Source: Hyunsoonleella jejuensis
GTDB lineage: Bacteria > Bacteroidota > Bacteroidia > Flavobacteriales > Flavobacteriaceae
Length of the DNA: 64,000 nt
Assembly: GCF_900111025.1 (NCBI RefSeq)
Contig: NZ_FOFN01000001.1
Location: forward strand, 62,001 to 126,000
Direction of reading: 5' to 3'
A program made the position numbers and the translations under genes. Below, one piece after another: positions 1 through 64,000 of the stretch (position 1 is the first letter of the stretch; each line of letters begins with the position of its first letter). Below the pieces are notes generated by a model. The model saw only the letters and a program-made list of their open reading frames with translations, made no database searches and was not told where the DNA came from.

Positions 1-2310
1 TTCAACCTGAGTTTTTGTACCTGTAATCGTTTCATAAGTAGTTGATTCTTCACCATTTTCAACAGTCACCGTGGTAACTACTGCTTTTACAACACCATCC
101 TCTTCTGTTTCAGTTAATTCTACTTTAACTTCCTTTTGAATTTGAACTTGTTCTACAGTAGTATCATCAGAAACATAAGCCGTAACAGCATCAGCAGATA
201 AAGCAATACTTGGTGCAATTACCAAAGCAACAACCGACATTAATTTTAATAAAATATTTAAAGAAGGCCCTGAAGTATCTTTAAAAGGATCTCCAACAGT
301 ATCGCCTACAACAGCTGCCTTGTGTGCATCTGTTCCTTTTCTTCCTTGTTCCTCAATCATTTTCTTAGCATTATCCCATGCACCACCAGCATTAGATTGA
401 AAGATGGCCATAAGCACCCCACAAGTAGTTACACCTGCTAATAAACCACCCAACATTTCGGCTCCTCCAATAAAACCAACAGCAACAGGTACTGCAATGG
501 CCAATAAACCTGGTAATACCATTTCTTTAATCGATGCTTTAGTAGAAATAGCCACACACTTATCGTATTCTGCCACACCATCGGCATCATCAAATATTTT
601 ACGTTGCGCATCCGTAGCCTTAGACATATCAGAATCTACGGCTCTCATTACCTCTAGAGCGGCTTTTAATTTTGGTATATCTCTAAATTGGCGTCTTACC
701 TCTTCAATCATAGCCATAGCTGCGCGTCCTACAGCATTCATTGATAAAGCGGAAAATACGAAAGGCAGCATTCCTCCAACTAAAAGTCCCGCCATAATAT
801 TTGGTTGCGATACGTCAATTGCGGTTACATTAGCTGTCTTCATAAATGCGGCAAACAATGCCAATGCCGTTAATGCAGCAGAAGCAATAGCAAATCCTTT
901 ACCTATTGCAGCAGTAGTATTACCAACCGCATCTAATTTATCGGTACGTTCGCGCACTTCACTTGGCAATTCTGCCATTTCAGCAATACCACCAGCATTA
1001 TCAGAAATTGGTCCATATGCATCCACAGCTAACTGAATTCCAGTGTTCGCCAACATACCTACGGCAGCAATGGCAATACCATATAGTCCAGCAAAATGAT
1101 GAGACACTAAAATAGCGGCGGCAATTAAAAGAATAGGAATCATGGTAGACATCATGCCTACACCTAAACCTGCAATAATATTTGTAGCTGCTCCAGTTTC
1201 AGACTGTCGCACTATAGAATTCACAGGTTTTGTACCTGTACCTGTATAATATTCGGTGACTTTCCCAACAGCCAAACCTGCAATTAAACCTGCTATTACG
1301 GCTATAAAAACACCTAACGAACCATGTTCTAGCCCTTCAGTACCTTCTGGTATTAGAGCTCCGATAATAAAATAGGATGCTACCAACATCAACGCTGCAG
1401 AGCCAAACTCACCAATATTTAGAGCTGTTTGAGGATTACCCCCATCCTTTACTTTCACAAAAAATGTTCCAATGATAGACATAATAATTCCAACAGCCGC
1501 TAGTACCAATGGTAAATAAACTGCTCCTAATCCGTTGAACTCAGGAGTAATAATAAATGCTCCTAGTACCATTGTACCAATTATAGAACCTACATATGAT
1601 TCAAATAAATCAGCACCCATTCCAGCTACATCTCCTACGTTATCACCAACGTTATCTGCAATTGTCGCTGGGTTTAACGGATGATCTTCTGGAATACCTG
1701 CTTCAACCTTACCAACTAAATCTGCTCCAACATCAGCGGCTTTAGTGTAAATACCTCCACCAACACGTGCAAACAAGGCTATTGATGATGCTCCAAGAGA
1801 GAAACCAGAAAGCACGTTTAACACTTCATTTAGGCCCCATCCCATTTCACTGTAAATAGCAAATAAACTACTCAATCCCAAAACACCAAGACCAACAACC
1901 CCAAGGCCCATTACAGCACCACCGGCGAAAGCAACTTCTAAGGCTTTTCCTAGCGACGTTCTTGCAGCACTAGTAGTTCTAACATTTGCTTTGGTAGCTA
2001 CTTTCATTCCTATAAATCCAGCAAGTGCTGAACAAATAGCTCCAATAATAAATGACACAGCGACCATTCCGTTAGAACCTTCTTCATTACTTCCTTTGAA
2101 GAATAATAAGATAGCTACAGCTACCACAAAAACAGCTAAAATTTTGTATTCTGCTTTAAGGAAAGACATTGCGCCATCCGCAATGTTTTTCGCAATCCTT
2201 TTCATTTTGTCAGTTCCCTCATCTTGCTTGCTTACCCATGCACTTTTAATAAATACAAATAGCAATGCTAAAACACCAAAAGCTGGCAATCCTTTAATTA
2301 TTAATTCCAT
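1..2310 (-). CDS. hppA: K+-dependent membrane-bound ion-pumping pyrophosphatase (3' end beyond window)
   Basis: Integral membrane pyrophosphatase that couples PPi hydrolysis to H+ and/or Na+ export. The reading frame is open from the ATG at 2310 to the window edge (770 codons seen, stop not reached). The family substrate-binding signature [11 protein letters not shown] is visible about 190 residues in, followed by the [15 protein letters not shown] acidic cluster and many membrane segments. The motif [10 protein letters not shown] (codons near 904-925) has Ala where K+-independent enzymes carry Lys, so it belongs to the K+-dependent subfamily. Near the window edge a hydrophilic, Glu/Thr-rich stretch follows a membrane segment. 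It lies downstream of the soluble pyrophosphatase gene on the same strand, with a terminator between them, so the two are probably separate transcripts. Whether it pumps Na+, H+ or both cannot be read from the sequence. Confidence 0.95.
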
Positions 2311-2375
2311 ATTTCTGTATTAGTTAGTTATGTTAATATTTTTTTAACGGGGCTAAAAATAGGAAAATATACCTG

Positions 2376-2407
2376 ATAAAAAAAGCCACCTTTGATTAAA
2401 GATGGCT
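2376..2407 (-). terminator. Rho-independent terminator of ppa
   Basis: A 10-bp stem (AGCCATCTTT pairing with AAAGGTGGCT, one G-U pair) with a 4-nt loop is followed on the minus strand by a run of seven T. It lies 35 bp after the ppa stop and before the hppA start. Confidence 0.8.
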
Positions 2408-2441
2408 CAGTTTTTTGATATATAAATTACGAATCTTTCAA

Positions 2442-2978
2442 TTAGATTGTGAAAGTACGTTTTTTCTTATGTTCGCTTTCCTCATATCGTTTTACACATT
2501 CACTGTAAATTTTACGGGCTTCCTCTGCATTACCCCATCCACCAACATCTACTTTTTTCTTTTCTAAATCTTTATAAACTTGAAAGAAATGCTCGATTTC
2601 TTTTAATCTGTGAGGGTTCAAATGTGTAATATCACTCCTTTTATTCCATACCGGATCAGAAACTGGAACACATATTATTTTCTCATCTGGTCCTTTCTCA
2701 TCCGTCATATGAAAAACACCAATTGGTCTCACTTCCATCACAACCATTGGATAGGATGGTTCTGTAGATAACACTAAAACATCCAACGGATCTTGGTCCA
2801 AGGCCAAAGTCTCTGGAACAAATCCGTAATCTCCCGGATACATCATTGAAGAAAATAAGGTTCTATCAAAACGAATTTTGTGCAACGTAAAGTCATATTC
2901 GTATTTGTTTCTACTTCCTTTTGGAATTTCGATTAAAACGTCAAACGTCAACTTTTTCTTATCTGTCATAGTATTCAT
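2442..2978 (-). CDS. ppa: Inorganic pyrophosphatase (family I, soluble)
   Basis: Cytoplasmic family I pyrophosphatase that hydrolyses PPi from biosynthesis. At 178 residues it has the usual bacterial length. The signature DQDPLD (Asp61, Asp63, Asp66) that binds Mg2+ and the N-terminal EIPKGSRNKYEYD block are both present. Two start codons lie close together (Met1 and Met4); the longer form is given, but flavobacterial homologues often begin near the second. It is divergent from the M1 peptidase gene and upstream of hppA on the same strand, so both PPi-removing enzymes sit side by side. Confidence 0.95.
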   Translation of the reverse strand: MNTMTDKKKLTFDVLIEIPKGSRNKYEYDFTLHKIRFDRTLFSSMMYPGDYGFVPETLALDQDPLDVLVLSTEPSYPMVVMEVRPIGVFHMTDEKGPDEKIICVPVSDPVWNKRSDITHLNPHRLKEIEHFFQVYKDLEKKKVDVGGWGNAEEARKIYSECVKRYEESEHKKKRTFTI

Positions 2979-3143
2979 ATTTGGCCTGCAAAAGTACAGA
3001 ACCCTTTAGGTTAAAGCAACAAATAAAAGCACTATTTACAAAAGCTTAATATCAACCTACTCAAAATATAATTTTAGTAATACTTCAGGTATTAATTATT
3101 AACTTGTCCACTTTATTTTCAAAATCAATAAAGTACTAATCAT

Positions 3144-5369
3144 ATGAAATACCTTTATACTGCTTTTTTAGCGTTGTTCATATTTCAAATTCAAGCTCAA
3201 AACCAACCATGGAACGGCAAATTTGAACCTATTGACAACTTGCTTTCTCCAGTAAACACGTATCGCACTGCTAGTGGTGCTCCTGGGAAAGACTATTGGC
3301 AACAACGTGCCGATTACAATATTAAAGCTGTTATAAATGAAGCTGACAATACGCTTTCTGGCGAGGAAACCATCACCTATTACAATAATTCACCTGACGA
3401 CTTAAGTTATTTATGGATTCAACTAGAGCAAAATGTGAATAAAAAAGAAAATGAGGATTTTGGAAGCATCAATAATAGTTTAAAAAATGGCATCAATACG
3501 CGACAAATGCAATTTTTAACTAGAGCTATTGATTTCCCCGCTGGATATACTATTAAATACATTAAAGATTCTAATGGAAAACCCATAAAATCTTTGGTTA
3601 ATAACACCATGATGAAAGTTTTACTAGACCAACCTTTAAAATCAGGTACTAGCTTAACGTTTTCGATGGGATGGTCTTACCCAATTACTGACAGAAGCAT
3701 GTATTTGTTATCTAGAGAAGGTTACGAATATTTCCCTGAAGACGATAACACCGTATATCTTATTGCACATTGGTTTCCAAGAATGGCAGTATATAACGAT
3801 ACCGAAGGCTGGCAAAATCAACAGTTTCAAAAACTAGGTGAATTTGCTTTAGAGTTTGGAGATTACGATGTTGAAATTACGGTACCTGCCGACCATATCG
3901 TGGCTTCAACCGGTGAACTTCAAAACACTGAAAACGTACTTTCTAAAAAGCAGCGTAAACGTTTAAATGAGGCCAGAACATCGTTTGATAAACCTATTAT
4001 GGTAATTACGAAAGAAGAGGCGATTGAAAACGAAAAAGAAAAATCGAAAAAGCAAAAAACTTGGAAATTTACTGCTAAAAACGTTCGGGATTTTGCCTTT
4101 GCTTCATCGAGGAAATTTTTGTGGGATGCTCAGGCTGTAAAACTGCCATCAAATACCGTAATGGCAATGTCTTTCTATCCAAAAGAAGGCCTTCCAGTAT
4201 GGCAGGAAGAGTCTACAAAAGCCATAATGCACGCTTTAGAAGTATATTCTGAGGCTACTTTTGATTATCCTTATCCTGTTTGCATATCTGTGAACACCTC
4301 AAATATTGGTATGGAATTCCCTATGATTAGTTTTAATGGCGGAAGACCGAAAAATGGTAAAATAAGCAAGAATGCCAAAGCGGGCATGATTGGTACCATT
4401 ATTCATGAAGTGGGACACAATTGGTTTCCAATGATTGTAAGTTCAGATGAGCGCAAATGGATGTGGATGGATGAAGGCTTAAACACCTTTTTGCACCAGC
4501 GTACCGTTGCAGAACGCTACCCAGAATTTAACAGTGTTACCCCAAAAAGCATTGTCCCATTTATGAGTGGCGATAAAAATATATTACGCCCGATTATGAC
4601 AACTTCTGATAACGAACTGTTTAGTCAGTTTGGTGCCAATTTTTACATGAAACCCACGGCTGGCCTGCAAATGTTACGTAACTCCATAATTGGTAAAGAG
4701 CTGTTTGATGCTGCATTCAAAGAATATGCAAACCGTTGGAAATATAAACACCCTAACCCTTCAGATTTATTTAGAACCTTGGAAGATGCTACAGCTACAG
4801 ATTTAGATTGGTTTTTTAAAGGCTGGTTTTTTACTACCGATAATGTGGATATGGAACTTGCAAATGTAAAATGGTTTAAGATTTATGAAGAAGACAGAAA
4901 TATTGAAGACCAAACAGAAAGCACACAAGTATCAGCTGAAGGTAATAATACCACCGACGTTCCAAAAGATTTTTCGAGCGGGCCTGAAATGATACAAATG
5001 ACCTCAACACCTGAGCGGAGTTATGGCGGATTTTTATCCAGAATGGATGATGATACCATTAGAAAAGAACTATCGGGTAAAAACCTTTATGAAGTAACCA
5101 TTAAAAATATTGGCGGTTTGGTAATGCCCGTAACTATTGAATGGGTGTTTATTGATGGCTCTACAGAAATTGACACATTACCAGCACAGATTTGGCGCAG
5201 AAACGAATATGAGGTGAAAGAAGTTTTTATTAAAGACAAAGAAGTAAAAACGGTAAATCTAGACCCTAATTTTGAGTTTGCAGATACCGATATGAGTAAT
5301 AACGCCTTTCCAAAATCGGAGACAACATCAGAGTTTGAAAGTTTTAAAAAAAACAAGGAAAAAAGCTAA
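3144..5369 (+). CDS. Secreted M1 family metallopeptidase (aminopeptidase)
   Basis: Zinc aminopeptidase of the M1 (gluzincin) family. A signal peptide ends at about residue 18 (...IFQIQAQ). The zinc motif HEVGH is at about residues 421-425, and the third zinc ligand Glu lies in MWMDEGLNTF about 19 residues later. The exopeptidase motif, usually GAMEN, appears as NIGMEFP, a variant seen in the TonB-associated M1 group of Bacteroidota. The C-terminal 150 residues are beta-rich and polar, probably an accessory domain. At 741 residues it lacks a type IX sorting domain, so a periplasmic location is likely. The next features downstream are convergent gene remnants. Confidence 0.9.
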   Translation: MKYLYTAFLALFIFQIQAQNQPWNGKFEPIDNLLSPVNTYRTASGAPGKDYWQQRADYNIKAVINEADNTLSGEETITYYNNSPDDLSYLWIQLEQNVNKKENEDFGSINNSLKNGINTRQMQFLTRAIDFPAGYTIKYIKDSNGKPIKSLVNNTMMKVLLDQPLKSGTSLTFSMGWSYPITDRSMYLLSREGYEYFPEDDNTVYLIAHWFPRMAVYNDTEGWQNQQFQKLGEFALEFGDYDVEITVPADHIVASTGELQNTENVLSKKQRKRLNEARTSFDKPIMVITKEEAIENEKEKSKKQKTWKFTAKNVRDFAFASSRKFLWDAQAVKLPSNTVMAMSFYPKEGLPVWQEESTKAIMHALEVYSEATFDYPYPVCISVNTSNIGMEFPMISFNGGRPKNGKISKNAKAGMIGTIIHEVGHNWFPMIVSSDERKWMWMDEGLNTFLHQRTVAERYPEFNSVTPKSIVPFMSGDKNILRPIMTTSDNELFSQFGANFYMKPTAGLQMLRNSIIGKELFDAAFKEYANRWKYKHPNPSDLFRTLEDATATDLDWFFKGWFFTTDNVDMELANVKWFKIYEEDRNIEDQTESTQVSAEGNNTTDVPKDFSSGPEMIQMTSTPERSYGGFLSRMDDDTIRKELSGKNLYEVTIKNIGGLVMPVTIEWVFIDGSTEIDTLPAQIWRRNEYEVKEVFIKDKEVKTVNLDPNFEFADTDMSNNAFPKSETTSEFESFKKNKEKS

Positions 5370-5394
5370 ACTCGCACAATGATTAGATATTAAA

Positions 5395-5763
5395 TTATCT
5401 TGACTTTAATGCGTTAATGGTTTTAATAAAATTTGACTTTATAGTATCCTCGTGCATATGATTGCCCTGGTGTACAACCCATTTGCCGTTGACCATTGTA
5501 CCTAGGTGCATTTTATAATTGGAACTATAAACAATCGTTGAAGATAAGTGTTCAACGGATGTACATGCCAACAAAGGTGAGTTGGCATCATACACTATTG
5601 CATCAAAAGGCTCTCCAACTTTAAAATAATCTGTATTAAAATTATTCATTGCTTTTCTACCTGCTTTTAATGCCATGTCTATACCAAATAAACCACTATC
5701 GCCAAATTTAGGTAAATAGAAAGAATTGCGCTTGTGCGTAGTTAACCGCTGCCCATAATCCAA
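5395..5763 (-). pseudogene. C-terminal remnant of a HutF-like formimidoylglutamate deiminase
   Basis: The 122 codons resemble only the last quarter of an amidohydrolase of the HutF type: FLDYGQRLTTHKRN matches the LEYGQRL block of formimidoylglutamate deiminases, followed by a GLFGIDMALKAGRKAM block and the terminal beta sandwich. No catalytic His or Asp of the barrel remains. The frame opens from a TGA at 5773-5775 and the first usable codon is a TTG at 5763, so there is no natural start. About 330 residues are missing. A remnant of a LysR gene on the other strand starts exactly where this one is cut, which suggests one deletion across a divergent gene pair. The assignment to HutF rather than another amidohydrolase is likely, not certain. 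Confidence 0.7.
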
Positions 5764-5766
5764 AAA

Positions 5767-5892
5767 ACAGTTTCAGGAGTGAAGTTTATAGAATTGAAGC
5801 GTATTCCTCAAAGAACTAATTTATCAATGGTATGGCATAAAGACAACAGAAATCCAATTTTGATGAATTTTTTAGATATTATAAAAAAATAA
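5767..5892 (+). pseudogene. C-terminal remnant of a LysR-type regulator
   Basis: About 41 codons end at the TAA at 5890-5892. The translation (...LKRIPQRTNLSMVWHKDN, then RNPILMNFLDIIKK) matches the end of LysR-type substrate-binding domains, where a Trp, an Arg and a hydrophobic terminal helix are typical. No start or helix-turn-helix remains. It is too short for ordinary gene calling. It sits head to head with the HutF-like remnant, with both 5' parts lost at the same point near 5766, and keeps its terminator at 5891-5917. Confidence 0.55.
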
Positions 5893-5920
5893 AACCCATG
5901 ACGTTCTCATGGGTTTTATT
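5891..5920 (+). terminator. Terminator of the LysR remnant
   Basis: A perfect 10-bp stem, AAACCCATGA with TCATGGGTTT, 5-nt loop CGTTC, followed by TTTTATTT. It overlaps the stop codon of the LysR remnant and is preserved although the gene is not. Confidence 0.75.
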
Positions 5921-6225
5921 TCGATTTCTTGCCCTAAAATCGAACAATTAAACTAACTTAAACTAAACTTATTTAATATACGAAAAAACCTTTTCTAGCA
6001 ATTTCTTTCCTTTTTTTATGTAAAGATAACATTAGATAACGATATATTTTTATTTATCTTTTTTATATTATACATAAATAAATTTTATGACTAAGATGAA
6101 ATACTTGTCTCTGGAAAAGTTGAAGTTTTTAAAAATAATTGATTGAATGCCATACAGTAGTTGATAAATATGCCTTCTACTATACTTATAGGAGTGTTAA
6201 GCAGATTTTATCTTGAATTTAGCAT
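5921..6225. other. Intergenic, nothing recognised
   Basis: About 300 bp of very AT-rich sequence between the LysR remnant and the end of the DUF5686 gene. Only tiny open frames are present (for example 19 codons from 6089), with no family resemblance, no convincing hairpin and no RNA signature. Confidence 0.6.
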
Positions 6226-8733
6226 CTAAAAATAGAAGCCAAAACTGCCAGTTACCCCAAACTTTCTGGCGTTGGGATACAAGGCTTCATCTTTATAATT
6301 ACCTCGAAAGTTAAAGTCGATTCTAAATACCTTAAAGATATTGCCAATACCTAAACTATATTCGTAATAGGGCTCTCGGTTTGGAGCTACCAACTGTAAA
6401 TTTGCCGGGTTACTTGGCACGCTATTTAAAGCAATATTTTCTTCTGAAATATTAGCAATTACCCCACGCACACTTATAATTTCTCTTAAATTAAGCTTTC
6501 GTAAAAATGGAATTCTCGAAAAGAAGCGTCCGTTAAAATTATGCTCTAAATGAAACGAAGCATATTGGTCGGACACAAACTCGTAGAAATCGAGTTGCGA
6601 AAAGGTATTATAAATTGAAAAATAGGTTTGGTTTCCGGGTATTACATTTAGTAAGCCTAAAGGTACTTCCCCAAATGTTTTTCCGACTTCAATGGAAGAT
6701 ACCAAACGTCCAAAACCGCCCACCTGCCAAGGCTGCAAATAAGACATTTGTACTTTAGTGTAATCAAAATCACTATTTAAAATACTTTTGTCACCGCGAC
6801 TTATTTGCGCAAAGAAACGCGCAAAATCATCATTGGCCGTTTTGCGCTCTACGCCAAAGCCTGTCATTTTTCGTCCTGGAAAATATGCGGCAGAAAACGT
6901 GGTTTCGTATTGTTTGACTTCTGAGGCTATGCCTGTTGGTGTGTTATAATCTAAACTAAAAGTAGGTGAAGCCGATTCTAATGTACGATAGTTTGCCCCT
7001 ACCCGCAATACTAAGTTTTTAAAAGGTTCTGCCTCAACAGCAAAACTTGTAAGATTGATTGTTGTTAACTTATCGTTGGCTCCAACAGTTACCACAGCCG
7101 AAGAGGCGAGACTTCTTCCTAAAACATCGGTTGAATTTGTTAAACTCGCACCCATTTGCTCTACATCGCGTCGGTTACCTCCAGAGATAATCAAGCGGTG
7201 CTTCTTGTCTAGCAGCCATTTTCCAGAAATACCATATTTAAATTTATCGTCCCTAAACCCATAAGCTAAAAAACCTTCTAATCTCCATAAGTCGTTCCGA
7301 CCAAAATAGGTACGACCGCCTGTTCGTAAACGCAATCCCTCTACATCATTAAATCCGAAAGTCGAAAAAATTGGTCCGTAGTCTAAAGGCAAGGTGTTAA
7401 ATTCAATATATCCCGAGGCAAGAATACTTCCCAAATTATACAAACGCTTAAACTTCTTTACCGTTTTAAGCGTATCGAGCATTTTGTAAACACCTTTTTC
7501 ATCTTTGTTGAGCGCTTCTAATCGGTTGGCTTCCCAAAAGGCATCGTCTCTATCATATACGTCTTTGTCGTAATTATAAACTTCCTTTTCGTAGAATTTC
7601 TTATCCTTCGGAATGTCGAATTTATAATTATCATAAAGTGTGGTACGTTTACCGTAAATACCTCTTGATTTTTCTTTTTTATTAAAGGCGAAATCACTCA
7701 TCATATAATCGCGTTTCACAAGGAAAAGGGAATCATTTAGCACTTCAAACTCTTGTTCAATATAAATATCCTTTACCCAGTTGATATTTGCACTTTTTGA
7801 GGCTTGAAGATTTATTTCCTTTACCGCATAGGTGGTATCGGCTACCCAAAAATCACCTTTAAACGTGAGTTCGTTTTTTCGCCTAGGATAATAAATAATG
7901 TTGTAACACCATTTATTGTCGATATAAGAACTATCAGCAAGCACATAATTATAGGTGCTTATTCCTGTTCTGGACAGCGGACTTACGAAGCTCTTATCAA
8001 AGAATTTTAAAAAATTATCATACACATTGAAGTCGGCATACAGATCATCTACAAAATCGATAATCACTTGGTTGTCGCTAAACCCAGAATTTTTATTGCC
8101 TTTTAAATCCTCCTTTTCCTTGTTTAAAATATTATCACCATATACCGAAGAAACTGCCTCGTTAATAAACATAGGCAAATAGGTTTTACCAGTAACTCGA
8201 GATGTATCAACCTCATTGAATACAAATTCCATTCCTCTAAAAAGCTTACTTTTTATAAGTGCACTATCTATCGTATTGATATCGAATTCTACCTTTTCGT
8301 ATTTGTCGTACTGGTATTGATTAAACTGTTTTAAACCGTTACTTCGCTTGTTTGCCCATATTTTTCTAAGGATATCAATTGCGGGATTATTTTTTTTGGG
8401 TTGCTTTCCTGAAATAATTACTACTTCGTTTAATTGTGAAGCTTCTTCTTTTAAAATGAATTTTAAGTTGTAGTTCACTTTTTTTTCAAGCGGTACATTT
8501 AAGGTCTCATACCCTACAAAAGAAACCGTAAGAGCTGTTCGCGTTTCTTCAGATTCTAAATAAAACTTTCCATTCTCATCGGTAATAGTACCTTCTGAAG
8601 TACTTGAAAAAATAACATTAGCGAATGATACAGGTTGGTTAAATTCATCAAACACATAACCACTTACCTTGGTTTGAGCCAAAAGGGCAACTACATTTAA
8701 TAGAAAAAGGGCAAAAAATAGCTTTAACTTCAT
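6226..8733 (-). CDS. DUF5686 / carboxypeptidase-regulatory-like outer-membrane protein
   Basis: An 835-residue protein with a signal peptide (MKLKLFFALFLLNVVALLAQ). It is followed at about residues 22-105 by a CarboxypepD_reg-like beta domain (VSGYVFDEFNQPVSFANVIF) and then the long DUF5686 region, which ends in aromatic-rich alternating strands and a terminal Phe (GSFGFYF), typical of an outer-membrane barrel. The first domain is the one found at the N terminus of SusC-like receptors, but there is no TonB plug here. The function of the family is not established; a role in the Bacteroidota cell envelope is inferred. It follows pdhB on the same strand after a terminator. Confidence 0.8.
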   Translation of the reverse strand: MKLKLFFALFLLNVVALLAQTKVSGYVFDEFNQPVSFANVIFSSTSEGTITDENGKFYLESEETRTALTVSFVGYETLNVPLEKKVNYNLKFILKEEASQLNEVVIISGKQPKKNNPAIDILRKIWANKRSNGLKQFNQYQYDKYEKVEFDINTIDSALIKSKLFRGMEFVFNEVDTSRVTGKTYLPMFINEAVSSVYGDNILNKEKEDLKGNKNSGFSDNQVIIDFVDDLYADFNVYDNFLKFFDKSFVSPLSRTGISTYNYVLADSSYIDNKWCYNIIYYPRRKNELTFKGDFWVADTTYAVKEINLQASKSANINWVKDIYIEQEFEVLNDSLFLVKRDYMMSDFAFNKKEKSRGIYGKRTTLYDNYKFDIPKDKKFYEKEVYNYDKDVYDRDDAFWEANRLEALNKDEKGVYKMLDTLKTVKKFKRLYNLGSILASGYIEFNTLPLDYGPIFSTFGFNDVEGLRLRTGGRTYFGRNDLWRLEGFLAYGFRDDKFKYGISGKWLLDKKHRLIISGGNRRDVEQMGASLTNSTDVLGRSLASSAVVTVGANDKLTTINLTSFAVEAEPFKNLVLRVGANYRTLESASPTFSLDYNTPTGIASEVKQYETTFSAAYFPGRKMTGFGVERKTANDDFARFFAQISRGDKSILNSDFDYTKVQMSYLQPWQVGGFGRLVSSIEVGKTFGEVPLGLLNVIPGNQTYFSIYNTFSQLDFYEFVSDQYASFHLEHNFNGRFFSRIPFLRKLNLREIISVRGVIANISEENIALNSVPSNPANLQLVAPNREPYYEYSLGIGNIFKVFRIDFNFRGNYKDEALYPNARKFGVTGSFGFYF

Positions 8734-8814
8734 TTAAGGGCTGTCAGTCTTATATATGGAAACAGAAAACTTGCAATTGGTCGTATTTCGTTCAAAACAT
8801 ATCTGAATCTTATT

Positions 8815-8856
8815 AAACAAAAAACTTCACCAACAACAATCGTGCTAATGAAGTTT
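8815..8856 (-). terminator. Probable terminator of pdhB
   Basis: An inverted repeat AAACTTCA ... TGAAGTTT (8822-8829 and 8849-8856) with a 19-nt loop is followed on the minus strand by TTTTTTG. It lies about 20 bp after the pdhB stop. The long loop makes it weaker than the other terminators in this window. Confidence 0.5.
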
Positions 8857-8878
8857 ATATAACGTGAAAAATAGTATT

Positions 8879-9856
8879 TTATTTATAAAGCACTTTTTTA
8901 ACCGCCTTAATCACATCTTCATGGTTTGGTAACCACTCTTTCAATAAAACAGGTGAGTATGGCGCTGGCGTATCAGCCGTATTAATTTTTACGATTGGTG
9001 CATCTAAATAATCAAATGCTTCACTCTGAACTAAATAGGTGATTTCTGTTGCCACATTTCCAAAAGGCCATGCTTCCTCTAGAACCACTAAACGATTTGT
9101 TTTCTTAACAGATTCTAAAATTGCTTTTCTGTCCATTGGACGCACTGTGCGCAAATCAATAATTTCACAAGAGATACCTTCTTTTTCTAATTCATCAGCA
9201 GCTTTGTAAGCTTCTTTGATAATCTTTCCAAAAGACACGATTGTTACATCATCACCTTTTCTCTTTATATCTGCGACTCCAATTGGCAAAATATACTCAC
9301 CTTCTGGCACTTCACCTTTATCGCCATACATTTGTTCGCTTTCCATAAAGATAACGGGATCGTCATCACGAATCGCCGCTTTCAGTAATCCTTTGGCATC
9401 GTATGGGTTAGATGGCACCACTACTTTTAAACCTGGTGTGTTCGCAAACCAATTCTCAAAAGCCTGGGAATGTGTCGCTCCCAACTGTCCTGCAGAAGCC
9501 GTAGGGCCACGAAATACAATTGGGCATTTAAACTGCCCACCGGACATTTGTCTTATTTTTGCAGCATTGTTTATAATTTGGTCAATTCCAACTAAAGAGA
9601 AGTTAAAAGTCATGTATTCTACAATTGGCCTGTTGCCCGTCATTGTAGATCCTACAGCAATACCTGCAAAACCAAGCTCTGCAATAGGTGTGTCTATAAC
9701 GCGTTTTGGACCAAATTCATCTAACATTCCTTTAGAAGCCTTGTACGCACCGTTATATTCCGCAACTTCCTCGCCCATTAAATATACGCTTTCGTCTCTA
9801 CGCATTTCTTCACTCATCGCTTCGCAAATCGCTTCTCTAAACTGAATTGTTTTCAT
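8879..9856 (-). CDS. pdhB: Pyruvate dehydrogenase E1 component, beta subunit
   Basis: Beta subunit of the thiamine-diphosphate-dependent E1 enzyme, which decarboxylates pyruvate and feeds acetyl-CoA production. At 325 residues it has the usual length. The N-terminal MKTIQFREAICEAMSEEMRRD, the MGEEVAEYNGAYKASKGML block with the catalytic Glu region, the EYMTFNF segment, and the C-terminal DLRTVRPMD and VVLEEAW motifs of transketolase-fold E1-beta chains are all present. The alpha subunit and E2 are not in the window. A TATTTTTG -7-like box lies on the minus strand about 30 bp upstream. Branched-chain oxoacid E1-beta is the main alternative, but the sequence fits the Bacteroidota PdhB form better. 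Confidence 0.92.
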   Translation of the reverse strand: MKTIQFREAICEAMSEEMRRDESVYLMGEEVAEYNGAYKASKGMLDEFGPKRVIDTPIAELGFAGIAVGSTMTGNRPIVEYMTFNFSLVGIDQIINNAAKIRQMSGGQFKCPIVFRGPTASAGQLGATHSQAFENWFANTPGLKVVVPSNPYDAKGLLKAAIRDDDPVIFMESEQMYGDKGEVPEGEYILPIGVADIKRKGDDVTIVSFGKIIKEAYKAADELEKEGISCEIIDLRTVRPMDRKAILESVKKTNRLVVLEEAWPFGNVATEITYLVQSEAFDYLDAPIVKINTADTPAPYSPVLLKEWLPNHEDVIKAVKKVLYK

Positions 9857-10120
9857 GTAGTATTGATTGTTATTACGTTTAAAGCCACAAAAATAAGGAA
9901 ATAATTATCAATTTTTAAGCTTATAATCCAAACTAATTAAAATAACCAATTGTAAAAAAAATAATGCTCTTAATTAAATTTAAATCAGTTATTCTCTAGT
10001 TTCTTTACGATTTACTTACAAGGGTTCTTAAATGCGGAAGTATTTTTAATTAAAACTGAAAACCGAAGCATACAAATACTAAAACACTTCTATCGCTTCA
10101 TAGAGGTAATGGCGTTTGGA

Positions 10121-11164
10121 TTAATTAACAATGAGTTTTTTAACAATTGATATATTATTATCACCAATTACTCTTACCAAGTATAATCCAGACTTGAGAA
10201 CTCCATTTGTGTTTAATTGTACATTTGCCTTTTTCGTTTTGGTTTTAACAACAACCTTTCCTAACACATCAGTAATTATAATATCGGCAGAATTTATACC
10301 ATTAAGTGCAATATTAACTGTAGATGATGTTGGATTTGGGAACAAAGTAAAATCAGAGTTATTGTTAAAAGCACTATTATCATCTACAGACAAAATGGGT
10401 ACACCTGCACCAAAACTCATGTCTACTTTTATAACTGAAAATGGAGGCACTAAAATAGCGCCTGTAGTAGTTTGCTCATCAGAATATGCTATAGATGCGG
10501 CAGATATAAGGCTTTCCCATCTAAATCCACTAGCAATATAATTTATTACATTTTCTCTGTTACCGTCTCTATTAACATTTAATCTTGCAGTGGCATTCGT
10601 TTTATTAGTAATAATTAAACGTGGTGTACCATCTGATCTTCTTACAGCAAGCACATGTATTGCTTTTTCTTCTTGCACTTCACCACCAATTTTTAATTCT
10701 GGAGCAGTTAGAGTAAACTCGTTAAACATATTAGAATCTCGTAAATTATCCCTTAAAACACTGTAAACATTACCATAACCTGTTCTGCCAATCTGAACAT
10801 TGTTTTGTGTTCCGTTCACGGTATATTGTGCATTTGCTCCTACCGTTGAAAACCAATTTATACGCTCTACCTCAAGGCGATCATTATTGGTTATTATATG
10901 TGAATAAATATCGGCAGCACCTAAAAAGCTCGCGCCAATAGCGTCGTCTTCGCTTCCTGCAACACCCCATTCGGTTAGCCATATGCTGTTCTTGTCTTCA
11001 GAAACCTGTGTTTTACAATAGGTAAGACTCTGGTCCATTATTCTACTAGCCGATACCAAATCTCTTAATGATTGGTCGGTAAGATCTTCAGGTCTATTCC
11101 CATCTTCTCGTTGGGCATTAACATATCTATGCACGACAATGGCATCAAAAAAAACTTTCATCAA
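10121..11164 (-). pseudogene. C-terminal fragment of a frameshifted secreted glycoside hydrolase with type IX sorting domain
   Basis: This part continues the protein started at 12047. True homology begins at FFDAIVVHRYVN, just after the frameshift in the A8 run at 11147-11154; the ATG at 11164 is probably fortuitous. It holds the second catalytic Glu of a clan-A TIM-barrel hydrolase (WLTEWGVAG, about residue 68), a beta-sandwich region, and at the end a type IX secretion (Por) sorting domain of about 75 residues (TLFPNPTSSTVNI ... GLYLVRV ... KKLIVN). An active enzyme needs this Glu and the acid/base Glu encoded by the other fragment, so the locus is inactive unless the frame is restored. The family could be GH39-, GH51- or GH79-like; this was not resolved. 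Confidence 0.75.
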
Positions 11165-12047
11165 CCGTAATTAAATCGTTATAGTTTTGATGAAAGTCCC
11201 TATTGCTTTGACTTCGTGTAGGATCTCCGCCTCTAAACGATATTGGGATAGCAAACCTTACAGTTCTATTTAACGCGCTAGCTCTATTTTTTATATTTTC
11301 AACTATTTGTCGCGCTCTTGCAACCCATTGTGCTTCAGTAGATATAGTACCAGATCTCTGACTTCTAAAAAAGAATTCATTACCTAATTCCATATCTCTA
11401 ACATCATGCCCGTCTTCTATCATAGAGCTCCATCTTCTTCCATTAGAATCGGCATCATTTCCAATAATACTTAGTACTGTAAGCAAATCTAAAGGCTTAC
11501 CGTTGTTGGCTGCTGTATCAAAAATAGATCTTAAAGAAGGGTAACCTATGCGCACACTAACAGGGCTGTTATGCTGCGATATTACTCTGCCGTTTACGAT
11601 AAAAGGATCTATAATGTGTCTAGAATCTGCAGCTGCAATTTCCTGCCCGTTTTCATCTAATACCTGCTCCCAATGGTATGTATTTGCAAATACACCTTGT
11701 GGAAAACGTAGTACAACGGGGTCGTTATCTGCAATAAACTGCTGTCCATTTATGGAATTGAACCCTTGGTTTGCTGCATTACTGTTTATAAGCGTACCAT
11801 CTGAAGCAAATAAAGGGGCTCTAGATAAAAGAAGTCTCGCAATTGAGGTATTAAAATCTACATTGCTTCCTAATAACAAGTTATTAAATGGGCTTTCACC
11901 CGCAGAGGTGTTTATGTTTAGAGACGCATCAAAAGCACCATTAGTTAAATTTATGGCATCGTAAGGAAACTGGTTTTGCGCATTAGTAAAACTAACACCC
12001 AGTATTAGTAATAATTTTAGAATGAATATAAAAGTTATGTTTTTCAT
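11145..12047 (-). pseudogene. N-terminal fragment of a frameshifted secreted clan-A glycoside hydrolase
   Basis: Signal peptide (ILKLLLILGVSFTNAQ) followed by the first half of a TIM barrel. LRFPQGVFANTYHWE resembles the RFPGG...YxW block of clan-A arabinofuranosidase-like enzymes, and DMELGNEFFF (about residue 220) carries the acid/base Glu in a GNE motif. The frame ends at TGA just after VDESFF, in a run of eight T on the coding strand. With seven T the frame would read VDESFFDAIVVHRY and join the next fragment smoothly. The combined protein would be about 640 residues. This could be a real mutation, a slippage-prone (phase-variable) tract or a sequencing error. The substrate is unknown; secretion by the type IX system suggests an extracellular polysaccharide. 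Confidence 0.75.
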
Positions 12048-12269
12048 TATTTAGTATTTGACATTGAAATATGATGATATTACATATTTAACTCAAAAAT
12101 AAGTCGTATTAAGAATTAATTCCTGACTTTTTTGAAAATAAATCTACTCTTTTTTAATTAATCATGATTTCTAGATTATTGTCAACCATATTTTTAAAAA
12201 AAATTTACGAAATTATTATTTGTTATGTTTTTTGTTGAAGTAAGCCGTTTAACATAAGAAGATAATTAT

Positions 12270-12297
12270 AAAAATACTATGCATGCATAGTATTTTT
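12270..12297. promoter_or_regulatory. 28-bp perfect palindrome upstream of etfBA
   Basis: AAAAATACTATGCA followed by its exact reverse complement, centred between 12283 and 12284, 60 bp before the etfB start. A weak -7-like box (TAACTTCG, 12311-12318) follows, so the palindrome would cover the -33 region. It lacks a T run typical of a terminator after the second arm (five T only), so an operator for a dimeric regulator is the better guess. The rest of the 310-bp gap (12048-12357) is AT-rich with nothing else recognised. Confidence 0.55.
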
Positions 12298-12357
12298 CAA
12301 ATAAAATACCTAACTTCGTATCCGCAAAAAATAAGATATTTTAATTAAGATAATATT

Positions 12358-13104
12358 ATGAATATATTGGTTTGTATAAGTCATGTCCCAGACACAACAT
12401 CAAAGATTAATTTTACTGATGGTGATACAAAATTTGATAAGAATGGTGTGCAATTTGTAATTAACCCAAATGACGAATTTGGACTAACACGCGCTATGTG
12501 GTTTAAGGAAAAACAAGGTGCAAATGTTACCGTGGTAAACGTTGGTGGTGCAGAAACTGAGCCTACACTGCGTAAGGCATTAGCTATTGGTGCCGATGCA
12601 GCAATTAGAGTAAATACTGAAGCTACTGATGGTTTTTCGGTTGCCAAACAATTAGCCAAAGTTGTAGAAGATGGTGGATACGATTTAATAATTGCAGGAC
12701 GCGAATCTATAGATTATAATGGCGGTATGGTTCCTGGCATGCTAGCAGGTTTAATAGGTGCCAATTTTGTAAATAATTGTATAGGTTTAGAAGTGGATGG
12801 TACGTCTGCCACTGCTACTAGAGAAATTGATGGCGGTAAGGAAACTGTATCAACAGCATTACCTTTAGTTATTGGTGGACAAAAAGGTTTAGTAGAGGAA
12901 AGCGATTTGAAAATACCCAACATGCGAGGTATTATGATGGCACGTAAAAAACCTTTAACCATTACAGAACCTATTGATGCTGCTATAGGAACTACTTCAG
13001 TTAGTTTTGAAAAGCCAGCTCCAAAAGGTGCTGTGAAATTAGTTTCTCCTGAAAATTTAGATGAATTAGTGGATTTACTTCACAATGAAGCGAAGGTAAT
13101 TTAG
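12358..13104 (+). CDS. etfB: Electron transfer flavoprotein, beta subunit
   Basis: Beta subunit of the FAD/AMP-containing electron transfer flavoprotein, which carries electrons from acyl-CoA dehydrogenases to the respiratory chain. At 248 residues it is normal. It opens with the family start MNILVCISHVPDTTSKI, has NPNDEFGLTRA, and has the AMP-binding GRESIDYNGGMVPGMLA block at about residues 114-130. It is followed by etfA after a 100-bp gap that holds two repeat hairpins, so both are probably one operon. Confidence 0.95.
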   Translation: MNILVCISHVPDTTSKINFTDGDTKFDKNGVQFVINPNDEFGLTRAMWFKEKQGANVTVVNVGGAETEPTLRKALAIGADAAIRVNTEATDGFSVAKQLAKVVEDGGYDLIIAGRESIDYNGGMVPGMLAGLIGANFVNNCIGLEVDGTSATATREIDGGKETVSTALPLVIGGQKGLVEESDLKIPNMRGIMMARKKPLTITEPIDAAIGTTSVSFEKPAPKGAVKLVSPENLDELVDLLHNEAKVI

Positions 13105-13115
13105 CTTGCTAAATT

Positions 13116-13190
13116 ATTCCGAACTTGCTTCGGAATCTATTTTGAATATTTAGTAAAAAAATGAGATCCTGAAACAAGTTCAGGATGACA
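13116..13190. repeat. Inverted pair of REP-like palindromes between etfB and etfA
   Basis: Two small hairpins of one family in opposite orientation: 13116-13136 (ATTCCGAA, loop CTTGC, TTCGGAAT) and 13166-13186 (ATCCTGAA, loop ACAAG, TTCAGGAT, followed by GACA). Read in the same sense both have the pattern GAA-n-CAAG-TTC flanked by complementary bases. Related copies are at 30364-30391 and inside 18566-18600. Such dispersed palindromes are common between flavobacterial genes. Confidence 0.7.
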
Positions 13191-13204
13191 AAAAATAAAA
13201 TTTT

Positions 13205-14164
13205 ATGTCAGTTTTAGTATATACAGAATCAGAACAAAACAAATTTAAAAAAGCCGCTTTTGAAGTGGCCTCTTATGCCAAAGCTGTGGCAGAACAATTA
13301 GGAACAACTGTAACTGCTGTTACTATCAATGCAGATGACACATCCGAACTAGGAAATTACGGCGTAGATAAAGTATTAAAAGTATCCAATGCAGATTTAA
13401 ATAATTTTAATGCCAATGCTTACGCCGCTATTTTAAAACAAGCAGCCGAAGCCGAAAATGCGCAGGTAGTTATAGTTGGTTCTAGTGCAGACAGCAAGTA
13501 TTTAGCGCCCCTTTTAGCGATTGGTTTAAACGCAGGTTATGCTTCGAATGTTGTTGAAGCCCCTTCAAGCACAAGTCCGTTTACCGTAAAACGTTCAGCG
13601 TTTACCAATAAAGCTTTTGAGATTTCGGAAATCAAATCAGAAATAAAAATTATAGGGGTTTCCAACAATGCTTTTGGCTTAGTTGAAAATAGTGCTAGTG
13701 CTGCTGCCGAAGATTTTTCGCCTTCCATTCCAGAATTGGGTGTAAAAGTAGAGTCGGTTGACAAAGCTACCGACAAGGTAACCATTGCTGATGCAGAAAT
13801 AGTAGTGTCTGCAGGAAGAGGTTTAAAAGGCCCCGAAAATTGGGGAATGATTGAAGAATTGGCCGATGTTTTAGGAGCGGCAACAGCATGCTCTAAACCC
13901 GTTTCAGACCTAGGATGGCGTCCACATAGCGAACATGTAGGACAAACAGGAAAACCTGTAGCGTCAAATTTATACATTGCTATAGGCATTTCAGGAGCTA
14001 TCCAGCATTTAGCAGGGATTAACGCTTCAAAAGTAAAAGTAGTAGTAAATACCGATCCTGAAGCACCATTCTTTAAAGCTGCAGACTATGGGGTTGTAGG
14101 TGATGCTTTTGAAGTAGTACCGCAACTTATTGAAAAACTAAAAACATTTAAAGCACAACAGTAA
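13205..14164 (+). CDS. etfA: Electron transfer flavoprotein, alpha subunit
   Basis: Alpha subunit partner of etfB that binds FAD. At 319 residues it is complete. The FAD-binding C-terminal domain is clear: SAGRGLKGPENW (about residue 202), then SKPVSDLGW, VGQTGK and the GISGAIQHLAG segment. The order etfB-etfA is the usual one. The last gene product of the operon is followed by a long inverted repeat that may end transcription. Confidence 0.95.
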   Translation: MSVLVYTESEQNKFKKAAFEVASYAKAVAEQLGTTVTAVTINADDTSELGNYGVDKVLKVSNADLNNFNANAYAAILKQAAEAENAQVVIVGSSADSKYLAPLLAIGLNAGYASNVVEAPSSTSPFTVKRSAFTNKAFEISEIKSEIKIIGVSNNAFGLVENSASAAAEDFSPSIPELGVKVESVDKATDKVTIADAEIVVSAGRGLKGPENWGMIEELADVLGAATACSKPVSDLGWRPHSEHVGQTGKPVASNLYIAIGISGAIQHLAGINASKVKVVVNTDPEAPFFKAADYGVVGDAFEVVPQLIEKLKTFKAQQ

Positions 14165-14195
14165 TAATTTATTTTTGTAAATTGTGTAGTACTGT

Positions 14196-14268
14196 AGAAC
14201 TGCTTAAATTAGCATTTCATACCAAAAACTGTGTTTGCAGTTGGTAAAGTTCTAATTTAAGCAGTTCT
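14196..14268. repeat. Long inverted repeat after etfA (possible terminator)
   Basis: Arms of 17 bp match perfectly: AGAACTGCTTAAATTAG at 14196-14212 and its complement at 14252-14268. The 39-nt interior can form a second hairpin (TACCA/TGGTA and ACTG/CAGT). It lies between etfA and the bifunctional nuclease gene. Only short T runs follow (TTTGCGTTTTT), so it may be a terminator, an RNA structure protecting mRNA ends, or a small repeat element. Confidence 0.6.
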
Positions 14269-14287
14269 TTGCGTTTTTAATAGATTT

Positions 14288-14905
14288 ATGAGTTTAGTAA
14301 GATTAAATATAAAAGGAATTTCATACAGCCAAACCCAGAATGGTGCTTATGCCTTAATATTAAATGAAATAGAGGGCGACCGTAAACTGCCTATAGTTAT
14401 TGGTGCTTTTGAAGCACAATCCATTGCCATCGCTTTAGAAAAGGAAATTCGCCCACCTAGACCGTTAACTCACGATTTATTTAAAAACTTTGCAGATAGA
14501 TTTGATATTGTGGTAAAGCAAGTGATAATCCACAAGTTAGTAGACGGTGTATTTTATTCTAGTTTGATTTGCGAACGTGATAAAATTGAAGAAATTATTG
14601 ACGCTAGAACCAGTGATGCCATTGCATTAGCTTTACGTTTTGATGCGCCAATTTTTACCTATAAAAATATTTTGGATAAGGCTGGTATTTATTTGAAAGT
14701 TGATCCCAAAACAGATGACGATGAAACTCCTGAAGACAGTGTTTTAGTTGATGACATTTTAGCTGGAGAACTAGAACCGGCGGTATCAAAAGAGGATTAC
14801 TCTTCAAAATCATTGGAAGAACTACATCAACTTTTGGAAGAAGCCGTAAACAATGAAGATTACGAAAAAGCTGCAAGCATCCGCGACGAAATCTCCAAAC
14901 GTTAA
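14288..14905 (+). CDS. Bifunctional nuclease (BFN/DUF151) with C-terminal UVR motif
   Basis: Residues 1 to about 135 form the DUF151/BFN domain (LPIVIGAFEAQSIAIALE, RPLTHDLF, IDARTSDAIALALRF), which has been linked to nuclease activity in other organisms. A linker and a UvrB/UvrC-type helical motif follow at about residues 172-205 (LEELHQLLEEAVNNEDYEKA, then IRDEI). The pairing of both domains in one chain is common in Bacteroidota and suggests a role near DNA or protein complexes of stress response. The precise function is not known. The gene ends 10 bp before the nucleoside transporter start and is probably co-transcribed. Confidence 0.88.
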   Translation: MSLVRLNIKGISYSQTQNGAYALILNEIEGDRKLPIVIGAFEAQSIAIALEKEIRPPRPLTHDLFKNFADRFDIVVKQVIIHKLVDGVFYSSLICERDKIEEIIDARTSDAIALALRFDAPIFTYKNILDKAGIYLKVDPKTDDDETPEDSVLVDDILAGELEPAVSKEDYSSKSLEELHQLLEEAVNNEDYEKAASIRDEISKR

Positions 14906-14915
14906 CTAATCTTTT

Positions 14916-16442
14916 ATGAAGCAATTTTTCTTTGCTATTGTTTTCATATTGTGTTTAATAAGCACACCTTCTTTTTCTCAAGATGCACTTAATAGTCTAG
15001 AAGAAACTAAAACCGAACTTACAAATCAAGCAGGAAACGAGATACGCACCACCCTTGTTGCAGATTCAACGGCAACATCTAAAATTGACATTGAAAACAC
15101 TTTACAAAACGAAAAAGCAACTGCTATAATTCCAAGCGCAGGAAGTTCTTTTGCTAGTATGTGGCGAGGAATTCTTGGAATGATTACTCTTGTTTTTATT
15201 GCGTTTTTATTTAGCAGTAACCGAAAAGCGATAAACTGGAAAGTAGTTGGTATTGGTCTTACATTTCAACTTGTTATCGCCATTGGTGTTTTAAAAGTAG
15301 GGTTCATTAAGAATATTTTTGAAATTATTGGTGGTGTTTTTGTACAAATACTCGAATTTACGAAAGCAGGAAGCAAGTTCTTATTTGAAGGTTTAGTGGT
15401 AGACATGGACACTTTTGGATTTATTTTTGCGTTCCAAGTATTGCCAACCATTATATTCTTTTCGGCACTTACCTCTGTACTATATTATTTGGGGGTTATT
15501 CAAATAGTAGTGAAAGGTTTTGGTTGGTTACTCTCTAAACTACTTAAAATTTCTGGCGCTGAGAGCTTAAGTGTTGCTGGAAATATCTTTTTAGGTCAAA
15601 CCGAAGCTCCGCTTTTAATAAAGGCATATTTAGAGAAAATGAATAAATCTGAAATGCTTTTGGTGATGATTGGCGGTATGGCAACCGTAGCTGGTGCTGT
15701 TCTTGCGGCATATATAGGCTTTCTTGGAGGTGATGACCCAGAATTACGTTTATTCTATGCTAAACATTTATTAGCAGCTTCTGTAATGGCCGCTCCTGGA
15801 GCCATTGTAATTTCTAAAATCCTATACCCCCAAACAGAATCTATTAATACTGATGTAAAAGTTTCTCAAGACAAAATAGGATCTAACTTTTTAGATGCGA
15901 TTGCCAATGGTACGACAGAAGGTTTAAAACTAGCTGTTAATGTTGGTGCGATGCTTTTAGTTTTTGTTGCATTTATAGCCATGTTCAACTACGGATTTGG
16001 TAAAATTGGACATTATTCCGGTATCAATTCTTGGATTGTTGAAAACACCAGATATGAGAGTCTTTCCCTAGAGTTTATTTTAGGTTATGCTTTTGCGCCC
16101 TTAATGTGGCTTATTGGTGTCGCTAAAGAAGATATGGCATTAATGGGCCAGCTTCTTGGTATAAAACTAGCGGCAAGTGAATTTATAGGATATATACAAT
16201 TAGCCGATTTAAAAGATGTTGCCAATGCTACGCACTTAAAGTATGAGAAGTCGGTTATAATGGCAACTTACATGTTGTGTGGTTTTGCAAATTTTGCTTC
16301 TATTGGCATTCAAATTGGCGGTATTGGCTCCTTAGCTCCGGGACAGCGCAAAACCTTATCGAAATTTGGAATGAAAGCCCTGTTGGGTGGCACTATTGCT
16401 TCTTTAATTTCCGCTACTATTGCCGGTATGATTATTGGTTAA
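14916..16442 (+). CDS. Concentrative nucleoside transporter (NupC/CNT family) with periplasmic N-terminal extension
   Basis: Inner-membrane nucleoside importer, probably Na+- or H+-coupled. The CNT core runs from about residue 85 to the end and includes GQTEAPLLIKAYL and the GGMATVAGAVLAAYIGFLGG block, which form the nucleoside-binding hairpins, plus CGFANFASIGIQIGGIG near the C terminus. In front lies a signal peptide (CLISTPSFSQ) and about 60 hydrophilic residues that are absent from E. coli NupC. The gene follows the bifunctional nuclease and precedes thyA; import of nucleosides next to thymidylate synthesis makes sense metabolically. Confidence 0.93.
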   Translation: MKQFFFAIVFILCLISTPSFSQDALNSLEETKTELTNQAGNEIRTTLVADSTATSKIDIENTLQNEKATAIIPSAGSSFASMWRGILGMITLVFIAFLFSSNRKAINWKVVGIGLTFQLVIAIGVLKVGFIKNIFEIIGGVFVQILEFTKAGSKFLFEGLVVDMDTFGFIFAFQVLPTIIFFSALTSVLYYLGVIQIVVKGFGWLLSKLLKISGAESLSVAGNIFLGQTEAPLLIKAYLEKMNKSEMLLVMIGGMATVAGAVLAAYIGFLGGDDPELRLFYAKHLLAASVMAAPGAIVISKILYPQTESINTDVKVSQDKIGSNFLDAIANGTTEGLKLAVNVGAMLLVFVAFIAMFNYGFGKIGHYSGINSWIVENTRYESLSLEFILGYAFAPLMWLIGVAKEDMALMGQLLGIKLAASEFIGYIQLADLKDVANATHLKYEKSVIMATYMLCGFANFASIGIQIGGIGSLAPGQRKTLSKFGMKALLGGTIASLISATIAGMIIG

Positions 16443-16570
16443 TAACTTTTTGATATTATCTCCTTTTTTGGTGAATGTCTAACCTCTCTTTTTCTTTAAA
16501 TTCGTAATCGCTGATTTTACGCTGCAGCATGAGTTCAACCTAAAAGAAATTCCCTTAACAGGAAGTTGTT

Positions 16571-17395
16571 ATGAAGCAATACCACGACTTAGTAAAGCAT
16601 GTTTTAGAAAACGGAAACGAGAAAGAAGACCGCACAGGCACAGGAACCAAAAGTGTATTTGGTTACCAAATGCGATTTGATTTAAGTGAAGGTTTCCCAA
16701 TGGTAACGACAAAAAAATTACATTTAAAGTCTATTATTTATGAATTGCTATGGTTTTTAAAAGGAGATACTAATATAAACTATCTTACTGAAAATGGCGT
16801 TCGTATTTGGAATGAATGGGCAGATGAGAATGGGGATTTAGGACCTGTTTATGGTCACCAATGGCGCAACTGGAACAGTGATGAGATTGACCAGATAAAA
16901 GAAGTAATCCATACCCTTAAAACCAATCCAAATAGCAGGCGTATGTTGGTTTCTGCTTGGAACCCTTCAGTATTACCAGATACGTCAAAACCCTTTAGTG
17001 AAAATGTAGCGAATGGAAAAGCAGCCTTACCACCCTGTCATGCATTCTTTCAGTTTTATGTAGCCGACGGAAAACTGTCTTGCCAATTATACCAGCGTAG
17101 TGCCGATATCTTTTTAGGTGTGCCGTTTAATATTGCCTCGTACGCCTTATTTACGATGATGATGGCACAGGTTTGTGGTTATGAAGCTGGTGAATTTATT
17201 CACACATTTGGCGATGCCCATATTTACAGCAATCACTACGAGCAACTAGAGCTGCAATTATCAAGAGATATTCGTCCGTTACCAAAAATGATTTTAAATC
17301 CTGAAATAAAGGACATTTTTGATTTTGATTTTGAGGATTTTACTTTGGTAGATTACAATCCACACCCGCATATTAAAGGGGTTGTGGCGGTTTAG
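16571..17395 (+). CDS. thyA: Thymidylate synthase
   Basis: Makes dTMP from dUMP with methylene-tetrahydrofolate, releasing dihydrofolate. Complete at 274 residues. The catalytic Cys is at about residue 156 in [13 protein letters not shown], followed by the dUMP-binding [14 protein letters not shown]; the N-terminal EDRTGTGT loop is present. The dihydrofolate reductase that recycles its product lies 1.85 kb downstream on the same strand, separated by a cassette-like gene, repeats and a carbohydrate-binding protein gene. Confidence 0.97.
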
Positions 17396-17490
17396 AGTTT
17401 TAAGACTTAAAAGACTGGAACGATATCTTCATTTTAAGTTTTTAGGCTTTTCTTATTAAAATTAATTGAATAAAGGCACTTTCTTCAAGT

Positions 17491-17585
17491 GACAACACGC
17501 CAATTGTAAGAATTATACTTAACTTTATTGAAATAAACATAATGGGAACAAACGTAATTGTGTTTATTACCTTGTTGGCGTTAAT
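17491..17585. repeat. Upstream inverted-repeat flank of a cassette-like unit
   Basis: A segment bounded by ACGCCAA (17497-17503) and its complement TTGGCGT (17575-17581). The right boundary TTGTTGGCGTTAATA (17571-17585) is the near-exact reverse complement (14 of 15) of TACTAACGCCAACAA found right after the following gene (18309-18323). The length of about 90 bp and the paired ends resemble recombination sites of gene cassettes, but no integrase was seen and the match is by eye. Confidence 0.45.
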
Positions 17586-17593
17586 ACTGAACA

Positions 17594-18310
17594 ATGTCTA
17601 GATTAAAATTATTATTTATTCCTCTGATTTTTATTTGTTGCAAACAGCAGACAGAAAAATTGAAAATTGAGTCTGACCAAATAAAAAAGAATTTTTACTC
17701 TAACGGAATTTTAAAATCGGAGGGATTGACTTTCGGCAATAACCAACCCATAGGAATTTGGCATTACTACGATTCTACAGGAATTCTGACCAGAACTGCA
17801 GAATACATCAAAATAAATGGACAAGCTTATATTAATCAAGATTGGTACTTTGACAAAAATGGCGATAAACGAAAAAATAAAGGAAGTCACTTTATTTTGA
17901 CTTTTGAGAAGGACACAATTAAACTTAATGAACCCGTCAAAGCTAAAATTGATTTAGTAGCTCCTCTTTTTAAAAATAAAAATTCAAATATTTTGGTAGT
18001 TGTACCTAAAGATTATTCAATAAACTTTAACGAAGATTTTTCCAACTTAAAAGAGGTAAATCTTGATACAACTTTCAATTTGAATTTAGAACAAGACATG
18101 AAAAACACACTTGGACTTACAACTGATTTTGGAAAAAGTGCAGCTTTTGGAAGATATTTCAATTCTGTAGGCAAAAAGAAATTTCGAGGGATAATAGTTG
18201 AGTATTTTTATAAAGACTCAATTACAACTGACTCGGTTAAAGTTAATCGTTTTGAGAATAAGAAATATTTTGAGAAAGATATATTTGTATTAGATACTTT
18301 TAATAAATAG
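17594..18310 (+). CDS. Hypothetical lipoprotein with MORN-like repeats (cassette-like gene)
   Basis: A 238-residue protein with a lipoprotein signal (LKLLFIPLIFICC, lipid-carrying Cys near residue 15). Residues 32-80 resemble the MORN-like repeats of bacterial surface proteins (FYSNGILKSEG, then IGIWHYYDSTGILTRTAEY). The remainder has no recognised domain. It stands alone between thyA and a repeat cluster and its start and stop lie within a few bases of inverted-repeat flanks, so it may be an acquired accessory gene. The role is unknown; an extracytoplasmic location is likely. Confidence 0.75.
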   Translation: MSRLKLLFIPLIFICCKQQTEKLKIESDQIKKNFYSNGILKSEGLTFGNNQPIGIWHYYDSTGILTRTAEYIKINGQAYINQDWYFDKNGDKRKNKGSHFILTFEKDTIKLNEPVKAKIDLVAPLFKNKNSNILVVVPKDYSINFNEDFSNLKEVNLDTTFNLNLEQDMKNTLGLTTDFGKSAAFGRYFNSVGKKKFRGIIVEYFYKDSITTDSVKVNRFENKKYFEKDIFVLDTFNK

Positions 18311-18445
18311 TACTAACGCCAACAAAGTATCTAAAAATTGCTACTTTTAGTTTAACCAATCTTAATTGCTCGTTTGCTTGCATCTGATTTTCCTTCGGAA
18401 AATCCTCGCACACAAACACGCAACTTCCCTTGTACATAAACGTTA
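18309..18445. repeat. Downstream inverted-repeat flank of the cassette-like unit
   Basis: Begins with TACTAACGCCAACAA, overlapping the stop of the lipoprotein gene, and ends with TTGTACATAAACGTTAAACG, giving outer pairs TAACG/CGTTA and ACAA/TTGT. In between is a perfect 8-bp hairpin, GATTTTCC-TTC-GGAAAATC. The architecture (inverted ends, internal stem) echoes cassette recombination sites. Confidence 0.4.
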
Positions 18446-18490
18446 AACGAACCTCCCAAAAAACTAATAATAACTCTTAAGAAACACCTC

Positions 18491-18610
18491 TGGCAAACTA
18501 ACCCGTGTTAGGGATTGTAGCGGCATCCTTTTTGAGGCACGAAAAAAGATATAGCGGAAAGCCCGACCCCGCTTGCCCTGAGCTTGTCGAAGGGTGGGGT
18601 AACCCCCAAA
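18491..18610 (-). repeat. Dispersed structured element, copy 1
   Basis: Read on the minus strand it contains GGGGTCGGGCTTTCCGCTA, a T-rich/A-rich hairpin, then GCTACAATCCCTAACACGGG and TTTGCCA. The same order of blocks occurs on the plus strand at 38474-38580. Its first stem (ACCCC/GGGGT) carries a REP-like insert, CCCTTCGACAAGCTCAGGG, in the loop. It lies after the terminator of the 98-residue carbohydrate-binding gene, in the same orientation as that gene. It could be a small mobile repeat or a structured RNA; no open frame is present. Confidence 0.6.
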
Positions 18611-18642
18611 TAAAAAAAGCACCTTCTATGAAAAGGTGCTTT
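18611..18642 (-). terminator. Terminator of the CBM48 gene
   Basis: A 10-bp stem, AAAGCACCTT with AAGGTGCTTT, 7-nt loop, followed on the minus strand by a run of T. It is 24 bp after the stop codon. Confidence 0.85.
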
Positions 18643-18665
18643 AAATTAATGCTTTAAGTGTAAAC

Positions 18666-18962
18666 TTATACAGTTACAACACTGTTTTCGGCACCTGCAA
18701 AATCGCTCCATGCATAAGCATCGGCAGCAGCATCGTTTACATACTCACCATCTACGATATACTTAAACTCGTAAGAATTGTCTTTTTCTAAATCTATAGT
18801 ACCTTTAAAAGTACCATTTTTTAATTTTTTAAGTGGTGCTTTTTTAGCGTTCCAATCGTTAAAACTACCTACTACAGCAACTTTTTTAGCATCTTCTGCT
18901 TCAATTGAAAAAGTTACTTTACATATAGGTTTACTCTTTAAATACTGTTTTTTAATAGCCAT
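18666..18962 (-). CDS. Small stand-alone CBM48 / AMPK-glycogen-binding-like protein
   Basis: A 98-residue protein made of one early-set beta sandwich of the CBM48/isoamylase N-terminal type: VAVVGSFNDWNAKKAPLKKL, then TIDLEKDNSYEFKYIVDG and a short tail. The two aromatic/Asn positions (SFNDWN and the FKYIVDG strand) that contact glucans are kept. There is no signal peptide and no catalytic domain. Binding to an alpha-glucan such as glycogen is inferred from the family; the partner enzyme is not nearby. Its terminator and a dispersed element follow. Confidence 0.85.
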   Translation of the reverse strand: MAIKKQYLKSKPICKVTFSIEAEDAKKVAVVGSFNDWNAKKAPLKKLKNGTFKGTIDLEKDNSYEFKYIVDGEYVNDAAADAYAWSDFAGAENSVVTV

Positions 18963-19244
18963 AATATAAGTGTTTTATTATGGTACAAATTTATAAAACA
19001 ATACAATTCTAATTCTCTTTAAAACTTTAATGTTTAAAGAATTATCATTTTATCAGTTTGCACTCCATTTATTTTGAAGTATGTGAAAAATTTAAGAGCA
19101 AAATTGAAGTATTTGTAATGCTATTTTGCTAGTTTTATGCTGATTTTCAACGATTTCCGTCCTAAAACGTTTTCGTAATCCCAAACAAAGTATTCTTTAT
19201 GGGTTTCGCTAAAAAGCTTTAACTTTACTTTTTAAAATATTGGA

Positions 19245-20171
19245 ATGTTCGGAAAGAAAAAACAGCAACCACAAATTGATAAAGAACAATTAGAGCTTAT
19301 TAAAAATGCGCAAAAACGCATTAAGCAAAAGAAGCGGCTATACGTTCATTTTGTCTTGTTTTTAATTGGCGGTGTACTCATAATTGTTGCTAATACCGTT
19401 TTAGGCATTGGTAAAGATTTTACTTTTGCTGGTATTAATTGGTTTGTATATGCCATTCTTATATGGCTATTCTTATTTTTGTACCATCTTTTTAATGTTT
19501 TTGTAACTCACAAATTCATGGGAAAAGCTTGGGAACAACAACAGCTAGAAAAATTAGTTGCTAAACAACAATCTAGAATCGAGAAATTAAAAGAAGGCTT
19601 TCGAAAGGAAGAAGTGCTGCAAGCGAAAAGTGAGGTGTACAATGAAATTGCAAGGGATACCAAAACTTCTAAGACTTCTGAAATAACTCTAATTGTGGCA
19701 GTGGCCGAAAATGATGCTATTGGCAGAGGCAACCAACTTATTTGGCATCTAAGCGATGATTTAAAACGTTTTAAAGCGCTAACTAGCGGCCACCATATTA
19801 TTATGGGTAGAAAAACCTTTGAAAGTTTTCCAAAACCATTACCTAATAGAACCCATATTGTAATTACGCGTCAAAAGGATTACAAAGCACCAAACGGCGT
19901 TATCATAGTCCATTCTTTAGAAGACGCCATTGATGCCGCCAAAGCTGATAAACAGCCATTTATTATTGGTGGTGGACAAATTTACAAACAGGCTTTAGAA
20001 AAGAATCTGGTGGATAAAATTGAACTCACACGCGTACATGAAGATTTTGAGGCAGATGCATTTTTTCCAAAAATTGATACTACTATATGGAAAGAAACCA
20101 ATAATGTATTCAATAAAAAGGATGCGGAGCATGATTATGAGTTTTCTTTTATAACTTACCAACGCTCATAA
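19245..20171 (+). CDS. folA: Membrane-anchored dihydrofolate reductase (2TM-DHFR fusion)
   Basis: Residues 1 to about 115 form a 2TM domain: a basic N terminus, two membrane helices (FVLFLIGGVLIIVANTVL and WFVYAILIWLFLFLYHLF), and a charged helix. Residues about 146-308 are a complete DHFR: ITLIVAVAENDAIGRGNQL, WHLSDDLKRFK with the active-site Asp, MGRKTFESFPKPLPNR for NADPH, and IIGGGQIYK. The enzyme reduces dihydrofolate made by thymidylate synthase upstream. The fused domain would hold DHFR at the inner membrane; the reason is unknown. The sialate esterase gene begins 15 bp after its stop. Confidence 0.93.
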   Translation: MFGKKKQQPQIDKEQLELIKNAQKRIKQKKRLYVHFVLFLIGGVLIIVANTVLGIGKDFTFAGINWFVYAILIWLFLFLYHLFNVFVTHKFMGKAWEQQQLEKLVAKQQSRIEKLKEGFRKEEVLQAKSEVYNEIARDTKTSKTSEITLIVAVAENDAIGRGNQLIWHLSDDLKRFKALTSGHHIIMGRKTFESFPKPLPNRTHIVITRQKDYKAPNGVIIVHSLEDAIDAAKADKQPFIIGGGQIYKQALEKNLVDKIELTRVHEDFEADAFFPKIDTTIWKETNNVFNKKDAEHDYEFSFITYQRS

Positions 20172-20186
20172 TTTAAAATCTAAAAA

Positions 20187-21650
20187 ATGTATCGTAAAAT
20201 AATTTCGTTATCACCTTTAAGAATGGCAACCGTTTTATTTTGCCTTTTTAGCATCTTAGTTCATGCTGAAGTAAAACTGCCTGCAATTGTATCGTCAAAT
20301 ATGGTACTACAAAGAAATACTACTGTAAAACTTTGGGGTTGGGCAGATGCCAATGAAACAATTACTATTTCTACAAGTTGGCTTACTGATAATTTAAATG
20401 TAATCGCCGACGATAATGGCGATTGGTATATTAACGTAAACACCACTAATAGTAAAGCTGCACAATCAATAAAGATTACAAGTAAAACATCTAACATAGA
20501 ATTAAGCAATATACTTTTTGGAGAAGTATGGATTTGTTCGGGGCAATCTAATATGCAACAACCTATGGAAGGTTACATGGGGCAACCAACATTTGAAGGC
20601 CCTATGACAGCTACCAAAGCAAAAAATCGGAATTTACGATTATTCACTGTAGAACGTGTGGCTTCTAAAACACCTTTAAATGATATTAGTGACTATAAAT
20701 CTTGGCAAGAGGCAACTCCAGAAAGTGTGATTAAATTTAGTGCTGTGGCGTATTTTTTTGGTCAACAACTTCAGGATATTTTAGACGTCCCTGTTGGATT
20801 AATTCATACCTCTTGGGGAGGCAGTACAATAGAAGCTTGGATAAGCGAGGATATTTTATCAAAATATGAAACAGTAGCTATTGCAAACTCTGATATTTCA
20901 AAAAGACCGCAACATATCCCAACCGCTTTGTTTAATGCGATGATACACCCAATTACTAATTACTCAATAGCGGGCGCATTGTGGTATCAAGGTGAATCGA
21001 ACAGGAAAGAGGCCAAATATTACGAAACATTATTTCCTGCTATGGTACAAGATTGGCGAGACAGATGGAATATTGGGAGTTTTCCTTTTTATTTTGTTCA
21101 AATTGCACCATTTATCTATAGCGGTAACGATAAATATCAAGCATCTGAAAACAGTGCTTTTATGCGAGAATCACAGCTTAATTGCGTTGATTTAATTCCT
21201 AATTCTGGTATTGCCATCACCTTAGATATTGGTTCTAAATATTATATACATCCCCCCAAGAAAAAAGAAGTTGCAGATCGGTTATTACTTCATGCTTTAC
21301 ATCAAACCTATGGTTATAAAAGCATAGACCATATTTCACCCCTATTTAACGAAAAAGAAGAAAAAGATGGAGGTATTCTACTAAGTTTCAAACATGCGGA
21401 TTTAGGATTATTTGCTTTTGATACACTAAAAGATTTTGAAATTGCTGGCGAAGATAAAGTGTTCCATCCTGCAGAAGCCAAAATAGTAGATAGAAATAAG
21501 GTTTTAGTTACAAGTTCAAAAGTTTTACATCCCAAAGAAGTCCGATATTGTTGGAAAAACTGGGTTACAGGGACCTTATACAGCACGAACTTACTACCGG
21601 TTTCTTCTTTTAGAACAGACAGTTGGGATAACGCCACTAGAGCTGAATAG
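20187..21650 (+). CDS. Sialate O-acetylesterase (SGNH-type, secreted)
   Basis: A 487-residue secreted esterase that removes O-acetyl groups from sialic acids or related sugars. The signal peptide ends near residue 28 (LVHAEV). The nucleophile block VWICSGQSNMQQPM is at about residues 114-127, the oxyanion block GALWYQGESN at about 265, and the catalytic Asp/His region DIGSKYYIHPPKKKEVADRL near residue 350. A hinge beta domain precedes the SGNH fold, as in the family. It lies 15 bp after the DHFR gene, so it may be co-transcribed although the functions are unrelated. Confidence 0.88.
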   Translation: MYRKIISLSPLRMATVLFCLFSILVHAEVKLPAIVSSNMVLQRNTTVKLWGWADANETITISTSWLTDNLNVIADDNGDWYINVNTTNSKAAQSIKITSKTSNIELSNILFGEVWICSGQSNMQQPMEGYMGQPTFEGPMTATKAKNRNLRLFTVERVASKTPLNDISDYKSWQEATPESVIKFSAVAYFFGQQLQDILDVPVGLIHTSWGGSTIEAWISEDILSKYETVAIANSDISKRPQHIPTALFNAMIHPITNYSIAGALWYQGESNRKEAKYYETLFPAMVQDWRDRWNIGSFPFYFVQIAPFIYSGNDKYQASENSAFMRESQLNCVDLIPNSGIAITLDIGSKYYIHPPKKKEVADRLLLHALHQTYGYKSIDHISPLFNEKEEKDGGILLSFKHADLGLFAFDTLKDFEIAGEDKVFHPAEAKIVDRNKVLVTSSKVLHPKEVRYCWKNWVTGTLYSTNLLPVSSFRTDSWDNATRAE

Positions 21651-21720
21651 GGATAACCCATTACTCATGCATTTTAATCCAACATAGAAATCTTAACCAC
21701 TATGATTAGTATTAAATTGC

Positions 21721-21728
21721 TATTTTTG
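21721..21728 (+). promoter_or_regulatory. Possible -7 box of the fabD-lspA promoter
   Basis: TATTTTTG fits the Bacteroidota -7 consensus TAnnTTTG exactly, 20 bp before the fabD ATG. No TTG is present at the usual -33 spacing, so the call is tentative. Confidence 0.35.
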
Positions 21729-21748
21729 CGGAACTAAAACGGTAATAA

Positions 21749-22642
21749 ATGAAAGCATATATATTTCCCGGACAAGGCGCTCAATTTTCAGGAATGGGTT
21801 TAGACCTTTATGAACATTCTCCTTTAGCACAAGATTTATTTGAACAAGCAAATCATATTTTAGGGTTTTCTATTACAGATACCATGTTTGAAGGGTCCGC
21901 TGAAGATTTGAAGGAAACCAAAGTAACACAACCAGCTATTTTTTTACACTCGGTAATTTTGGCTAAGACTTTGGGAGAATCGTTTCAACCAGATATGGTT
22001 GCAGGCCATTCTCTTGGTGAGTTTTCGGCTTTGGTAGCCAATGGCACATTAAATTTTGAAGATGGCTTAAAATTGGTCTCACAGCGAGCACTAGCAATGC
22101 AAAAAGCTTGTGAATTACAACCAAGTACTATGGCTGCCGTTTTAGGTTTAGATGATGCTATTGTTGAAAAGGTATGCGCAACAACCGAAGGTGTAGTAGT
22201 TGCCGCAAATTACAATTGCCCCGGACAATTAGTAATTTCAGGGGAAATTGATGCCATTAACAAGGCTTGCGAAACCTTAAAGGAAGAAGGCGCGCGTCGT
22301 GCTTTAGTTTTGCCTGTTGGAGGCGCTTTTCACTCACCCTTGATGGAGCCTGCCCGTGAGGAACTAGCAGCAGCTATTGAAAACACTACATTTAACACAC
22401 CAACATGTCATATTTATCAGAACGTTACTGCAAGTGCAGTAAGTGATGAAAATGAAATAAAAACCAACTTAATCTCCCAGTTGACTGCACCCGTGCGATG
22501 GACGCAGTCTGTTCAGCAAATGATTGCCGATGGCGCAACGTTGTTTACAGAAGTTGGTCCTGGTAAAGTACTGCAAGGCTTAGTGAAAAAAATAAACAGA
22601 GACGCCCAAACCGAATCTGCAACTTTTGAAGCCAATTCATAA
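21749..22642 (+). CDS. fabD: Malonyl-CoA:ACP transacylase
   Basis: Transfers malonyl groups from CoA to acyl carrier protein in fatty acid synthesis. Complete at 297 residues. The motif order is typical: FPGQGAQFSGMG, GHSLGEFSAL with the nucleophilic Ser near residue 90, and GGAFHSPLM with the catalytic His near residue 197. Its stop codon touches the lspA start (TAA-ATG), so the two genes are translationally coupled. Confidence 0.96.
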   Translation: MKAYIFPGQGAQFSGMGLDLYEHSPLAQDLFEQANHILGFSITDTMFEGSAEDLKETKVTQPAIFLHSVILAKTLGESFQPDMVAGHSLGEFSALVANGTLNFEDGLKLVSQRALAMQKACELQPSTMAAVLGLDDAIVEKVCATTEGVVVAANYNCPGQLVISGEIDAINKACETLKEEGARRALVLPVGGAFHSPLMEPAREELAAAIENTTFNTPTCHIYQNVTASAVSDENEIKTNLISQLTAPVRWTQSVQQMIADGATLFTEVGPGKVLQGLVKKINRDAQTESATFEANS

Positions 22643-23152
22643 ATGAAAATCACTCGTCGTACTGCCTTTATTTTTATAACCATTATTTTGACTATTGCTG
22701 CCGACCAAATTTCAAAGGCACTGGTTAGAACCTATGTAGAAGCTGGATCATCTTCTCCAATTATTGGAAACGTCCTCCAATTAATGAATGTGGAAAACGA
22801 TGGTGCATTTTTAGGTATGGGTGGAGACTTAAATCCCACACTCAAACTAATTCTATTACTTATTTTACCAGTGGTAGTTTTAGGTTTAGTGTTGCGCCAT
22901 GTTATTAAAGATAAAAGCTTAGACAGATGGTCGCTCTTTGCATTTGCAAGCATTATTGGAGGGGGCATTGCCAACGTCTATGACCGTTTTGCATATGGTA
23001 GTGTAACAGATTTTTTATATATACGCATCACGGACGTTATTAGAACTGGCATCTTTAATTTGGCCGATTTATCCGTAACTACTGGCATGATTATTTTAGT
23101 AGTTTTGATGTTTAAGAAAAAAGAAAACCGTAAAACAACCAAAAGAATTTAA
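22643..23152 (+). CDS. lspA: Lipoprotein signal peptidase (signal peptidase II)
   Basis: Inner-membrane aspartic protease that cleaves prolipoprotein signals. It is 169 residues with four membrane segments. The two catalytic Asp residues lie in NVYDRFAYGSVTDFL (about residue 114) and FNLADLSVTTG (about residue 140). It begins directly after the fabD stop. Its last codons overlap one arm of a bidirectional terminator shared with galE. The window encodes many substrates, including NosZ, NosL and the cytochrome. Confidence 0.95.
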   Translation: MKITRRTAFIFITIILTIAADQISKALVRTYVEAGSSSPIIGNVLQLMNVENDGAFLGMGGDLNPTLKLILLLILPVVVLGLVLRHVIKDKSLDRWSLFAFASIIGGGIANVYDRFAYGSVTDFLYIRITDVIRTGIFNLADLSVTTGMIILVVLMFKKKENRKTTKRI

Positions 23153-23182
23153 GAAAATTTCTAAGTCTATTTGGTTGTTTTA
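23131..23182. terminator. Bidirectional terminator between lspA and galE
   Basis: A 13-bp perfect inverted repeat, TAAAACAACCAAA (23131-23143, inside the end of lspA) with its complement at 23170-23181/23182. It is followed by TTTTAATTTT on the plus strand. The loop is 26 nt. It fits convergent genes that share one terminator. Confidence 0.55.
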
Positions 23183-23190
23183 ATTTTCAA

Positions 23191-24216
23191 TTATTGCTCT
23201 CCTCTAACCTTTTGCTCCCAGTTCCAAGCAGAACGCATAGCGTCGTCTAATGTTAGTTGTGCTTTCCACCCTAATTCATTATTGGCACGATTTGTATCGG
23301 CATAGGCCGCAGTAATATCTCCTTCTCGTCTATCTACGATCTTATAATTTAATTTTTTACCAGAAACACGCTCAAAAGATTGGATAACTTCTAAAACAGA
23401 ACTACCTTTTCCTGTCCCTAAATTAAATATCTCGTAATTGGCTTTATTTTCACCACTTAAAAGTCTATTGAGAGCCACCACATGGGCTTTTGCTAAATCT
23501 ACCACATGAATATAATCACGAATACACGTGCCATCTGGCGTTGGGTAATCATCACCAAAAACTGATAATTGTTCGCGCAGACCAATAGCCGTTTGCGTAA
23601 TAAATGGTACTAAATTTTGAGGAACACCAATTGGCAACTCCCCTATTTCAACAGATTCATGAGCACCAACAGGGTTAAAATATCTTAATGCAATAGCTTT
23701 TAAACTAGGTACGACCTTACATGTATCCTGTATTATCTCCTCTCCTACTTGTTTAGTGTTGCCATAAGGTGATTCCGCCTTTTTTACTGGTGCATTCTCA
23801 GTGATTGGCAATTCATCGGCTTGCCCGTAAACCGTACAAGAAGAACTAAAGATAAAACTTGCTGATGGCAGTTTTTTGAGTTCTCTAAGAACATAAACTA
23901 ATGTTGAAATATTATTTTCGTAATATAGCAAAGGCTCCTGAACACTTTCTCCAACTGCCTTACTCGCTGCAAAATGAATTACGCCTTTTACATCATTATG
24001 CTTTGCAAAGAAAGCTTCCACTCCATTTTTGCTTTTAAGATCTAATTTTTCAAAAACTGGTGTTTTACCAGTAATGGCAGTAATACCATCTAAAACTTTA
24101 ATGGAAGAGTTTGATAAATCGTCTATTATTATTACTTCGTAGCCTTCATTTTGCAATTCAACTACAGTATGCGACCCAATAAATCCCAATCCCCCTGTTA
24201 CTACTATTTTATCCAT
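23191..24216 (-). CDS. galE: UDP-glucose 4-epimerase
   Basis: NAD-dependent short-chain dehydrogenase that interconverts UDP-glucose and UDP-galactose (or the N-acetyl forms). Complete at 341 residues. The Rossmann motif TGGLGFIGSHT is at residues 7-17, the Ser triad block at FSSSCTVYG, and the catalytic YGNTK near residue 150; RYFNPVGAHES and GTCIRDYIHVVDLA are also present. It overlaps the aminotransferase gene upstream by 8 bp, so they form one operon, probably for cell-surface sugar synthesis. Confidence 0.94.
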   Translation of the reverse strand: MDKIVVTGGLGFIGSHTVVELQNEGYEVIIIDDLSNSSIKVLDGITAITGKTPVFEKLDLKSKNGVEAFFAKHNDVKGVIHFAASKAVGESVQEPLLYYENNISTLVYVLRELKKLPSASFIFSSSCTVYGQADELPITENAPVKKAESPYGNTKQVGEEIIQDTCKVVPSLKAIALRYFNPVGAHESVEIGELPIGVPQNLVPFITQTAIGLREQLSVFGDDYPTPDGTCIRDYIHVVDLAKAHVVALNRLLSGENKANYEIFNLGTGKGSSVLEVIQSFERVSGKKLNYKIVDRREGDITAAYADTNRANNELGWKAQLTLDDAMRSAWNWEQKVRGEQ

Positions 24217-25366
24217 TTATAAAGTTTATAATTGTTGATGTAATAAAATCAATTTGTTCATCATCTAACTCGGTATGCATTGGCAATGAAATAACCTCTT
24301 GCACTAATTTATTAGTTATTGGGAAGTCTTTTTCATTATACCTGTCATCGGCATAGGCTTTTTGTTTGTGTAACGGAATTGGGTAATATACCCCGCAAGG
24401 AATTCCCTTTGCGTTTAAATGTTTCACCAAAGCGTCCCTATCAGTATTTTTTATTTTCAAGGTATATTGATGAAACACATGGCAATCGCAAGTATTACAA
24501 ATATTTTTGCCACAGCCGTTTGTTAGTTTTGGTGTAATGATATTTTCGATGCTTTTAAAGGCATCATTATATTTTCTTGCTGCTTTTTGTCGTGATTTAT
24601 TATAGCTATCCAGTTTTGGTAATTTAGCATCTAAAACAGCCGCTTGTATACTATCTAATCTAGAATTTACACCAACTACATCATGATGGTAGCGTTCGTA
24701 CATGCCATGATTTACAATTCCTCTTATGGTATGTGCTAAATCGTCATCATTTGTGAAAATGGCACCACCATCGCCATATGCACCTAAATTTTTAGATGGA
24801 AAAAACGAGGTTGCACCAACGTTTCCTATGGTACCTGCTTTTGCTTTAGTACCATCACTATTAGTATAATTAGCCCCAATGGCCTGCGCATTATCTTCAA
24901 TCACATAAAGATTATGCTTTTTTGCTATTTCTAAAATAGCTTCCATATTGGCGCATTGACCAAATAAATGAACAGGCACTATAGCTTTTGTTTTTGAGGT
25001 TATGGCATTCTCTAGAGCCTCTACGTTTATATTAAAATCGTCTTCATTAACATCTACTAAAACTGGTGTAAGATTCAACAACGCTATAACCTCAACGGTA
25101 GCAGCAAAAGTAAAATCGGCGGTAATAACTTCATCACCAGGCTCTAGCCCTAACCCCATCATGGCAATTTGTAACGCATCTGTTCCATTAGCACAAGGAA
25201 TTACATGCTTTACGCCTAAATAATCTTCTAAATTCTTTTGAAACTCATGAACCTTAGGTCCATTAATAAAAGCAGTGTTTTCAATTACATTTTCAATAGA
25301 AGTACTAACAACATCTCTTATGTCGTTGTATTGACCTCTTAGATCAACCATTTGAATTTTCTTCAT
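24209..25366 (-). CDS. DegT/DnrJ/EryC1/StrS family sugar aminotransferase
   Basis: PLP-dependent aminotransferase acting on nucleotide-linked keto sugars. It is 385 residues. The PLP lysine lies in TSFFPSKNLGAYGDGGAI (about residue 190); VDLRGQYNDIRD at the start and PCANGTDALQIA match the family. Between the large and small domains is a Cys-rich insert, CGKNICNTCDCH (four Cys in eleven residues), followed by VFHQYTL. The insert is unusual for the general family and may bind a metal. The first gene of an operon with galE; the sugar product is unknown. Confidence 0.9.
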   Translation of the reverse strand: MKKIQMVDLRGQYNDIRDVVSTSIENVIENTAFINGPKVHEFQKNLEDYLGVKHVIPCANGTDALQIAMMGLGLEPGDEVITADFTFAATVEVIALLNLTPVLVDVNEDDFNINVEALENAITSKTKAIVPVHLFGQCANMEAILEIAKKHNLYVIEDNAQAIGANYTNSDGTKAKAGTIGNVGATSFFPSKNLGAYGDGGAIFTNDDDLAHTIRGIVNHGMYERYHHDVVGVNSRLDSIQAAVLDAKLPKLDSYNKSRQKAARKYNDAFKSIENIITPKLTNGCGKNICNTCDCHVFHQYTLKIKNTDRDALVKHLNAKGIPCGVYYPIPLHKQKAYADDRYNEKDFPITNKLVQEVISLPMHTELDDEQIDFITSTIINFING

Positions 25367-25460
25367 GTTTAAAATTTGAAGACCAATGTATTATGATTAC
25401 ATATTGGTCTAATTTTAATTATGCCCGTATGAGCTTTATGTAGACAAAATTACAAAATTC

Positions 25461-26756
25461 ATGTACGTCATCCATAGATTTATTACAAAGAAATGTATTT
25501 TAGCCATAAAGATTTCAACCTTGCAGTTTATATACAATACGGGTATACAGTTTATTAGTTTTATTTTAAAAATTACTGCATTTTTCAATACCAAAATTAA
25601 ACTTGGTGTAGAAGGGCGCAGAAAAACTTTTAAAGTTCTAGAAGAACATATAAATATACCTCATCGTACATTTTGGTTTCATTGCGCTTCCCTTGGTGAA
25701 TACGAACAAGGACTACCAGTGTTTGAAAAACTACGAGCGCGTTATAAAACCCATAAAATTGTATTGAGTTTTTTTTCACCCTCAGGCTATGAAATACGTA
25801 AAAACTCCCCTATCGCTGATGTAGTAGTGTATTTACCGCTAGATACCAAAAAAAATGCTTCTAGGTTTTTAAACATTATAAAACCAGAACTTGCCATTTT
25901 TGTTAAATATGATATTTGGCCAAATTATTTAGATGCCCTTAATAATAATAGTGTTAGAACAATTTTAATTTCGGCGGCTTTCAGAAACGACCAAATTTAC
26001 TTTAAACCGTACGGCAGCATGTTCCGAAAGGCTTTGTTTACTTTTGAACATATATTCACTCAAAACGAATATTCAAAAACATTATTAAAATCCATAGGCT
26101 ATAACAATACTACTGTTTCAGGAGACACCCGTTTCGATAGGGTAAGCAACCAACTAAAAATTGATAATTCGTTGCAATTTATTGAAGAGTTTCTCAACCA
26201 AAAGATGTGCATAGTTGTAGGCAGTTCATGGCCCGAAGACGAAGCTTTATTCGTTAACTTTATTAATAGCAAGAAAAACAATGACGTAAAGTACATAGTT
26301 GCACCTCACAACATTAAAACATCTCAAATTAATAATTTTAAGTCTAAACTTGATACTGAAGTTATTTTATATTCTGAAAAAGACACTAAAGCGTTGAAGG
26401 AATATAGCGTATTAATTATTGACACCATAGGGCTTTTATCAAAAATATACAGTTATGCTCACATTGCCTATGTTGGAGGCGCCATGGGTACTACCGGATT
26501 GCATAACACCTTAGAACCTGCCGTTTTTGGTATACCAATACTAATTGGAAAAAACCACCAAAAATTCCCTGAAGCTCAATCTCTTATTGATAATGGTGGC
26601 ATGTTTGCTGTAGAAAACCAAAACGAATTTGATACAATTTTAACCAAGCTTATTGAAAATGATAACTTTCGCACAATATCAGGATCAAAAAATGCAGCAT
26701 ACATAAATAAATATAAGGGTGCCGTCATCCAAATTATTAACTACTTACGTATATAG
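25461..26756 (+). CDS. waaA: 3-deoxy-D-manno-octulosonic acid (Kdo) transferase
   Basis: Transfers Kdo from CMP-Kdo to the lipid A precursor at the inner membrane. At about 411-431 residues it is of normal length. The CHCASLGEYEQ-like block (FHCASLGEYEQGLPV), the GDTRFDRV segment, VVGSSWPEDE, and the C-terminal GGAMGTTGLHNTLEPAVFG, GKNHQKFPEA are all present. Homologues normally start close to the YNTGI segment, so a TTG at 25521 is a plausible alternative start to the ATG at 25461, whose first 20 residues look atypical. Confidence 0.93.
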   Translation: MYVIHRFITKKCILAIKISTLQFIYNTGIQFISFILKITAFFNTKIKLGVEGRRKTFKVLEEHINIPHRTFWFHCASLGEYEQGLPVFEKLRARYKTHKIVLSFFSPSGYEIRKNSPIADVVVYLPLDTKKNASRFLNIIKPELAIFVKYDIWPNYLDALNNNSVRTILISAAFRNDQIYFKPYGSMFRKALFTFEHIFTQNEYSKTLLKSIGYNNTTVSGDTRFDRVSNQLKIDNSLQFIEEFLNQKMCIVVGSSWPEDEALFVNFINSKKNNDVKYIVAPHNIKTSQINNFKSKLDTEVILYSEKDTKALKEYSVLIIDTIGLLSKIYSYAHIAYVGGAMGTTGLHNTLEPAVFGIPILIGKNHQKFPEAQSLIDNGGMFAVENQNEFDTILTKLIENDNFRTISGSKNAAYINKYKGAVIQIINYLRI

Positions 26757-26838
26757 TTTATTGTTATAAACCATATAAAAATTTATGCAATTTACTTATA
26801 TTAGCATTACTAAATAATTAACACTTAAAACAAAAACC

Positions 26839-27258
26839 ATGAAAAAATTACTTTTAGGAACAACTTTACTTTTAGCATTAAGTTTAACATTTACTTCTTG
26901 TAAAGACAACAAAAAAGCTGAGTCTATGGAAGAAGGCATAGAAAATGCAGCAGAAGCAACGGAAGATGCTATGGAGGACGCTGCTGATGCCGTTTCTGAA
27001 GCTGCTGAAGATGCAGGAGAGTCTATTGAAGACGCTGCTGAAGAAACAGGTGAAGCTGTAAATGATGCAGTTGAAGCGGCTAAAGAACTAGTAGATAAAG
27101 AGGAGGTTGTAGTGGACTACTCATATACTGTTGCCGGTAAAGAGATAAAAGGTTCAAAAACGTTTAGTGGTCATCAAGATGAAGTTGAAGCCGCTGTAAA
27201 AAAACTAGAAGATTCTCTTAAGAAGATTGATCCGAAAATCACTATTACTGTGAAATAA
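26839..27258 (+). CDS. Acidic helical-repeat lipoprotein
   Basis: A 139-residue lipoprotein: signal and lipobox LLLALSLTFTSCKD, then residues about 30-85 made of Ala/Glu/Asp-rich repeats with the register EAAEDAxESIEDAAEE, which would form long amphipathic helices or a coiled coil. A small C-terminal part follows (VDYSYTVAGKEIKGSKTFSG). No enzymatic motif is seen. It resembles small YtxH-like or apolipoprotein-like envelope proteins only in composition. The monocistronic gene ends at a strong terminator shared with the tRNA genes on the other strand. Confidence 0.75.
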   Translation: MKKLLLGTTLLLALSLTFTSCKDNKKAESMEEGIENAAEATEDAMEDAADAVSEAAEDAGESIEDAAEETGEAVNDAVEAAKELVDKEEVVVDYSYTVAGKEIKGSKTFSGHQDEVEAAVKKLEDSLKKIDPKITITVK

Positions 27259-27275
27259 TCAAAAAAATAACTTTT

Positions 27276-27315
27276 ACAAAAAAAAGCCTTTACAAGAAAT
27301 CTTGTAAAGGCTTTT
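27276..27315. terminator. Strong bidirectional terminator
   Basis: A perfect 15-bp stem, AAAAGCCTTTACAAG (27282-27296) with its complement at 27301-27315, AAAT loop, T-rich on both sides. It ends the acidic lipoprotein gene on the plus strand and the tRNA-Leu transcript on the minus strand. Confidence 0.9.
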
Positions 27316-27316
27316 G

Positions 27317-27401
27317 TACTGAAGGCGGGACTTGAACCCGCACGGCCATAATGGCCATTGGATTTTAAGTCCAACGTGTCTACCAATTCCACCACTTCAG
27401 C
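27317..27401 (-). tRNA. tRNA-Leu (anticodon TAA)
   Basis: A class II tRNA with a long variable arm, read on the minus strand. The acceptor GCTGAAG pairs with CTTCAGT, the anticodon stem TTGGA/TCCAA encloses CTTAAAA, giving TAA, and the T arm is GCGGGTTCAAGTCCCGC. The discriminator base is A and CCA is not encoded. Confidence 0.95.
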
Positions 27402-27455
27402 ATAATTCGACAGTGCAATTGCACATTGAATTGGTATATTTTAAGAAAGTTTCAG

Positions 27456-27527
27456 AGCGAAAGACGGGATTTGAACCCGCGACCCTCACCTTGGCAAGGT
27501 GATGCTCTACCCCTGAGCTACTTTCGC
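27456..27527 (-). tRNA. tRNA-Gly (anticodon GCC)
   Basis: Read on the minus strand: acceptor GCGAAAG with CTTTCGC, anticodon loop TTGCCAA giving GCC, T arm CGGGTTCAAATCCCG, discriminator T as is usual for tRNA-Gly. It lies 54 bp upstream of tRNA-Leu on the same strand, probably one transcript. Confidence 0.95.
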
Positions 27528-27623
27528 AGTTTGTAATGAACGTGCAAGCTTTCGATTGCGGATGCAAATTTAAACTATTTCTAGGAAATGCAAAGCCTTT
27601 TGAAAAAAATAATAAAACTTTTT

Positions 27624-30236
27624 TTAGGCTTGTTTTTTCTTAACTAGCATGCGCTTAATCTCATTGAGTTTCATGAGTGCTTCAACTGGTGTTAGCGTAT
27701 CTATATCAATATGTAATATTTCGTCTTTTATATTTTCCAATAGAGGGTCATCCAAATTAAAGAAACTTAACTGCATATCATCATTTAAAGTTTTCACCTT
27801 ATCTGTTAACTCTTCACTAGAATGAGATTTCTCGAGTTTCTCTAAAATTTTATTGGCTCTACGCAAAACCTGTTGTGGCATTCCTGCCATTTTTGCAACG
27901 TGAATTCCAAAGCTGTGTGCACTACCTCCTTCAACTAATTTTCTTAAAAACAGAACATTGTCTTTCAGCTCTTGTACAGAAACATTAAAATTCTTGATGC
28001 GCCCAAATGTTTCACACATTTCATTAAGCTCATGGTAATGTGTAGCAAATAGCGTTTTTGGCTTTGAAGGATGCTCATGTAAATATTCAGTAATAGCCCA
28101 TGCTATAGAAATACCATCATAGGTACTTGTACCACGCCCAATTTCATCTAGCAGCACTAAACTTCTATCAGAAATATTATTTAGAATAGATGCTGTTTCG
28201 TTCATTTCTACCATAAAGGTAGATTCGCCCATTGAAATATTGTCGCTAGCGCCAACTCTGGTGAATATCTTATCCACCAAACCAATGTTTGCTTCCTTAG
28301 CAGGCACAAAACTTCCTATTTGAGCTAATAATACTATTAAGGCAGTTTGCCTCAAAATTGCAGATTTACCAGACATATTGGGACCTGTAATCATAATAAT
28401 TTGTTGGGAAGTTCTGTCCAAAAACACATCATTGGCAATATAAGCCTCACCCAATGGCAATTGCTTTTCGATAACCGGATGACGTCCATCTTTTATATCT
28501 AAATCGAAGGAGTCGTCCATCTTTGGACACACATAATTGTTATCCTTGGCCAATTGCGCAAAACCGCACAAGCAATCTAATTGCCCAATTAAATACGCAT
28601 TTTGTTGTACTGCTTTAATGTATTGGTTCATCCAAGCTACCAACTCAGAAAACAATTGCTGTTCTATGGTTAAAATACGTTCTTCAGCACCTAATATTTT
28701 TGCTTCGTATTCTTTAAGTTCTTCGGTAATATAGCGTTCAGCACTTACTAAGGTTTGTTTTCTAATCCATGTTTCTGGCACTTTATCCTTGTGGGTGTTA
28801 CGCACTTCAATATAATATCCAAATACATTATTGGATGCTATTTTAAGCGATGTAATACCTGTTCGCTCACTTTCACGCTCTAGCATATTATCTAGATAAT
28901 CTTTACCTGATTTTGATAAGCCTCGTAGTTCATCCAATTCCGAAGAAAAACCAGTTGCAATAGTATTTCCTTTTAAAACGTTTACAGGTGCGTCTTCGTT
29001 CAGCGTTTCTTTTATTTTTTCGCGAAGTACCTCACAGCTTTGTAGGTTATCGCCAATAATTCGCAACGCTTCATTTTTAGAATTTGAAGCTATACTTTTT
29101 ATGGGCACAATAGCTTCTAGTGAATTTTTAAGTTGGATGACCTCTCTCGGGTTCACTTTTCCTGTAGCGGTTTTTGAAATGAGACGTTCTAAATCACCAA
29201 TATGTTTAATATGATTTTGAATTTTTTGAAGCACTGGGTCTTCTTTGGTAAGAAAATCTACTACCTCATGCCTTTGCTTTATTTTTTTAATATTTTTTAA
29301 TGGCAATGCTAACCAACGCTTTAATAAGCGCCCACCCATTGGCGATATGGTTTTATCTATTACATTTAAGAGCGTTACCGCATTATTATTGGTAGAATTA
29401 TACAGCTCTAAATTTCTAATGGTGAACTTATCCATCCATACATAATCATCTTCTGCAATTCTGGCAATAGACGTAATGTGTTGCAATTTATGATGTTGGG
29501 TTTCGCCTAAATAATGCAAGATAGAACCCGAGGCAATAACACCTTCATATAAATCTTCAACCCCAAAACCTTTAAGTGTTTTGGTATCAAAGTGTTTGAT
29601 TAGGGTTTCATAGGCATAATCAGTTTGATATACCCAATCTTCTAAATAAAACGTATGGAAATCGTTGCCAAAAGTCTCGTTAAAGAGAGTTCGTTTTTGT
29701 TTAGAGACCAATACTTCACTAGGGTTAAAATTTTGGAGCAACTTATCAATATACTCTGCGTTGCCTTGAGAGGTTAAAAACTCGCCCGTAGAAATATCTA
29801 AAAAAGAGATCCCAATATATTTTTTATCGAAATATACCGAACACAAAAAGTTGTTGGATTTAGAGACCAACACTTCATCATTCATTGCTACTCCTGGAGT
29901 TACCAATTCGGTTACGCCACGTTTTACAATGGTTTTGGTTTGTTTAGGGTCTTCCAATTGGTCGCAAATAGCAACACGCTCGCCTGCTTTTACCAGCTTT
30001 GGCAAATAGGTGTTTAAAGAATGGTGCGGAAATCCAGCTAATTCGGTTTCGCTTTCACTGCCAGCACCGCGCTTGGTTAAAATTATACCTAAAATACCGG
30101 CGGCCTTTACAGCATCACTCCCAAAGGTTTCGTAAAAATCGCCTACCCGAAACAACAATAACGCATCAGGGTACTTTGCCTTAATAGCATTGTACTGTTT
30201 CATTAACGGTGTTGCCTTTTTTGCTTTTTTAGCCAA
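27624..30236 (-). CDS. mutS: DNA mismatch repair protein MutS
   Basis: Recognises mismatches and starts repair together with MutL. Complete at 870 residues. The mismatch-reading motif DFYETF lies near residue 35, the Walker [14 protein letters not shown] near residue 616, and the Walker B/signature region [14 protein letters not shown] further on; a C-terminal dimerisation tail is present. The start is a TTG (30234-30236): an in-frame TGA lies two codons upstream, and the next Met is residue 12, after the conserved [10 protein letters not shown]. Divergent from the RNA methyltransferase gene. Confidence 0.96.
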
Positions 30237-30363
30237 TGGTCAAGTGGTTTTTTAGTCTTATTTTTGTGTAAATCGTAGCTTGCAATGTACTATTAATTTC
30301 ATGTTTTTTGAAGTTGAAGCATCACAAGTTATTTACAATTGAGCCGAGATTTCAACAATAACT

Positions 30364-30391
30364 TGTCATTCAGAACGAAGTGAAGCATCTT
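30364..30391. repeat. REP-like palindrome copy
   Basis: TGTCATTCAGAACGAAGTGA followed by AGCATCTT, a variant of the flavobacterial repeat present as the complement of 13161-13190 (shared TGTCAT, GAAC and ATCT blocks). It lies between the divergent mutS and methyltransferase genes. Confidence 0.5.
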
Positions 30392-30443
30392 AATACCAAA
30401 AGACACTTCCACTATGTCCAGCATGGCATTATAGCTTAAAAAA

Positions 30444-30974
30444 GTGAGAAAATTAAAAAATAGTGAATTAGACAGGTTAAATGTTGAGGCGTTTAAAGCG
30501 GCCAAAAAAACACCTATTATTATTATTCTTGATAATATTAGAAGTTTAAACAACATAGGCTCGGTATTTAGAACGAGTGATGCCTTTTTAGTCGAAAAAA
30601 TTTACCTCTGTGGCATAACGGCAACACCACCCCATAAAGACATCCATAAAACAGCTTTGGGAAGTACCAATACCGTAGCTTGGGAATATGTAAAAAACAC
30701 TTTAGACTTAGTTGAGAAATTAAAAGCTGAAAACATTAAAATATGTGCCATAGAGCAAGCCGAAAATGCCACCATGCTTAATGAATTTACACCTCAACCA
30801 CAAGCTACCTACGCTCTAGTATTTGGAAACGAAGTAAAAGGTGTGGCGCAAAATGTGGTTAATGCTAGTGATGAAGTTATAGAAATTCCACAATTTGGAA
30901 CAAAACACTCTTTGAATATCTCGGTAAGTTGCGGGGTAGTAGTATGGGATTTATTCAGTAAATTAGAGCATTAA
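30444..30974 (+). CDS. TrmH/SpoU-family RNA 2'-O-methyltransferase
   Basis: A 176-residue SPOUT methyltransferase. The three family motifs are visible: LDNIRSLNNIGSVFRTSDAF near residue 30, ALVFGNEVKGV near 122, and IPQFGTKHSLNISVSCGVV near 148, which builds the SAM-binding knot. The target RNA cannot be told; there is no extra RNA-binding domain, as in tRNA-modifying TrmH or TrmL types. The start is GTG. It leads a possible operon with the cupin-like lipoprotein gene 14 bp downstream. Confidence 0.88.
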   Translation: MRKLKNSELDRLNVEAFKAAKKTPIIIILDNIRSLNNIGSVFRTSDAFLVEKIYLCGITATPPHKDIHKTALGSTNTVAWEYVKNTLDLVEKLKAENIKICAIEQAENATMLNEFTPQPQATYALVFGNEVKGVAQNVVNASDEVIEIPQFGTKHSLNISVSCGVVVWDLFSKLEH

Positions 30975-30988
30975 AAGCATAATAAAAT

Positions 30989-31819
30989 ATGAAACTTAAA
31001 TTTATTTTTTCGCTACTTACAATTTCACTATTGCTATTGGGGTGTAAGGATAAGCAATACATTCCTATTGAGTACCTCTCAATGGAATTATCACCAAACA
31101 AGCAAGAGCAGAAACTTACTATTTTAAATAATGAAATTAACGGCGTTACCAGCGAGCATGTTGCCATTACTAGCAACATCACTAAAAAGGTAGAGCTTAA
31201 AGAAGGATACAAAACTATTTATTTATTTATAAAAGGATATGGCAACCTCACCTCGGGCGATAGTATTTATAGCATCGTCCCCGAAACCATTATGCTACCT
31301 AATACTGTTGAAGATATTTCGTTTAAACCTCTTGAAAACAATACGCTGCATTATTTAAAAATATCTGTTTTACAGACCGAACTGGATAAAGAAGACATAA
31401 AAACGTTTCCGACAGAAAACACCAATAGTATTTATTTTAAAAAGTTCACAGATTGTGAATCGTATACAGAGCCTATTAAGAGTCCGCAAACAACAAGTAG
31501 AACTATTTTGCCTAACAAGCACATTCCAAGAGTAGCCATGGGCACCGTTAAAACTATTGGCCCAGATGCAGTTGGCGCCCATGAACATGCTATGTTAGAG
31601 CAATTATTTTTAGGACTCGCCAACAACCAAACCATAGTGTACGCAGACGATGCCCAAGTAGATTTCCCAGAATATTCACTACTTCATATTCCACGCGGCT
31701 CAAGTCATTCTGTAAGCGTTAATGCCAATAATGAAATGTATTATGTTTGGATGGATTTTTTCGTGGATAAAGATGGGGAAGAATGGCTAAAAACACATAA
31801 CACCAATAGCGATAATTAA
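30989..31819 (+). CDS. Lipoprotein with a cupin-like C-terminal domain
   Basis: 276 residues with a clear lipobox (LLTISLLLLGCKD). The C-terminal half shows a cupin-type pattern: GAHEHAMLEQLFLGL, then a beta-rich stretch ending in LLHIPRGSSHSVSV, with His residues that could bind a metal. The N-terminal half has no recognised fold. Start and end fit an operon with the SAM-dependent methyltransferase downstream (49 bp gap). The function is not known; the cupin assignment is from pattern only. Confidence 0.7.
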   Translation: MKLKFIFSLLTISLLLLGCKDKQYIPIEYLSMELSPNKQEQKLTILNNEINGVTSEHVAITSNITKKVELKEGYKTIYLFIKGYGNLTSGDSIYSIVPETIMLPNTVEDISFKPLENNTLHYLKISVLQTELDKEDIKTFPTENTNSIYFKKFTDCESYTEPIKSPQTTSRTILPNKHIPRVAMGTVKTIGPDAVGAHEHAMLEQLFLGLANNQTIVYADDAQVDFPEYSLLHIPRGSSHSVSVNANNEMYYVWMDFFVDKDGEEWLKTHNTNSDN

Positions 31820-31868
31820 AAATTTTATCCCTAAAAAAGCAAAAACACCATGGCCTACCAAGGCCGTA

Positions 31869-32489
31869 ATGAAACAAATTTACGACCTCAACCTTTGGGG
31901 AGGGAGTAGCTTTGATTTTTACTCAGGTGAAGGTTCGCATAACCCCAATATTACTGTACCATATCTAGAATCGGTAATTGCGTTTTTAAAGTCGCTTGAT
32001 GAACCACTAAGCGTTTGCGATTTGGGATGTGGCGATTTTAATATTGGGCAATACTTAGTTAAATACACCAAGAAATATATTGGCGTAGATATAGTTGACA
32101 ATCTGATTGAAAGAAATAAAAAGCTTTTTAACGCTGATAATTTAGAGTTTGACTGTTTAGATATTGCAAAAGACGAACTTCCAAAAGCGGATTGTATTAT
32201 TTTAAGACAAGTATTTCAGCATTTATCAAATGCTGAAATACTAAAAATTATTGAAAAAGTTTCAAGTTATAAATATGTAATTCTTACAGAGCATATTCCT
32301 TTGGGAAATTTTGAACCTAATAAAGATATTATTTCTGGTCAAGGTATTCGGTTAAAACAGAATAGCGGTGTTGATTTATCAAGACCTCCGTTTAATTTAA
32401 AAATTAAGGATACCGAACACCTAACGACATATTATGTAGAGAGCTCCACTAAAAGTCAAATCATCACCACATTATATCAATTACCCTAA
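31869..32489 (+). CDS. Class I SAM-dependent methyltransferase
   Basis: 206 residues. The SAM-binding motif I is VCDLGCGDFNIGQYLV near residue 50, followed by an acidic residue at the end of strand 2 (YIGVDIVDNLI), and a motif with IILRQVFQHLS. The N terminus (DLNLWGGSSFDFYSGEGSHN) resembles small-molecule methyltransferases. The substrate is unknown. It ends at a strong terminator. Confidence 0.8.
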   Translation: MKQIYDLNLWGGSSFDFYSGEGSHNPNITVPYLESVIAFLKSLDEPLSVCDLGCGDFNIGQYLVKYTKKYIGVDIVDNLIERNKKLFNADNLEFDCLDIAKDELPKADCIILRQVFQHLSNAEILKIIEKVSSYKYVILTEHIPLGNFEPNKDIISGQGIRLKQNSGVDLSRPPFNLKIKDTEHLTTYYVESSTKSQIITTLYQLP

Positions 32490-32518
32490 AACGTTTAGTA
32501 CTCGCTTGTACCCCTACT

Positions 32519-32558
32519 AAATAAACAAGGCTGCCTGAGAGGGCAGCCTTGTTTATTT
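32519..32558. terminator. Strong bidirectional terminator
   Basis: A 17-bp perfect stem (AAATAAACAAGGCTGCC and complement, 6-nt loop TGAGAG) with T-rich flanks, between the convergent methyltransferase and lipoprotein genes. Confidence 0.9.
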
Positions 32559-32594
32559 TACATATACTGAATACGCTTCTAATTCAAGCTCAAG

Positions 32595-33539
32595 TTAGTT
32601 TTGAACTCTATCATGCGTAGTATTCGCCCATCTAATTTGTGCTCTCCCGCCTCTAACACGATACGCACCATATCTAATTTTTGATTGCGTTCCTCTTTCT
32701 GGTGAAGGAATATTCCAATTAAATGCTTCACCTCCAATTATGGCATTACAATAGTGTATTTTTTTTGAAGAATCGTTTGGATCTACTTTAAAACCTACCT
32801 CTAACACAAAAGAAGTTATTTCATTTTTATTGACTCTTTTTAGTAGAACTACTTCTCTACCGCTTCCTGACCCACCACGTTCTAATATACGCTCAGCATA
32901 AACATCGAAAGCCACTTGCTTGTCTGAATTACTACCTGTACCGTAAACAGGATGTGCTCTATATAAACAGATAGCAGGATCAGGAGAACCACCACCACCA
33001 GTGTGTTGTCCTTTGGCTTGTGCTATGTATGTACCATCTTGACCAAAAGAGCCTGCATCAGCTACTTCAAGAATCCTAAAGTCTCCAGTAAATTTTACTG
33101 ATGATCCTACATTAGAGTTTGCTACTGGTAATGAGCGTTCTATTCGAGGTTGTAAAGTATTTGGCGCATCAATATTATTGGAGCCAGCTGCAATATTATA
33201 TATTCCCCATTTAAGTCCATCAATTTCAACTTCTTTGTAATTCGCATAACAACTTCTATCATCAATAGTTCCAATATTTACAGGGTTTGGTAAATCGTTT
33301 GATGTTCTAGTAGCATTTTCACCATCAGGGTTACATGTTGTGTACGCACCAGTATCTTCATCAACTGCTACCAATGAACCTGGATCTGGGTCCGTATCTG
33401 GGTCTGGATCGACAATGATTTCTTCTATTGCTTTGGTAAGGTCTGTGTCCTCAGATGAACAAGAGAAGAAAGCAGCAAAAACAATTAATGAGGTAATTGT
33501 TAATATTCTTATTTTGTAAGAAGTGTTTATTTTTTTCAT
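32595..33539 (-). CDS. Lipoprotein of unknown function, possibly a jelly-roll carbohydrate-active protein
   Basis: About 314 residues from the ATG at 33539; an upstream ATG at 33587 would add 16 residues before the signal and is unlikely. The lipobox is [12 protein letters not shown]. An Asp/Pro linker ([10 protein letters not shown]) follows, then a beta-rich region with [22 protein letters not shown] and a final [16 protein letters not shown]. This pattern, with Arg- and Gln-His-containing strands, recalls beta-jelly-roll polysaccharide lyases, but no catalytic set was identified. Surface export would fit the charged residues after the Cys. Confidence 0.7.
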
Positions 33540-33768
33540 ATTTTTTTGAACTTTCAGCAAAAATAAAGATTTAAAAAAACAATCCATCCTGAACTATCCT
33601 GCATTATTTTAATGAGTTTAGAACTAGCAATTAATTAAACAGACTAGTAAATAGTAGCAATTATTAAACTTCGGCAAATTCATTTAATTAAGTACCTAAT
33701 AAATAACTGAATTATTAGTCGATTTATTATGTAGAAATTGCTCCTGTAGCAGATGATTAATTTTGTTT

Positions 33769-34905
33769 CTATAATGAGTTTAACAATATCTTATTCAAAA
33801 CCCACAAATAATCCTCGCGGTTATTTACAAAATCTCTTTCTGAAACATCAATCATTTTTACATTAAATTCTTTTTGGGTTTTTAAAAACTCTAAATAGCC
33901 TGCATTAATTTTTTCCAAATAATCATCTGCGATATTTTGCTCATACTCGCGTCCGCGATTTTTAATATTCTGTTGCAAACGTTCAGTGTTTTGATATAAA
34001 TAAATATACAATTCAGGTTTTGCAATATCCTTATACATTAAATAGAAGAGTTTTCGATAGAGGTTAAATTCATCTTCAGGTAATGTGATTTTAGAGAAAA
34101 TTAATGATTTAAAAATATCATAATCACTCACTACAAAATCCTTAAATAAGTCTAATTGCGACAAATCATCAGAGATTTGTTGGTATCGGTCTGCCAAAAA
34201 ACTCATTTCTAAGGTAAATGCATATCTATTGGCATCCTCATAAAACTTTGGTAAAAATGGATTGTCCGCAAAACGCTCCAAAATTAATTTCGCATTAAAA
34301 TCATAAGATATCTTAGTGGCTAAACTGGTTTTTCCTGCGCCAATATTACCTTCTATAGCAATGTAGTTATATGTTGAAAAGTCAAATTGTTTGCTAGGGT
34401 TTTTTAACCAAATTTTAATTGGTTCCAATTTAGAATCATCTTTGCATTCATTCAATAACGCCGAAACCTCTTTTTCGAATTCTGGGTGTTTTACCTTAGA
34501 GGCAATATCATTTAAAGGCATCAATACAAACCTTCGCTTTTGCATTTCGGGATGCGGTACTTGCAAGGTTTTTGTATTAATAATTTGGTCTTCTGCAAAA
34601 ACAATATCTAAATCTATGGTTCGGGCTTCGTAGCCTTTTTTTGTGTTTCTAGTTCTGCCCAATTTGGTTTCAATGCTTAGTAGTTGTTTTAAAACCTTTT
34701 TAGGTTCTAAATAACTTTCTAAAACCAAGCAACAGTTAAAAAAATCATCGCTTTCAAACCCAAACGCAGGTGTTTTATACACCTTGGAAATTAATTTAAT
34801 ATTCCCAACCTGTTCATAAATGGCATCTACCGCCAATTGTAAGTTTTTAAACTTATCGCCTTTGTTACTGCCGAGTGCAATATAATAGGTTACGGGTTTT
34901 TTCAT
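33769..34905 (-). CDS. folK: FolK-deoxynucleoside kinase fusion
   Basis: A 378-residue two-domain protein. Residues 1 to about 160 are hydroxymethyldihydropterin pyrophosphokinase (YYIALGSNKGDKFKNL, GRTRNTKKGYEARTIDLDIV, PHPEMQKRRFVLMPL), which makes the pterin precursor of folate. Residues about 178-378 are a deoxynucleoside kinase: P-loop IEGNIGAGKTSLA, ERFADNPFLP, and the lid RGREYEQNI. Both activities feed thymidylate and folate metabolism, as do thyA and the DHFR fusion elsewhere in the window. The fusion is familiar from Bacteroidota. Confidence 0.93.
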   Translation of the reverse strand: MKKPVTYYIALGSNKGDKFKNLQLAVDAIYEQVGNIKLISKVYKTPAFGFESDDFFNCCLVLESYLEPKKVLKQLLSIETKLGRTRNTKKGYEARTIDLDIVFAEDQIINTKTLQVPHPEMQKRRFVLMPLNDIASKVKHPEFEKEVSALLNECKDDSKLEPIKIWLKNPSKQFDFSTYNYIAIEGNIGAGKTSLATKISYDFNAKLILERFADNPFLPKFYEDANRYAFTLEMSFLADRYQQISDDLSQLDLFKDFVVSDYDIFKSLIFSKITLPEDEFNLYRKLFYLMYKDIAKPELYIYLYQNTERLQQNIKNRGREYEQNIADDYLEKINAGYLEFLKTQKEFNVKMIDVSERDFVNNREDYLWVLNKILLNSL

Positions 34906-34971
34906 CGAATAGCAAAATAATAAAAAGTAAATGGATTTGGGTTATATTTACAGAACGTATTTATCCACAAT

Positions 34972-35676
34972 ATGACATTAAAAGACAAACTCCTAGCCCA
35001 ACGTATTTATTTACTTCTTGGTGGGCTATTTATCACATCGCTGGTAGTATCAAACCTTATATTTCAAAAGTTTTTTTATTGGTACCCCTTTGATATTGAA
35101 GTTTTTGGAAGTAAACTTTTTGAAATTTCAGTAGGTATATTACCTTACCCTATTACCTTTTTAATCACTGATTTAATTAGTGAAATTTATGGTAAAAAGC
35201 GGGCGAATGATGTGGTAGTGGTAGGTATTTTTGCCTCGCTTTTCTCACTTTTAATTATTTATACCGCTGCCAATGTCCCTGCGACATCGTGGTCTTATAT
35301 AAATGACAGTTTATTTAGAAAGGTTTTTGGAAACTCAGCCGTAGCTGTTTTTGCAAGTATGCTTACCTATCTATTTGCTCAATTTGTGGATATTCAAATT
35401 TACCATTTCTGGAAACGACTTACAAAAGGAAAACATTTATGGTTGCGAAATAATTTCTCCACTTGGTTTTCACAATTTGTAGACACTTTTACCATTGTAT
35501 TTTTACTATGCTCTTTTGGCATTATAGATTGGGCTAATTTTAAAGGCCTTCTAGTTAGCGGTTTTCTTTTTAAGGTTTTTGTAGCTGTTTTGGATACGCC
35601 ACTACTGTATCTAGGTGTTTACTTGTTTAAAAGACGCTTTAACCTAAAAACCAACGAGGAAATCAAACTGCTATAA
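34972..35676 (+). CDS. Queuosine precursor transporter (YhhQ/QPTR family)
   Basis: A 234-residue inner-membrane protein with about six helices. The family motifs PYPITFLITDLISEIYGKK (about residue 58) and the LWLRNNFSTWFSQFVDTF block are clear. The family imports preQ0/preQ1 for tRNA modification. No preQ1 riboswitch was found in the short 66-bp leader. It lies divergent from the FolK-kinase gene. Confidence 0.9.
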   Translation: MTLKDKLLAQRIYLLLGGLFITSLVVSNLIFQKFFYWYPFDIEVFGSKLFEISVGILPYPITFLITDLISEIYGKKRANDVVVVGIFASLFSLLIIYTAANVPATSWSYINDSLFRKVFGNSAVAVFASMLTYLFAQFVDIQIYHFWKRLTKGKHLWLRNNFSTWFSQFVDTFTIVFLLCSFGIIDWANFKGLLVSGFLFKVFVAVLDTPLLYLGVYLFKRRFNLKTNEEIKLL

Positions 35677-35790
35677 AAAAATTTAATGAGTCAATATTTA
35701 TAGGGCTTAGGTTAAATTAATATTAAACTTTTATATTAATTAGACTCAGATAGCAAACGCGCTCGTATATTTATAATAAACTCATTTTTT

Positions 35791-38472
35791 ATGAAGAAAT
35801 TTCTAAAAATTATTGGCATTACCCTATTGATAATAATTGCGCTATTAATTGCAATTCCATTTGCTTTTCAAAGCCAGATAAAAGATATTGTAAAACGGTT
35901 TATTAATGAAAACCTAAATGCTAAAGTAGAGTTTAGAGATGTAAGCTTAAGTTTTATTCGCAGTTTTCCTCAAGCGCACGTTAATGTAAGCGATTTGGTA
36001 ATAACCAACTTTGAACCCTTTAAAGATGAAACATTGGCTACAGCTAAAGACATAGCGTTTACCATGTCGGTTAAAGAATTATTTAAAAAAGCAGACGAAG
36101 CCCCAATTATTATAAACACCATAAATATCGATGAAGCTTTACTAACGCTTAAAACCAATAAATTCGGTAATACCAATTATGATATTACCAAAGAAAACAC
36201 ATCTCAAAGTCCTTATAAAAACAACACTGGTTTTACTTTTGATATTGAAGACTACCAAATACAAAATAGTGCATTTTCCTATATTGACGAGGGTTCAGAG
36301 ATTGTAGTTCACGTTACGGAATTCAATCATGAAGGGCATGGTACATTTTCTTCAGAAACCTCAGAATTAAACACAATAAGTAAAGCCAACGTAAGCATTA
36401 GTTTAGATAGTACGCAATACCTGACAAATAACCCTGTAAAGCTAGATGCTTTGATTGATTTAGATTTGAACAACCAAAAATATACTTTTAAGGACAACAA
36501 AGGTTTTATTAACGACCTGCCATTAGCGTTTCAAGGTTACGTGCAACAATTGGCAAACGGCCAACAGATTGACATTTCGTTTGAAAACCCAGAATCAGAC
36601 TTCAAAAATTTCTTAGCTGTTATCCCAAAAACCTATTCAAAAAATATTGAAAACGTTCAAACTACAGGCGACTTTAAGGTAAAAGGATTGATAAAAGGTA
36701 TGAATACTGAAACAACCATTCCTAACTTAGATATTACAATTACCTCTAACAACGCATCTTTCAAGTATCCTGATTTGCCAAAACGTGTAAGCAATATTTC
36801 TATCGACACACGAATTAAAAATGAAACAGGGAACATTGATGACACTTATATAGATATTAAAACCTTAAATTTTAAAATTGATGAGGATGTATTTAAATCT
36901 TCCGCTACGTTAAAAAACATTACCAAAAATATGCTGGTAAATGCCAATATTGATGGGGTTTTAAACTTAGCCAACATTTCTAAGGTTTATCCTATTGCAT
37001 TAGATAATACATTAACAGGAGTTTTAAAAGGTAAAGTCAATACCTCGTTCGATATGAACGCCCTAGAAACGAACGCTTACGAACGCATTAAAAACAATGG
37101 TTCGGCGAGTATTTCCAATTTTGTATTTTCTTCAGAAGATATTGTAAATCCATTTCATATTTCAGAAGCAAACATGACGTTTAATCCAGGTACAGTAACG
37201 CTAAATACTTTTAAAGCCAAGACAGGAGACAGCGATATTAGTGCTACCGGAACCATAAATAATCTTTTAGGGTTTTTGCTTAGCGATAATACCTTAAAAG
37301 GCAACTTTAATGTGAATTCCAATGTGTTTAAAGTAAGTGATTTTATGTCTGAAAGCGAAATAGCTTCAAAAAGCAATAAAACCACTAGCGATAGCGAATC
37401 GCTAAAGATTCCAGGTTTTTTGGAATGTATTGTAAACGCTAATGTAAATACGGTAATTTACGATAATCTAAATCTCAAAAATGTTAAAGGCACACTTTTC
37501 ATAAAAGATCAAGAAGCCGCATTAAAAAACATGACTTCAGATATTTTTAATGGTAAATTGGTTATTACCGGCGACGTGTCTACGAAAGAACAAACCCCTG
37601 TATTCCATCTTAATTTAGGTGCTGATGGTTTTGATATCGCACAATCCTTTAAAGATTTAGAACTATTTCAAAATTTAGCACCTATAGCCAAACTATTACA
37701 GGGCAAACTAAACACCACCCTTAGTATGTCAGGACGGTTGGACCAAGAATTCGCTCCTGTTTTAGAATCTGTTTCTGGAGATGCCTTAGCAGAAGTTTTG
37801 GCCTCGAGATTTGACACAACACAAAACCCGCTGCTTGGAAAACTCGAAAGCGCTTTAAATTTCATAGATTTTGATAAGTTAGATTTAAAAGATATTAAAG
37901 CAAAACTAGAGTTTGCCAATGGAAAAGTAGCAGTAAAACCATTTCATTTTAATTATAAGGATATTAAAATTGAGGTTTCTGGAGCACATGGTTTTGATAA
38001 AACCCTAAACTATAATGCCGTATTTAATGTACCGGCAAAATATCTAGGCAGCGACGTAAACAGGCTTATCGGCCAAATAAATGATGCTGAAGTAAATAAT
38101 ATCACCATTCCAGTAACTGCAAATATTACGGGAGTATTTTCAAGCCCGACGGTTAAAACCGATTTAACAAGCGGTGTTAAAAACCTTACCAATCAGCTTA
38201 TCGAAATTCAAAAACAGAAGCTTTTAAACCAAGGCAAAGCCAAGGTTAAGGACTTAATAGGAGATGTAATTGGAGGCAATAAAACCAAAACAGATTCTAT
38301 AAAAAAAGAGCAAGATAACATTGTAAATGATGTTTTAAAAGATATAATTAAAACTAAGAAACCCCAAGATTCTACGGTGAGCGATACGGTTAACTCTACC
38401 GAAAAAGTAATTAAAAACGTGTTGGGCGGTTTATTGGGTGGAAAGAAAAAGGCGAAAGATACTATAAATTAG
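35791..38472 (+). CDS. AsmA-family envelope protein
   Basis: 893 residues. One N-terminal membrane helix (KIIGITLLIIIALLIAIPFAF) anchors a long periplasmic, beta-rich region of the AsmA/bridge-like type: the opening VKRFINENLNAKVEFRDVSL and the terminal AsmA_2-like block with DLKDIKAKLEFANGKV are recognisable. Such proteins are thought to help move lipids between the membranes. The C-terminal 90 residues are Lys/Asp-rich and low complexity. A dispersed structured element starts two bases after the stop codon. Confidence 0.88.
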   Translation: MKKFLKIIGITLLIIIALLIAIPFAFQSQIKDIVKRFINENLNAKVEFRDVSLSFIRSFPQAHVNVSDLVITNFEPFKDETLATAKDIAFTMSVKELFKKADEAPIIINTINIDEALLTLKTNKFGNTNYDITKENTSQSPYKNNTGFTFDIEDYQIQNSAFSYIDEGSEIVVHVTEFNHEGHGTFSSETSELNTISKANVSISLDSTQYLTNNPVKLDALIDLDLNNQKYTFKDNKGFINDLPLAFQGYVQQLANGQQIDISFENPESDFKNFLAVIPKTYSKNIENVQTTGDFKVKGLIKGMNTETTIPNLDITITSNNASFKYPDLPKRVSNISIDTRIKNETGNIDDTYIDIKTLNFKIDEDVFKSSATLKNITKNMLVNANIDGVLNLANISKVYPIALDNTLTGVLKGKVNTSFDMNALETNAYERIKNNGSASISNFVFSSEDIVNPFHISEANMTFNPGTVTLNTFKAKTGDSDISATGTINNLLGFLLSDNTLKGNFNVNSNVFKVSDFMSESEIASKSNKTTSDSESLKIPGFLECIVNANVNTVIYDNLNLKNVKGTLFIKDQEAALKNMTSDIFNGKLVITGDVSTKEQTPVFHLNLGADGFDIAQSFKDLELFQNLAPIAKLLQGKLNTTLSMSGRLDQEFAPVLESVSGDALAEVLASRFDTTQNPLLGKLESALNFIDFDKLDLKDIKAKLEFANGKVAVKPFHFNYKDIKIEVSGAHGFDKTLNYNAVFNVPAKYLGSDVNRLIGQINDAEVNNITIPVTANITGVFSSPTVKTDLTSGVKNLTNQLIEIQKQKLLNQGKAKVKDLIGDVIGGNKTKTDSIKKEQDNIVNDVLKDIIKTKKPQDSTVSDTVNSTEKVIKNVLGGLLGGKKKAKDTIN

Positions 38473-38473
38473 A

Positions 38474-38580
38474 TTTTGGGCGTTCCCCGTTGGGTCGCGC
38501 TTTCCGTTACATAGTTTTGCCTCGATGCATGCCTCGGCAAAAGCTAACCACTACAATCGCTAACGCGGGCTTATGTGCCA
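38474..38580 (+). repeat. Dispersed structured element, copy 2
   Basis: Starts two bases after the AsmA stop. Blocks in order: GGGCGTTCCCC, GGGTCGCGCTTTCCGTTACA, a stem TTTTGCC/GGCAAAA (38515-38521 and 38536-38542) around GATGCATGC, then CACTACAATCGCTAACGCGG and TGTGCCA. The minus strand of 18491-18610 has the same blocks in the same order. The ends contain GCGTT and AACGC, an inverted pair. The remaining gap to rpoD (38581-38788) is AT-rich and has one imperfect hairpin with GCC/GGC arms near 38650; nothing else was seen. Confidence 0.6.
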
Positions 38581-38788
38581 AATACAATGAGCAAACCCAA
38601 ATTTTAAACGTTTTGAAAAGTATTTTTTCAAAAATAAAAAAACTAAAATTTGCCAAAAACAGGCAAAATTTACCATTTTTTATCAATTTTAATGCATTTT
38701 TAAATAAAAATGCTCGTTTTTTTGGATTTTCCAATTATTCCATTAAGTTATAGCTATGTTTAATCTTAAAATATAGTTTTCAAAATTT

Positions 38789-39652
38789 ATGAGGCAATTA
38801 AAAATCACAAAACAAATTACCAACAGAGCGTCTAAATCTTTAGATAAATACCTTCAAGACATTAGTAAACTATCCATGATTACAGCAGAAGAAGAGGTAG
38901 AACTAGCGCAACGTATTAAGAAAGGCGATCAAAAAGCATTGGACAAATTGGTGACGGCTAATTTAAGATTTGTGGTTTCGGTAGCGAAACAATACCAGAA
39001 TCAAGGTTTATCGTTATCCGATCTTATAAACGAAGGAAATGCAGGTTTGGTAAAAGCTGCCAAACGCTTTGATGAAACCAGGGGGTTTAAGTTTATTTCT
39101 TATGCCGTATGGTGGATTAGGCAATCTATTTTACAAGCTATTGCGCAACAAGCAAGAATCATTAGGCTACCATTAAATAAAATCGGATCTATAAGTAAAA
39201 TTCGTAAAGCGTATTCATACCTAGAGCAAGAACATGAAAGAGAACCAAATGCGCATGAGATAGCTAACAACCTAGATTTATCAGTTAAAGACGTAAAACA
39301 ATCTATGAGCGTCTCTGGAAGACACTTATCGATGGATGCACCATTTCAGGAGGGCGAAACATCTAATTTATATGATGTTGTACAGTCTGATGAATCTCCC
39401 AGACCCGATGCAGAGTTGATGAAAAACTCATTAAACGTAGAAGTAAACCGTGCTTTAAGCACCTTGTCTGAAAAAGAAGCACATGTAATTAAACACTTTT
39501 ACGGTATAAATGTGAAACAACCAAAAAGCTTACAAGAAATAGGCGAACGTGTAGGCTTAACAAGAGAGCGGGTAAGACAAATTAGAGAAAAAGGTATACG
39601 AAAATTAAGACATACCTCAAGAAATAAAGTTTTAAAAACCTATTTAGGCTAA
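38789..39652 (+). CDS. rpoD: Primary sigma factor RpoD (sigma-ABfr type)
   Basis: Housekeeping sigma factor that directs RNA polymerase to TTG/TAnnTTTG promoters. It has 287 residues and lacks region 1.1, the form typical of Bacteroidota. Region 1.2 ([20 protein letters not shown]), region 2 ([34 protein letters not shown]), region 3, and region 4 with the helix-turn-helix ([20 protein letters not shown]) are complete. It is separated from rpsU by 111 bp on the same strand. Confidence 0.96.
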
Positions 39653-39763
39653 TTATCAATAAAGAAACCATTGCATTAATTAGGTTTTAATAATTAAAAA
39701 CCCCAACTTTGCAATCCTTTTTTTAAGGACAGCCTTTAAACACACAAAAATACTATTATATTT

Positions 39764-39958
39764 ATGTTAAAGATTATTGTTAAAGATGGTGAAAACATCG
39801 AGAGAGCATTAAAACGCTACAAAAGAAAGCATAGAAATATTCAGGTGATGCAAAATTTAAGAGAGAACCAATATTTCACAAAACCATCTGTTAAGAGACG
39901 TCGTGAAATCCAAAAAGCGGCATATATTCAAAACTTAAGAGATCAGGAAGATATATAA
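39764..39958 (+). CDS. rpsU: 30S ribosomal protein S21
   Basis: A 64-residue basic protein that matches bS21 from start to end (MLKIIVKDGENIERALKRYK, KRRREIQKAAYIQ). In Bacteroidota this protein helps to sequester the anti-Shine-Dalgarno, consistent with the lack of strong Shine-Dalgarno sites in this window. A CAACTTTG sequence (39704-39711) resembles a -7 box, 50 bp upstream. It ends at a clear terminator. Confidence 0.95.
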   Translation: MLKIIVKDGENIERALKRYKRKHRNIQVMQNLRENQYFTKPSVKRRREIQKAAYIQNLRDQEDI

Positions 39959-39987
39959 GCTTCCTTTGATTGATATTATATAAATTC

Positions 39988-40019
39988 ATCCCATTTGCCG
40001 ATTGGCAAGTGGGATTTTT
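39988..40019 (+). terminator. Terminator of rpsU
   Basis: ATCCCATTTGCC pairs with GGCAAGTGGGAT (one G-U) around GATT, followed by TTTTT, 30 bp after the stop. Confidence 0.85.
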
Positions 40020-40047
40020 GTATAGCGAATACAGATAATTTGCGCGT

Positions 40048-40272
40048 TTACTTTCTATAGTTCACTGGTCTATCTTCATAAAGGTGTTCAAAAGTTTTAT
40101 CAGTACTATAAGCATCCCTCAAAACTTTATATACCATAACAATTACTAGAAGTTGTCCCAAGCACATGGTGTAAAACACCCAAGTAAAGGCCATATTCAT
40201 TGACACCATAACGGTTAACATCACTAACAAGAATGTAGTTAGCCCTACATAAAACATCACTGGAATTTTCAT
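40048..40272 (-). CDS. Small two-helix membrane protein, unknown function
   Basis: 74 residues with two membrane helices (FYVGLTTFLLVMLTVMVSM and FTWVFYTMCLGQLLVIVMVY) and a polar C-terminal tail (YEDRPVNYRK). Nothing else is recognisable. The tail pattern suggests a conserved flavobacterial small protein. Convergent with rpsU and followed upstream by the DUF2797 gene on the same strand. Confidence 0.65.
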   Translation of the reverse strand: MKIPVMFYVGLTTFLLVMLTVMVSMNMAFTWVFYTMCLGQLLVIVMVYKVLRDAYSTDKTFEHLYEDRPVNYRK

Positions 40273-40343
40273 AACTTTTTTATTTACAAGTTACTAAACA
40301 ACGGGGTTACAGCATGTTATAATCTTGTTAAAAAAGGGCTTAA

Positions 40344-41138
40344 CTAAAGTATAGATATGTTAACAACCAATCCTTCGTTGGCACGCACGTTAAAAACCGT
40401 ATCGTCTTCAAAAATTAAATATTGCCCTTTAACACCAACCAACTTTCCTTCAAATGACTGTGCTTTTTGAATATTCAAACTTTTTGGTTTCTCAGGGTAT
40501 TTCTTTACTGGAAATTCTAAGTTCGTTTCAGAGTTACTTTCAATAAAATAATCCATGGCCTCATCAGGAATATATTGTTTTAAACGCTCTCGCCATTTCA
40601 CCAAATCTTCATCTTTTATATCGTTCTTCAACATGTTACGCCAATTGGTTTTATCTGCAACATGATCTTTTAAGGCCACTTCAGTTATACCTGCCAAATA
40701 ACGGTTGGGTACTTCAACAATTTCTATAGCTTCATGCGCTCCTTGGTCTATCCAACGCGTTGGAATTTGGCTTTTCCTTGTAACACCAACTTTTACATTA
40801 CTAGAGTTTGCCAAATACACAATATGTGGCTGTAATTGTACCTTTTTTTCATATTCTAAATCTCTATCCTCTTTGCCTAAATGTGCTGTACTCAATTCAG
40901 GGCGCATAATCCAATCTGCTGCTTGCGGTATGTCGAAAAAACAACTTTTACAGAACCCTTGTCGGTAAATTGGGTTGTCCAATCCACAGTTTAAACATTG
41001 AAACTTTACAAACTCTAATTTTATGCGCTTGCTAAGTATTTGATTTATGTTTATAAAATCGTTTTCAAACACTAAGTAATATTGAATTGGGCTAGAAAAT
41101 TCCGTTTCCATTTTCCTTAAAACACCTTGGTAGGTCAT
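40344..41138 (-). CDS. DUF2797 family protein
   Basis: 264 residues. A zinc-ribbon-like set of cysteines (CLNCG ... CKSC) is at about residues 48-70. The central HIVYLANSSNVKVGVTRKSQ, then PTRWIDQGA, is the hallmark of DUF2797 and looks like the first strand-Tyr-strand-Lys-Gly core of GIY-YIG-type domains. The C-terminal part is a small beta domain. The function of the family is not known; nucleic-acid handling is a guess from the two motifs. Confidence 0.85.
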   Translation of the reverse strand: MTYQGVLRKMETEFSSPIQYYLVFENDFININQILSKRIKLEFVKFQCLNCGLDNPIYRQGFCKSCFFDIPQAADWIMRPELSTAHLGKEDRDLEYEKKVQLQPHIVYLANSSNVKVGVTRKSQIPTRWIDQGAHEAIEIVEVPNRYLAGITEVALKDHVADKTNWRNMLKNDIKDEDLVKWRERLKQYIPDEAMDYFIESNSETNLEFPVKKYPEKPKSLNIQKAQSFEGKLVGVKGQYLIFEDDTVFNVRANEGLVVNISIL

Positions 41139-41182
41139 ATAAAAAAAAGTATTATTTTTAAAAACTTAAAGATAGCATAATT

Positions 41183-42697
41183 ATGCCAATTCCCTTAGTT
41201 AATTCCATTGCGTCATGGTTCCTAAAAAAGCGATTCCATCAAATAGAATTATTTTTAAAATACCCAAACGAAGTACAAAACGAACTGCTTTTGAGTTTGT
41301 TGGATTTTGCTAAAAATACTGAAATTGGCAAGCAATACGATTTTGCTTCAATTAAAAACTATAAAACCTTTTCAGAGCGCATACCTATTAAAAACTATGA
41401 TGGTTGGCAAAACGACATTGAGCGTTCCAGAAAAGGGGAAAACAATATATTTTGGCCAACACCCATTAAATGGTTTGCTAAATCTAGTGGCACAACCAGG
41501 GCTAAAAGTAAATTTATTCCTGTTAGCGAAGAATCTTTAGAAGATTGCCATTATGCGGCAAGTAAGGATTTGTTGTGTATGTATTTAAACAATAATGAAG
41601 ATTCCCAATTGTTCAATGGAAAAAGCTTGAGATTAGGCGGAAGCAAAGAATTGTACAAGGAAAACGGAACAATATTTGGAGACTTATCGGCAATACTTAT
41701 TGATAATATGCCCTTTTGGGCAGAGTTTAGCAGCACACCAAGCAACAAAGTGTCGTTAATGAGCGACTGGGAACATAAAATGCAAGCTATCGTAAATGAA
41801 ACCATAAATGAAAACGTAACTAGTTTAGCGGGTGTACCTTCTTGGATGTTAGTGCTTTTAAACAATGTTTTGGAAACCACAGAAAAAGACAGTCTGTTTG
41901 ATATTTGGCCTAATTTAGAAGTTTACTTTCACGGGGGTGTAAGTTTTGTGCCTTATGTAGATCAGTATAAAAACATTCTTCCTAAAAGCAATTTTAGATA
42001 CTATGAAATTTACAATGCTTCGGAAGGTTTTTTTGCTATTCAAGATCAAAATAGTTCTGATGAGTTATTATTGATGCTAGATTACGGGATTTTTTATGAA
42101 TTCATTCCAATGGATATTTATGCCACCTCGGAAGAAAAAGCAATTCCGCTTAGCCAAGTAAAGCTTAATACAAATTACGCGGTGATTATCACCACGAATG
42201 CAGGACTTTGGCGTTACAAAATTGGAGATACCATTAGGTTTACGTCCTTGAATCCATATCGTATTAAAATCTCCGGAAGAACCAAGCACCATATAAATGT
42301 TTTCGGTGAAGAGTTAATTATAGAAAACGCAGAAGCTGCACTAAAAAATGTTTGTAAACGTACCAAATCTGAAATTGTAGATTTCACTGCAGCGCCTATT
42401 TTTATGGAAGGTAAAGATAAAGGTGCACACGAATGGCTTATTGAATTTAAAACACCACCAAAAGACATTGGCTATTTTAATGAACTGTTCGACAATGCTT
42501 TAAAATCTCTAAATTCAGATTATGAAGCAAAACGCTATAATAATATCACATTAAACAAGCCTAAGATAAACATTGCAAGACCTCAGCTTTTTCACGATTG
42601 GTTGAAACAAAATGATAAATTAGGCGGACAACATAAAGTACCCAGGTTATCTAATACACGAGACTATCTGGATGATTTGTTGAAATTAAATGTATAG
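41183..42697 (+). CDS. GH3-family acyl-acid-amido synthetase-like protein
   Basis: 504 residues, a member of the ANL-related GH3 family, known in plants for joining amino acids to auxin or jasmonate. The ATP motifs are present: KSSGTTRAKSKFIPVS near residue 103, YEIYNASEGFFAI near 275, and LWRYKIGDTIRFT near 340, plus the C-terminal VFGEELIIENAE. The bacterial members are common in Bacteroidota but their substrates are unknown. It is divergent from the DUF2797 gene. Confidence 0.9.
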   Translation: MPIPLVNSIASWFLKKRFHQIELFLKYPNEVQNELLLSLLDFAKNTEIGKQYDFASIKNYKTFSERIPIKNYDGWQNDIERSRKGENNIFWPTPIKWFAKSSGTTRAKSKFIPVSEESLEDCHYAASKDLLCMYLNNNEDSQLFNGKSLRLGGSKELYKENGTIFGDLSAILIDNMPFWAEFSSTPSNKVSLMSDWEHKMQAIVNETINENVTSLAGVPSWMLVLLNNVLETTEKDSLFDIWPNLEVYFHGGVSFVPYVDQYKNILPKSNFRYYEIYNASEGFFAIQDQNSSDELLLMLDYGIFYEFIPMDIYATSEEKAIPLSQVKLNTNYAVIITTNAGLWRYKIGDTIRFTSLNPYRIKISGRTKHHINVFGEELIIENAEAALKNVCKRTKSEIVDFTAAPIFMEGKDKGAHEWLIEFKTPPKDIGYFNELFDNALKSLNSDYEAKRYNNITLNKPKINIARPQLFHDWLKQNDKLGGQHKVPRLSNTRDYLDDLLKLNV

Positions 42698-42723
42698 CTA
42701 AATAATTAGAATAAGAAATCGCA

Positions 42724-42756
42724 TTGCGTTTATAGTTTTAAACGTATTCAACTTTG
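42724..42756 (+). promoter_or_regulatory. Putative promoter of a small RNA
   Basis: TTG (42724-42726), a 22-bp spacer, and CAACTTTG (42749-42756), one base off the -7 consensus TAnnTTTG. The same CAACTTTG variant is upstream of rpsU. Confidence 0.4.
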
Positions 42757-42761
42757 TAAAA

Positions 42762-42960
42762 ACCCGACGAATAGATAAAGTGCATACGCTTTTGTGGTTT
42801 TAACGAGTAATTTGTCTGATAATCTAAAAGATATCAAAACGGTTTGCCGAAAACCTCGAGTAGGCATATTTTTGGACTGCAATCAAGAAAACGATACGAA
42901 AGAATTACGTATTAATTAATATCCATTAAAATATACCGCGTCGACCGACGTGGTTTTTTT
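42762..42960 (+). ncRNA. Candidate small RNA, about 200 nt
   Basis: This 302-bp gap between the GH3 and the beta-barrel genes has no convincing coding frame but has a promoter-like element at one end and a strong terminator at the other. The terminator is ACCGCGTC / GACGTGGT (42935-42954, one G-U), followed by seven T. The GH3 stop is 238 bp upstream of the terminator, unusually far for its own 3' UTR. Inside, TGCC...GGCA (near 42845-42866) can form a hairpin. The class is not recognised; 6S RNA is possible by size only. Confidence 0.4.
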
Positions 42961-42999
42961 ATGCCCAAAATCTACTATCTTTATTAAAAATTTTATGTT

Positions 43000-43515
43000 A
43001 TGAATTCTAAAATTATTGGTACCGTACTTTTTGTTTTTTTGGCATGTGGTTTACACAGTTACTCACAAGAGAATCAAAACAATTTTTGGAAACATGTAAG
43101 ATACGGTGGCGGATTAGGTTTAAATTTTGGTAACGGATTTTTTAGTGCTACTGTTGCGCCTAGTGCTATATATCAATTTAACCAACAAGTTGCCTTAGGT
43201 GTTGGATTAAACGCCACATTTAATAATCAAAAAGATGTTTTTAAAACTACAGTACTCGGGGGCAGTGTAATTGGCCTATACAATGTTATCCCAGAAATAC
43301 AGCTTTCGGTTGATTTTGAGCAACTTAACGTGAGCCGTAGATACGATATTAGGGTAAATGCAGAAGATGAAAACTATTGGTCTCCCGCCTTATTTTTAGG
43401 TGCAGGATATAGAAACAGAAATGTTATAGTTGGCATTAGGTATAATGTTTTGCATGATAGCGAAAAAAGTATTTATATAGATGCCTGGGTACCTTTTGTT
43501 AGATTTTTCTTTTAA
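43000..43515 (+). CDS. Small outer-membrane beta-barrel-like protein
   Basis: 171 residues. A signal peptide (LFVFLACGLHSYSQ) is followed by alternating Gly/aromatic strands (YGGGLGLNFGNGFFSATVAP; GVGLNATFNN; LFLGAGYRNRNVIVGI) and a terminal Phe run (FVRFFF), a barrel signal. Relatives are sometimes labelled alpha-ketoglutarate decarboxylase in databases; nothing in the sequence supports an enzyme. The stop touches the end of the convergent Rrf2 gene. Confidence 0.75.
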   Translation: MNSKIIGTVLFVFLACGLHSYSQENQNNFWKHVRYGGGLGLNFGNGFFSATVAPSAIYQFNQQVALGVGLNATFNNQKDVFKTTVLGGSVIGLYNVIPEIQLSVDFEQLNVSRRYDIRVNAEDENYWSPALFLGAGYRNRNVIVGIRYNVLHDSEKSIYIDAWVPFVRFFF

Positions 43516-43947
43516 CTATAATGGTAAAAAGGAATTACCGTTTTTTACATCTTCAGCTAAATCTTTGATCGTTGTTTTTTTAAGACGTGCTAAAATCTTC
43601 ATTCGTGAAGCACTTAAAATCTCATGTAATGGACATGGTTTTTCTTCATTACATTTATCTAAGCTAAGCATACAATTTGAAAGTCTTTCTTCGCCATCAA
43701 TTATCCTTAAAATATTGAAAACAGGTTGATTCCTATTCTCTTCACTCATGTAAAAACCACCCTTAGGACCGCGCGTGGATGATATCAAATTTTCCCTAGA
43801 TAGTTCTTGCAATAATTTTGCAATATAAGCTTGGGGCACATTTATTGGTGCTGATATGTCCTTCACCATAATCTTGTTCTTCTTACTTGAATGTATAGCG
43901 AGAAACAGAACGGATTTCACAGCGTACTTTGATGAATTTGAAAGCAT
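43516..43947 (-). CDS. Rrf2-family regulator with three Fe-S-type cysteines
   Basis: About 143 residues from the ATG at 43947, where the family start MLSNSSKYAVKSVLFLA begins; an extra upstream start would add nine atypical residues. The winged helix runs to about residue 70 (INVPQAYIAKLLQELSRENL, STRGPKGGF). CMLSLDKCNEEKPC has the spacing Cys-X6-Cys-X5-Cys, close to the [2Fe-2S]/[4Fe-4S] ligands of NsrR and IscR, so it probably senses NO or the cluster status. It is divergent from the nitrous oxide reductase operon and is its likely regulator. A TACATTTG -7 box sits only 4 bp before the start codon, so the transcript may be nearly leaderless. Confidence 0.88.
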   Translation of the reverse strand: MLSNSSKYAVKSVLFLAIHSSKKNKIMVKDISAPINVPQAYIAKLLQELSRENLISSTRGPKGGFYMSEENRNQPVFNILRIIDGEERLSNCMLSLDKCNEEKPCPLHEILSASRMKILARLKKTTIKDLAEDVKNGNSFLPL

Positions 43948-44049
43948 GGAACAAATGTAAATAAATCTAAACAAAACAAAAAAGATGTTTTTGTCTTAAA
44001 TATGATTTTTATCATAAAAAATTGCTGTTAAATAGAATAGATTTGTTCC
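43948..44049. promoter_or_regulatory. Divergent rrf2/nos promoters sharing a TAnATTTGTTCC motif
   Basis: On the minus strand TACATTTGTTCC ends at the Rrf2 start; on the plus strand TAGATTTGTTCC (44038-44049) lies 17 bp before the cytochrome c gene. Both contain an exact TAnnTTTG -7 box followed by TTCC, so they form an inverted pair about 90 bp apart. The TTCC extension is not part of the core promoter and could be a binding half-site of the Rrf2 regulator. Confidence 0.5.
44001..44016 (+). promoter_or_regulatory. Crp/Fnr-family-like operator of the nos operon
   Basis: TATGAT-TTTT-ATCATA, a perfect 6-4-6 palindrome close to the Fnr/Dnr consensus TTGAT-N4-ATCAA. Its centre (44008.5) is about 41-43 bp before the start point expected from the -7 box at 44038-44045, the class II activator position. 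No TTG lies at the normal -33 place, so activation by a Crp/Fnr-type protein would be needed. Confidence 0.55.
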
Positions 44050-44066
44050 ACTAAATTTATTTAAAC

Positions 44067-44561
44067 ATGAAAACAATACCAAAAATCTTAACTCTATTGC
44101 TACTAACGCTATTTATCTCCTGTGGAGGTAAAGAAGAAAAGAAAAAAGAAAAAATTCAGCTAAAATCTACCACTGAAAAAAAGGTGGAGAAAAAAACAGA
44201 AACAGTTCCACCTTCTAAGCGTGTAGATTTAAATAACAAAGGTGTCGGGCCTATTACATCATTAGAATTGTCTAGCGAAATAGACCAAGCTCTTGTAACT
44301 AAAGGTGAAGATATCTATAAAAAAATGTGCACAGCATGCCATAGAGTAGAGAAAAAATTTATTGGTCCAGCACCAAAAGGAATCTTAGAACGTCGTTCAC
44401 CAGAATGGGTAATGAATATGATTTTAAATCCTGAAAAAATGGTTAAAGAAGACCAACTAGCCAAGGACCTCTTAATGGAATTTAATGGATCGCCAATGGC
44501 CAACCAAAACTTAACAGAAGAAGAAGCTAGGGCTGTACTAGAATATTTTAGGACACTATAA
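44067..44561 (+). CDS. Cytochrome c lipoprotein of the nos operon
   Basis: 164 residues with a lipobox (LLTLFISCGGK), a Lys/Glu-rich linker to about residue 55, and a single c-type haem domain: CTACH at about residue 91, with GSPMANQNL giving the likely Met axial ligand. It probably delivers electrons to nitrous oxide reductase on the periplasmic side. First gene of the operon. Confidence 0.9.
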   Translation: MKTIPKILTLLLLTLFISCGGKEEKKKEKIQLKSTTEKKVEKKTETVPPSKRVDLNNKGVGPITSLELSSEIDQALVTKGEDIYKKMCTACHRVEKKFIGPAPKGILERRSPEWVMNMILNPEKMVKEDQLAKDLLMEFNGSPMANQNLTEEEARAVLEYFRTL

Positions 44562-44585
44562 ATACTAATACTTAAAATCAAACCA

Positions 44586-45170
44586 ATGAAAACACTAATC
44601 AAATCATTATTAATGTTTACGCTGTTTGGGTGTTTTGTAGCTTGCAACAACTCTACAAAAGCATCTAATAGCGTAACAACTGACACTACTGCTGATGAGG
44701 CTTCGACCGAAAAAACAGGACAAGCTTTCATAAAAGATGAAGGTGGAGTACCAAATGCTTTACAGCTCGCTATCCAATCAGAAGACCACACAACATTAGT
44801 AGCTGCAGTGCAAGCGGCTGGTGTAGAAAATGCATTAGTGAATGTTGGCCCTTTAACTGTATTTGCACCTAATAATGCGGCTTTTGCAAAAATAGATAAA
44901 GCAACGTTGGATGATTTACTAAAACCAGAGAATAAAGGAAAATTAGCTTTTATTCTAACAAATCATGTAGCACCATCGAACTACCCTGTTGAAATGTTAA
45001 AAAAGAACGCCGAAAAAAACCGTAAACTATATATGGCTTCAGGCAAATATCTAGAAGTTACAGAAAAAGAAGGCGAACTTTATGTTGATGGCGTAAAAAT
45101 TATAGGAACTGTAAATGTAAGTAATGGTTGGGTACATGTTACTGAAGATGTTATCCTACCAAAAGACTAA
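44586..45170 (+). CDS. Fasciclin (FAS1) domain lipoprotein
   Basis: 194 residues: lipobox FGCFVACNNS, then one FAS1 domain from about residue 55: GPLTVFAPNNAAFAKI (H1 box), ILTNHVAPSNYPVEML, and VKIIGTVNVSNGWVHVTEDV (H2 box). FAS1 domains usually mediate adhesion or bind ligands. Here it lies between the cytochrome and nosZ with 24- and 30-bp gaps, so it is probably made together with them. The role in N2O respiration is unknown. Confidence 0.88.
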   Translation: MKTLIKSLLMFTLFGCFVACNNSTKASNSVTTDTTADEASTEKTGQAFIKDEGGVPNALQLAIQSEDHTTLVAAVQAAGVENALVNVGPLTVFAPNNAAFAKIDKATLDDLLKPENKGKLAFILTNHVAPSNYPVEMLKKNAEKNRKLYMASGKYLEVTEKEGELYVDGVKIIGTVNVSNGWVHVTEDVILPKD

Positions 45171-45200
45171 AAAATTACTAACTAAATAAATCAATATAAG

Positions 45201-47150
45201 ATGAATAAAATAGGTAAATTCATATTAGCAATTACCACACTTGCTTTTATAACAAATTGTGGTAATAACTCTAATAGTAGCTCTGGGGCTATGTCTTCCA
45301 GCAAGGCAGAAAAAGTATATGTTGCACCGGGTGAACACGACGAGTACTACGCCTTCTTTTCTGGAGGTTACAGTGGAAATATTACTGTTGCAGGTCTGCC
45401 TAGTGGCCGTATGCTAAAAGAAATTCCTGTATTCTCTCAATTCCCAACATCAGGATATGGTTATTCTGAAGAAACTAAACCAATGTTAAATACATCTTTT
45501 GGTTTCGTGCCTTGGGGCGATGCGCATCACCCAGATATTTCTCAAACTAATGGAGAACTAGATGGCCGTTGGATTTTTATAAATGAGAATAACACGCCAC
45601 GTATAGCACGTATAAGTTTAGAAACTTTTGAAACAGAAGAAATTATTGAATTACCAAATAGTGCCGGTAATCACGCCTCTTCTTTCGTAACTGAAAATAC
45701 TGAGTATATCGTAGCAGGAACTCGTTTTGCTGTACCTAACCCACAACGCGATATGCCAATTAACGAAATGAAAGGACAATTTAAAGGCCCCCTTTCTTTT
45801 GTAAGTATTGCAGCTAATGGTAGAATGAATTTAGATTTCCAACTAAACATGCCTGGATTTAACTACGATTTAGCCCATCCAGGACGTAATAAATCTCACG
45901 GCTGGTTCTTCTTTACAAGTTATAATACTGAAGAAGCAAACACTTTAATGGAAGTGAATGCCTCCCAGAATGACAAAGATTACATCGCAGCTGTAAACTG
46001 GCAAAAAATTGCCGAATATGTTAAAAATGGTGGCGGAAAAAAAGTGGCAGGCACATATGCACACAATGTTTACAATGAAAAAACACATACGGCTACATCA
46101 ACAATGAAAGATGGAGTAACAATGGTTGATCCTAGAGAAGTAGCAGGTGCTGTATTCTATATTCCTATTCCAAAATCTCCACACGGTTGTGATGTTGATC
46201 CTTCTGGCGAATATATCGTTGGTAGTGGTAAACTATCTACCGATTTAAGTGTGTACTCATTTGAAAAAATACTTGCAGCTATAGAAAACAAAGATTTTGT
46301 TGGTGATTCTTATGGAATTCCAGTGTTAAGTTATGAAAATACAATAGCTGGTGTAGTAACACAACCTGGATTGGGACCTTTACACACAGAGTTTGATGGT
46401 AAAGGGAATGCTTATACAACATTCTTTATTTCTTCTGAAGTTGTAAAATGGAAATTAGGAACTTGGGAAGTTTTAGACAGACAACCAACATTCTATTCTG
46501 TGGGCCACTTAATGATTCCTGGTGGAAATTCTCGTAAGCCTTTTGGCAAATACATGGTTGCTATGAATAAAATCACAAAAGACCGTTACTTACCTACCGG
46601 ACCAGAGTTAGAGCACTCTGCACAACTATATGATATTTCTGGAGATAAAATGGAGTTACTATCCGATTTCCCAACTCATGGTGAACCTCACTATGCTGCA
46701 GGTATTAGAGCAGACATAATAAAAGAGAAAAGTAAAAAATACTATGAATTAGCCGAAAACGAGCATCCATATGCAGCCAAAAGCGAATCCGAAGCTAAGG
46801 TTACCCGTAATGGTAATGAAGTACATGTAAGTATGACTATGATTCGTAGTCATTTCTCTCCTGACAACATTGAAGGTATCAAGGTTGGAGATAAAGTATA
46901 CCTACATATGACCAATTTAGAACAAGATTTTGATGTACCTCATGGATTCTCAATAATTGGTGCTAATACATCAGAAATTTTAGTAATGCCCGGACAAACT
47001 AAAACCATTGTTTGGGAACCAAAACGCGAAGGTGTTTGGCCATTTTACTGTACAGACTTCTGTTCTGCGTTACACCAAGAAATGCAAGGTTACATTAGAG
47101 TATCTGGTAAAAATTCTAACACTCCCATTAAATTTACGTTAGATGAATAA
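45201..47150 (+). CDS. nosZ: Nitrous oxide reductase, clade II, lipoprotein form
   Basis: Copper enzyme that reduces N2O to N2. 649 residues. The N terminus is a Sec signal with a lipobox (LAFITNCGNN), not a Tat signal, so this is the atypical clade II form, membrane anchored. The CuZ histidines sit in GDAHHPDIS, GNHASSF, KSHGWFFF, and SPHGCDVDPS. The C-terminal cupredoxin domain has the CuA set: VPHGFSI and CTDFCSALHQEM (Cys-X3-Cys-X3-His-X2-Met). Nothing essential is missing. Its partners NosL, NosD, NosF and NosY follow; nosR is absent, as usual in clade II. An intercistronic hairpin follows. Confidence 0.96.
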   Translation: MNKIGKFILAITTLAFITNCGNNSNSSSGAMSSSKAEKVYVAPGEHDEYYAFFSGGYSGNITVAGLPSGRMLKEIPVFSQFPTSGYGYSEETKPMLNTSFGFVPWGDAHHPDISQTNGELDGRWIFINENNTPRIARISLETFETEEIIELPNSAGNHASSFVTENTEYIVAGTRFAVPNPQRDMPINEMKGQFKGPLSFVSIAANGRMNLDFQLNMPGFNYDLAHPGRNKSHGWFFFTSYNTEEANTLMEVNASQNDKDYIAAVNWQKIAEYVKNGGGKKVAGTYAHNVYNEKTHTATSTMKDGVTMVDPREVAGAVFYIPIPKSPHGCDVDPSGEYIVGSGKLSTDLSVYSFEKILAAIENKDFVGDSYGIPVLSYENTIAGVVTQPGLGPLHTEFDGKGNAYTTFFISSEVVKWKLGTWEVLDRQPTFYSVGHLMIPGGNSRKPFGKYMVAMNKITKDRYLPTGPELEHSAQLYDISGDKMELLSDFPTHGEPHYAAGIRADIIKEKSKKYYELAENEHPYAAKSESEAKVTRNGNEVHVSMTMIRSHFSPDNIEGIKVGDKVYLHMTNLEQDFDVPHGFSIIGANTSEILVMPGQTKTIVWEPKREGVWPFYCTDFCSALHQEMQGYIRVSGKNSNTPIKFTLDE

Positions 47151-47199
47151 AAATGAGTTGAATAGTTTTTAGTGTTAAAAAATAAGATTTAACTCAGAC

Positions 47200-47228
47200 A
47201 GGGCGAGTAGTAATGGCTCGCCCTTTCC
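47200..47228 (+). terminator. Hairpin after nosZ inside the operon (attenuator or processing site)
   Basis: GGGCGAG (47201-47207) pairs with CTCGCCC (47217-47223), 9-nt loop, followed by TTTCCTTT. The T run is imperfect. It would raise nosZ mRNA relative to the maturation genes downstream. Confidence 0.5.
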
Positions 47229-47244
47229 TTTAAAACAGTTTTTT

Positions 47245-47862
47245 ATGAAATTGGCAAGTATAATTATGATAATTGGCTCAGCATTGCTTCTTGGATTATT
47301 CATATTTCCTTTATGGAGTATTGAGTTAGAAGCACCGCAGTACCCAAGTGGTATTGGTATGAACATTCATCTTGATGGTTTAAAAGGTAGGGAAAAACAT
47401 GACCTTCAAAACATCGATGGGCTCAACCACTATATAGGTATGCGTAAATTACCAAAAGCCGATGAAATGTGGGAGTTCAGTGCCTTTCCAAAAGTAATTG
47501 GTGGTATGGCCGCCTTAGGTATTATTATAGGCTTATTAGGCTTGTTAAAAGGTATTTCTCCAAAATGGTTTTTAGGCTGGCTTATTTTAATGTGTATTCT
47601 TGGGGTTTTAGGTATGTACGATTTTAATAATTGGATGATTGATTATGGTACCAATCTAGATCCTAAAGCAATTATGAAAATGACTGATGCAGATGGAAAT
47701 CCTCTAAGTTATAAGCCACCTCTATTTGGAACCAAACATATTCTTAACTTTGTGGCGCACTCGTATCCAAGTACTGGGGCTTACATGATGGGATTTGGTA
47801 TGTTCTTAACTTTTGTAGCATATTGGATAGGGAATAAAAAAATGAAGTTAATAAAAGCATGA
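47245..47862 (+). CDS. Four-helix membrane protein of clade II nos operons
   Basis: 205 residues with about four membrane helices (ASIIMIIGSALLLGLFIFP; IGGMAALGIIIGLLGLL; WFLGWLILMCILGVLGMY; and a C-terminal one at GAYMMGFGMFLTFVAYWIG). The first external loop (PQYPSGIGMNIHLDGLKG) and a His/Pro pattern between helices 3 and 4 are distinctive. Proteins of this type sit in the same place in clade II nos clusters and may play the role of NosR/NosB in electron supply; this is inference. It overlaps nosL by 4 bp. Confidence 0.8.
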   Translation: MKLASIIMIIGSALLLGLFIFPLWSIELEAPQYPSGIGMNIHLDGLKGREKHDLQNIDGLNHYIGMRKLPKADEMWEFSAFPKVIGGMAALGIIIGLLGLLKGISPKWFLGWLILMCILGVLGMYDFNNWMIDYGTNLDPKAIMKMTDADGNPLSYKPPLFGTKHILNFVAHSYPSTGAYMMGFGMFLTFVAYWIGNKKMKLIKA

Positions 47863-48287
47863 AACATTCCGTCCTTATAATATTAATTTGTGTATTTATT
47901 AGTTGCAGTAAAACACCTGAGCCTATAAATTACGGAACAGATGTGTGTTACTATTGTAAAATGACAATTGTAACAAAAACACACGCTGCACAAATGGTGA
48001 ACAGTAAAGGCAAGCAATATAAGTTTGATGCTATTGAATGTATGATTCGTTTTTTAGATGATAAACCTGTTATTGTCTCAGAAAGCAATCTTTTAGTGAC
48101 GGATTACAACTCGCCAGGTACAATGATAGATGCTAAAAAAGCCAGCTACATTATTAGTGAAAAAATCTCAAGCCCCATGGGAGCGAACCTAACCGGGTTT
48201 AACTCTATGGATGCTGCTAAAGAAGTGATTAATAACACATCCGCAGCATATTTTGATTGGGAGGGTATTTTCAAAAAACTGAACTAA
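47859..48287 (+). CDS. nosL: Copper chaperone NosL
   Basis: 142-residue lipoprotein (LIILICVFISCSK). The metal-binding segment VCYYCKMTI near residue 28, followed by an Met/His-containing stretch, is the NosL pattern. The family delivers Cu(I) to NosZ in the periplasm. It overlaps the preceding gene and is 10 bp from nosD. Confidence 0.92.
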   Translation: MKHSVLIILICVFISCSKTPEPINYGTDVCYYCKMTIVTKTHAAQMVNSKGKQYKFDAIECMIRFLDDKPVIVSESNLLVTDYNSPGTMIDAKKASYIISEKISSPMGANLTGFNSMDAAKEVINNTSAAYFDWEGIFKKLN

Positions 48288-48297
48288 CTAAACGAGC

Positions 48298-49539
48298 ATG
48301 AAAATACACTTCAGTATTTTTTTATTTTTAATCTCAACCTGCTTTGCTATGGCAAAAACCCTTAAAGTCTGCAAAGTAGGTTGCGATTTTATAACCATAC
48401 AAAGCGCCATAGACGGCTCAAAAAGCGGCGACAGTATTTTTATAAAATCAGGATTGTATAAAGAATCAAACCTCATTATTTATAAAAAATCGCTTTATAT
48501 TACTGGTGAAGAAGGTACGGTTATAGATACGCAAAATAATGGCTACGGGTTTTCAGTTGAAGCAACAGATATCGTCATCAAAAATTTAGTCATAAAAAAT
48601 ATCAAAATTAGCTATACCAAAGAATATGCGGCAATTCTACTATTTAAATCGTATGACTTTATTATTGAAAATATCATCGTTGAAAATGCTTTTTTCGGAT
48701 TTCTAATTCAAAAATCTAAGGATGGATTTATCAGAAACAACACCATATCTGGCGAAGGAAAAGCAGAGGCAGATTCAGGCAATGCCATCCATCTATGGCA
48801 TTGCGAAAATGTAAAAATTACAGAAAACGACGTACGTAGAATGCGTGATGGCATTTATCTAGAATTTGGTAGTACTAGCTACATAGCCAATAACTACTCT
48901 ACTGAGAATATGAGGTATGGGTTACATTTTATGTTTTCCAATGATAATACATACCAAGACAATACTTTTGAATCCAATGGTGCTGGTGTTGCCGTTATGT
49001 TTTCAAAACGCATAAAAATGTACAAAAACATCTTTAAAAAAAATTGGGGAACAGCGTCGTACGGTATATTGCTAAAAGAAATAAACGATGCCGAACTTAA
49101 ACATAATATTTTTGAAGATAACACCATAGGTATTAATGCTGATGGCACTAACCGCATTATATATACAGAGAACACTTTTAAAAACAATGGTTACGCCATA
49201 AAGGTGCATGGTGCCTGCTACGACAACATCTATAGTAAAAATAATTTTCTCTACAACTCCTTCAATCTTTCTTATTCTGGAAAACTAAACAGTAATAAAT
49301 TTGAGAATAACTATTGGAGCAATTATACCGGCTACGATTTAAATAATGACGGTATTGGCGATGTACCTTACAGACCAGTAAAACTATTTTCGTACTTAGT
49401 AAACCGAACACCTGAGAGTATTGTTTTACTAAGAAGCTTATTCATAGATATTATTGATTTCTCTGAAAAAGTATCACCAGTTTTTACTCCAGAAAACCTC
49501 ATTGACAAGCAACCATTAATGAACCAAGTATCATGGTAG
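48298..49539 (+). CDS. nosD: Nitrous oxide reductase maturation protein NosD
   Basis: 413 residues, signal peptide (LISTCFAMAK), then a right-handed beta helix built of NosD/CASH repeats (DGIYLEFGSTSYIANNY; NDNTYQDNTFESNGAGVA). The ending NYWSNYTGYDLNNDGIGD is the family hallmark. It works with the NosFY transporter to supply sulfur for the CuZ centre. It overlaps nosF by 7 bp. Confidence 0.94.
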   Translation: MKIHFSIFLFLISTCFAMAKTLKVCKVGCDFITIQSAIDGSKSGDSIFIKSGLYKESNLIIYKKSLYITGEEGTVIDTQNNGYGFSVEATDIVIKNLVIKNIKISYTKEYAAILLFKSYDFIIENIIVENAFFGFLIQKSKDGFIRNNTISGEGKAEADSGNAIHLWHCENVKITENDVRRMRDGIYLEFGSTSYIANNYSTENMRYGLHFMFSNDNTYQDNTFESNGAGVAVMFSKRIKMYKNIFKKNWGTASYGILLKEINDAELKHNIFEDNTIGINADGTNRIIYTENTFKNNGYAIKVHGACYDNIYSKNNFLYNSFNLSYSGKLNSNKFENNYWSNYTGYDLNNDGIGDVPYRPVKLFSYLVNRTPESIVLLRSLFIDIIDFSEKVSPVFTPENLIDKQPLMNQVSW

Positions 49540-50240
49540 AAATTAAAGATTTACATAAAACCTTTGGTAAAAACAATGTGCTTAACGGTGTTGATTTAAA
49601 TATTACTAAAGGAGGAATTTTTGCGATACTTGGGCCAAATGGCTCTGGTAAAACTACCATCATTAAATCTATTTTAGGTATGGTAATTCCAGACAGTGGT
49701 ACAATTAAAGTTTTTGACACTAACATTAAAAATAATTCGGACTACAAACATAAAATTGATTATTTGCCCCAAATTGCCAATTTTCCTAACAACCTCAAAG
49801 TTATGGAGCTGGTTAAAATGATAAAAGATTTAAGAGGTGATACTGATAAAGATAAAACACTAATAGAAACCTTTAAATTAGAGCCGTTTTTAAACAAAAA
49901 ACTCAGTACACTTTCTGGTGGCACAAAACAAAAGGTAAATATCTTGTTAACGTTTATGTTCGATAGCCCAATAATTGTTTTAGACGAACCAACCACGGGC
50001 TTAGATCCTATTTCACTTATACGTTTAAAAGAGCTAATAGATGTAGAAAAACAAAAAGGAAAAGCTATTCTGATAACCTCTCATATTATGAGTTTTGTTG
50101 AAGAAGTTGCTGATGAAGTTGTGTTTATACTCGAAGGTAAAATATATTTTAGAGGCAGTATTTCTGCATTAAAAAACAAAACCAATCAGGATGATTTTGA
50201 ACACGCTATTGCTAACATTTTAATAGAAAATCATGTTTAA
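49533..50240 (+). CDS. nosF: ABC transporter ATPase NosF
   Basis: 235 residues with Walker A GPNGSGKTTIIKS, signature LSGGTKQKVNI, and Walker B IIVLDEPTTGLDP. It drives NosY. Overlaps both neighbours by 7-8 bp, so translation is coupled. Confidence 0.94.
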   Translation: MVEIKDLHKTFGKNNVLNGVDLNITKGGIFAILGPNGSGKTTIIKSILGMVIPDSGTIKVFDTNIKNNSDYKHKIDYLPQIANFPNNLKVMELVKMIKDLRGDTDKDKTLIETFKLEPFLNKKLSTLSGGTKQKVNILLTFMFDSPIIVLDEPTTGLDPISLIRLKELIDVEKQKGKAILITSHIMSFVEEVADEVVFILEGKIYFRGSISALKNKTNQDDFEHAIANILIENHV

Positions 50241-51015
50241 AATATTAAAATATAGTTTTTATGATTTGATGCGCAGTAGCTGGAGCTATGTTTACCTTGG
50301 CTTCTATCTTCTATTGGGAATGGTGCTATTGTTTTTAAACAACGATTTGTCAAAAGCCGTTATCACTCTAATGAATGTTATCATTGTGTTAGTACCTTTA
50401 ATCGGCACTATTTTTGGCGTTATGTATTATTACAATTCTAAAGAATTTACCGAATTGCTTTTAGCACAACCTTTAAAACGCTCATCAATATTCTTAGGAC
50501 AATATTTAGGTGTTGCCCTGTCCCTATCTATGAGTTTGATTCTTGGTTTGGGACTACCATTTATAGCATATGGCCTGTTTAAATCTTCGGCTATTTGGGA
50601 TTTTTCACTCTTACTTATTGTTGGTGTTTTTTTAACTTTCATATTTAGTGCATTGGCTTTCAATATTGCGCTATCTTATGAAAACAAAATCAAGGGATTT
50701 GGTTACGCTATATTAATGTGGTTATTCTTAGCCATTATTTATGACGGGTTGTTTTTAATGTCTCTTATACTGTTTGAAGATTACCCGCTTGATAAAGTTT
50801 CTCTAATTGGCACAATGCTAAACCCTATAGATTTATCCAGAACACTTATTCTTTTAAAGCTAGATATTTCAGCCTTATTAGGATATACTGGTGCGGTATT
50901 TAAGCAATTTTTTGGCACCAGCTTTGGACTAATTATTTCATTTATAATGCTAACTATTTGGGTAATTTTACCTGTTTCAAAAATAGTTTTTAAATCAAAG
51001 AAAAAAGATTTTTAA
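50233..51015 (+). CDS. nosY: ABC transporter permease NosY
   Basis: 260 residues with six membrane helices and the ABC-2 pattern (YNSKEFTELLLAQPLKRSSI in the coupling loop). It is the last gene of the operon; its TAA overlaps the stop of the convergent hypothetical gene (TTAA). Confidence 0.93.
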   Translation: MFKILKYSFYDLMRSSWSYVYLGFYLLLGMVLLFLNNDLSKAVITLMNVIIVLVPLIGTIFGVMYYYNSKEFTELLLAQPLKRSSIFLGQYLGVALSLSMSLILGLGLPFIAYGLFKSSAIWDFSLLLIVGVFLTFIFSALAFNIALSYENKIKGFGYAILMWLFLAIIYDGLFLMSLILFEDYPLDKVSLIGTMLNPIDLSRTLILLKLDISALLGYTGAVFKQFFGTSFGLIISFIMLTIWVILPVSKIVFKSKKKDF

Positions 51016-51362
51016 GAGTATTTGTTTCGAAACCACACTTTTTGCCATTCGCGTTTTAAAATAAGAAACGTTACATTTTCTGAAAGCTTAACAATATCAT
51101 CACCATCTAATGCCTTCACTTCTTTTTCAGAAACATCAATAATATAAAGTAAATTAAGATACTCGGTAAACTTCTCTTGAATGAGTTTATAAACCGTTTC
51201 ATGTAGAATTAACTTTAAACTAGACGGTAAAATGTCCTCATGAAAATCTAAATCAATATTTGCTAATATAAAATCTTTGTTAAGCTGAAAAATGAGTTTC
51301 TTATACAGGTCTAATTGGTTAGCCTCTTCAATTAAATCTTCAAAAGTATTTGGTAATTGCAT
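51012..51362 (-). CDS. Conserved hypothetical protein next to the polyprenyl synthetase
   Basis: 116 residues, mostly helical, acidic; no signal peptide or membrane segment. Recognisable stretches such as TFEDLIEEANQLDLYKKLIF and LILHETVYKLIQEKF suggest a small helical bundle. It overlaps the prenyl synthetase gene by one base and probably belongs to its operon. Function not known. Confidence 0.75.
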   Translation of the reverse strand: MQLPNTFEDLIEEANQLDLYKKLIFQLNKDFILANIDLDFHEDILPSSLKLILHETVYKLIQEKFTEYLNLLYIIDVSEKEVKALDGDDIVKLSENVTFLILKREWQKVWFRNKYS

Positions 51363-52336
51363 TACACCGTTCTGTTCATCAAGTTATTCCCAAAGCGCTT
51401 TAAAAGTTGTTTTTTGTCTTCAGAAATATTTAAAGATTCCAGTCCCGAAAATGCTTTACTTGTATAATCTTCAATAGCTCGCTTCGTAGCATCTGCTGAA
51501 CCTGTTGATACAAAATATTGTTTTGTTACTTCAATTTTAGTACTTACATCCTCTGGATTGGAATTAAATAGCTGAAATAATGCAGACTTATCAGTTTCAT
51601 TAGAAAATTCTAGAGCTTTTAAGTATAAATAGGTCTTTTTATTCTCAATAATATCACCGCCTACTTGTTTTCCAAAAGTTTTTGGGTCTCCAAATGCATC
51701 TAAATAATCGTCTTGCAATTGAAATGCAATACCCAAATTTCTACCAAACTCATAAATACTATGTTGGTCTTCTTTTGAAGCGTTAGCTATTATGGCTCCC
51801 ATTTTCATAGCAGCACCCACTAGAACAGCTGTTTTGTATTCAATCATTTTTAAGTACTCAGGAATTGTAACATCGTTTCTAATTTCAAAATCTACATCAT
51901 ACTGCTGTCCTTCGCAAACCTCTAAAGCTGTTTTGCTAAATAGTTTTGCCAAGTCCTGAAATGTATTTGCATCATATGGCTCAAAAAGTTGATACGCCAT
52001 AATTAACATGGCATCACCTGAAAGAATCCCTGTATTTACATCCCATTTTTCATGTACGGTTTGTTTTCCCCGTCTTAGCGGTGCAGCATCCATAATATCG
52101 TCATGCACCAGCGAAAAATTATGAAACACCTCTATACTTAAAGCTGCATTTAAAGCGTCTTTGTATTTGCCGTTAAAAATATCGGCCGTCATAAGGGTTA
52201 AAACTGGCCGAAGGCGCTTGCCCCCAAGACTTAAAATATAGTCTATGGGCTCATATAAATTCTTAGGCTCTTTTACTGCTGCATACTTCCTTAAGTAGGC
52301 GGTAAACTCTTGTTGGTATTTTTCTATGGATAGCAT
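51362..52336 (-). CDS. Polyprenyl (geranylgeranyl/farnesyl-type) diphosphate synthase
   Basis: 324 residues. The first Asp-rich motif VHDDIMDAAPLRRGK is near residue 77 and the second, QLQDDYLDAFGD, near residue 208; GGKRLRPVLTL is present. The two residues before the first motif (NFSLVHDD) have no bulky blocker recognised, so chain length cannot be told. It makes prenyl diphosphates for quinones or carotenoids. Confidence 0.92.
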   Translation of the reverse strand: MLSIEKYQQEFTAYLRKYAAVKEPKNLYEPIDYILSLGGKRLRPVLTLMTADIFNGKYKDALNAALSIEVFHNFSLVHDDIMDAAPLRRGKQTVHEKWDVNTGILSGDAMLIMAYQLFEPYDANTFQDLAKLFSKTALEVCEGQQYDVDFEIRNDVTIPEYLKMIEYKTAVLVGAAMKMGAIIANASKEDQHSIYEFGRNLGIAFQLQDDYLDAFGDPKTFGKQVGGDIIENKKTYLYLKALEFSNETDKSALFQLFNSNPEDVSTKIEVTKQYFVSTGSADATKRAIEDYTSKAFSGLESLNISEDKKQLLKRFGNNLMNRTV

Positions 52337-52404
52337 TCGACAAAAATAAAGTAAATCAGAAAATTATGAACACACATTATAAGTTATGTGTTAAATAATT
52401 GTAA

Positions 52405-52451
52405 AACTTAGGAAACTTTTTTTGTTTCTAAAGTTTCCTAAGTTATCTTTG
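52405..52451 (+). promoter_or_regulatory. TetR operator overlapping a Bacteroidota promoter
   Basis: A perfect 15-bp inverted repeat: AACTTAGGAAACTTT (52405-52419) and its complement (52430-52444), 10-bp spacer. The -33 TTG (52422-52424) is in the spacer and the -7 box TATCTTTG (52444-52451) is an exact consensus match, 19 bp later. Binding of a dimeric TetR protein would block polymerase, giving autorepression and control of the efflux operon. The ATG at 52461 leaves almost no leader. Confidence 0.8.
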
Positions 52452-52460
52452 GACGCAATT

Positions 52461-53066
52461 ATGAAAGATAAAATTTTACATGGCGCCACTAATTTGTTTT
52501 TAAACTATGGTTTTAAAAGTGTTACCATGGACGATATTGCCAGTAATTTAGGTGTATCTAAGAAAACAATTTATCGGTATTTTGACAACAAAACCAAGTT
52601 GGTACAAGCAACTACGATGCACTTGTTCGAGTTTATTTCTAGCGGTATTAACTGCATTTGCAGTTTGGAGAAAAACCCAATTGAAGAAATTTATAGCATC
52701 AAACAATTTGTGATGGAGCATTTAAAAGATGAAAAATCCTCACCGCAATACCAACTTCAAAAATATTATCCTAAAATCTTTAAAACATTAAAGCAAAAAC
52801 AATTTGAGGTCATGCAAGAATGTGTCACCGAGAATTTAAATCGTGGTGTAGACGATGGTATATACAGAGAGGATATTCATGTAGATTTTATTTCAAGAAT
52901 TTATTTTAATGCAATGATGATGATAAAGGATGACGACTTATTTCCAAAAGATAAGTTCACTATGTCCATGTTAATGAATAATTATCTAGAATATCACTTA
53001 CGTGGAATTTGCACACCAAAAGGATTAAAAATATTAAACACCTTTATAACATCAAATCAATCATAA
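52461..53066 (+). CDS. TetR-family repressor of the efflux operon
   Basis: About 201 residues from the ATG at 52461; an in-frame upstream ATG at 52422 would lie inside the promoter and operator and is rejected. The helix-turn-helix is clear (SVTMDDIASNLGVSKKTIYR, followed by YFDNKTKLV). The C-terminal ligand domain is unspecific. It starts right after its probable operator, and tolC begins 1 bp after its stop, so it is the first gene of the efflux operon. Confidence 0.93.
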   Translation: MKDKILHGATNLFLNYGFKSVTMDDIASNLGVSKKTIYRYFDNKTKLVQATTMHLFEFISSGINCICSLEKNPIEEIYSIKQFVMEHLKDEKSSPQYQLQKYYPKIFKTLKQKQFEVMQECVTENLNRGVDDGIYREDIHVDFISRIYFNAMMMIKDDDLFPKDKFTMSMLMNNYLEYHLRGICTPKGLKILNTFITSNQS

Positions 53067-53067
53067 A

Positions 53068-54411
53068 ATGAAGAAAAAACTAATAATTTATTTTGGTTTG
53101 CTTTTTACAATCTCGATATCTTCTCAAGACAATAATTTGAGTTTCTCCTTAGAAGAAGCCATAGATTTTGCATTAGAAAATAATAGAACCGCAACAAATG
53201 CGCAAAAAGATATTGAAGCAGCTAAAAAACAAAAATGGGAAACCATAGCTTCTGGACTTCCGCAAATTAATGGAAGTATCGACTACCAAAATTTCTTAAA
53301 ACAACAGGTACAGGTGATTCCTGCTAGTGCTTTTGGCGGCCCTGAAGGAGAAGTAAACGCAGTAGAGTTTGGTTTAGACCAAAATGTAAATGCATCGGCC
53401 ACCTTATCACAATTAATTTTTGATGGCTCTTACTTGGTGGGTTTACAATCGGCAAAAGTGTTTTTAGAAATATCTGAAAATGCAAAAATAAAAACGGACC
53501 TTGAGATTAGAAAACAAGTAATTAATTCCTATGGCAATATTTTATTAGCTGAAGAAAGTGTAAAAATTCTAGAGAAAAATAAAGCTACACTTCAAAAAAA
53601 TCTGGATGAAATAACTAAAATTTATGAAAACGGACTAGAAGAAGAAGAAAGTGTAGAGCAACTAAAAATAACGCTCTCTGGAGTTGAAAGTAGTTTGAAT
53701 AATACCAAACGTTTAGAAAAACTAGCGTACCAAATGCTTAATATGACGCTAGGCATAGATATAAATAGCACAACTACACTTACCGATAATTTAGAGTTGC
53801 TTACTGCTAAAAATATCGATTTAACATTAGTAAGTGAAACACTCGAAGCAGATAATACTATAGACTACCTAATTGCTGAAAATGACAAAACATCAAAGGA
53901 GCTTTTGGTAAAACTCGAACAGAGTAAGGCTTTGCCAACAATAAGCACCTTTTTAACTGGAGGATTTACATCTTTTAGTGATGATTTTGACTTTTTTAAA
54001 AGCGAACAAAAATATTATGGCTTTGGGCTTTTGGGTGTAAGCATACAAATTCCAATTTTTGGCTCAGGTCAAAAAAGCGCTAGCATACAACGCGCAAAAA
54101 TTAACTTAGAAAAATCTAAAGACGACCTAAGCGAAACCGAACAACGCATAAAACTTCAAATAGAATCTGCAAAAAGCGATTACCAATTTGCTATAGAAGA
54201 TTATAATAACAAAAAAGAGAATTTAAATCTTGCTGAACGTATTGAAAGCAAGAATGAAACTAAGTTTTTTGAAGGTATAGCGAGCAGTTTTGATTTAAGA
54301 CAGGCACAAATTCAACTATTCAGTGCTCAACAAGAATATTTACAGGCCATGCTAGATGTAATTAACAGGAAGGCCGAATTAGAAACTGTTTCAAATAAAA
54401 TAAACAACTAA
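53068..54411 (+). CDS. TolC-family outer-membrane efflux protein
   Basis: 447 residues, signal peptide (LLFTISISSQ), two outer-membrane efflux protein repeats with long coiled-coil regions (SLEEAIDFALENNRTATNA; NLAERIESKNETKFFEGIA). It forms the outer channel of the tripartite pump with the next two genes. Confidence 0.93.
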   Translation: MKKKLIIYFGLLFTISISSQDNNLSFSLEEAIDFALENNRTATNAQKDIEAAKKQKWETIASGLPQINGSIDYQNFLKQQVQVIPASAFGGPEGEVNAVEFGLDQNVNASATLSQLIFDGSYLVGLQSAKVFLEISENAKIKTDLEIRKQVINSYGNILLAEESVKILEKNKATLQKNLDEITKIYENGLEEEESVEQLKITLSGVESSLNNTKRLEKLAYQMLNMTLGIDINSTTTLTDNLELLTAKNIDLTLVSETLEADNTIDYLIAENDKTSKELLVKLEQSKALPTISTFLTGGFTSFSDDFDFFKSEQKYYGFGLLGVSIQIPIFGSGQKSASIQRAKINLEKSKDDLSETEQRIKLQIESAKSDYQFAIEDYNNKKENLNLAERIESKNETKFFEGIASSFDLRQAQIQLFSAQQEYLQAMLDVINRKAELETVSNKINN

Positions 54412-54426
54412 AAAATCAATCAAATC

Positions 54427-55605
54427 ATGAAATATATAACGGCAACACTTTTCACATTTATTTTACTATTCTCATGTGGCGGTGACAAAAACAAATCAGT
54501 TGAAGACATTATTGCTTCACAGGATTTAAAACAAATTCGTCAAAAAAAATCAGAATTAGATGCTTCAGCTCAAGAGATAGCCGCTAAACTAAAGCTTCTG
54601 GAAAAAGAAATAAAGACTTTAGATCCACAGGAAAAGATACCTTTAATTACAACAATTAAAGCCAACCAAGCCAGATTTAATCATTTTGTAGAGCTTCAAG
54701 GAAATGTAAGCACAAAACAAAACGTGGTAATAATTGCAGAATATAGTGGTGTGCTTTCAAAAGTTTACGTTAATGATGGAGAAAAGGTAAGTAAAGGACA
54801 AATTCTTGCCAAAATAGATGATGGCGGACTTAGTCAACAATTAGCTCAAGCCAAAATTCAATCAGATTTAGCCAAAACTACTTTTGAACGCCAAAAACGC
54901 CTATGGAACCAAAAAATAGGCAGTGAAATTCAATATTTACAGGCTAAATCTACTTATGAGGCGCAAGAGCAAATGGTAAATCAGCTAAAGCAACAATTGG
55001 ATAAAACAATTGTTCGCGCACCATTCTCTGGAACCATTGATGATGTAATTACAGAACAAGGTAATGTGGTTGCGCCAGGACAATCACAATTATTTAGAAT
55101 TGTGAATTTAGACGATATGTATATTGAAACCGATGTTCCAGAACGCTACGTTGCTGATATTGTTCCCGGAAAAGCAGTGCAAGTTAGCTTTCCTGTATTA
55201 GGTAAAGATTTAAATACAAAAGTACGTCAAGCAGGAAGCTTTATAAATCCTGCAAATAGAACCTTTAAAGTTGAGATAGCACTACCAAAAAAAGGTATTA
55301 CTATAAAGCCAAATCTTACAGCAAAACTTAAGATTAACGATTACAGTAATGATAACGCCATATTAATTCCACAAAGTATTATTTCTGAAAATGCTGACGG
55401 TGAACAATTTGTTTATACAATAACAAATAAAACTGGTGATAAAGCAAAAGCAAAACGTACGATTATTGAAACTGGTAAAACTAATGGCGATAACATTGAA
55501 GTAATTTCTGGAATCGAGAATGGTATGGAAATTATTAATGAAGGTGCCCGTAGTGTCAAAGATGGTCAAGAAGTGAAGATATTGGAGCTTGAGGCTATTA
55601 ACTAA
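54427..55605 (+). CDS. RND efflux periplasmic adaptor (membrane fusion protein)
   Basis: 392 residues, lipoprotein (TFILLFSCGGD). After a short coiled coil, the lipoyl/barrel halves are seen in VSTKQNVVIIAEYSGVLSKV, DDGGLSQQLAQAKIQ, and TIVRAPFSGTIDDVITEQGN, and the beta-barrel segment follows. It links the RND pump and TolC. The spacing to neighbours is 15 and 21 bp. Confidence 0.93.
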   Translation: MKYITATLFTFILLFSCGGDKNKSVEDIIASQDLKQIRQKKSELDASAQEIAAKLKLLEKEIKTLDPQEKIPLITTIKANQARFNHFVELQGNVSTKQNVVIIAEYSGVLSKVYVNDGEKVSKGQILAKIDDGGLSQQLAQAKIQSDLAKTTFERQKRLWNQKIGSEIQYLQAKSTYEAQEQMVNQLKQQLDKTIVRAPFSGTIDDVITEQGNVVAPGQSQLFRIVNLDDMYIETDVPERYVADIVPGKAVQVSFPVLGKDLNTKVRQAGSFINPANRTFKVEIALPKKGITIKPNLTAKLKINDYSNDNAILIPQSIISENADGEQFVYTITNKTGDKAKAKRTIIETGKTNGDNIEVISGIENGMEIINEGARSVKDGQEVKILELEAIN

Positions 55606-55626
55606 TCTAAACACCAGAAAGAAGTA

Positions 55627-58600
55627 ATGACAAAAAACAATAAAAATAAAAAGATAGATAAAGAATTTCCTTTGTCGTCGTGGGCTATCAATAATAAAAC
55701 CACGATGTATGTTTTAATTGCTGTGATTTTAATACTTGGTACCGGAGCTTACTTTAGTATGCCTAGAGAAAGTTTTCCAGAAATTAAGGAAACCAAAATA
55801 TATATTAGTTCCGTTTATCCAGGAAATACTGCCGAGGATATTGAAAAACTTATAACCGATCCTATCGAGGATAAACTAAAAACGGTAAGTAATGTTGTTG
55901 AAATAACTTCAACTTCACAAGAAGATTACTCCATTGTTGTAGTGGAATTTGATGAAGACATCACAGTTGAAGCCGCCAAACAAAAAGTAAAGGATGAAGT
56001 AGATTCCGAAACTGCAGGTGAAGACTGGCCTACTTTTAACGGCGCCAAAGTAGAGCCAAATATTTTTGATTTAAGTATGTCTGAGGAGATTCCAATTCTC
56101 AACATTAACATTTCAGGAGACTATCCGGTTGATAAGTTGAAAGAATTTGGCGAATACTTAGAAGATGAAATTGAAAGCCTACAAGAAATAAAGCAAGTTG
56201 ATATTCGTGGTGCCCAAGAGAAAGAAGTTGAGGTAGCTGTTGATATTTATAAAATGATGGCGGCTCAAGTTAGTTTTGATGATATTATAAATACGATTAG
56301 TCGCGAAAACATGACCATGTCGGCGGGAAATCTTATCTCTAGCGGACAGCGCCGAACTATAAGGATTATAGGAGAAATAGAGAAACCCGAAGAGCTCGAA
56401 AACTTTGTTGTTAAATCAGAAAAAGGGAATTCGATTTACCTTCGTGACGTAGCAACTGTAAGCTTTAAGGACGAAGACAAAACCACCTATGCTAGAGAGT
56501 TTGGGTCTCCTGTGGTAATGCTTGATGTAAAAAAACGAGCAGGTAAAAACATGGTAGCGGCAGCAGAACAAATACAAGCTATTGTTGATGATGCCATTCA
56601 AAATATCTTTCCACCAGATTTAACCGTCACCATTGCTAACGATCAATCATCAAAAACGATTGGTCAAGTGGATGATTTGGTAAATAACATCATCTTTGGA
56701 ATCATATTGGTTGTTACCGTTTTAATGTTCTTCTTAGGATTTAAAAACGCCTTATTTGTTGGATTCGCCATACCAATGTCAATGTTTATGTCTTTAATGA
56801 TATTAAACCTGATAGGATATACAATGAATACAATGATTCTCTTTGGGTTAATTATGGGTCTTGGAATGCTGGTAGATAACGGTATCGTGGTTGTTGAAAA
56901 TGTATATCGTTTAATGACAGAGGAAGGTATGGGCAGAACTGAAGCGGCTAAAAAAGGAATTGGCGAGATTGCATTTCCTATTATTATTTCTACCGCCACA
57001 ACAGTTGCCGCGTTTATTCCTTTGGGGCTCTGGCCAGGAATTATGGGGCAATTCATGATATACTTTCCAATAACTTTATCTGTTGTTTTAGGATCATCCT
57101 TATTTGTAGCTATCTTTTTTAACTCTGTATTAGTTTCTCAATACATGACTACGGAAGACAGAGAAATGCCACTTCAAAATATTATTAAAATATCTGCTAT
57201 TATTGGCGGAATAGGTCTTTTAATTGCATTGTTTGGTGGAAGTTATAGAGGTCTTGGAACGTTGATGATCGTAGTAGTTGGCCTCTTGTGGATATACCGC
57301 CTATTTTTACGTTCTTGGGCAAACAAATTTCAGAATAATATTTTACCAAAATCGGAACGCTTATATGAAAAATCGCTACGTACCGCTTTAAAAGGAAAAA
57401 AACCCGCATTTATTGCTATAGGTACTTTTGTATTATTAATAATCGCTTTTATGGGATTTGGAGCCTCAGTTGGCAGTCAACGTACTAAGGTTGAATTCTT
57501 CCCTGATAATACACCAAACCAAATTATTGTTTACATAGAATACCCGGAAGGTACAGATATTAAGAAAACCAATGCCATTACCAAGGACATTGAAAAACGC
57601 GTTTATAAGATAATAAACGATGAGGCCTACATGAAAGGTGATTTTAATTTCTTAACAGAAAGTGCAGTGTCTCAAGTTGGTGAGGGTGCCGGAAACCCAC
57701 AAACCGATGGTGGTTCTGCCGCAGAAATGCCTCATCGCGGAAAAATTACCGCTACCATGCGAGAGTATAAATTTAGGGATGGTGCCGATAGTAATATACT
57801 TTTAAAAAAGGTACAGAAAGCACTTCAAGGTGTTTATCCGGGCGTCGCTATTTCTGTTGAAAAAGATGCTGTAGGCCCTCCCGCCGGCTACCCTATTAAT
57901 TTAGAATTGGAAGGTGAAGACTACACAGAATTAATAGCAACTGCAGAAAAAATGCGCGACTTTATCAATTCGAAAAACATTCAAGGTATTGACGAACTAA
58001 AAATTGATGTGAATAAATCAAAACCTTCAATGCAAGTATTGGTTGATAGAAAAAAAGCAGGTGAATTAGGAGTTACTTCTGGACAAGTTGGCCAGCAACT
58101 TCGTAATTCAATTTTTGGCGCCAAGGCAGGCATCTATAAAAAAGATGGTGAAGACTACGACATCTATGTGCGTTTTAATGAAGAAAACCGATACAATACG
58201 AGTGCTATTTTTAATCAAAAAATAACATTTAGAGATATGGCATCTGGACAAATTAAGGAAATCCCAGTATCAACTGTTGCCAAACAAAACAACAATTCTG
58301 GTTTTAGTGCCATAAAACATCGTGATGTGCGCCGTGTTGTAACCTTATATTCAGCATTAGCTCCTGGATTTACCGATGCCGGTGCCATTGTTTCTCAAAT
58401 TCAGAACGAAATGAAGGGTTTCACTGAAAAACCTGATGGCGTAAAAGTAGATTATACCGGTCAAATAGAAGAGCAAAACAAACAAATGGCATTTTTAATG
58501 AGCGCATTTTTTGCAGGTTTAGGTTTAATCTTCTTCATTTTAATATTTCAATTTAATTCAGTATCGAAACCAGCAATTATAATGTTGGCAATTTTCCTGA

Positions 58601-59166
58601 GTTTAATTGGCGTATTTGGCGGATTAGTAATTACAGGAAGCGCTTTCGTTATAATGATGACCATGATGGGAATTATCTCGCTTGCAGGTATCGTAGTAAA
58701 TAACGGTGTGGTATTGCTGGATTATACGCAACTTTTGATTGATAGAAAAAAGGTGTTGCTCGATTTGGAAGACGAACAATATTTACAACAAGCTGACTTA
58801 ATTGAAGCTATCGTAAAAGGCGGTAAAGCCCGTTTAAGACCTGTATTGCTTACGGCTATTACTACAATTTTAGGATTAATTCCCTTGGCAACAGGTTTAA
58901 ATATTAACTTCTTTACATTGTTTAGTGAATTTGATGCCAATATTTATATTGGTGGTGATAACGTAATTTTTTGGGGTCCTCTAGCCTGGACCGTTATTTA
59001 CGGTTTGTTCGTAGCTACGTTCTTAACACTTATTGTAGTGCCAATTCTATTTTTCTTGGCAACTAAATTCAAGATGTGGATATACAAAAACCGCACTGCT
59101 GAAGTAGGTTTGGTTGCTGCGCAGCAAGAAGTTTTCAATACGGATAAACGTATTGAAGAAGCATAA
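55627..59166 (+). CDS. RND-family efflux permease (HAE1-like)
   Basis: 1179 residues, about 130 more than AcrB. Twelve membrane helices in two halves; FSMPRESFPEIKETKIYISS after helix 1 and the helix-4 motif GMLVDNGIVVVENVY, with one acidic residue of the usual Asp pair replaced by Asn. In the second half, the helix-10 motif is VVNNGVVLLDY without the Lys found in AcrB. So proton coupling may use other residues, a pattern shared with some non-drug RND groups. Substrate unknown; a multidrug or envelope-lipid role are both possible. The TetR operator suggests induction by ligand. Confidence 0.92.
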   Translation: MTKNNKNKKIDKEFPLSSWAINNKTTMYVLIAVILILGTGAYFSMPRESFPEIKETKIYISSVYPGNTAEDIEKLITDPIEDKLKTVSNVVEITSTSQEDYSIVVVEFDEDITVEAAKQKVKDEVDSETAGEDWPTFNGAKVEPNIFDLSMSEEIPILNINISGDYPVDKLKEFGEYLEDEIESLQEIKQVDIRGAQEKEVEVAVDIYKMMAAQVSFDDIINTISRENMTMSAGNLISSGQRRTIRIIGEIEKPEELENFVVKSEKGNSIYLRDVATVSFKDEDKTTYAREFGSPVVMLDVKKRAGKNMVAAAEQIQAIVDDAIQNIFPPDLTVTIANDQSSKTIGQVDDLVNNIIFGIILVVTVLMFFLGFKNALFVGFAIPMSMFMSLMILNLIGYTMNTMILFGLIMGLGMLVDNGIVVVENVYRLMTEEGMGRTEAAKKGIGEIAFPIIISTATTVAAFIPLGLWPGIMGQFMIYFPITLSVVLGSSLFVAIFFNSVLVSQYMTTEDREMPLQNIIKISAIIGGIGLLIALFGGSYRGLGTLMIVVVGLLWIYRLFLRSWANKFQNNILPKSERLYEKSLRTALKGKKPAFIAIGTFVLLIIAFMGFGASVGSQRTKVEFFPDNTPNQIIVYIEYPEGTDIKKTNAITKDIEKRVYKIINDEAYMKGDFNFLTESAVSQVGEGAGNPQTDGGSAAEMPHRGKITATMREYKFRDGADSNILLKKVQKALQGVYPGVAISVEKDAVGPPAGYPINLELEGEDYTELIATAEKMRDFINSKNIQGIDELKIDVNKSKPSMQVLVDRKKAGELGVTSGQVGQQLRNSIFGAKAGIYKKDGEDYDIYVRFNEENRYNTSAIFNQKITFRDMASGQIKEIPVSTVAKQNNNSGFSAIKHRDVRRVVTLYSALAPGFTDAGAIVSQIQNEMKGFTEKPDGVKVDYTGQIEEQNKQMAFLMSAFFAGLGLIFFILIFQFNSVSKPAIIMLAIFLSLIGVFGGLVITGSAFVIMMTMMGIISLAGIVVNNGVVLLDYTQLLIDRKKVLLDLEDEQYLQQADLIEAIVKGGKARLRPVLLTAITTILGLIPLATGLNINFFTLFSEFDANIYIGGDNVIFWGPLAWTVIYGLFVATFLTLIVVPILFFLATKFKMWIYKNRTAEVGLVAAQQEVFNTDKRIEEA

Positions 59167-59213
59167 ACAACATAAAGACTTTTAATTGTCTGACTAATTC
59201 AATTAATAGCAGG

Positions 59214-59250
59214 AAAGAGCCACTAATGTTTTGTGGCTCTTTTCATTTTT
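59214..59250 (+). terminator. Terminator of the efflux operon
   Basis: AAAGAGCCAC pairs with GTGGCTCTTT (10 bp, 9-nt loop), followed by TTCATTTTTAT. Confidence 0.85.
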
Positions 59251-59362
59251 ATATTCTCATTCTAAACTATCACCCAGAGCACAGTTAAAGCGTTGTTTCA
59301 AAATCTCTTCGAATCCACGCTAAATTCAGACTGTAAATACATAGATAATCATCTAACTTATG

Positions 59363-59370
59363 TAAATTTG
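59363..59370 (+). promoter_or_regulatory. Possible -7 box of aspS
   Basis: TAAATTTG matches TAnnTTTG exactly, 20 bp before the aspS ATG. No TTG at the proper distance upstream. Confidence 0.4.
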
Positions 59371-59390
59371 CACCTCAATTATTCAAGATA

Positions 59391-61145
59391 ATGTATAGAA
59401 GCCATAATTGCGGCGAACTTAGAGCTGCACATATAAATACAGAAGTAACCCTAGCAGGTTGGGTTCAAAAATCAAGAGATAAAGGTTTTATCGTTTGGGT
59501 TGATTTAAGGGACCGTTACGGAATTACACAATTGGTTTTTGATGAAGAACGCACTTCAAAAGAACTTATTGAAAAAGCTCAGGATTTAGGTAGAGAATTT
59601 GTTATTCAAGCTAAAGGAACCGTTGTAGAACGTGCTTCTAAAAATCCTAATATCCCAACAGGAGATATTGAGATTTTAGTATCTGAATTATCTATTTTGA
59701 ATAAAGCCATATTGCCTCCGTTCACTATTGAAGATAAAACTGATGGTGGTGAAGATTTAAGAATGAAATACCGCTATTTGGATATTCGCAGAAATCCTGT
59801 AAAGAATAGCTTAATATTTAGGCATAAAGTAACACAAGAAGTTCGCAATTACTTATCCAAGGAAGGTTTTATTGAAGTTGAAACACCTTATTTAATCAAA
59901 TCTACGCCTGAGGGCGCAAGAGATTTTGTGGTACCCTCACGTATGAATGAAGGACAGTTTTATGCATTACCACAATCGCCACAAACTTTTAAACAATTAT
60001 TGATGGTAGGCGGCATGGATAAATACTTTCAAATTGTAAAATGTTTTAGGGACGAAGATTTACGTGCAGACAGACAACCTGAATTTACACAGATAGATTG
60101 TGAAATGGCGTTTATTGAACAAGAGGATATTTTAAATGCTTTCGAAGGCTTAACACGCCATTTACTGAAAGAAATTAATGGTGTAGAGGTTGAGAAATTC
60201 CCGCGACTACTTTATGATGATGCTATGCGATTATACGGCAACGACAAACCAGATATACGCTTCGGGATGGAATTTGGGGAGCTAAACGACGTTGCACAAC
60301 ATAAAGATTTCAATGTATTCAATGCTGCTGAATTGGTTGTTGGAATTGCTGTTCCTGGGGGAAACACTTACACACGTAAAGAAATTGATAAACTTATAGA
60401 TTGGGTAAAACGCCCTCAAATAGGCGCTTTAGGTATGGTGTATTGTCGTTGTAATGACGATGGCACATTTAAATCGTCTGTAGATAAATTTTACGCCCAA
60501 GACGATTTAGAAAAATGGGCAGAAGTAACAGGCGCTAAACCAGGTGATTTAATTTGTGTACTTTCTGGAGACACTCACAAAGTGCGCACGCAACTAAGTG
60601 CTTTACGTATGGAATTAGCAGAACGACTAGGCTTACGTAAACCCGATGAGTTTGCACCACTTTGGGTGTTAGATTTCCCTTTATTAGAATGGGATGAAGA
60701 AACAGAACGTTATCACGCGATGCATCATCCATTTACATCACCAAAACCAGGACAATTAGAATTACTTAAAACTGATCCGGGTGCGGTAAAAGCCAATGCT
60801 TACGATTTAGTACTGAATGGCAACGAAATTGGCGGTGGTTCTATAAGAATTCATGATAAAGAAACGCAATCTTTAATGTTTGATTATCTAGGATTTACTG
60901 AAGAAGAAGCCAAAGCACAGTTTGGCTTCTTAATGGATGCCTTTCAATACGGTGCGCCACCACATGGTGGACTCGCATTTGGGCTAGACAGATTGGTAGC
61001 TATTTTAGGCGGACAAGAAACCATAAGAGATTTCATTGCGTTCCCTAAAAATAATTCAGGACGCGATGTGATGATCGATGCCCCTGCCCCCATAGACGAC
61101 GAACAGCTAGAAGAATTAAGCTTAAAACTTAATTTAAAATCATAA
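59391..61145 (+). CDS. aspS: Aspartyl-tRNA synthetase
   Basis: Class II synthetase that charges tRNA-Asp. 584 residues, complete: OB-fold anticodon domain at the start ([15 protein letters not shown]...VTLAGWVQ), motif 2 [18 protein letters not shown], the bacterial GAD insertion, and motif 3 [13 protein letters not shown]. Ends at a terminator 6 bp later. Confidence 0.97.
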
Positions 61146-61151
61146 CTATTT

Positions 61152-61175
61152 AATCCCGCTATTGCGGGATTTTTT
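61152..61175 (+). terminator. Terminator of aspS
   Basis: AATCCCGC pairs with GCGGGATT around TATT, followed by TTTTT. Confidence 0.88.
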
Positions 61176-61188
61176 GTTAATTTTAATC

Positions 61189-61905
61189 ATGCAAATGAAA
61201 CTTACTTTTCTCTTACTTTTTCTGTTTTGTTCCGCTTTAGGATTTTCACAAGAGCTTAATGGCAATAAGCTACTAGACAAGGCCATAGCTTACCACGACC
61301 CAAATGGTAATTGGGCAAATTTTAAAGGTGAATTAAATATCATTATGGAAATTCCTGATAAACCAAATCGAGATAGTAATGTCAAAATCGATTTGCCGAA
61401 TCAAGTCTTTTCAGTGAAAGCAACTGTTCAAGATAACACTACAGAATACATCATCAATAAAGATAGTATTACGATAGTTTTTAATGGAGACAAAAACCCT
61501 TCAGAAGCAATTTTAAAAGAACACCGCTTAAACAAAGATAGAGCAAAACTATATCAAAACTACTACACCTACCTTTATGGTTTGCCCATGAAACTTAAAG
61601 ACCCCGGCACCATTATTCATGACAAAATAGAAAGTAAAACCTTGAAAGGCAAAACCTATTGGGTGCTAAAAGCTACGTATGATAAAGACATAGGAAAGGA
61701 TACTTGGTATTTCTATTTTGACAAGGACACATATGCTATGGAAGTTTATCAATTTTACCATGATGAATCTAAGAATGATGGCGAGTATATTTTACTTTCA
61801 GAAGAAGCAATTGTTAATGGGATTAAAATGCCAAAAATTAGAGCGTGGTATGTTAATAAAAATGACAAACTTTTAGGAACCGATATTTTAAATCCTTCAG
61901 AATAA
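61189..61905 (+). CDS. Secreted beta-rich protein (DUF6503-like)
   Basis: 238 residues from the ATG at 61189 (or 61195); an earlier TTG at 61162 is inside the aspS terminator and is rejected. Signal peptide (LFLFCSALGFSQ). The mature part starts with a helix and HDPNGNWANFKG and continues with long antiparallel strands (DTWYFYFDKDTYAMEVYQF). It looks like a lipoprotein-localisation-type half-barrel and resembles DUF6503, which is not characterised. The ClC gene starts 1 bp after the stop. Confidence 0.6.
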   Translation: MQMKLTFLLLFLFCSALGFSQELNGNKLLDKAIAYHDPNGNWANFKGELNIIMEIPDKPNRDSNVKIDLPNQVFSVKATVQDNTTEYIINKDSITIVFNGDKNPSEAILKEHRLNKDRAKLYQNYYTYLYGLPMKLKDPGTIIHDKIESKTLKGKTYWVLKATYDKDIGKDTWYFYFDKDTYAMEVYQFYHDESKNDGEYILLSEEAIVNGIKMPKIRAWYVNKNDKLLGTDILNPSE

Positions 61906-61906
61906 A

Positions 61907-63688
61907 ATGAGCTTTAAAGGCCTTTTACGGAAGTTCTTAATTTGGAAATATAAACATATTTCTGAACGTCAGTTCATTTATATGCTGAGTATTTTAGTCG
62001 GTTTTTTGGCAGGAATGGGTACCGTAGCTTTAAAGAACATAACCCATGGTATTAGAGGTATATTCATTTCCAATGTATTTCAAGACTACCAAAGCTCCTT
62101 ATATTTTATTCTACCTATAGTCGGTTTGTTGCTAGTTTACATCATTAAACAAACTTGGTTAAAAAAACATATTGGTCATGGTATTTCAACCACATTACAT
62201 GCTATTTCTAAACTCAATGGCATTATCCCAAGGTATAATATTTATGCTGCTTTAATTACAGCGCCTTTAACCGTTGGATTTGGTGGTTCTGTAGGGCTAC
62301 AAGGACCTGCTGTTAGTGTAGGTTCAGCTTTAGGTTCTAACGCTGCGCAATTGTTCCACATGAATACCAAAACCCGTTTACTGCTCATTGCATGTGCTGC
62401 TGCAGGCGCCATGGCATCAATGTTTAAAGCCCCTATTGCAGCAATTATTTTCGCTATAGAAATATTTAGTTTAGATATTGCTTTTGCGTCTTTAGTACCG
62501 CTCCTACTAGCGTCTGTTTCCGCAGTAGTAACATCTTATTTTTTCTTAGGCACTGATGTACTTTTACGTTTTGAGTTAACCGATAAATTTCAAATAAACG
62601 ATATTGGGTTCTACGCCATTTTAGGTGTAGTTACAGGATTAATGTCTGTATATTATTCTAAGGTGTTTTTTGGTATCACTAACTTTTTTAAACAATTTGA
62701 AAGTCGTGCTAAACGTTTACTCATTGGCGGTTTGGCAATAGGCACCATGCTATACGTTATACCTCCACTATATGGTGAAGGTTATGGTGTAATGAATAAC
62801 CTACTAAAAGGCGACCATATTGCTGCTATAGGCAGCACTCCTTTTAACCTAGATTTAGAAAATATTTGGATAGTAATAGGTCTATTACTCGGAATCGCTA
62901 TTTTTAAGGCCATTGCGATGACCACCACTTTTGGAGCTGGAGGTGTTGGTGGAGTATTTATTCCAACACTCGTTATGGGAAGTGCTCTTGGAAATGCCTT
63001 TGCTAAAATTATTAATAATCTGGGATTGGATTTCAATGTATCAGAATCTAATTTCACGCTAATTGGAATGACGGGGTTAATGGCAGGTGTGCTCCATGCA
63101 CCATTAACAGCTATATTTTTAATTGCCGAAATTACGGGCGGCTACGAACTATTCGTGCCTTTAATGTTGGTAGCGGCTATTTCCTTCTCTATCACAAAAT
63201 ACTACATCTCACATTCTATTTATACTCTAAAACTAGCACAACGCGGGGAACTCATTACGCACGATAAGGATAAAAACGTTTTAATGATGCTTGAAATCGA
63301 CAAAGTAATTGAAACCAACTTCATCATCTTAAAGCCAGAAATGAAACTTCGTGAAGTTTTAACAAGTGCTGTTGCTAAATCCTCCAGAAATCACTTTCCT
63401 GTAGTGAATGAAAACCATGAGTTTCTAGGTGTTATCCGGTTAGATGATATAAGACATATGATGTTCAAAACAGAGTTATACGACAAAGTAGATGTACAAA
63501 GCGTTATGCACGCAGATGCAGGCATTATTATTTATGAAGAGGACACTATGAATACCATAATGGATAGGTTTAAAACCAGCGGCGCCTGGAATTTACCCGT
63601 TATTAAAAATGGCAAATATTATGGATATATTTCGAAATCTAAATTACTAACAGCTTACAGACGCCAGCTCATTAACGTAACACATTAG
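61907..63688 (+). CDS. ClC-type chloride channel/transporter with CBS pair
   Basis: 593 residues: membrane domain to about residue 430 and two C-terminal CBS domains (about 445-590). The selectivity segments are GHGISTTLHA, GGSVGLQGPAVSVG, and GAGGVGGVFIPTL. At the gate, the usual Glu of G(K/R)EGP or GLEAP is Gln (residue 132). The internal proton glutamate position in FAIEIFS is Ile. Both proton-pathway glutamates of exchangers are thus absent, which suggests a passive anion channel. CBS domains may bind nucleotides and regulate it. Confidence 0.92.
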   Translation: MSFKGLLRKFLIWKYKHISERQFIYMLSILVGFLAGMGTVALKNITHGIRGIFISNVFQDYQSSLYFILPIVGLLLVYIIKQTWLKKHIGHGISTTLHAISKLNGIIPRYNIYAALITAPLTVGFGGSVGLQGPAVSVGSALGSNAAQLFHMNTKTRLLLIACAAAGAMASMFKAPIAAIIFAIEIFSLDIAFASLVPLLLASVSAVVTSYFFLGTDVLLRFELTDKFQINDIGFYAILGVVTGLMSVYYSKVFFGITNFFKQFESRAKRLLIGGLAIGTMLYVIPPLYGEGYGVMNNLLKGDHIAAIGSTPFNLDLENIWIVIGLLLGIAIFKAIAMTTTFGAGGVGGVFIPTLVMGSALGNAFAKIINNLGLDFNVSESNFTLIGMTGLMAGVLHAPLTAIFLIAEITGGYELFVPLMLVAAISFSITKYYISHSIYTLKLAQRGELITHDKDKNVLMMLEIDKVIETNFIILKPEMKLREVLTSAVAKSSRNHFPVVNENHEFLGVIRLDDIRHMMFKTELYDKVDVQSVMHADAGIIIYEEDTMNTIMDRFKTSGAWNLPVIKNGKYYGYISKSKLLTAYRRQLINVTH

Positions 63689-63692
63689 TCGT

Positions 63693-63929
63693 ATGAAATA
63701 CGTAATTTTAGTATTAACTTTAGTTTCTTTTGGCTTGATACTATCAGGATTTTTAATAACTATCGAAAATTCCGAAAAATGTATTGGACTGGGTGTTGTT
63801 ATTCTTTTTTTATTGGTATTCCCTCTATTTACCTACTACCGCTGGAAGGATAAAAACCTAAAGGACTATATGCTAACCAAGGAAAACTTGGACAAAATGA
63901 GAGAAAACCAAAAGGAAAACAAATATTGA
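63693..63929 (+). CDS. Small membrane protein, unknown function
   Basis: 78 residues with two membrane helices (YVILVLTLVSFGLILSGFLI and CIGLGVVILFLLVFPLFTYY) and a basic tail. It starts 4 bp after the ClC gene and is probably co-transcribed. No family recognised. Confidence 0.65.
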   Translation: MKYVILVLTLVSFGLILSGFLITIENSEKCIGLGVVILFLLVFPLFTYYRWKDKNLKDYMLTKENLDKMRENQKENKY

Positions 63930-63940
63930 AAATTTGGCCA

Positions 63941-64000
63941 CTACCCAGTGCTCATCATATTAAAAAGAACTTCTAAATCGTTGACTTCTTTAAAATTAAA
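63941..64000 (-). CDS. Possible C-terminal end of a gene entering from the right edge
   Basis: An open frame on the minus strand runs from the window edge to a TAG at 63941-63943. The last residues read NFKEVNDLEVLFNMMSTG, which looks like a normal protein end. Too short to identify. Confidence 0.35.
   Translation of the reverse strand, partial: FNFKEVNDLEVLFNMMSTG

Follow-up and report, generated by a model that had tools for sequence, protein, structure and literature searches.

Among Bacteroidota, the N2O reducers of clade II are regarded as a major sink for N2O. NsrR, a protein of the Rrf2 family, is said from work of Browning in 2010 to down-regulate the nrf promoter of E. coli from an upstream site. 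The same promoter is subject to class II activation by FNR from position -41.5, as described in the accessible passages of PMC5434802, and enterobacterial hcp-hcr carries an FNR site together with an NsrR palindrome, gATGyAT-N5-ATrCATc (excerpts of PMC1274295). That clade II nos clusters or scaffolds carry linked Rrf2 genes has already been published (passages of PMC6264515). The consulted parts of the literature give no account of how nos is switched on in clade II N2O-reducing Bacteroidota, and the available passages of PMC8510549 and PMC9697520 mention neither Fnr boxes nor nos promoters from Flavobacteriaceae.

We analysed a stretch of 64,000 nt from Hyunsoonleella jejuensis (the window), in which a gene for an Rrf2-family regulator is divergent from a nos operon with genes for a cytochrome, a fasciclin-domain protein, nosZ, a protein without an assigned family, nosL, nosD and an ABC pair (Table 1). 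A fasciclin-domain gene occurs together with the nos cytochrome gene in 44 of 48 rrf2-nos loci. The gene at 43000-43515, convergent with rrf2, encodes a protein without a Pfam family; it is matched in 20 of the 48 loci and in several loci with the composite site described below. Another genome, G133 (locus L014), has a second nos-like cytochrome c gene on the opposite flank of rrf2. The genome of the window (G000) yielded no match to ScdA_N/Ric and no NirK of the type tested; with nosZ present, the organism might reduce N2O while lacking the upstream steps of denitrification.

Table 1. Features of the rrf2-nos region, in positions of the window.
Feature	Position	Strand	Basis
Rrf2-family regulator, 143 aa, C-X6-C-X5-C-X2-H	43516..43947	-	Pfam Rrf2, locus linkage, AF2 model
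First nos operon gene, for a c-type cytochrome	44067..44561	+	Pfam PF00034
Fasciclin-domain gene	44586..45170	+	Pfam PF02469
nosZ, clade II Sec-dependent N2O reductase	45201..47150	+	TIGR04246, 920 bits (cut-off 625)
Predicted nos operon gene, without Pfam family	47245..47862	+	
nosL	47859..48287	+	PF05573
nosD	48298..49539	+	TIGR04247, PF05048
ABC ATPase, nosF-like by position	49533..50240	+	PF00005
nosY-like by position only, no Pfam match	50233..51015	+	
Element A, AAGATGTTTTTGTCTT (ARGAY-N6-RTCYT), predicted Rrf2-clade operator	43982..43997	.	Comparative
Box B, TATGATTTTTATCATA, putative Crp/Fnr-type activator box, centred at -41.5 of the predicted nos start	44001..44016	.	
nos -7 element TAGATTTG, predicted +1 at 44050	44038..44045	+	TAnnTTTG at -12 to -5, available passages of PMC9723704
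Possible rrf2 -7 element TTGTTTTG, differing from TAnnTTTG at one base; distance to A 2 bp, to B 21 bp	43972..43979	-	
TACATTTGTTCC of the sequence-only reading; perfect -7 element, would give a leaderless rrf2 mRNA; TTCC part unconserved	43948..43959	-	
TTCC behind the nos -7 element, unconserved (2/119)	44046..44049	+	

The intergenic regions between rrf2 and nos contain two adjoining dyads, A (ARGAY-N6-RTCYT) and B (ATGAY-N4-RTCAT). Dyad A of the window is followed after 3 bp by B, here in the form TATGAY-N4-RTCATA, and after a further 21 bp by the -7 element of nos. An earlier interpretation of the window, made from its letters and open reading frames (the sequence-only reading), overlooked dyad A. 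The rrf2-nos region carries a real, conserved composite operator, for which we infer binding by the two proteins. The strict composite, defined as A, 2-5 bases and the core of B, has 93 matches in 89 of the 299 genomes of the family, against 2 matches of the reversed pattern, and the window holds one match versus 0.00 expected. Eighty-one of the 93 matches front nos, one per genome (80 by sequence, G293 by coordinates), including genomes in which rrf2 is not adjacent. A phylum-wide draw of 395 genomes returned the composite in 14, all of family f1 and six of them already present in the first draw, with 2 in the reversed control; no strict composite was found outside Flavobacteriaceae among these phylum genomes. 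Scans of the window's genome with single sites were set aside as unspecific: A alone has 55 places versus 186 in the reversed control, and B alone, at up to two mismatches, 823 versus 1074. Specificity in such own-genome scans belongs to the composite only, not to its single sites. Covariation within dyad A is modest, the value of pair 2/15 being reached by 20 of 2000 shuffles and that of pair 5/12 by 1791 of 2000.

In many Flavobacteriaceae, the two boxes stand in front of nos at a fixed spacing. NosZ is present in 139 of the 299 genomes, and 136 nos loci were examined, leaving out the fragmentary G058 and G124, and G293. The strict B core occurs in 124 of them; among the other 12, G001, G016, G135 and G155 have B with one mismatch and the locus of G066 ends at a contig end. 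Four promoters (G142, G007, G077 and G252) have A without a strict B. Of the 124 promoters with B, 119 have a -7-like element 17-25 bp 3' of it; sought within this range, the spacing is 21 bp in 112 and 19 bp in seven, and five promoters have none. The gap between A and B is 3 bp in 85 of 101 promoters, 4 bp in 13 and 2 bp in 3. When strict A is sought up to 120 bp upstream of B in the 119 nos promoters, it occurs only at gaps of 2-4 bp (80 promoters) or, one helical turn further, of 11-13 bp (G222, G118, G033 and G259), with none in the reversed control. Across 112 distinct composite sites, TAnnTTTG lies on the B side at exactly 21 bp from B in 95 and at 20 bp in one, and 16 sites have none on that side; on the A side, 27 sites have it 1-3 bp from A, 17 have it at other distances and 68 lack it.

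TAnnTTTG is the general sigmaA -7 element of Flavobacteriaceae, situated at -12 to -5 from mapped starts in Flavobacterium psychrophilum according to the available passages of PMC9723704, and TAGATTTG of the window conforms to it. Applied to the nos promoter, this position leads to a predicted +1 at 44050 and a TGAY-N4-RTCA dyad centred at -41.5, the class II position of Crp/Fnr proteins, with A predicted at -60.5. The sequence-only reading had put TATGATTTTTATCATA at class II distance, with which the predicted start agrees. It had also remarked that the nos promoter lacks a -33 TTG, rightly so: the sole TTG between B and the -7 element ends 13 bp before the latter and is not a -33 element because it is too close.

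We propose that the composite operator probably subjects Fnr-type activation to gating by an NsrR-like Rrf2 repressor. Comparison establishes that both boxes exist, how they are spaced, that A goes with Rrf2 and which genes are involved. A protein of the Crp/Fnr family, most likely responsive to low oxygen, would occupy B at -41.5 and drive nos; by its spacing, B could drive rrf2 as well. Element A, which abuts B, would be the operator read by the divergently encoded Rrf2 protein. At nos, A stands at -60.5 next to the activator, so that Rrf2 bound there should interfere with the activator or with alpha-CTD. In a majority of relatives A falls within the core promoter of rrf2, and in genus g128 within that of nirK and norC-like genes; Rrf2 bound at these places should block RNA polymerase. 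The probable sensor is an iron-sulphur cluster on C-X6-C-X5-C-X2-H. Damage of the cluster by NO would abolish DNA binding, and the denitrification genes would be released only at low oxygen and in the presence of nitrogen oxides.

The protein itself belongs to the Rrf2 superfamily, with 97.2 bits (E 1.1e-27, cut-off 30) for PF02082 and 94.7 bits (cut-off 73.3) for TIGR00738. It reaches none of the listed equivalog cut-offs of the NCBIfam profiles, scoring 40.6 bits for NsrR (NF008240, cut-off 182) and 63.2 bits for IscR (TIGR02010, cut-off 207.55). The gene, with its ATG at 43947, encodes the Cys-X6-Cys-X5-Cys motif recognised in the sequence-only reading as C92-X6-C99-X5-C105. These cysteines, three as in NsrR, are invariant in an alignment of 21 proteins together with H108, and C-X6-C-X5-C-X2-H recurs in 104 of 105 proteins, the exception being the distant L002. 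The ligand set of IscR is C-X5-C-X5-C-X2-H; the Rrf2 proteins share its histidine two residues past the last cysteine and have X6 where IscR has X5. An AF2 model built from the 21 sequences (pLDDT 88.8) matches the structures of RsrR, CymR, IscR and NsrR with E values of 1.4e-8 to 1e-5. The description of the regulator as close to NsrR is only fair, in view of the equivalog cut-offs, with 63 bits for IscR against 41 for NsrR, and of the conserved histidine. Relatives of the protein occur in 166 of the 299 family genomes (match at E <= 1e-15), and rrf2 shares its locus with a nos cytochrome gene in 48 of 71 loci. The paralogues L053, L061 and L064 have an A site and no B, and L064 with its A is divergent from nadA, an Fe-S enzyme gene. 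A second Rrf2 subfamily, of CGLGL type (L065-L069), has an extended palindrome before the start codon, clearest in L069 (AATTAGGATAAGTTTATCCTAATT).

The genes behind the composite bear on the signal. Of the 12 matches away from nos, two each belong to ric, to nirK and to genes for small Cys-containing proteins, one each to a nosL-like fusion, YceI and a porin of the alginate-export type, and one lies beside a Crp gene; the remaining two (L109 and L110) look like chance and were discarded as targets. In genus g128 of the phylum-wide draw, the composite lies beside nirK at seven loci, beside a norC-like cytochrome gene that has a COX1-type subunit gene behind it, and beside a gene for a narK-like transporter. 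One NirK of each kind (L100 and L225) exceeds the cut-off of TIGR02376 and one Ric (L098) that of TIGR03652, the others being named by likeness; the NarK-like protein stays below its cut-off (195 of 312 bits), and the norC-like gene is named from its sequence and neighbour. The Rrf2 protein might instead sense oxygen, redox or iron, like IscR or RirA, a reading that is possible, if doubtful. It is favoured by the better score of IscR among the equivalog models, by the resemblance of C-X6-C-X5-C-X2-H to the ligand set of IscR and by the paralogue with A beside nadA, but the composite targets nos, nirK, norC-like and ric make up a nitrosative and denitrification set, which fits NO.

The sign of regulation is suggested by the order of the boxes. 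At six of the seven g128 nirK loci and at the norC-like locus, TAnnTTTG lies 1 bp from A in the order B-4-A-1-(-7), 21 bp in all. The nirK genes of G115 and G245 show the nos-type order, with A upstream of B and outside the core promoter. An A-like site lies between B and the -7 element of three nos promoters (G076, G114 and G287). On the rrf2 side, 27 of 48 regions have a -7 element (at most one mismatch) at a distance of 1-4 bp from A, 25 of them at 2-3 bp. Among the 44 regions in which A is present on this side, a -7-like element (at most one mismatch) is found at 0-6 bp in 27, at 7-13 bp in 14 and at 14-20 bp in six, and 17 have no good -7 element adjoining A. From these arrangements we derive a wider reading, with the balance of probability level: an unnamed Rrf2 clade with a new 16-bp operator, joined to an Fnr-type box in a rigid module, would act as a denitrification master switch across Flavobacteriaceae (nirK, norC-like, nosZ and ric). 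Box order alone would then give two logics, anti-activation where A is upstream of B (nos) and a road-block where the core promoter contains A (rrf2 in many cases, g128 nirK and norC-like); under both, the activator would stay at -41.5, with 21-22 bp between it and the -7 element.

An unlikely alternative takes Rrf2 as a co-activator at nos, aiding the class II activator or RNA polymerase from -60.5 and repressing only at promoters with A in their core. The related IscR is capable of activation; A keeps to one helical face upstream of B (gaps of 2-4 or 11-13 bp), and in the promoters of G142, G007 and G077, where A occurs in the absence of a strict B, its end is 17-18 bp away from the -7 element, where an activator could also sit. 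The core-promoter sites at g128 nirK, norC-like and often rrf2, and those between B and -7 in three nos promoters, point to repression instead. Moreover, nos promoters of genomes that lack an Rrf2 match keep B and have no A, so A is seemingly not required for the promoter to exist. We therefore retain repression as the more plausible action of Rrf2 at nos.

The Rrf2 site is most likely element A, as judged from its distribution. With up to one mismatch, A stands beside B at nos in 101 of 117 Rrf2-positive genomes and in none of seven Rrf2-negative ones (Fisher 3.3e-6); for exact A the counts are 80 of 117 and none of seven (Fisher 5e-4). Both values are nominal because the genomes are related and kinship is ignored, and Rrf2-negative denotes no match at E <= 1e-15 to one query. 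Ordered by the place of rrf2, with a -7 element required, A is present in 63 of 65 promoters with rrf2 adjacent, in 37 of 48 with rrf2 elsewhere and in none of six without it. In genus g64, G063 has an Rrf2 match and both A and B, and G279 has neither the match nor A, yet keeps B. In 16 of the 117 Rrf2-positive promoters with B, A is missing from its usual position: G033, G118 and G259 have it about one turn further, G076 between B and -7, and G027, G080, G201 and G289 have A with two mismatches; G022, G042, G047, G174, G186, G225, G251 and G263 show no A there. The association extends to rrf2 genes themselves. Within loci with nos, A precedes 56 of 72 rrf2 genes exactly and 69 of 72 when one mismatch is allowed, against 0 and 2 for the reversed control. 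Among 33 rrf2 genes without a nos cytochrome nearby, which include paralogues (L064) and the CGLGL-type subfamily (L065-L069), 17 have exact A and 26 A with at most one mismatch within 130 bp upstream (reversed control 0 and 2). That A is bound by some other protein and merely coincides with rrf2 is improbable: its binding by Rrf2 is a prediction from sequence, and A is short, AT-rich in the middle and present bare at 55 places in the genome, but it stands in front of rrf2 genes that are not near nos, and the nos promoters of genomes lacking an Rrf2 match do not have it.

Double control by a Crp/Fnr activator and an Rrf2 protein had been suggested in the sequence-only reading, and comparison upholds both this idea and the Crp/Fnr box, though not the site assigned to Rrf2. 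That site was the TTTGTTCC part of a 12-mer, TAnATTTGTTCC, shared by the divergent promoters. The 12-mer has indeed exactly two copies in the window, TACATTTGTTCC on the rrf2 side and TAGATTTGTTCC at 44038-44049 (+), but nothing beyond coincidence attaches to the sharing. Its TAnATTTG part is an ordinary -7 element of Flavobacteriaceae. TTCC directly follows the -7 element in two of the 119 nos promoters with strict B and -7. In the 48 rrf2-nos intergenic regions, of which L039 is incomplete on the nos side, TTTGTTCC occurs on the nos side in two, those of L038 and the window, and only the window has it on the rrf2 side; GGAACAAA is likewise found on the rrf2 side of the window only (1/48). 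What the two promoters share is thus a -7 element, and the rest is coincidence. Should the rrf2-side copy serve as a perfect -7 element, +1 would fall on the A of the rrf2 ATG. Recognition of the TTTGTTCC halves of both promoters by Rrf2, for which the two exact copies speak, deserves almost no credence, since TAnnTTTG is the -7 element, TTCC follows it in 2/119 nos promoters and the rrf2-side copy occurs in 1/48 regions; TTTGTTCC was ruled out as an operator, the motif pair being unconserved in relatives, which had been named beforehand as grounds for refutation.

The protein at B would be one of the Crp-type proteins, seven of which exceed the cut-off in the window's genome. Candidate L073, with an FNR-like Cys pattern identified by eye, has relatives of at least 54% identity in 49 of the 299 genomes, and proteins of the L072 type are matched in 176 of 299 at E <= 1e-60; at these cut-offs neither was found in all B-bearing genomes. 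We fetched 17 regions around chosen single A or B places in the window's genome. Within the set of L083, L082, L085 and L080, B with a -7 element at 21 bp precedes three genes, for PFOR (here some 310 bp separate B and the ATG), for an SQR-like protein and for a lipoprotein, which is suggestive of an anaerobic box and no proof of it. A B-type box also lies between a hemA-like and an AraC-like gene of the same genome, both named from sequence only.

The defined operator, candidate regulator, predicted starts and gene set make the control of N2O consumption by oxygen and NO directly testable, and a wrong motif is replaced before it enters annotation. The sequence-only reading knew of no described operator of this kind in Bacteroidota, and we likewise found none in the literature searched, from which subscription papers were mostly out of reach. 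Linkage to Rrf2 genes is reported for clade II nosZ of Bacteroidota, in passages of PMC6264515 that give no binding site, promoter geometry or regulon. In Proteobacteria, DNR controls nosZ through CTTGATnnnnATCAAG, which has the TGAT-N4-ATCA core of B (excerpts of PMC1274295); the half-site of B differs from the DNR box in beginning with A (ATGAY), not T. Enterobacterial hcp-hcr resembles the present locus in pairing an anaerobic Fnr-type box with an Rrf2 operator (excerpts of PMC1274295), but there the second motif lies downstream of the FNR site, and A, as ARGAY-N6-RTCYT, departs from the NsrR consensus gATGyAT-N5-ATrCATc. The nearest precedent is E. coli nrf, with FNR at -41.5 and an Rrf2 protein, NsrR, at an upstream site. 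The locus of the window differs from it in operator sequence, phylum and promoter type, in its abutting boxes with a fixed gap and its divergent rrf2 gene, and in having denitrification genes in the place of nrf.
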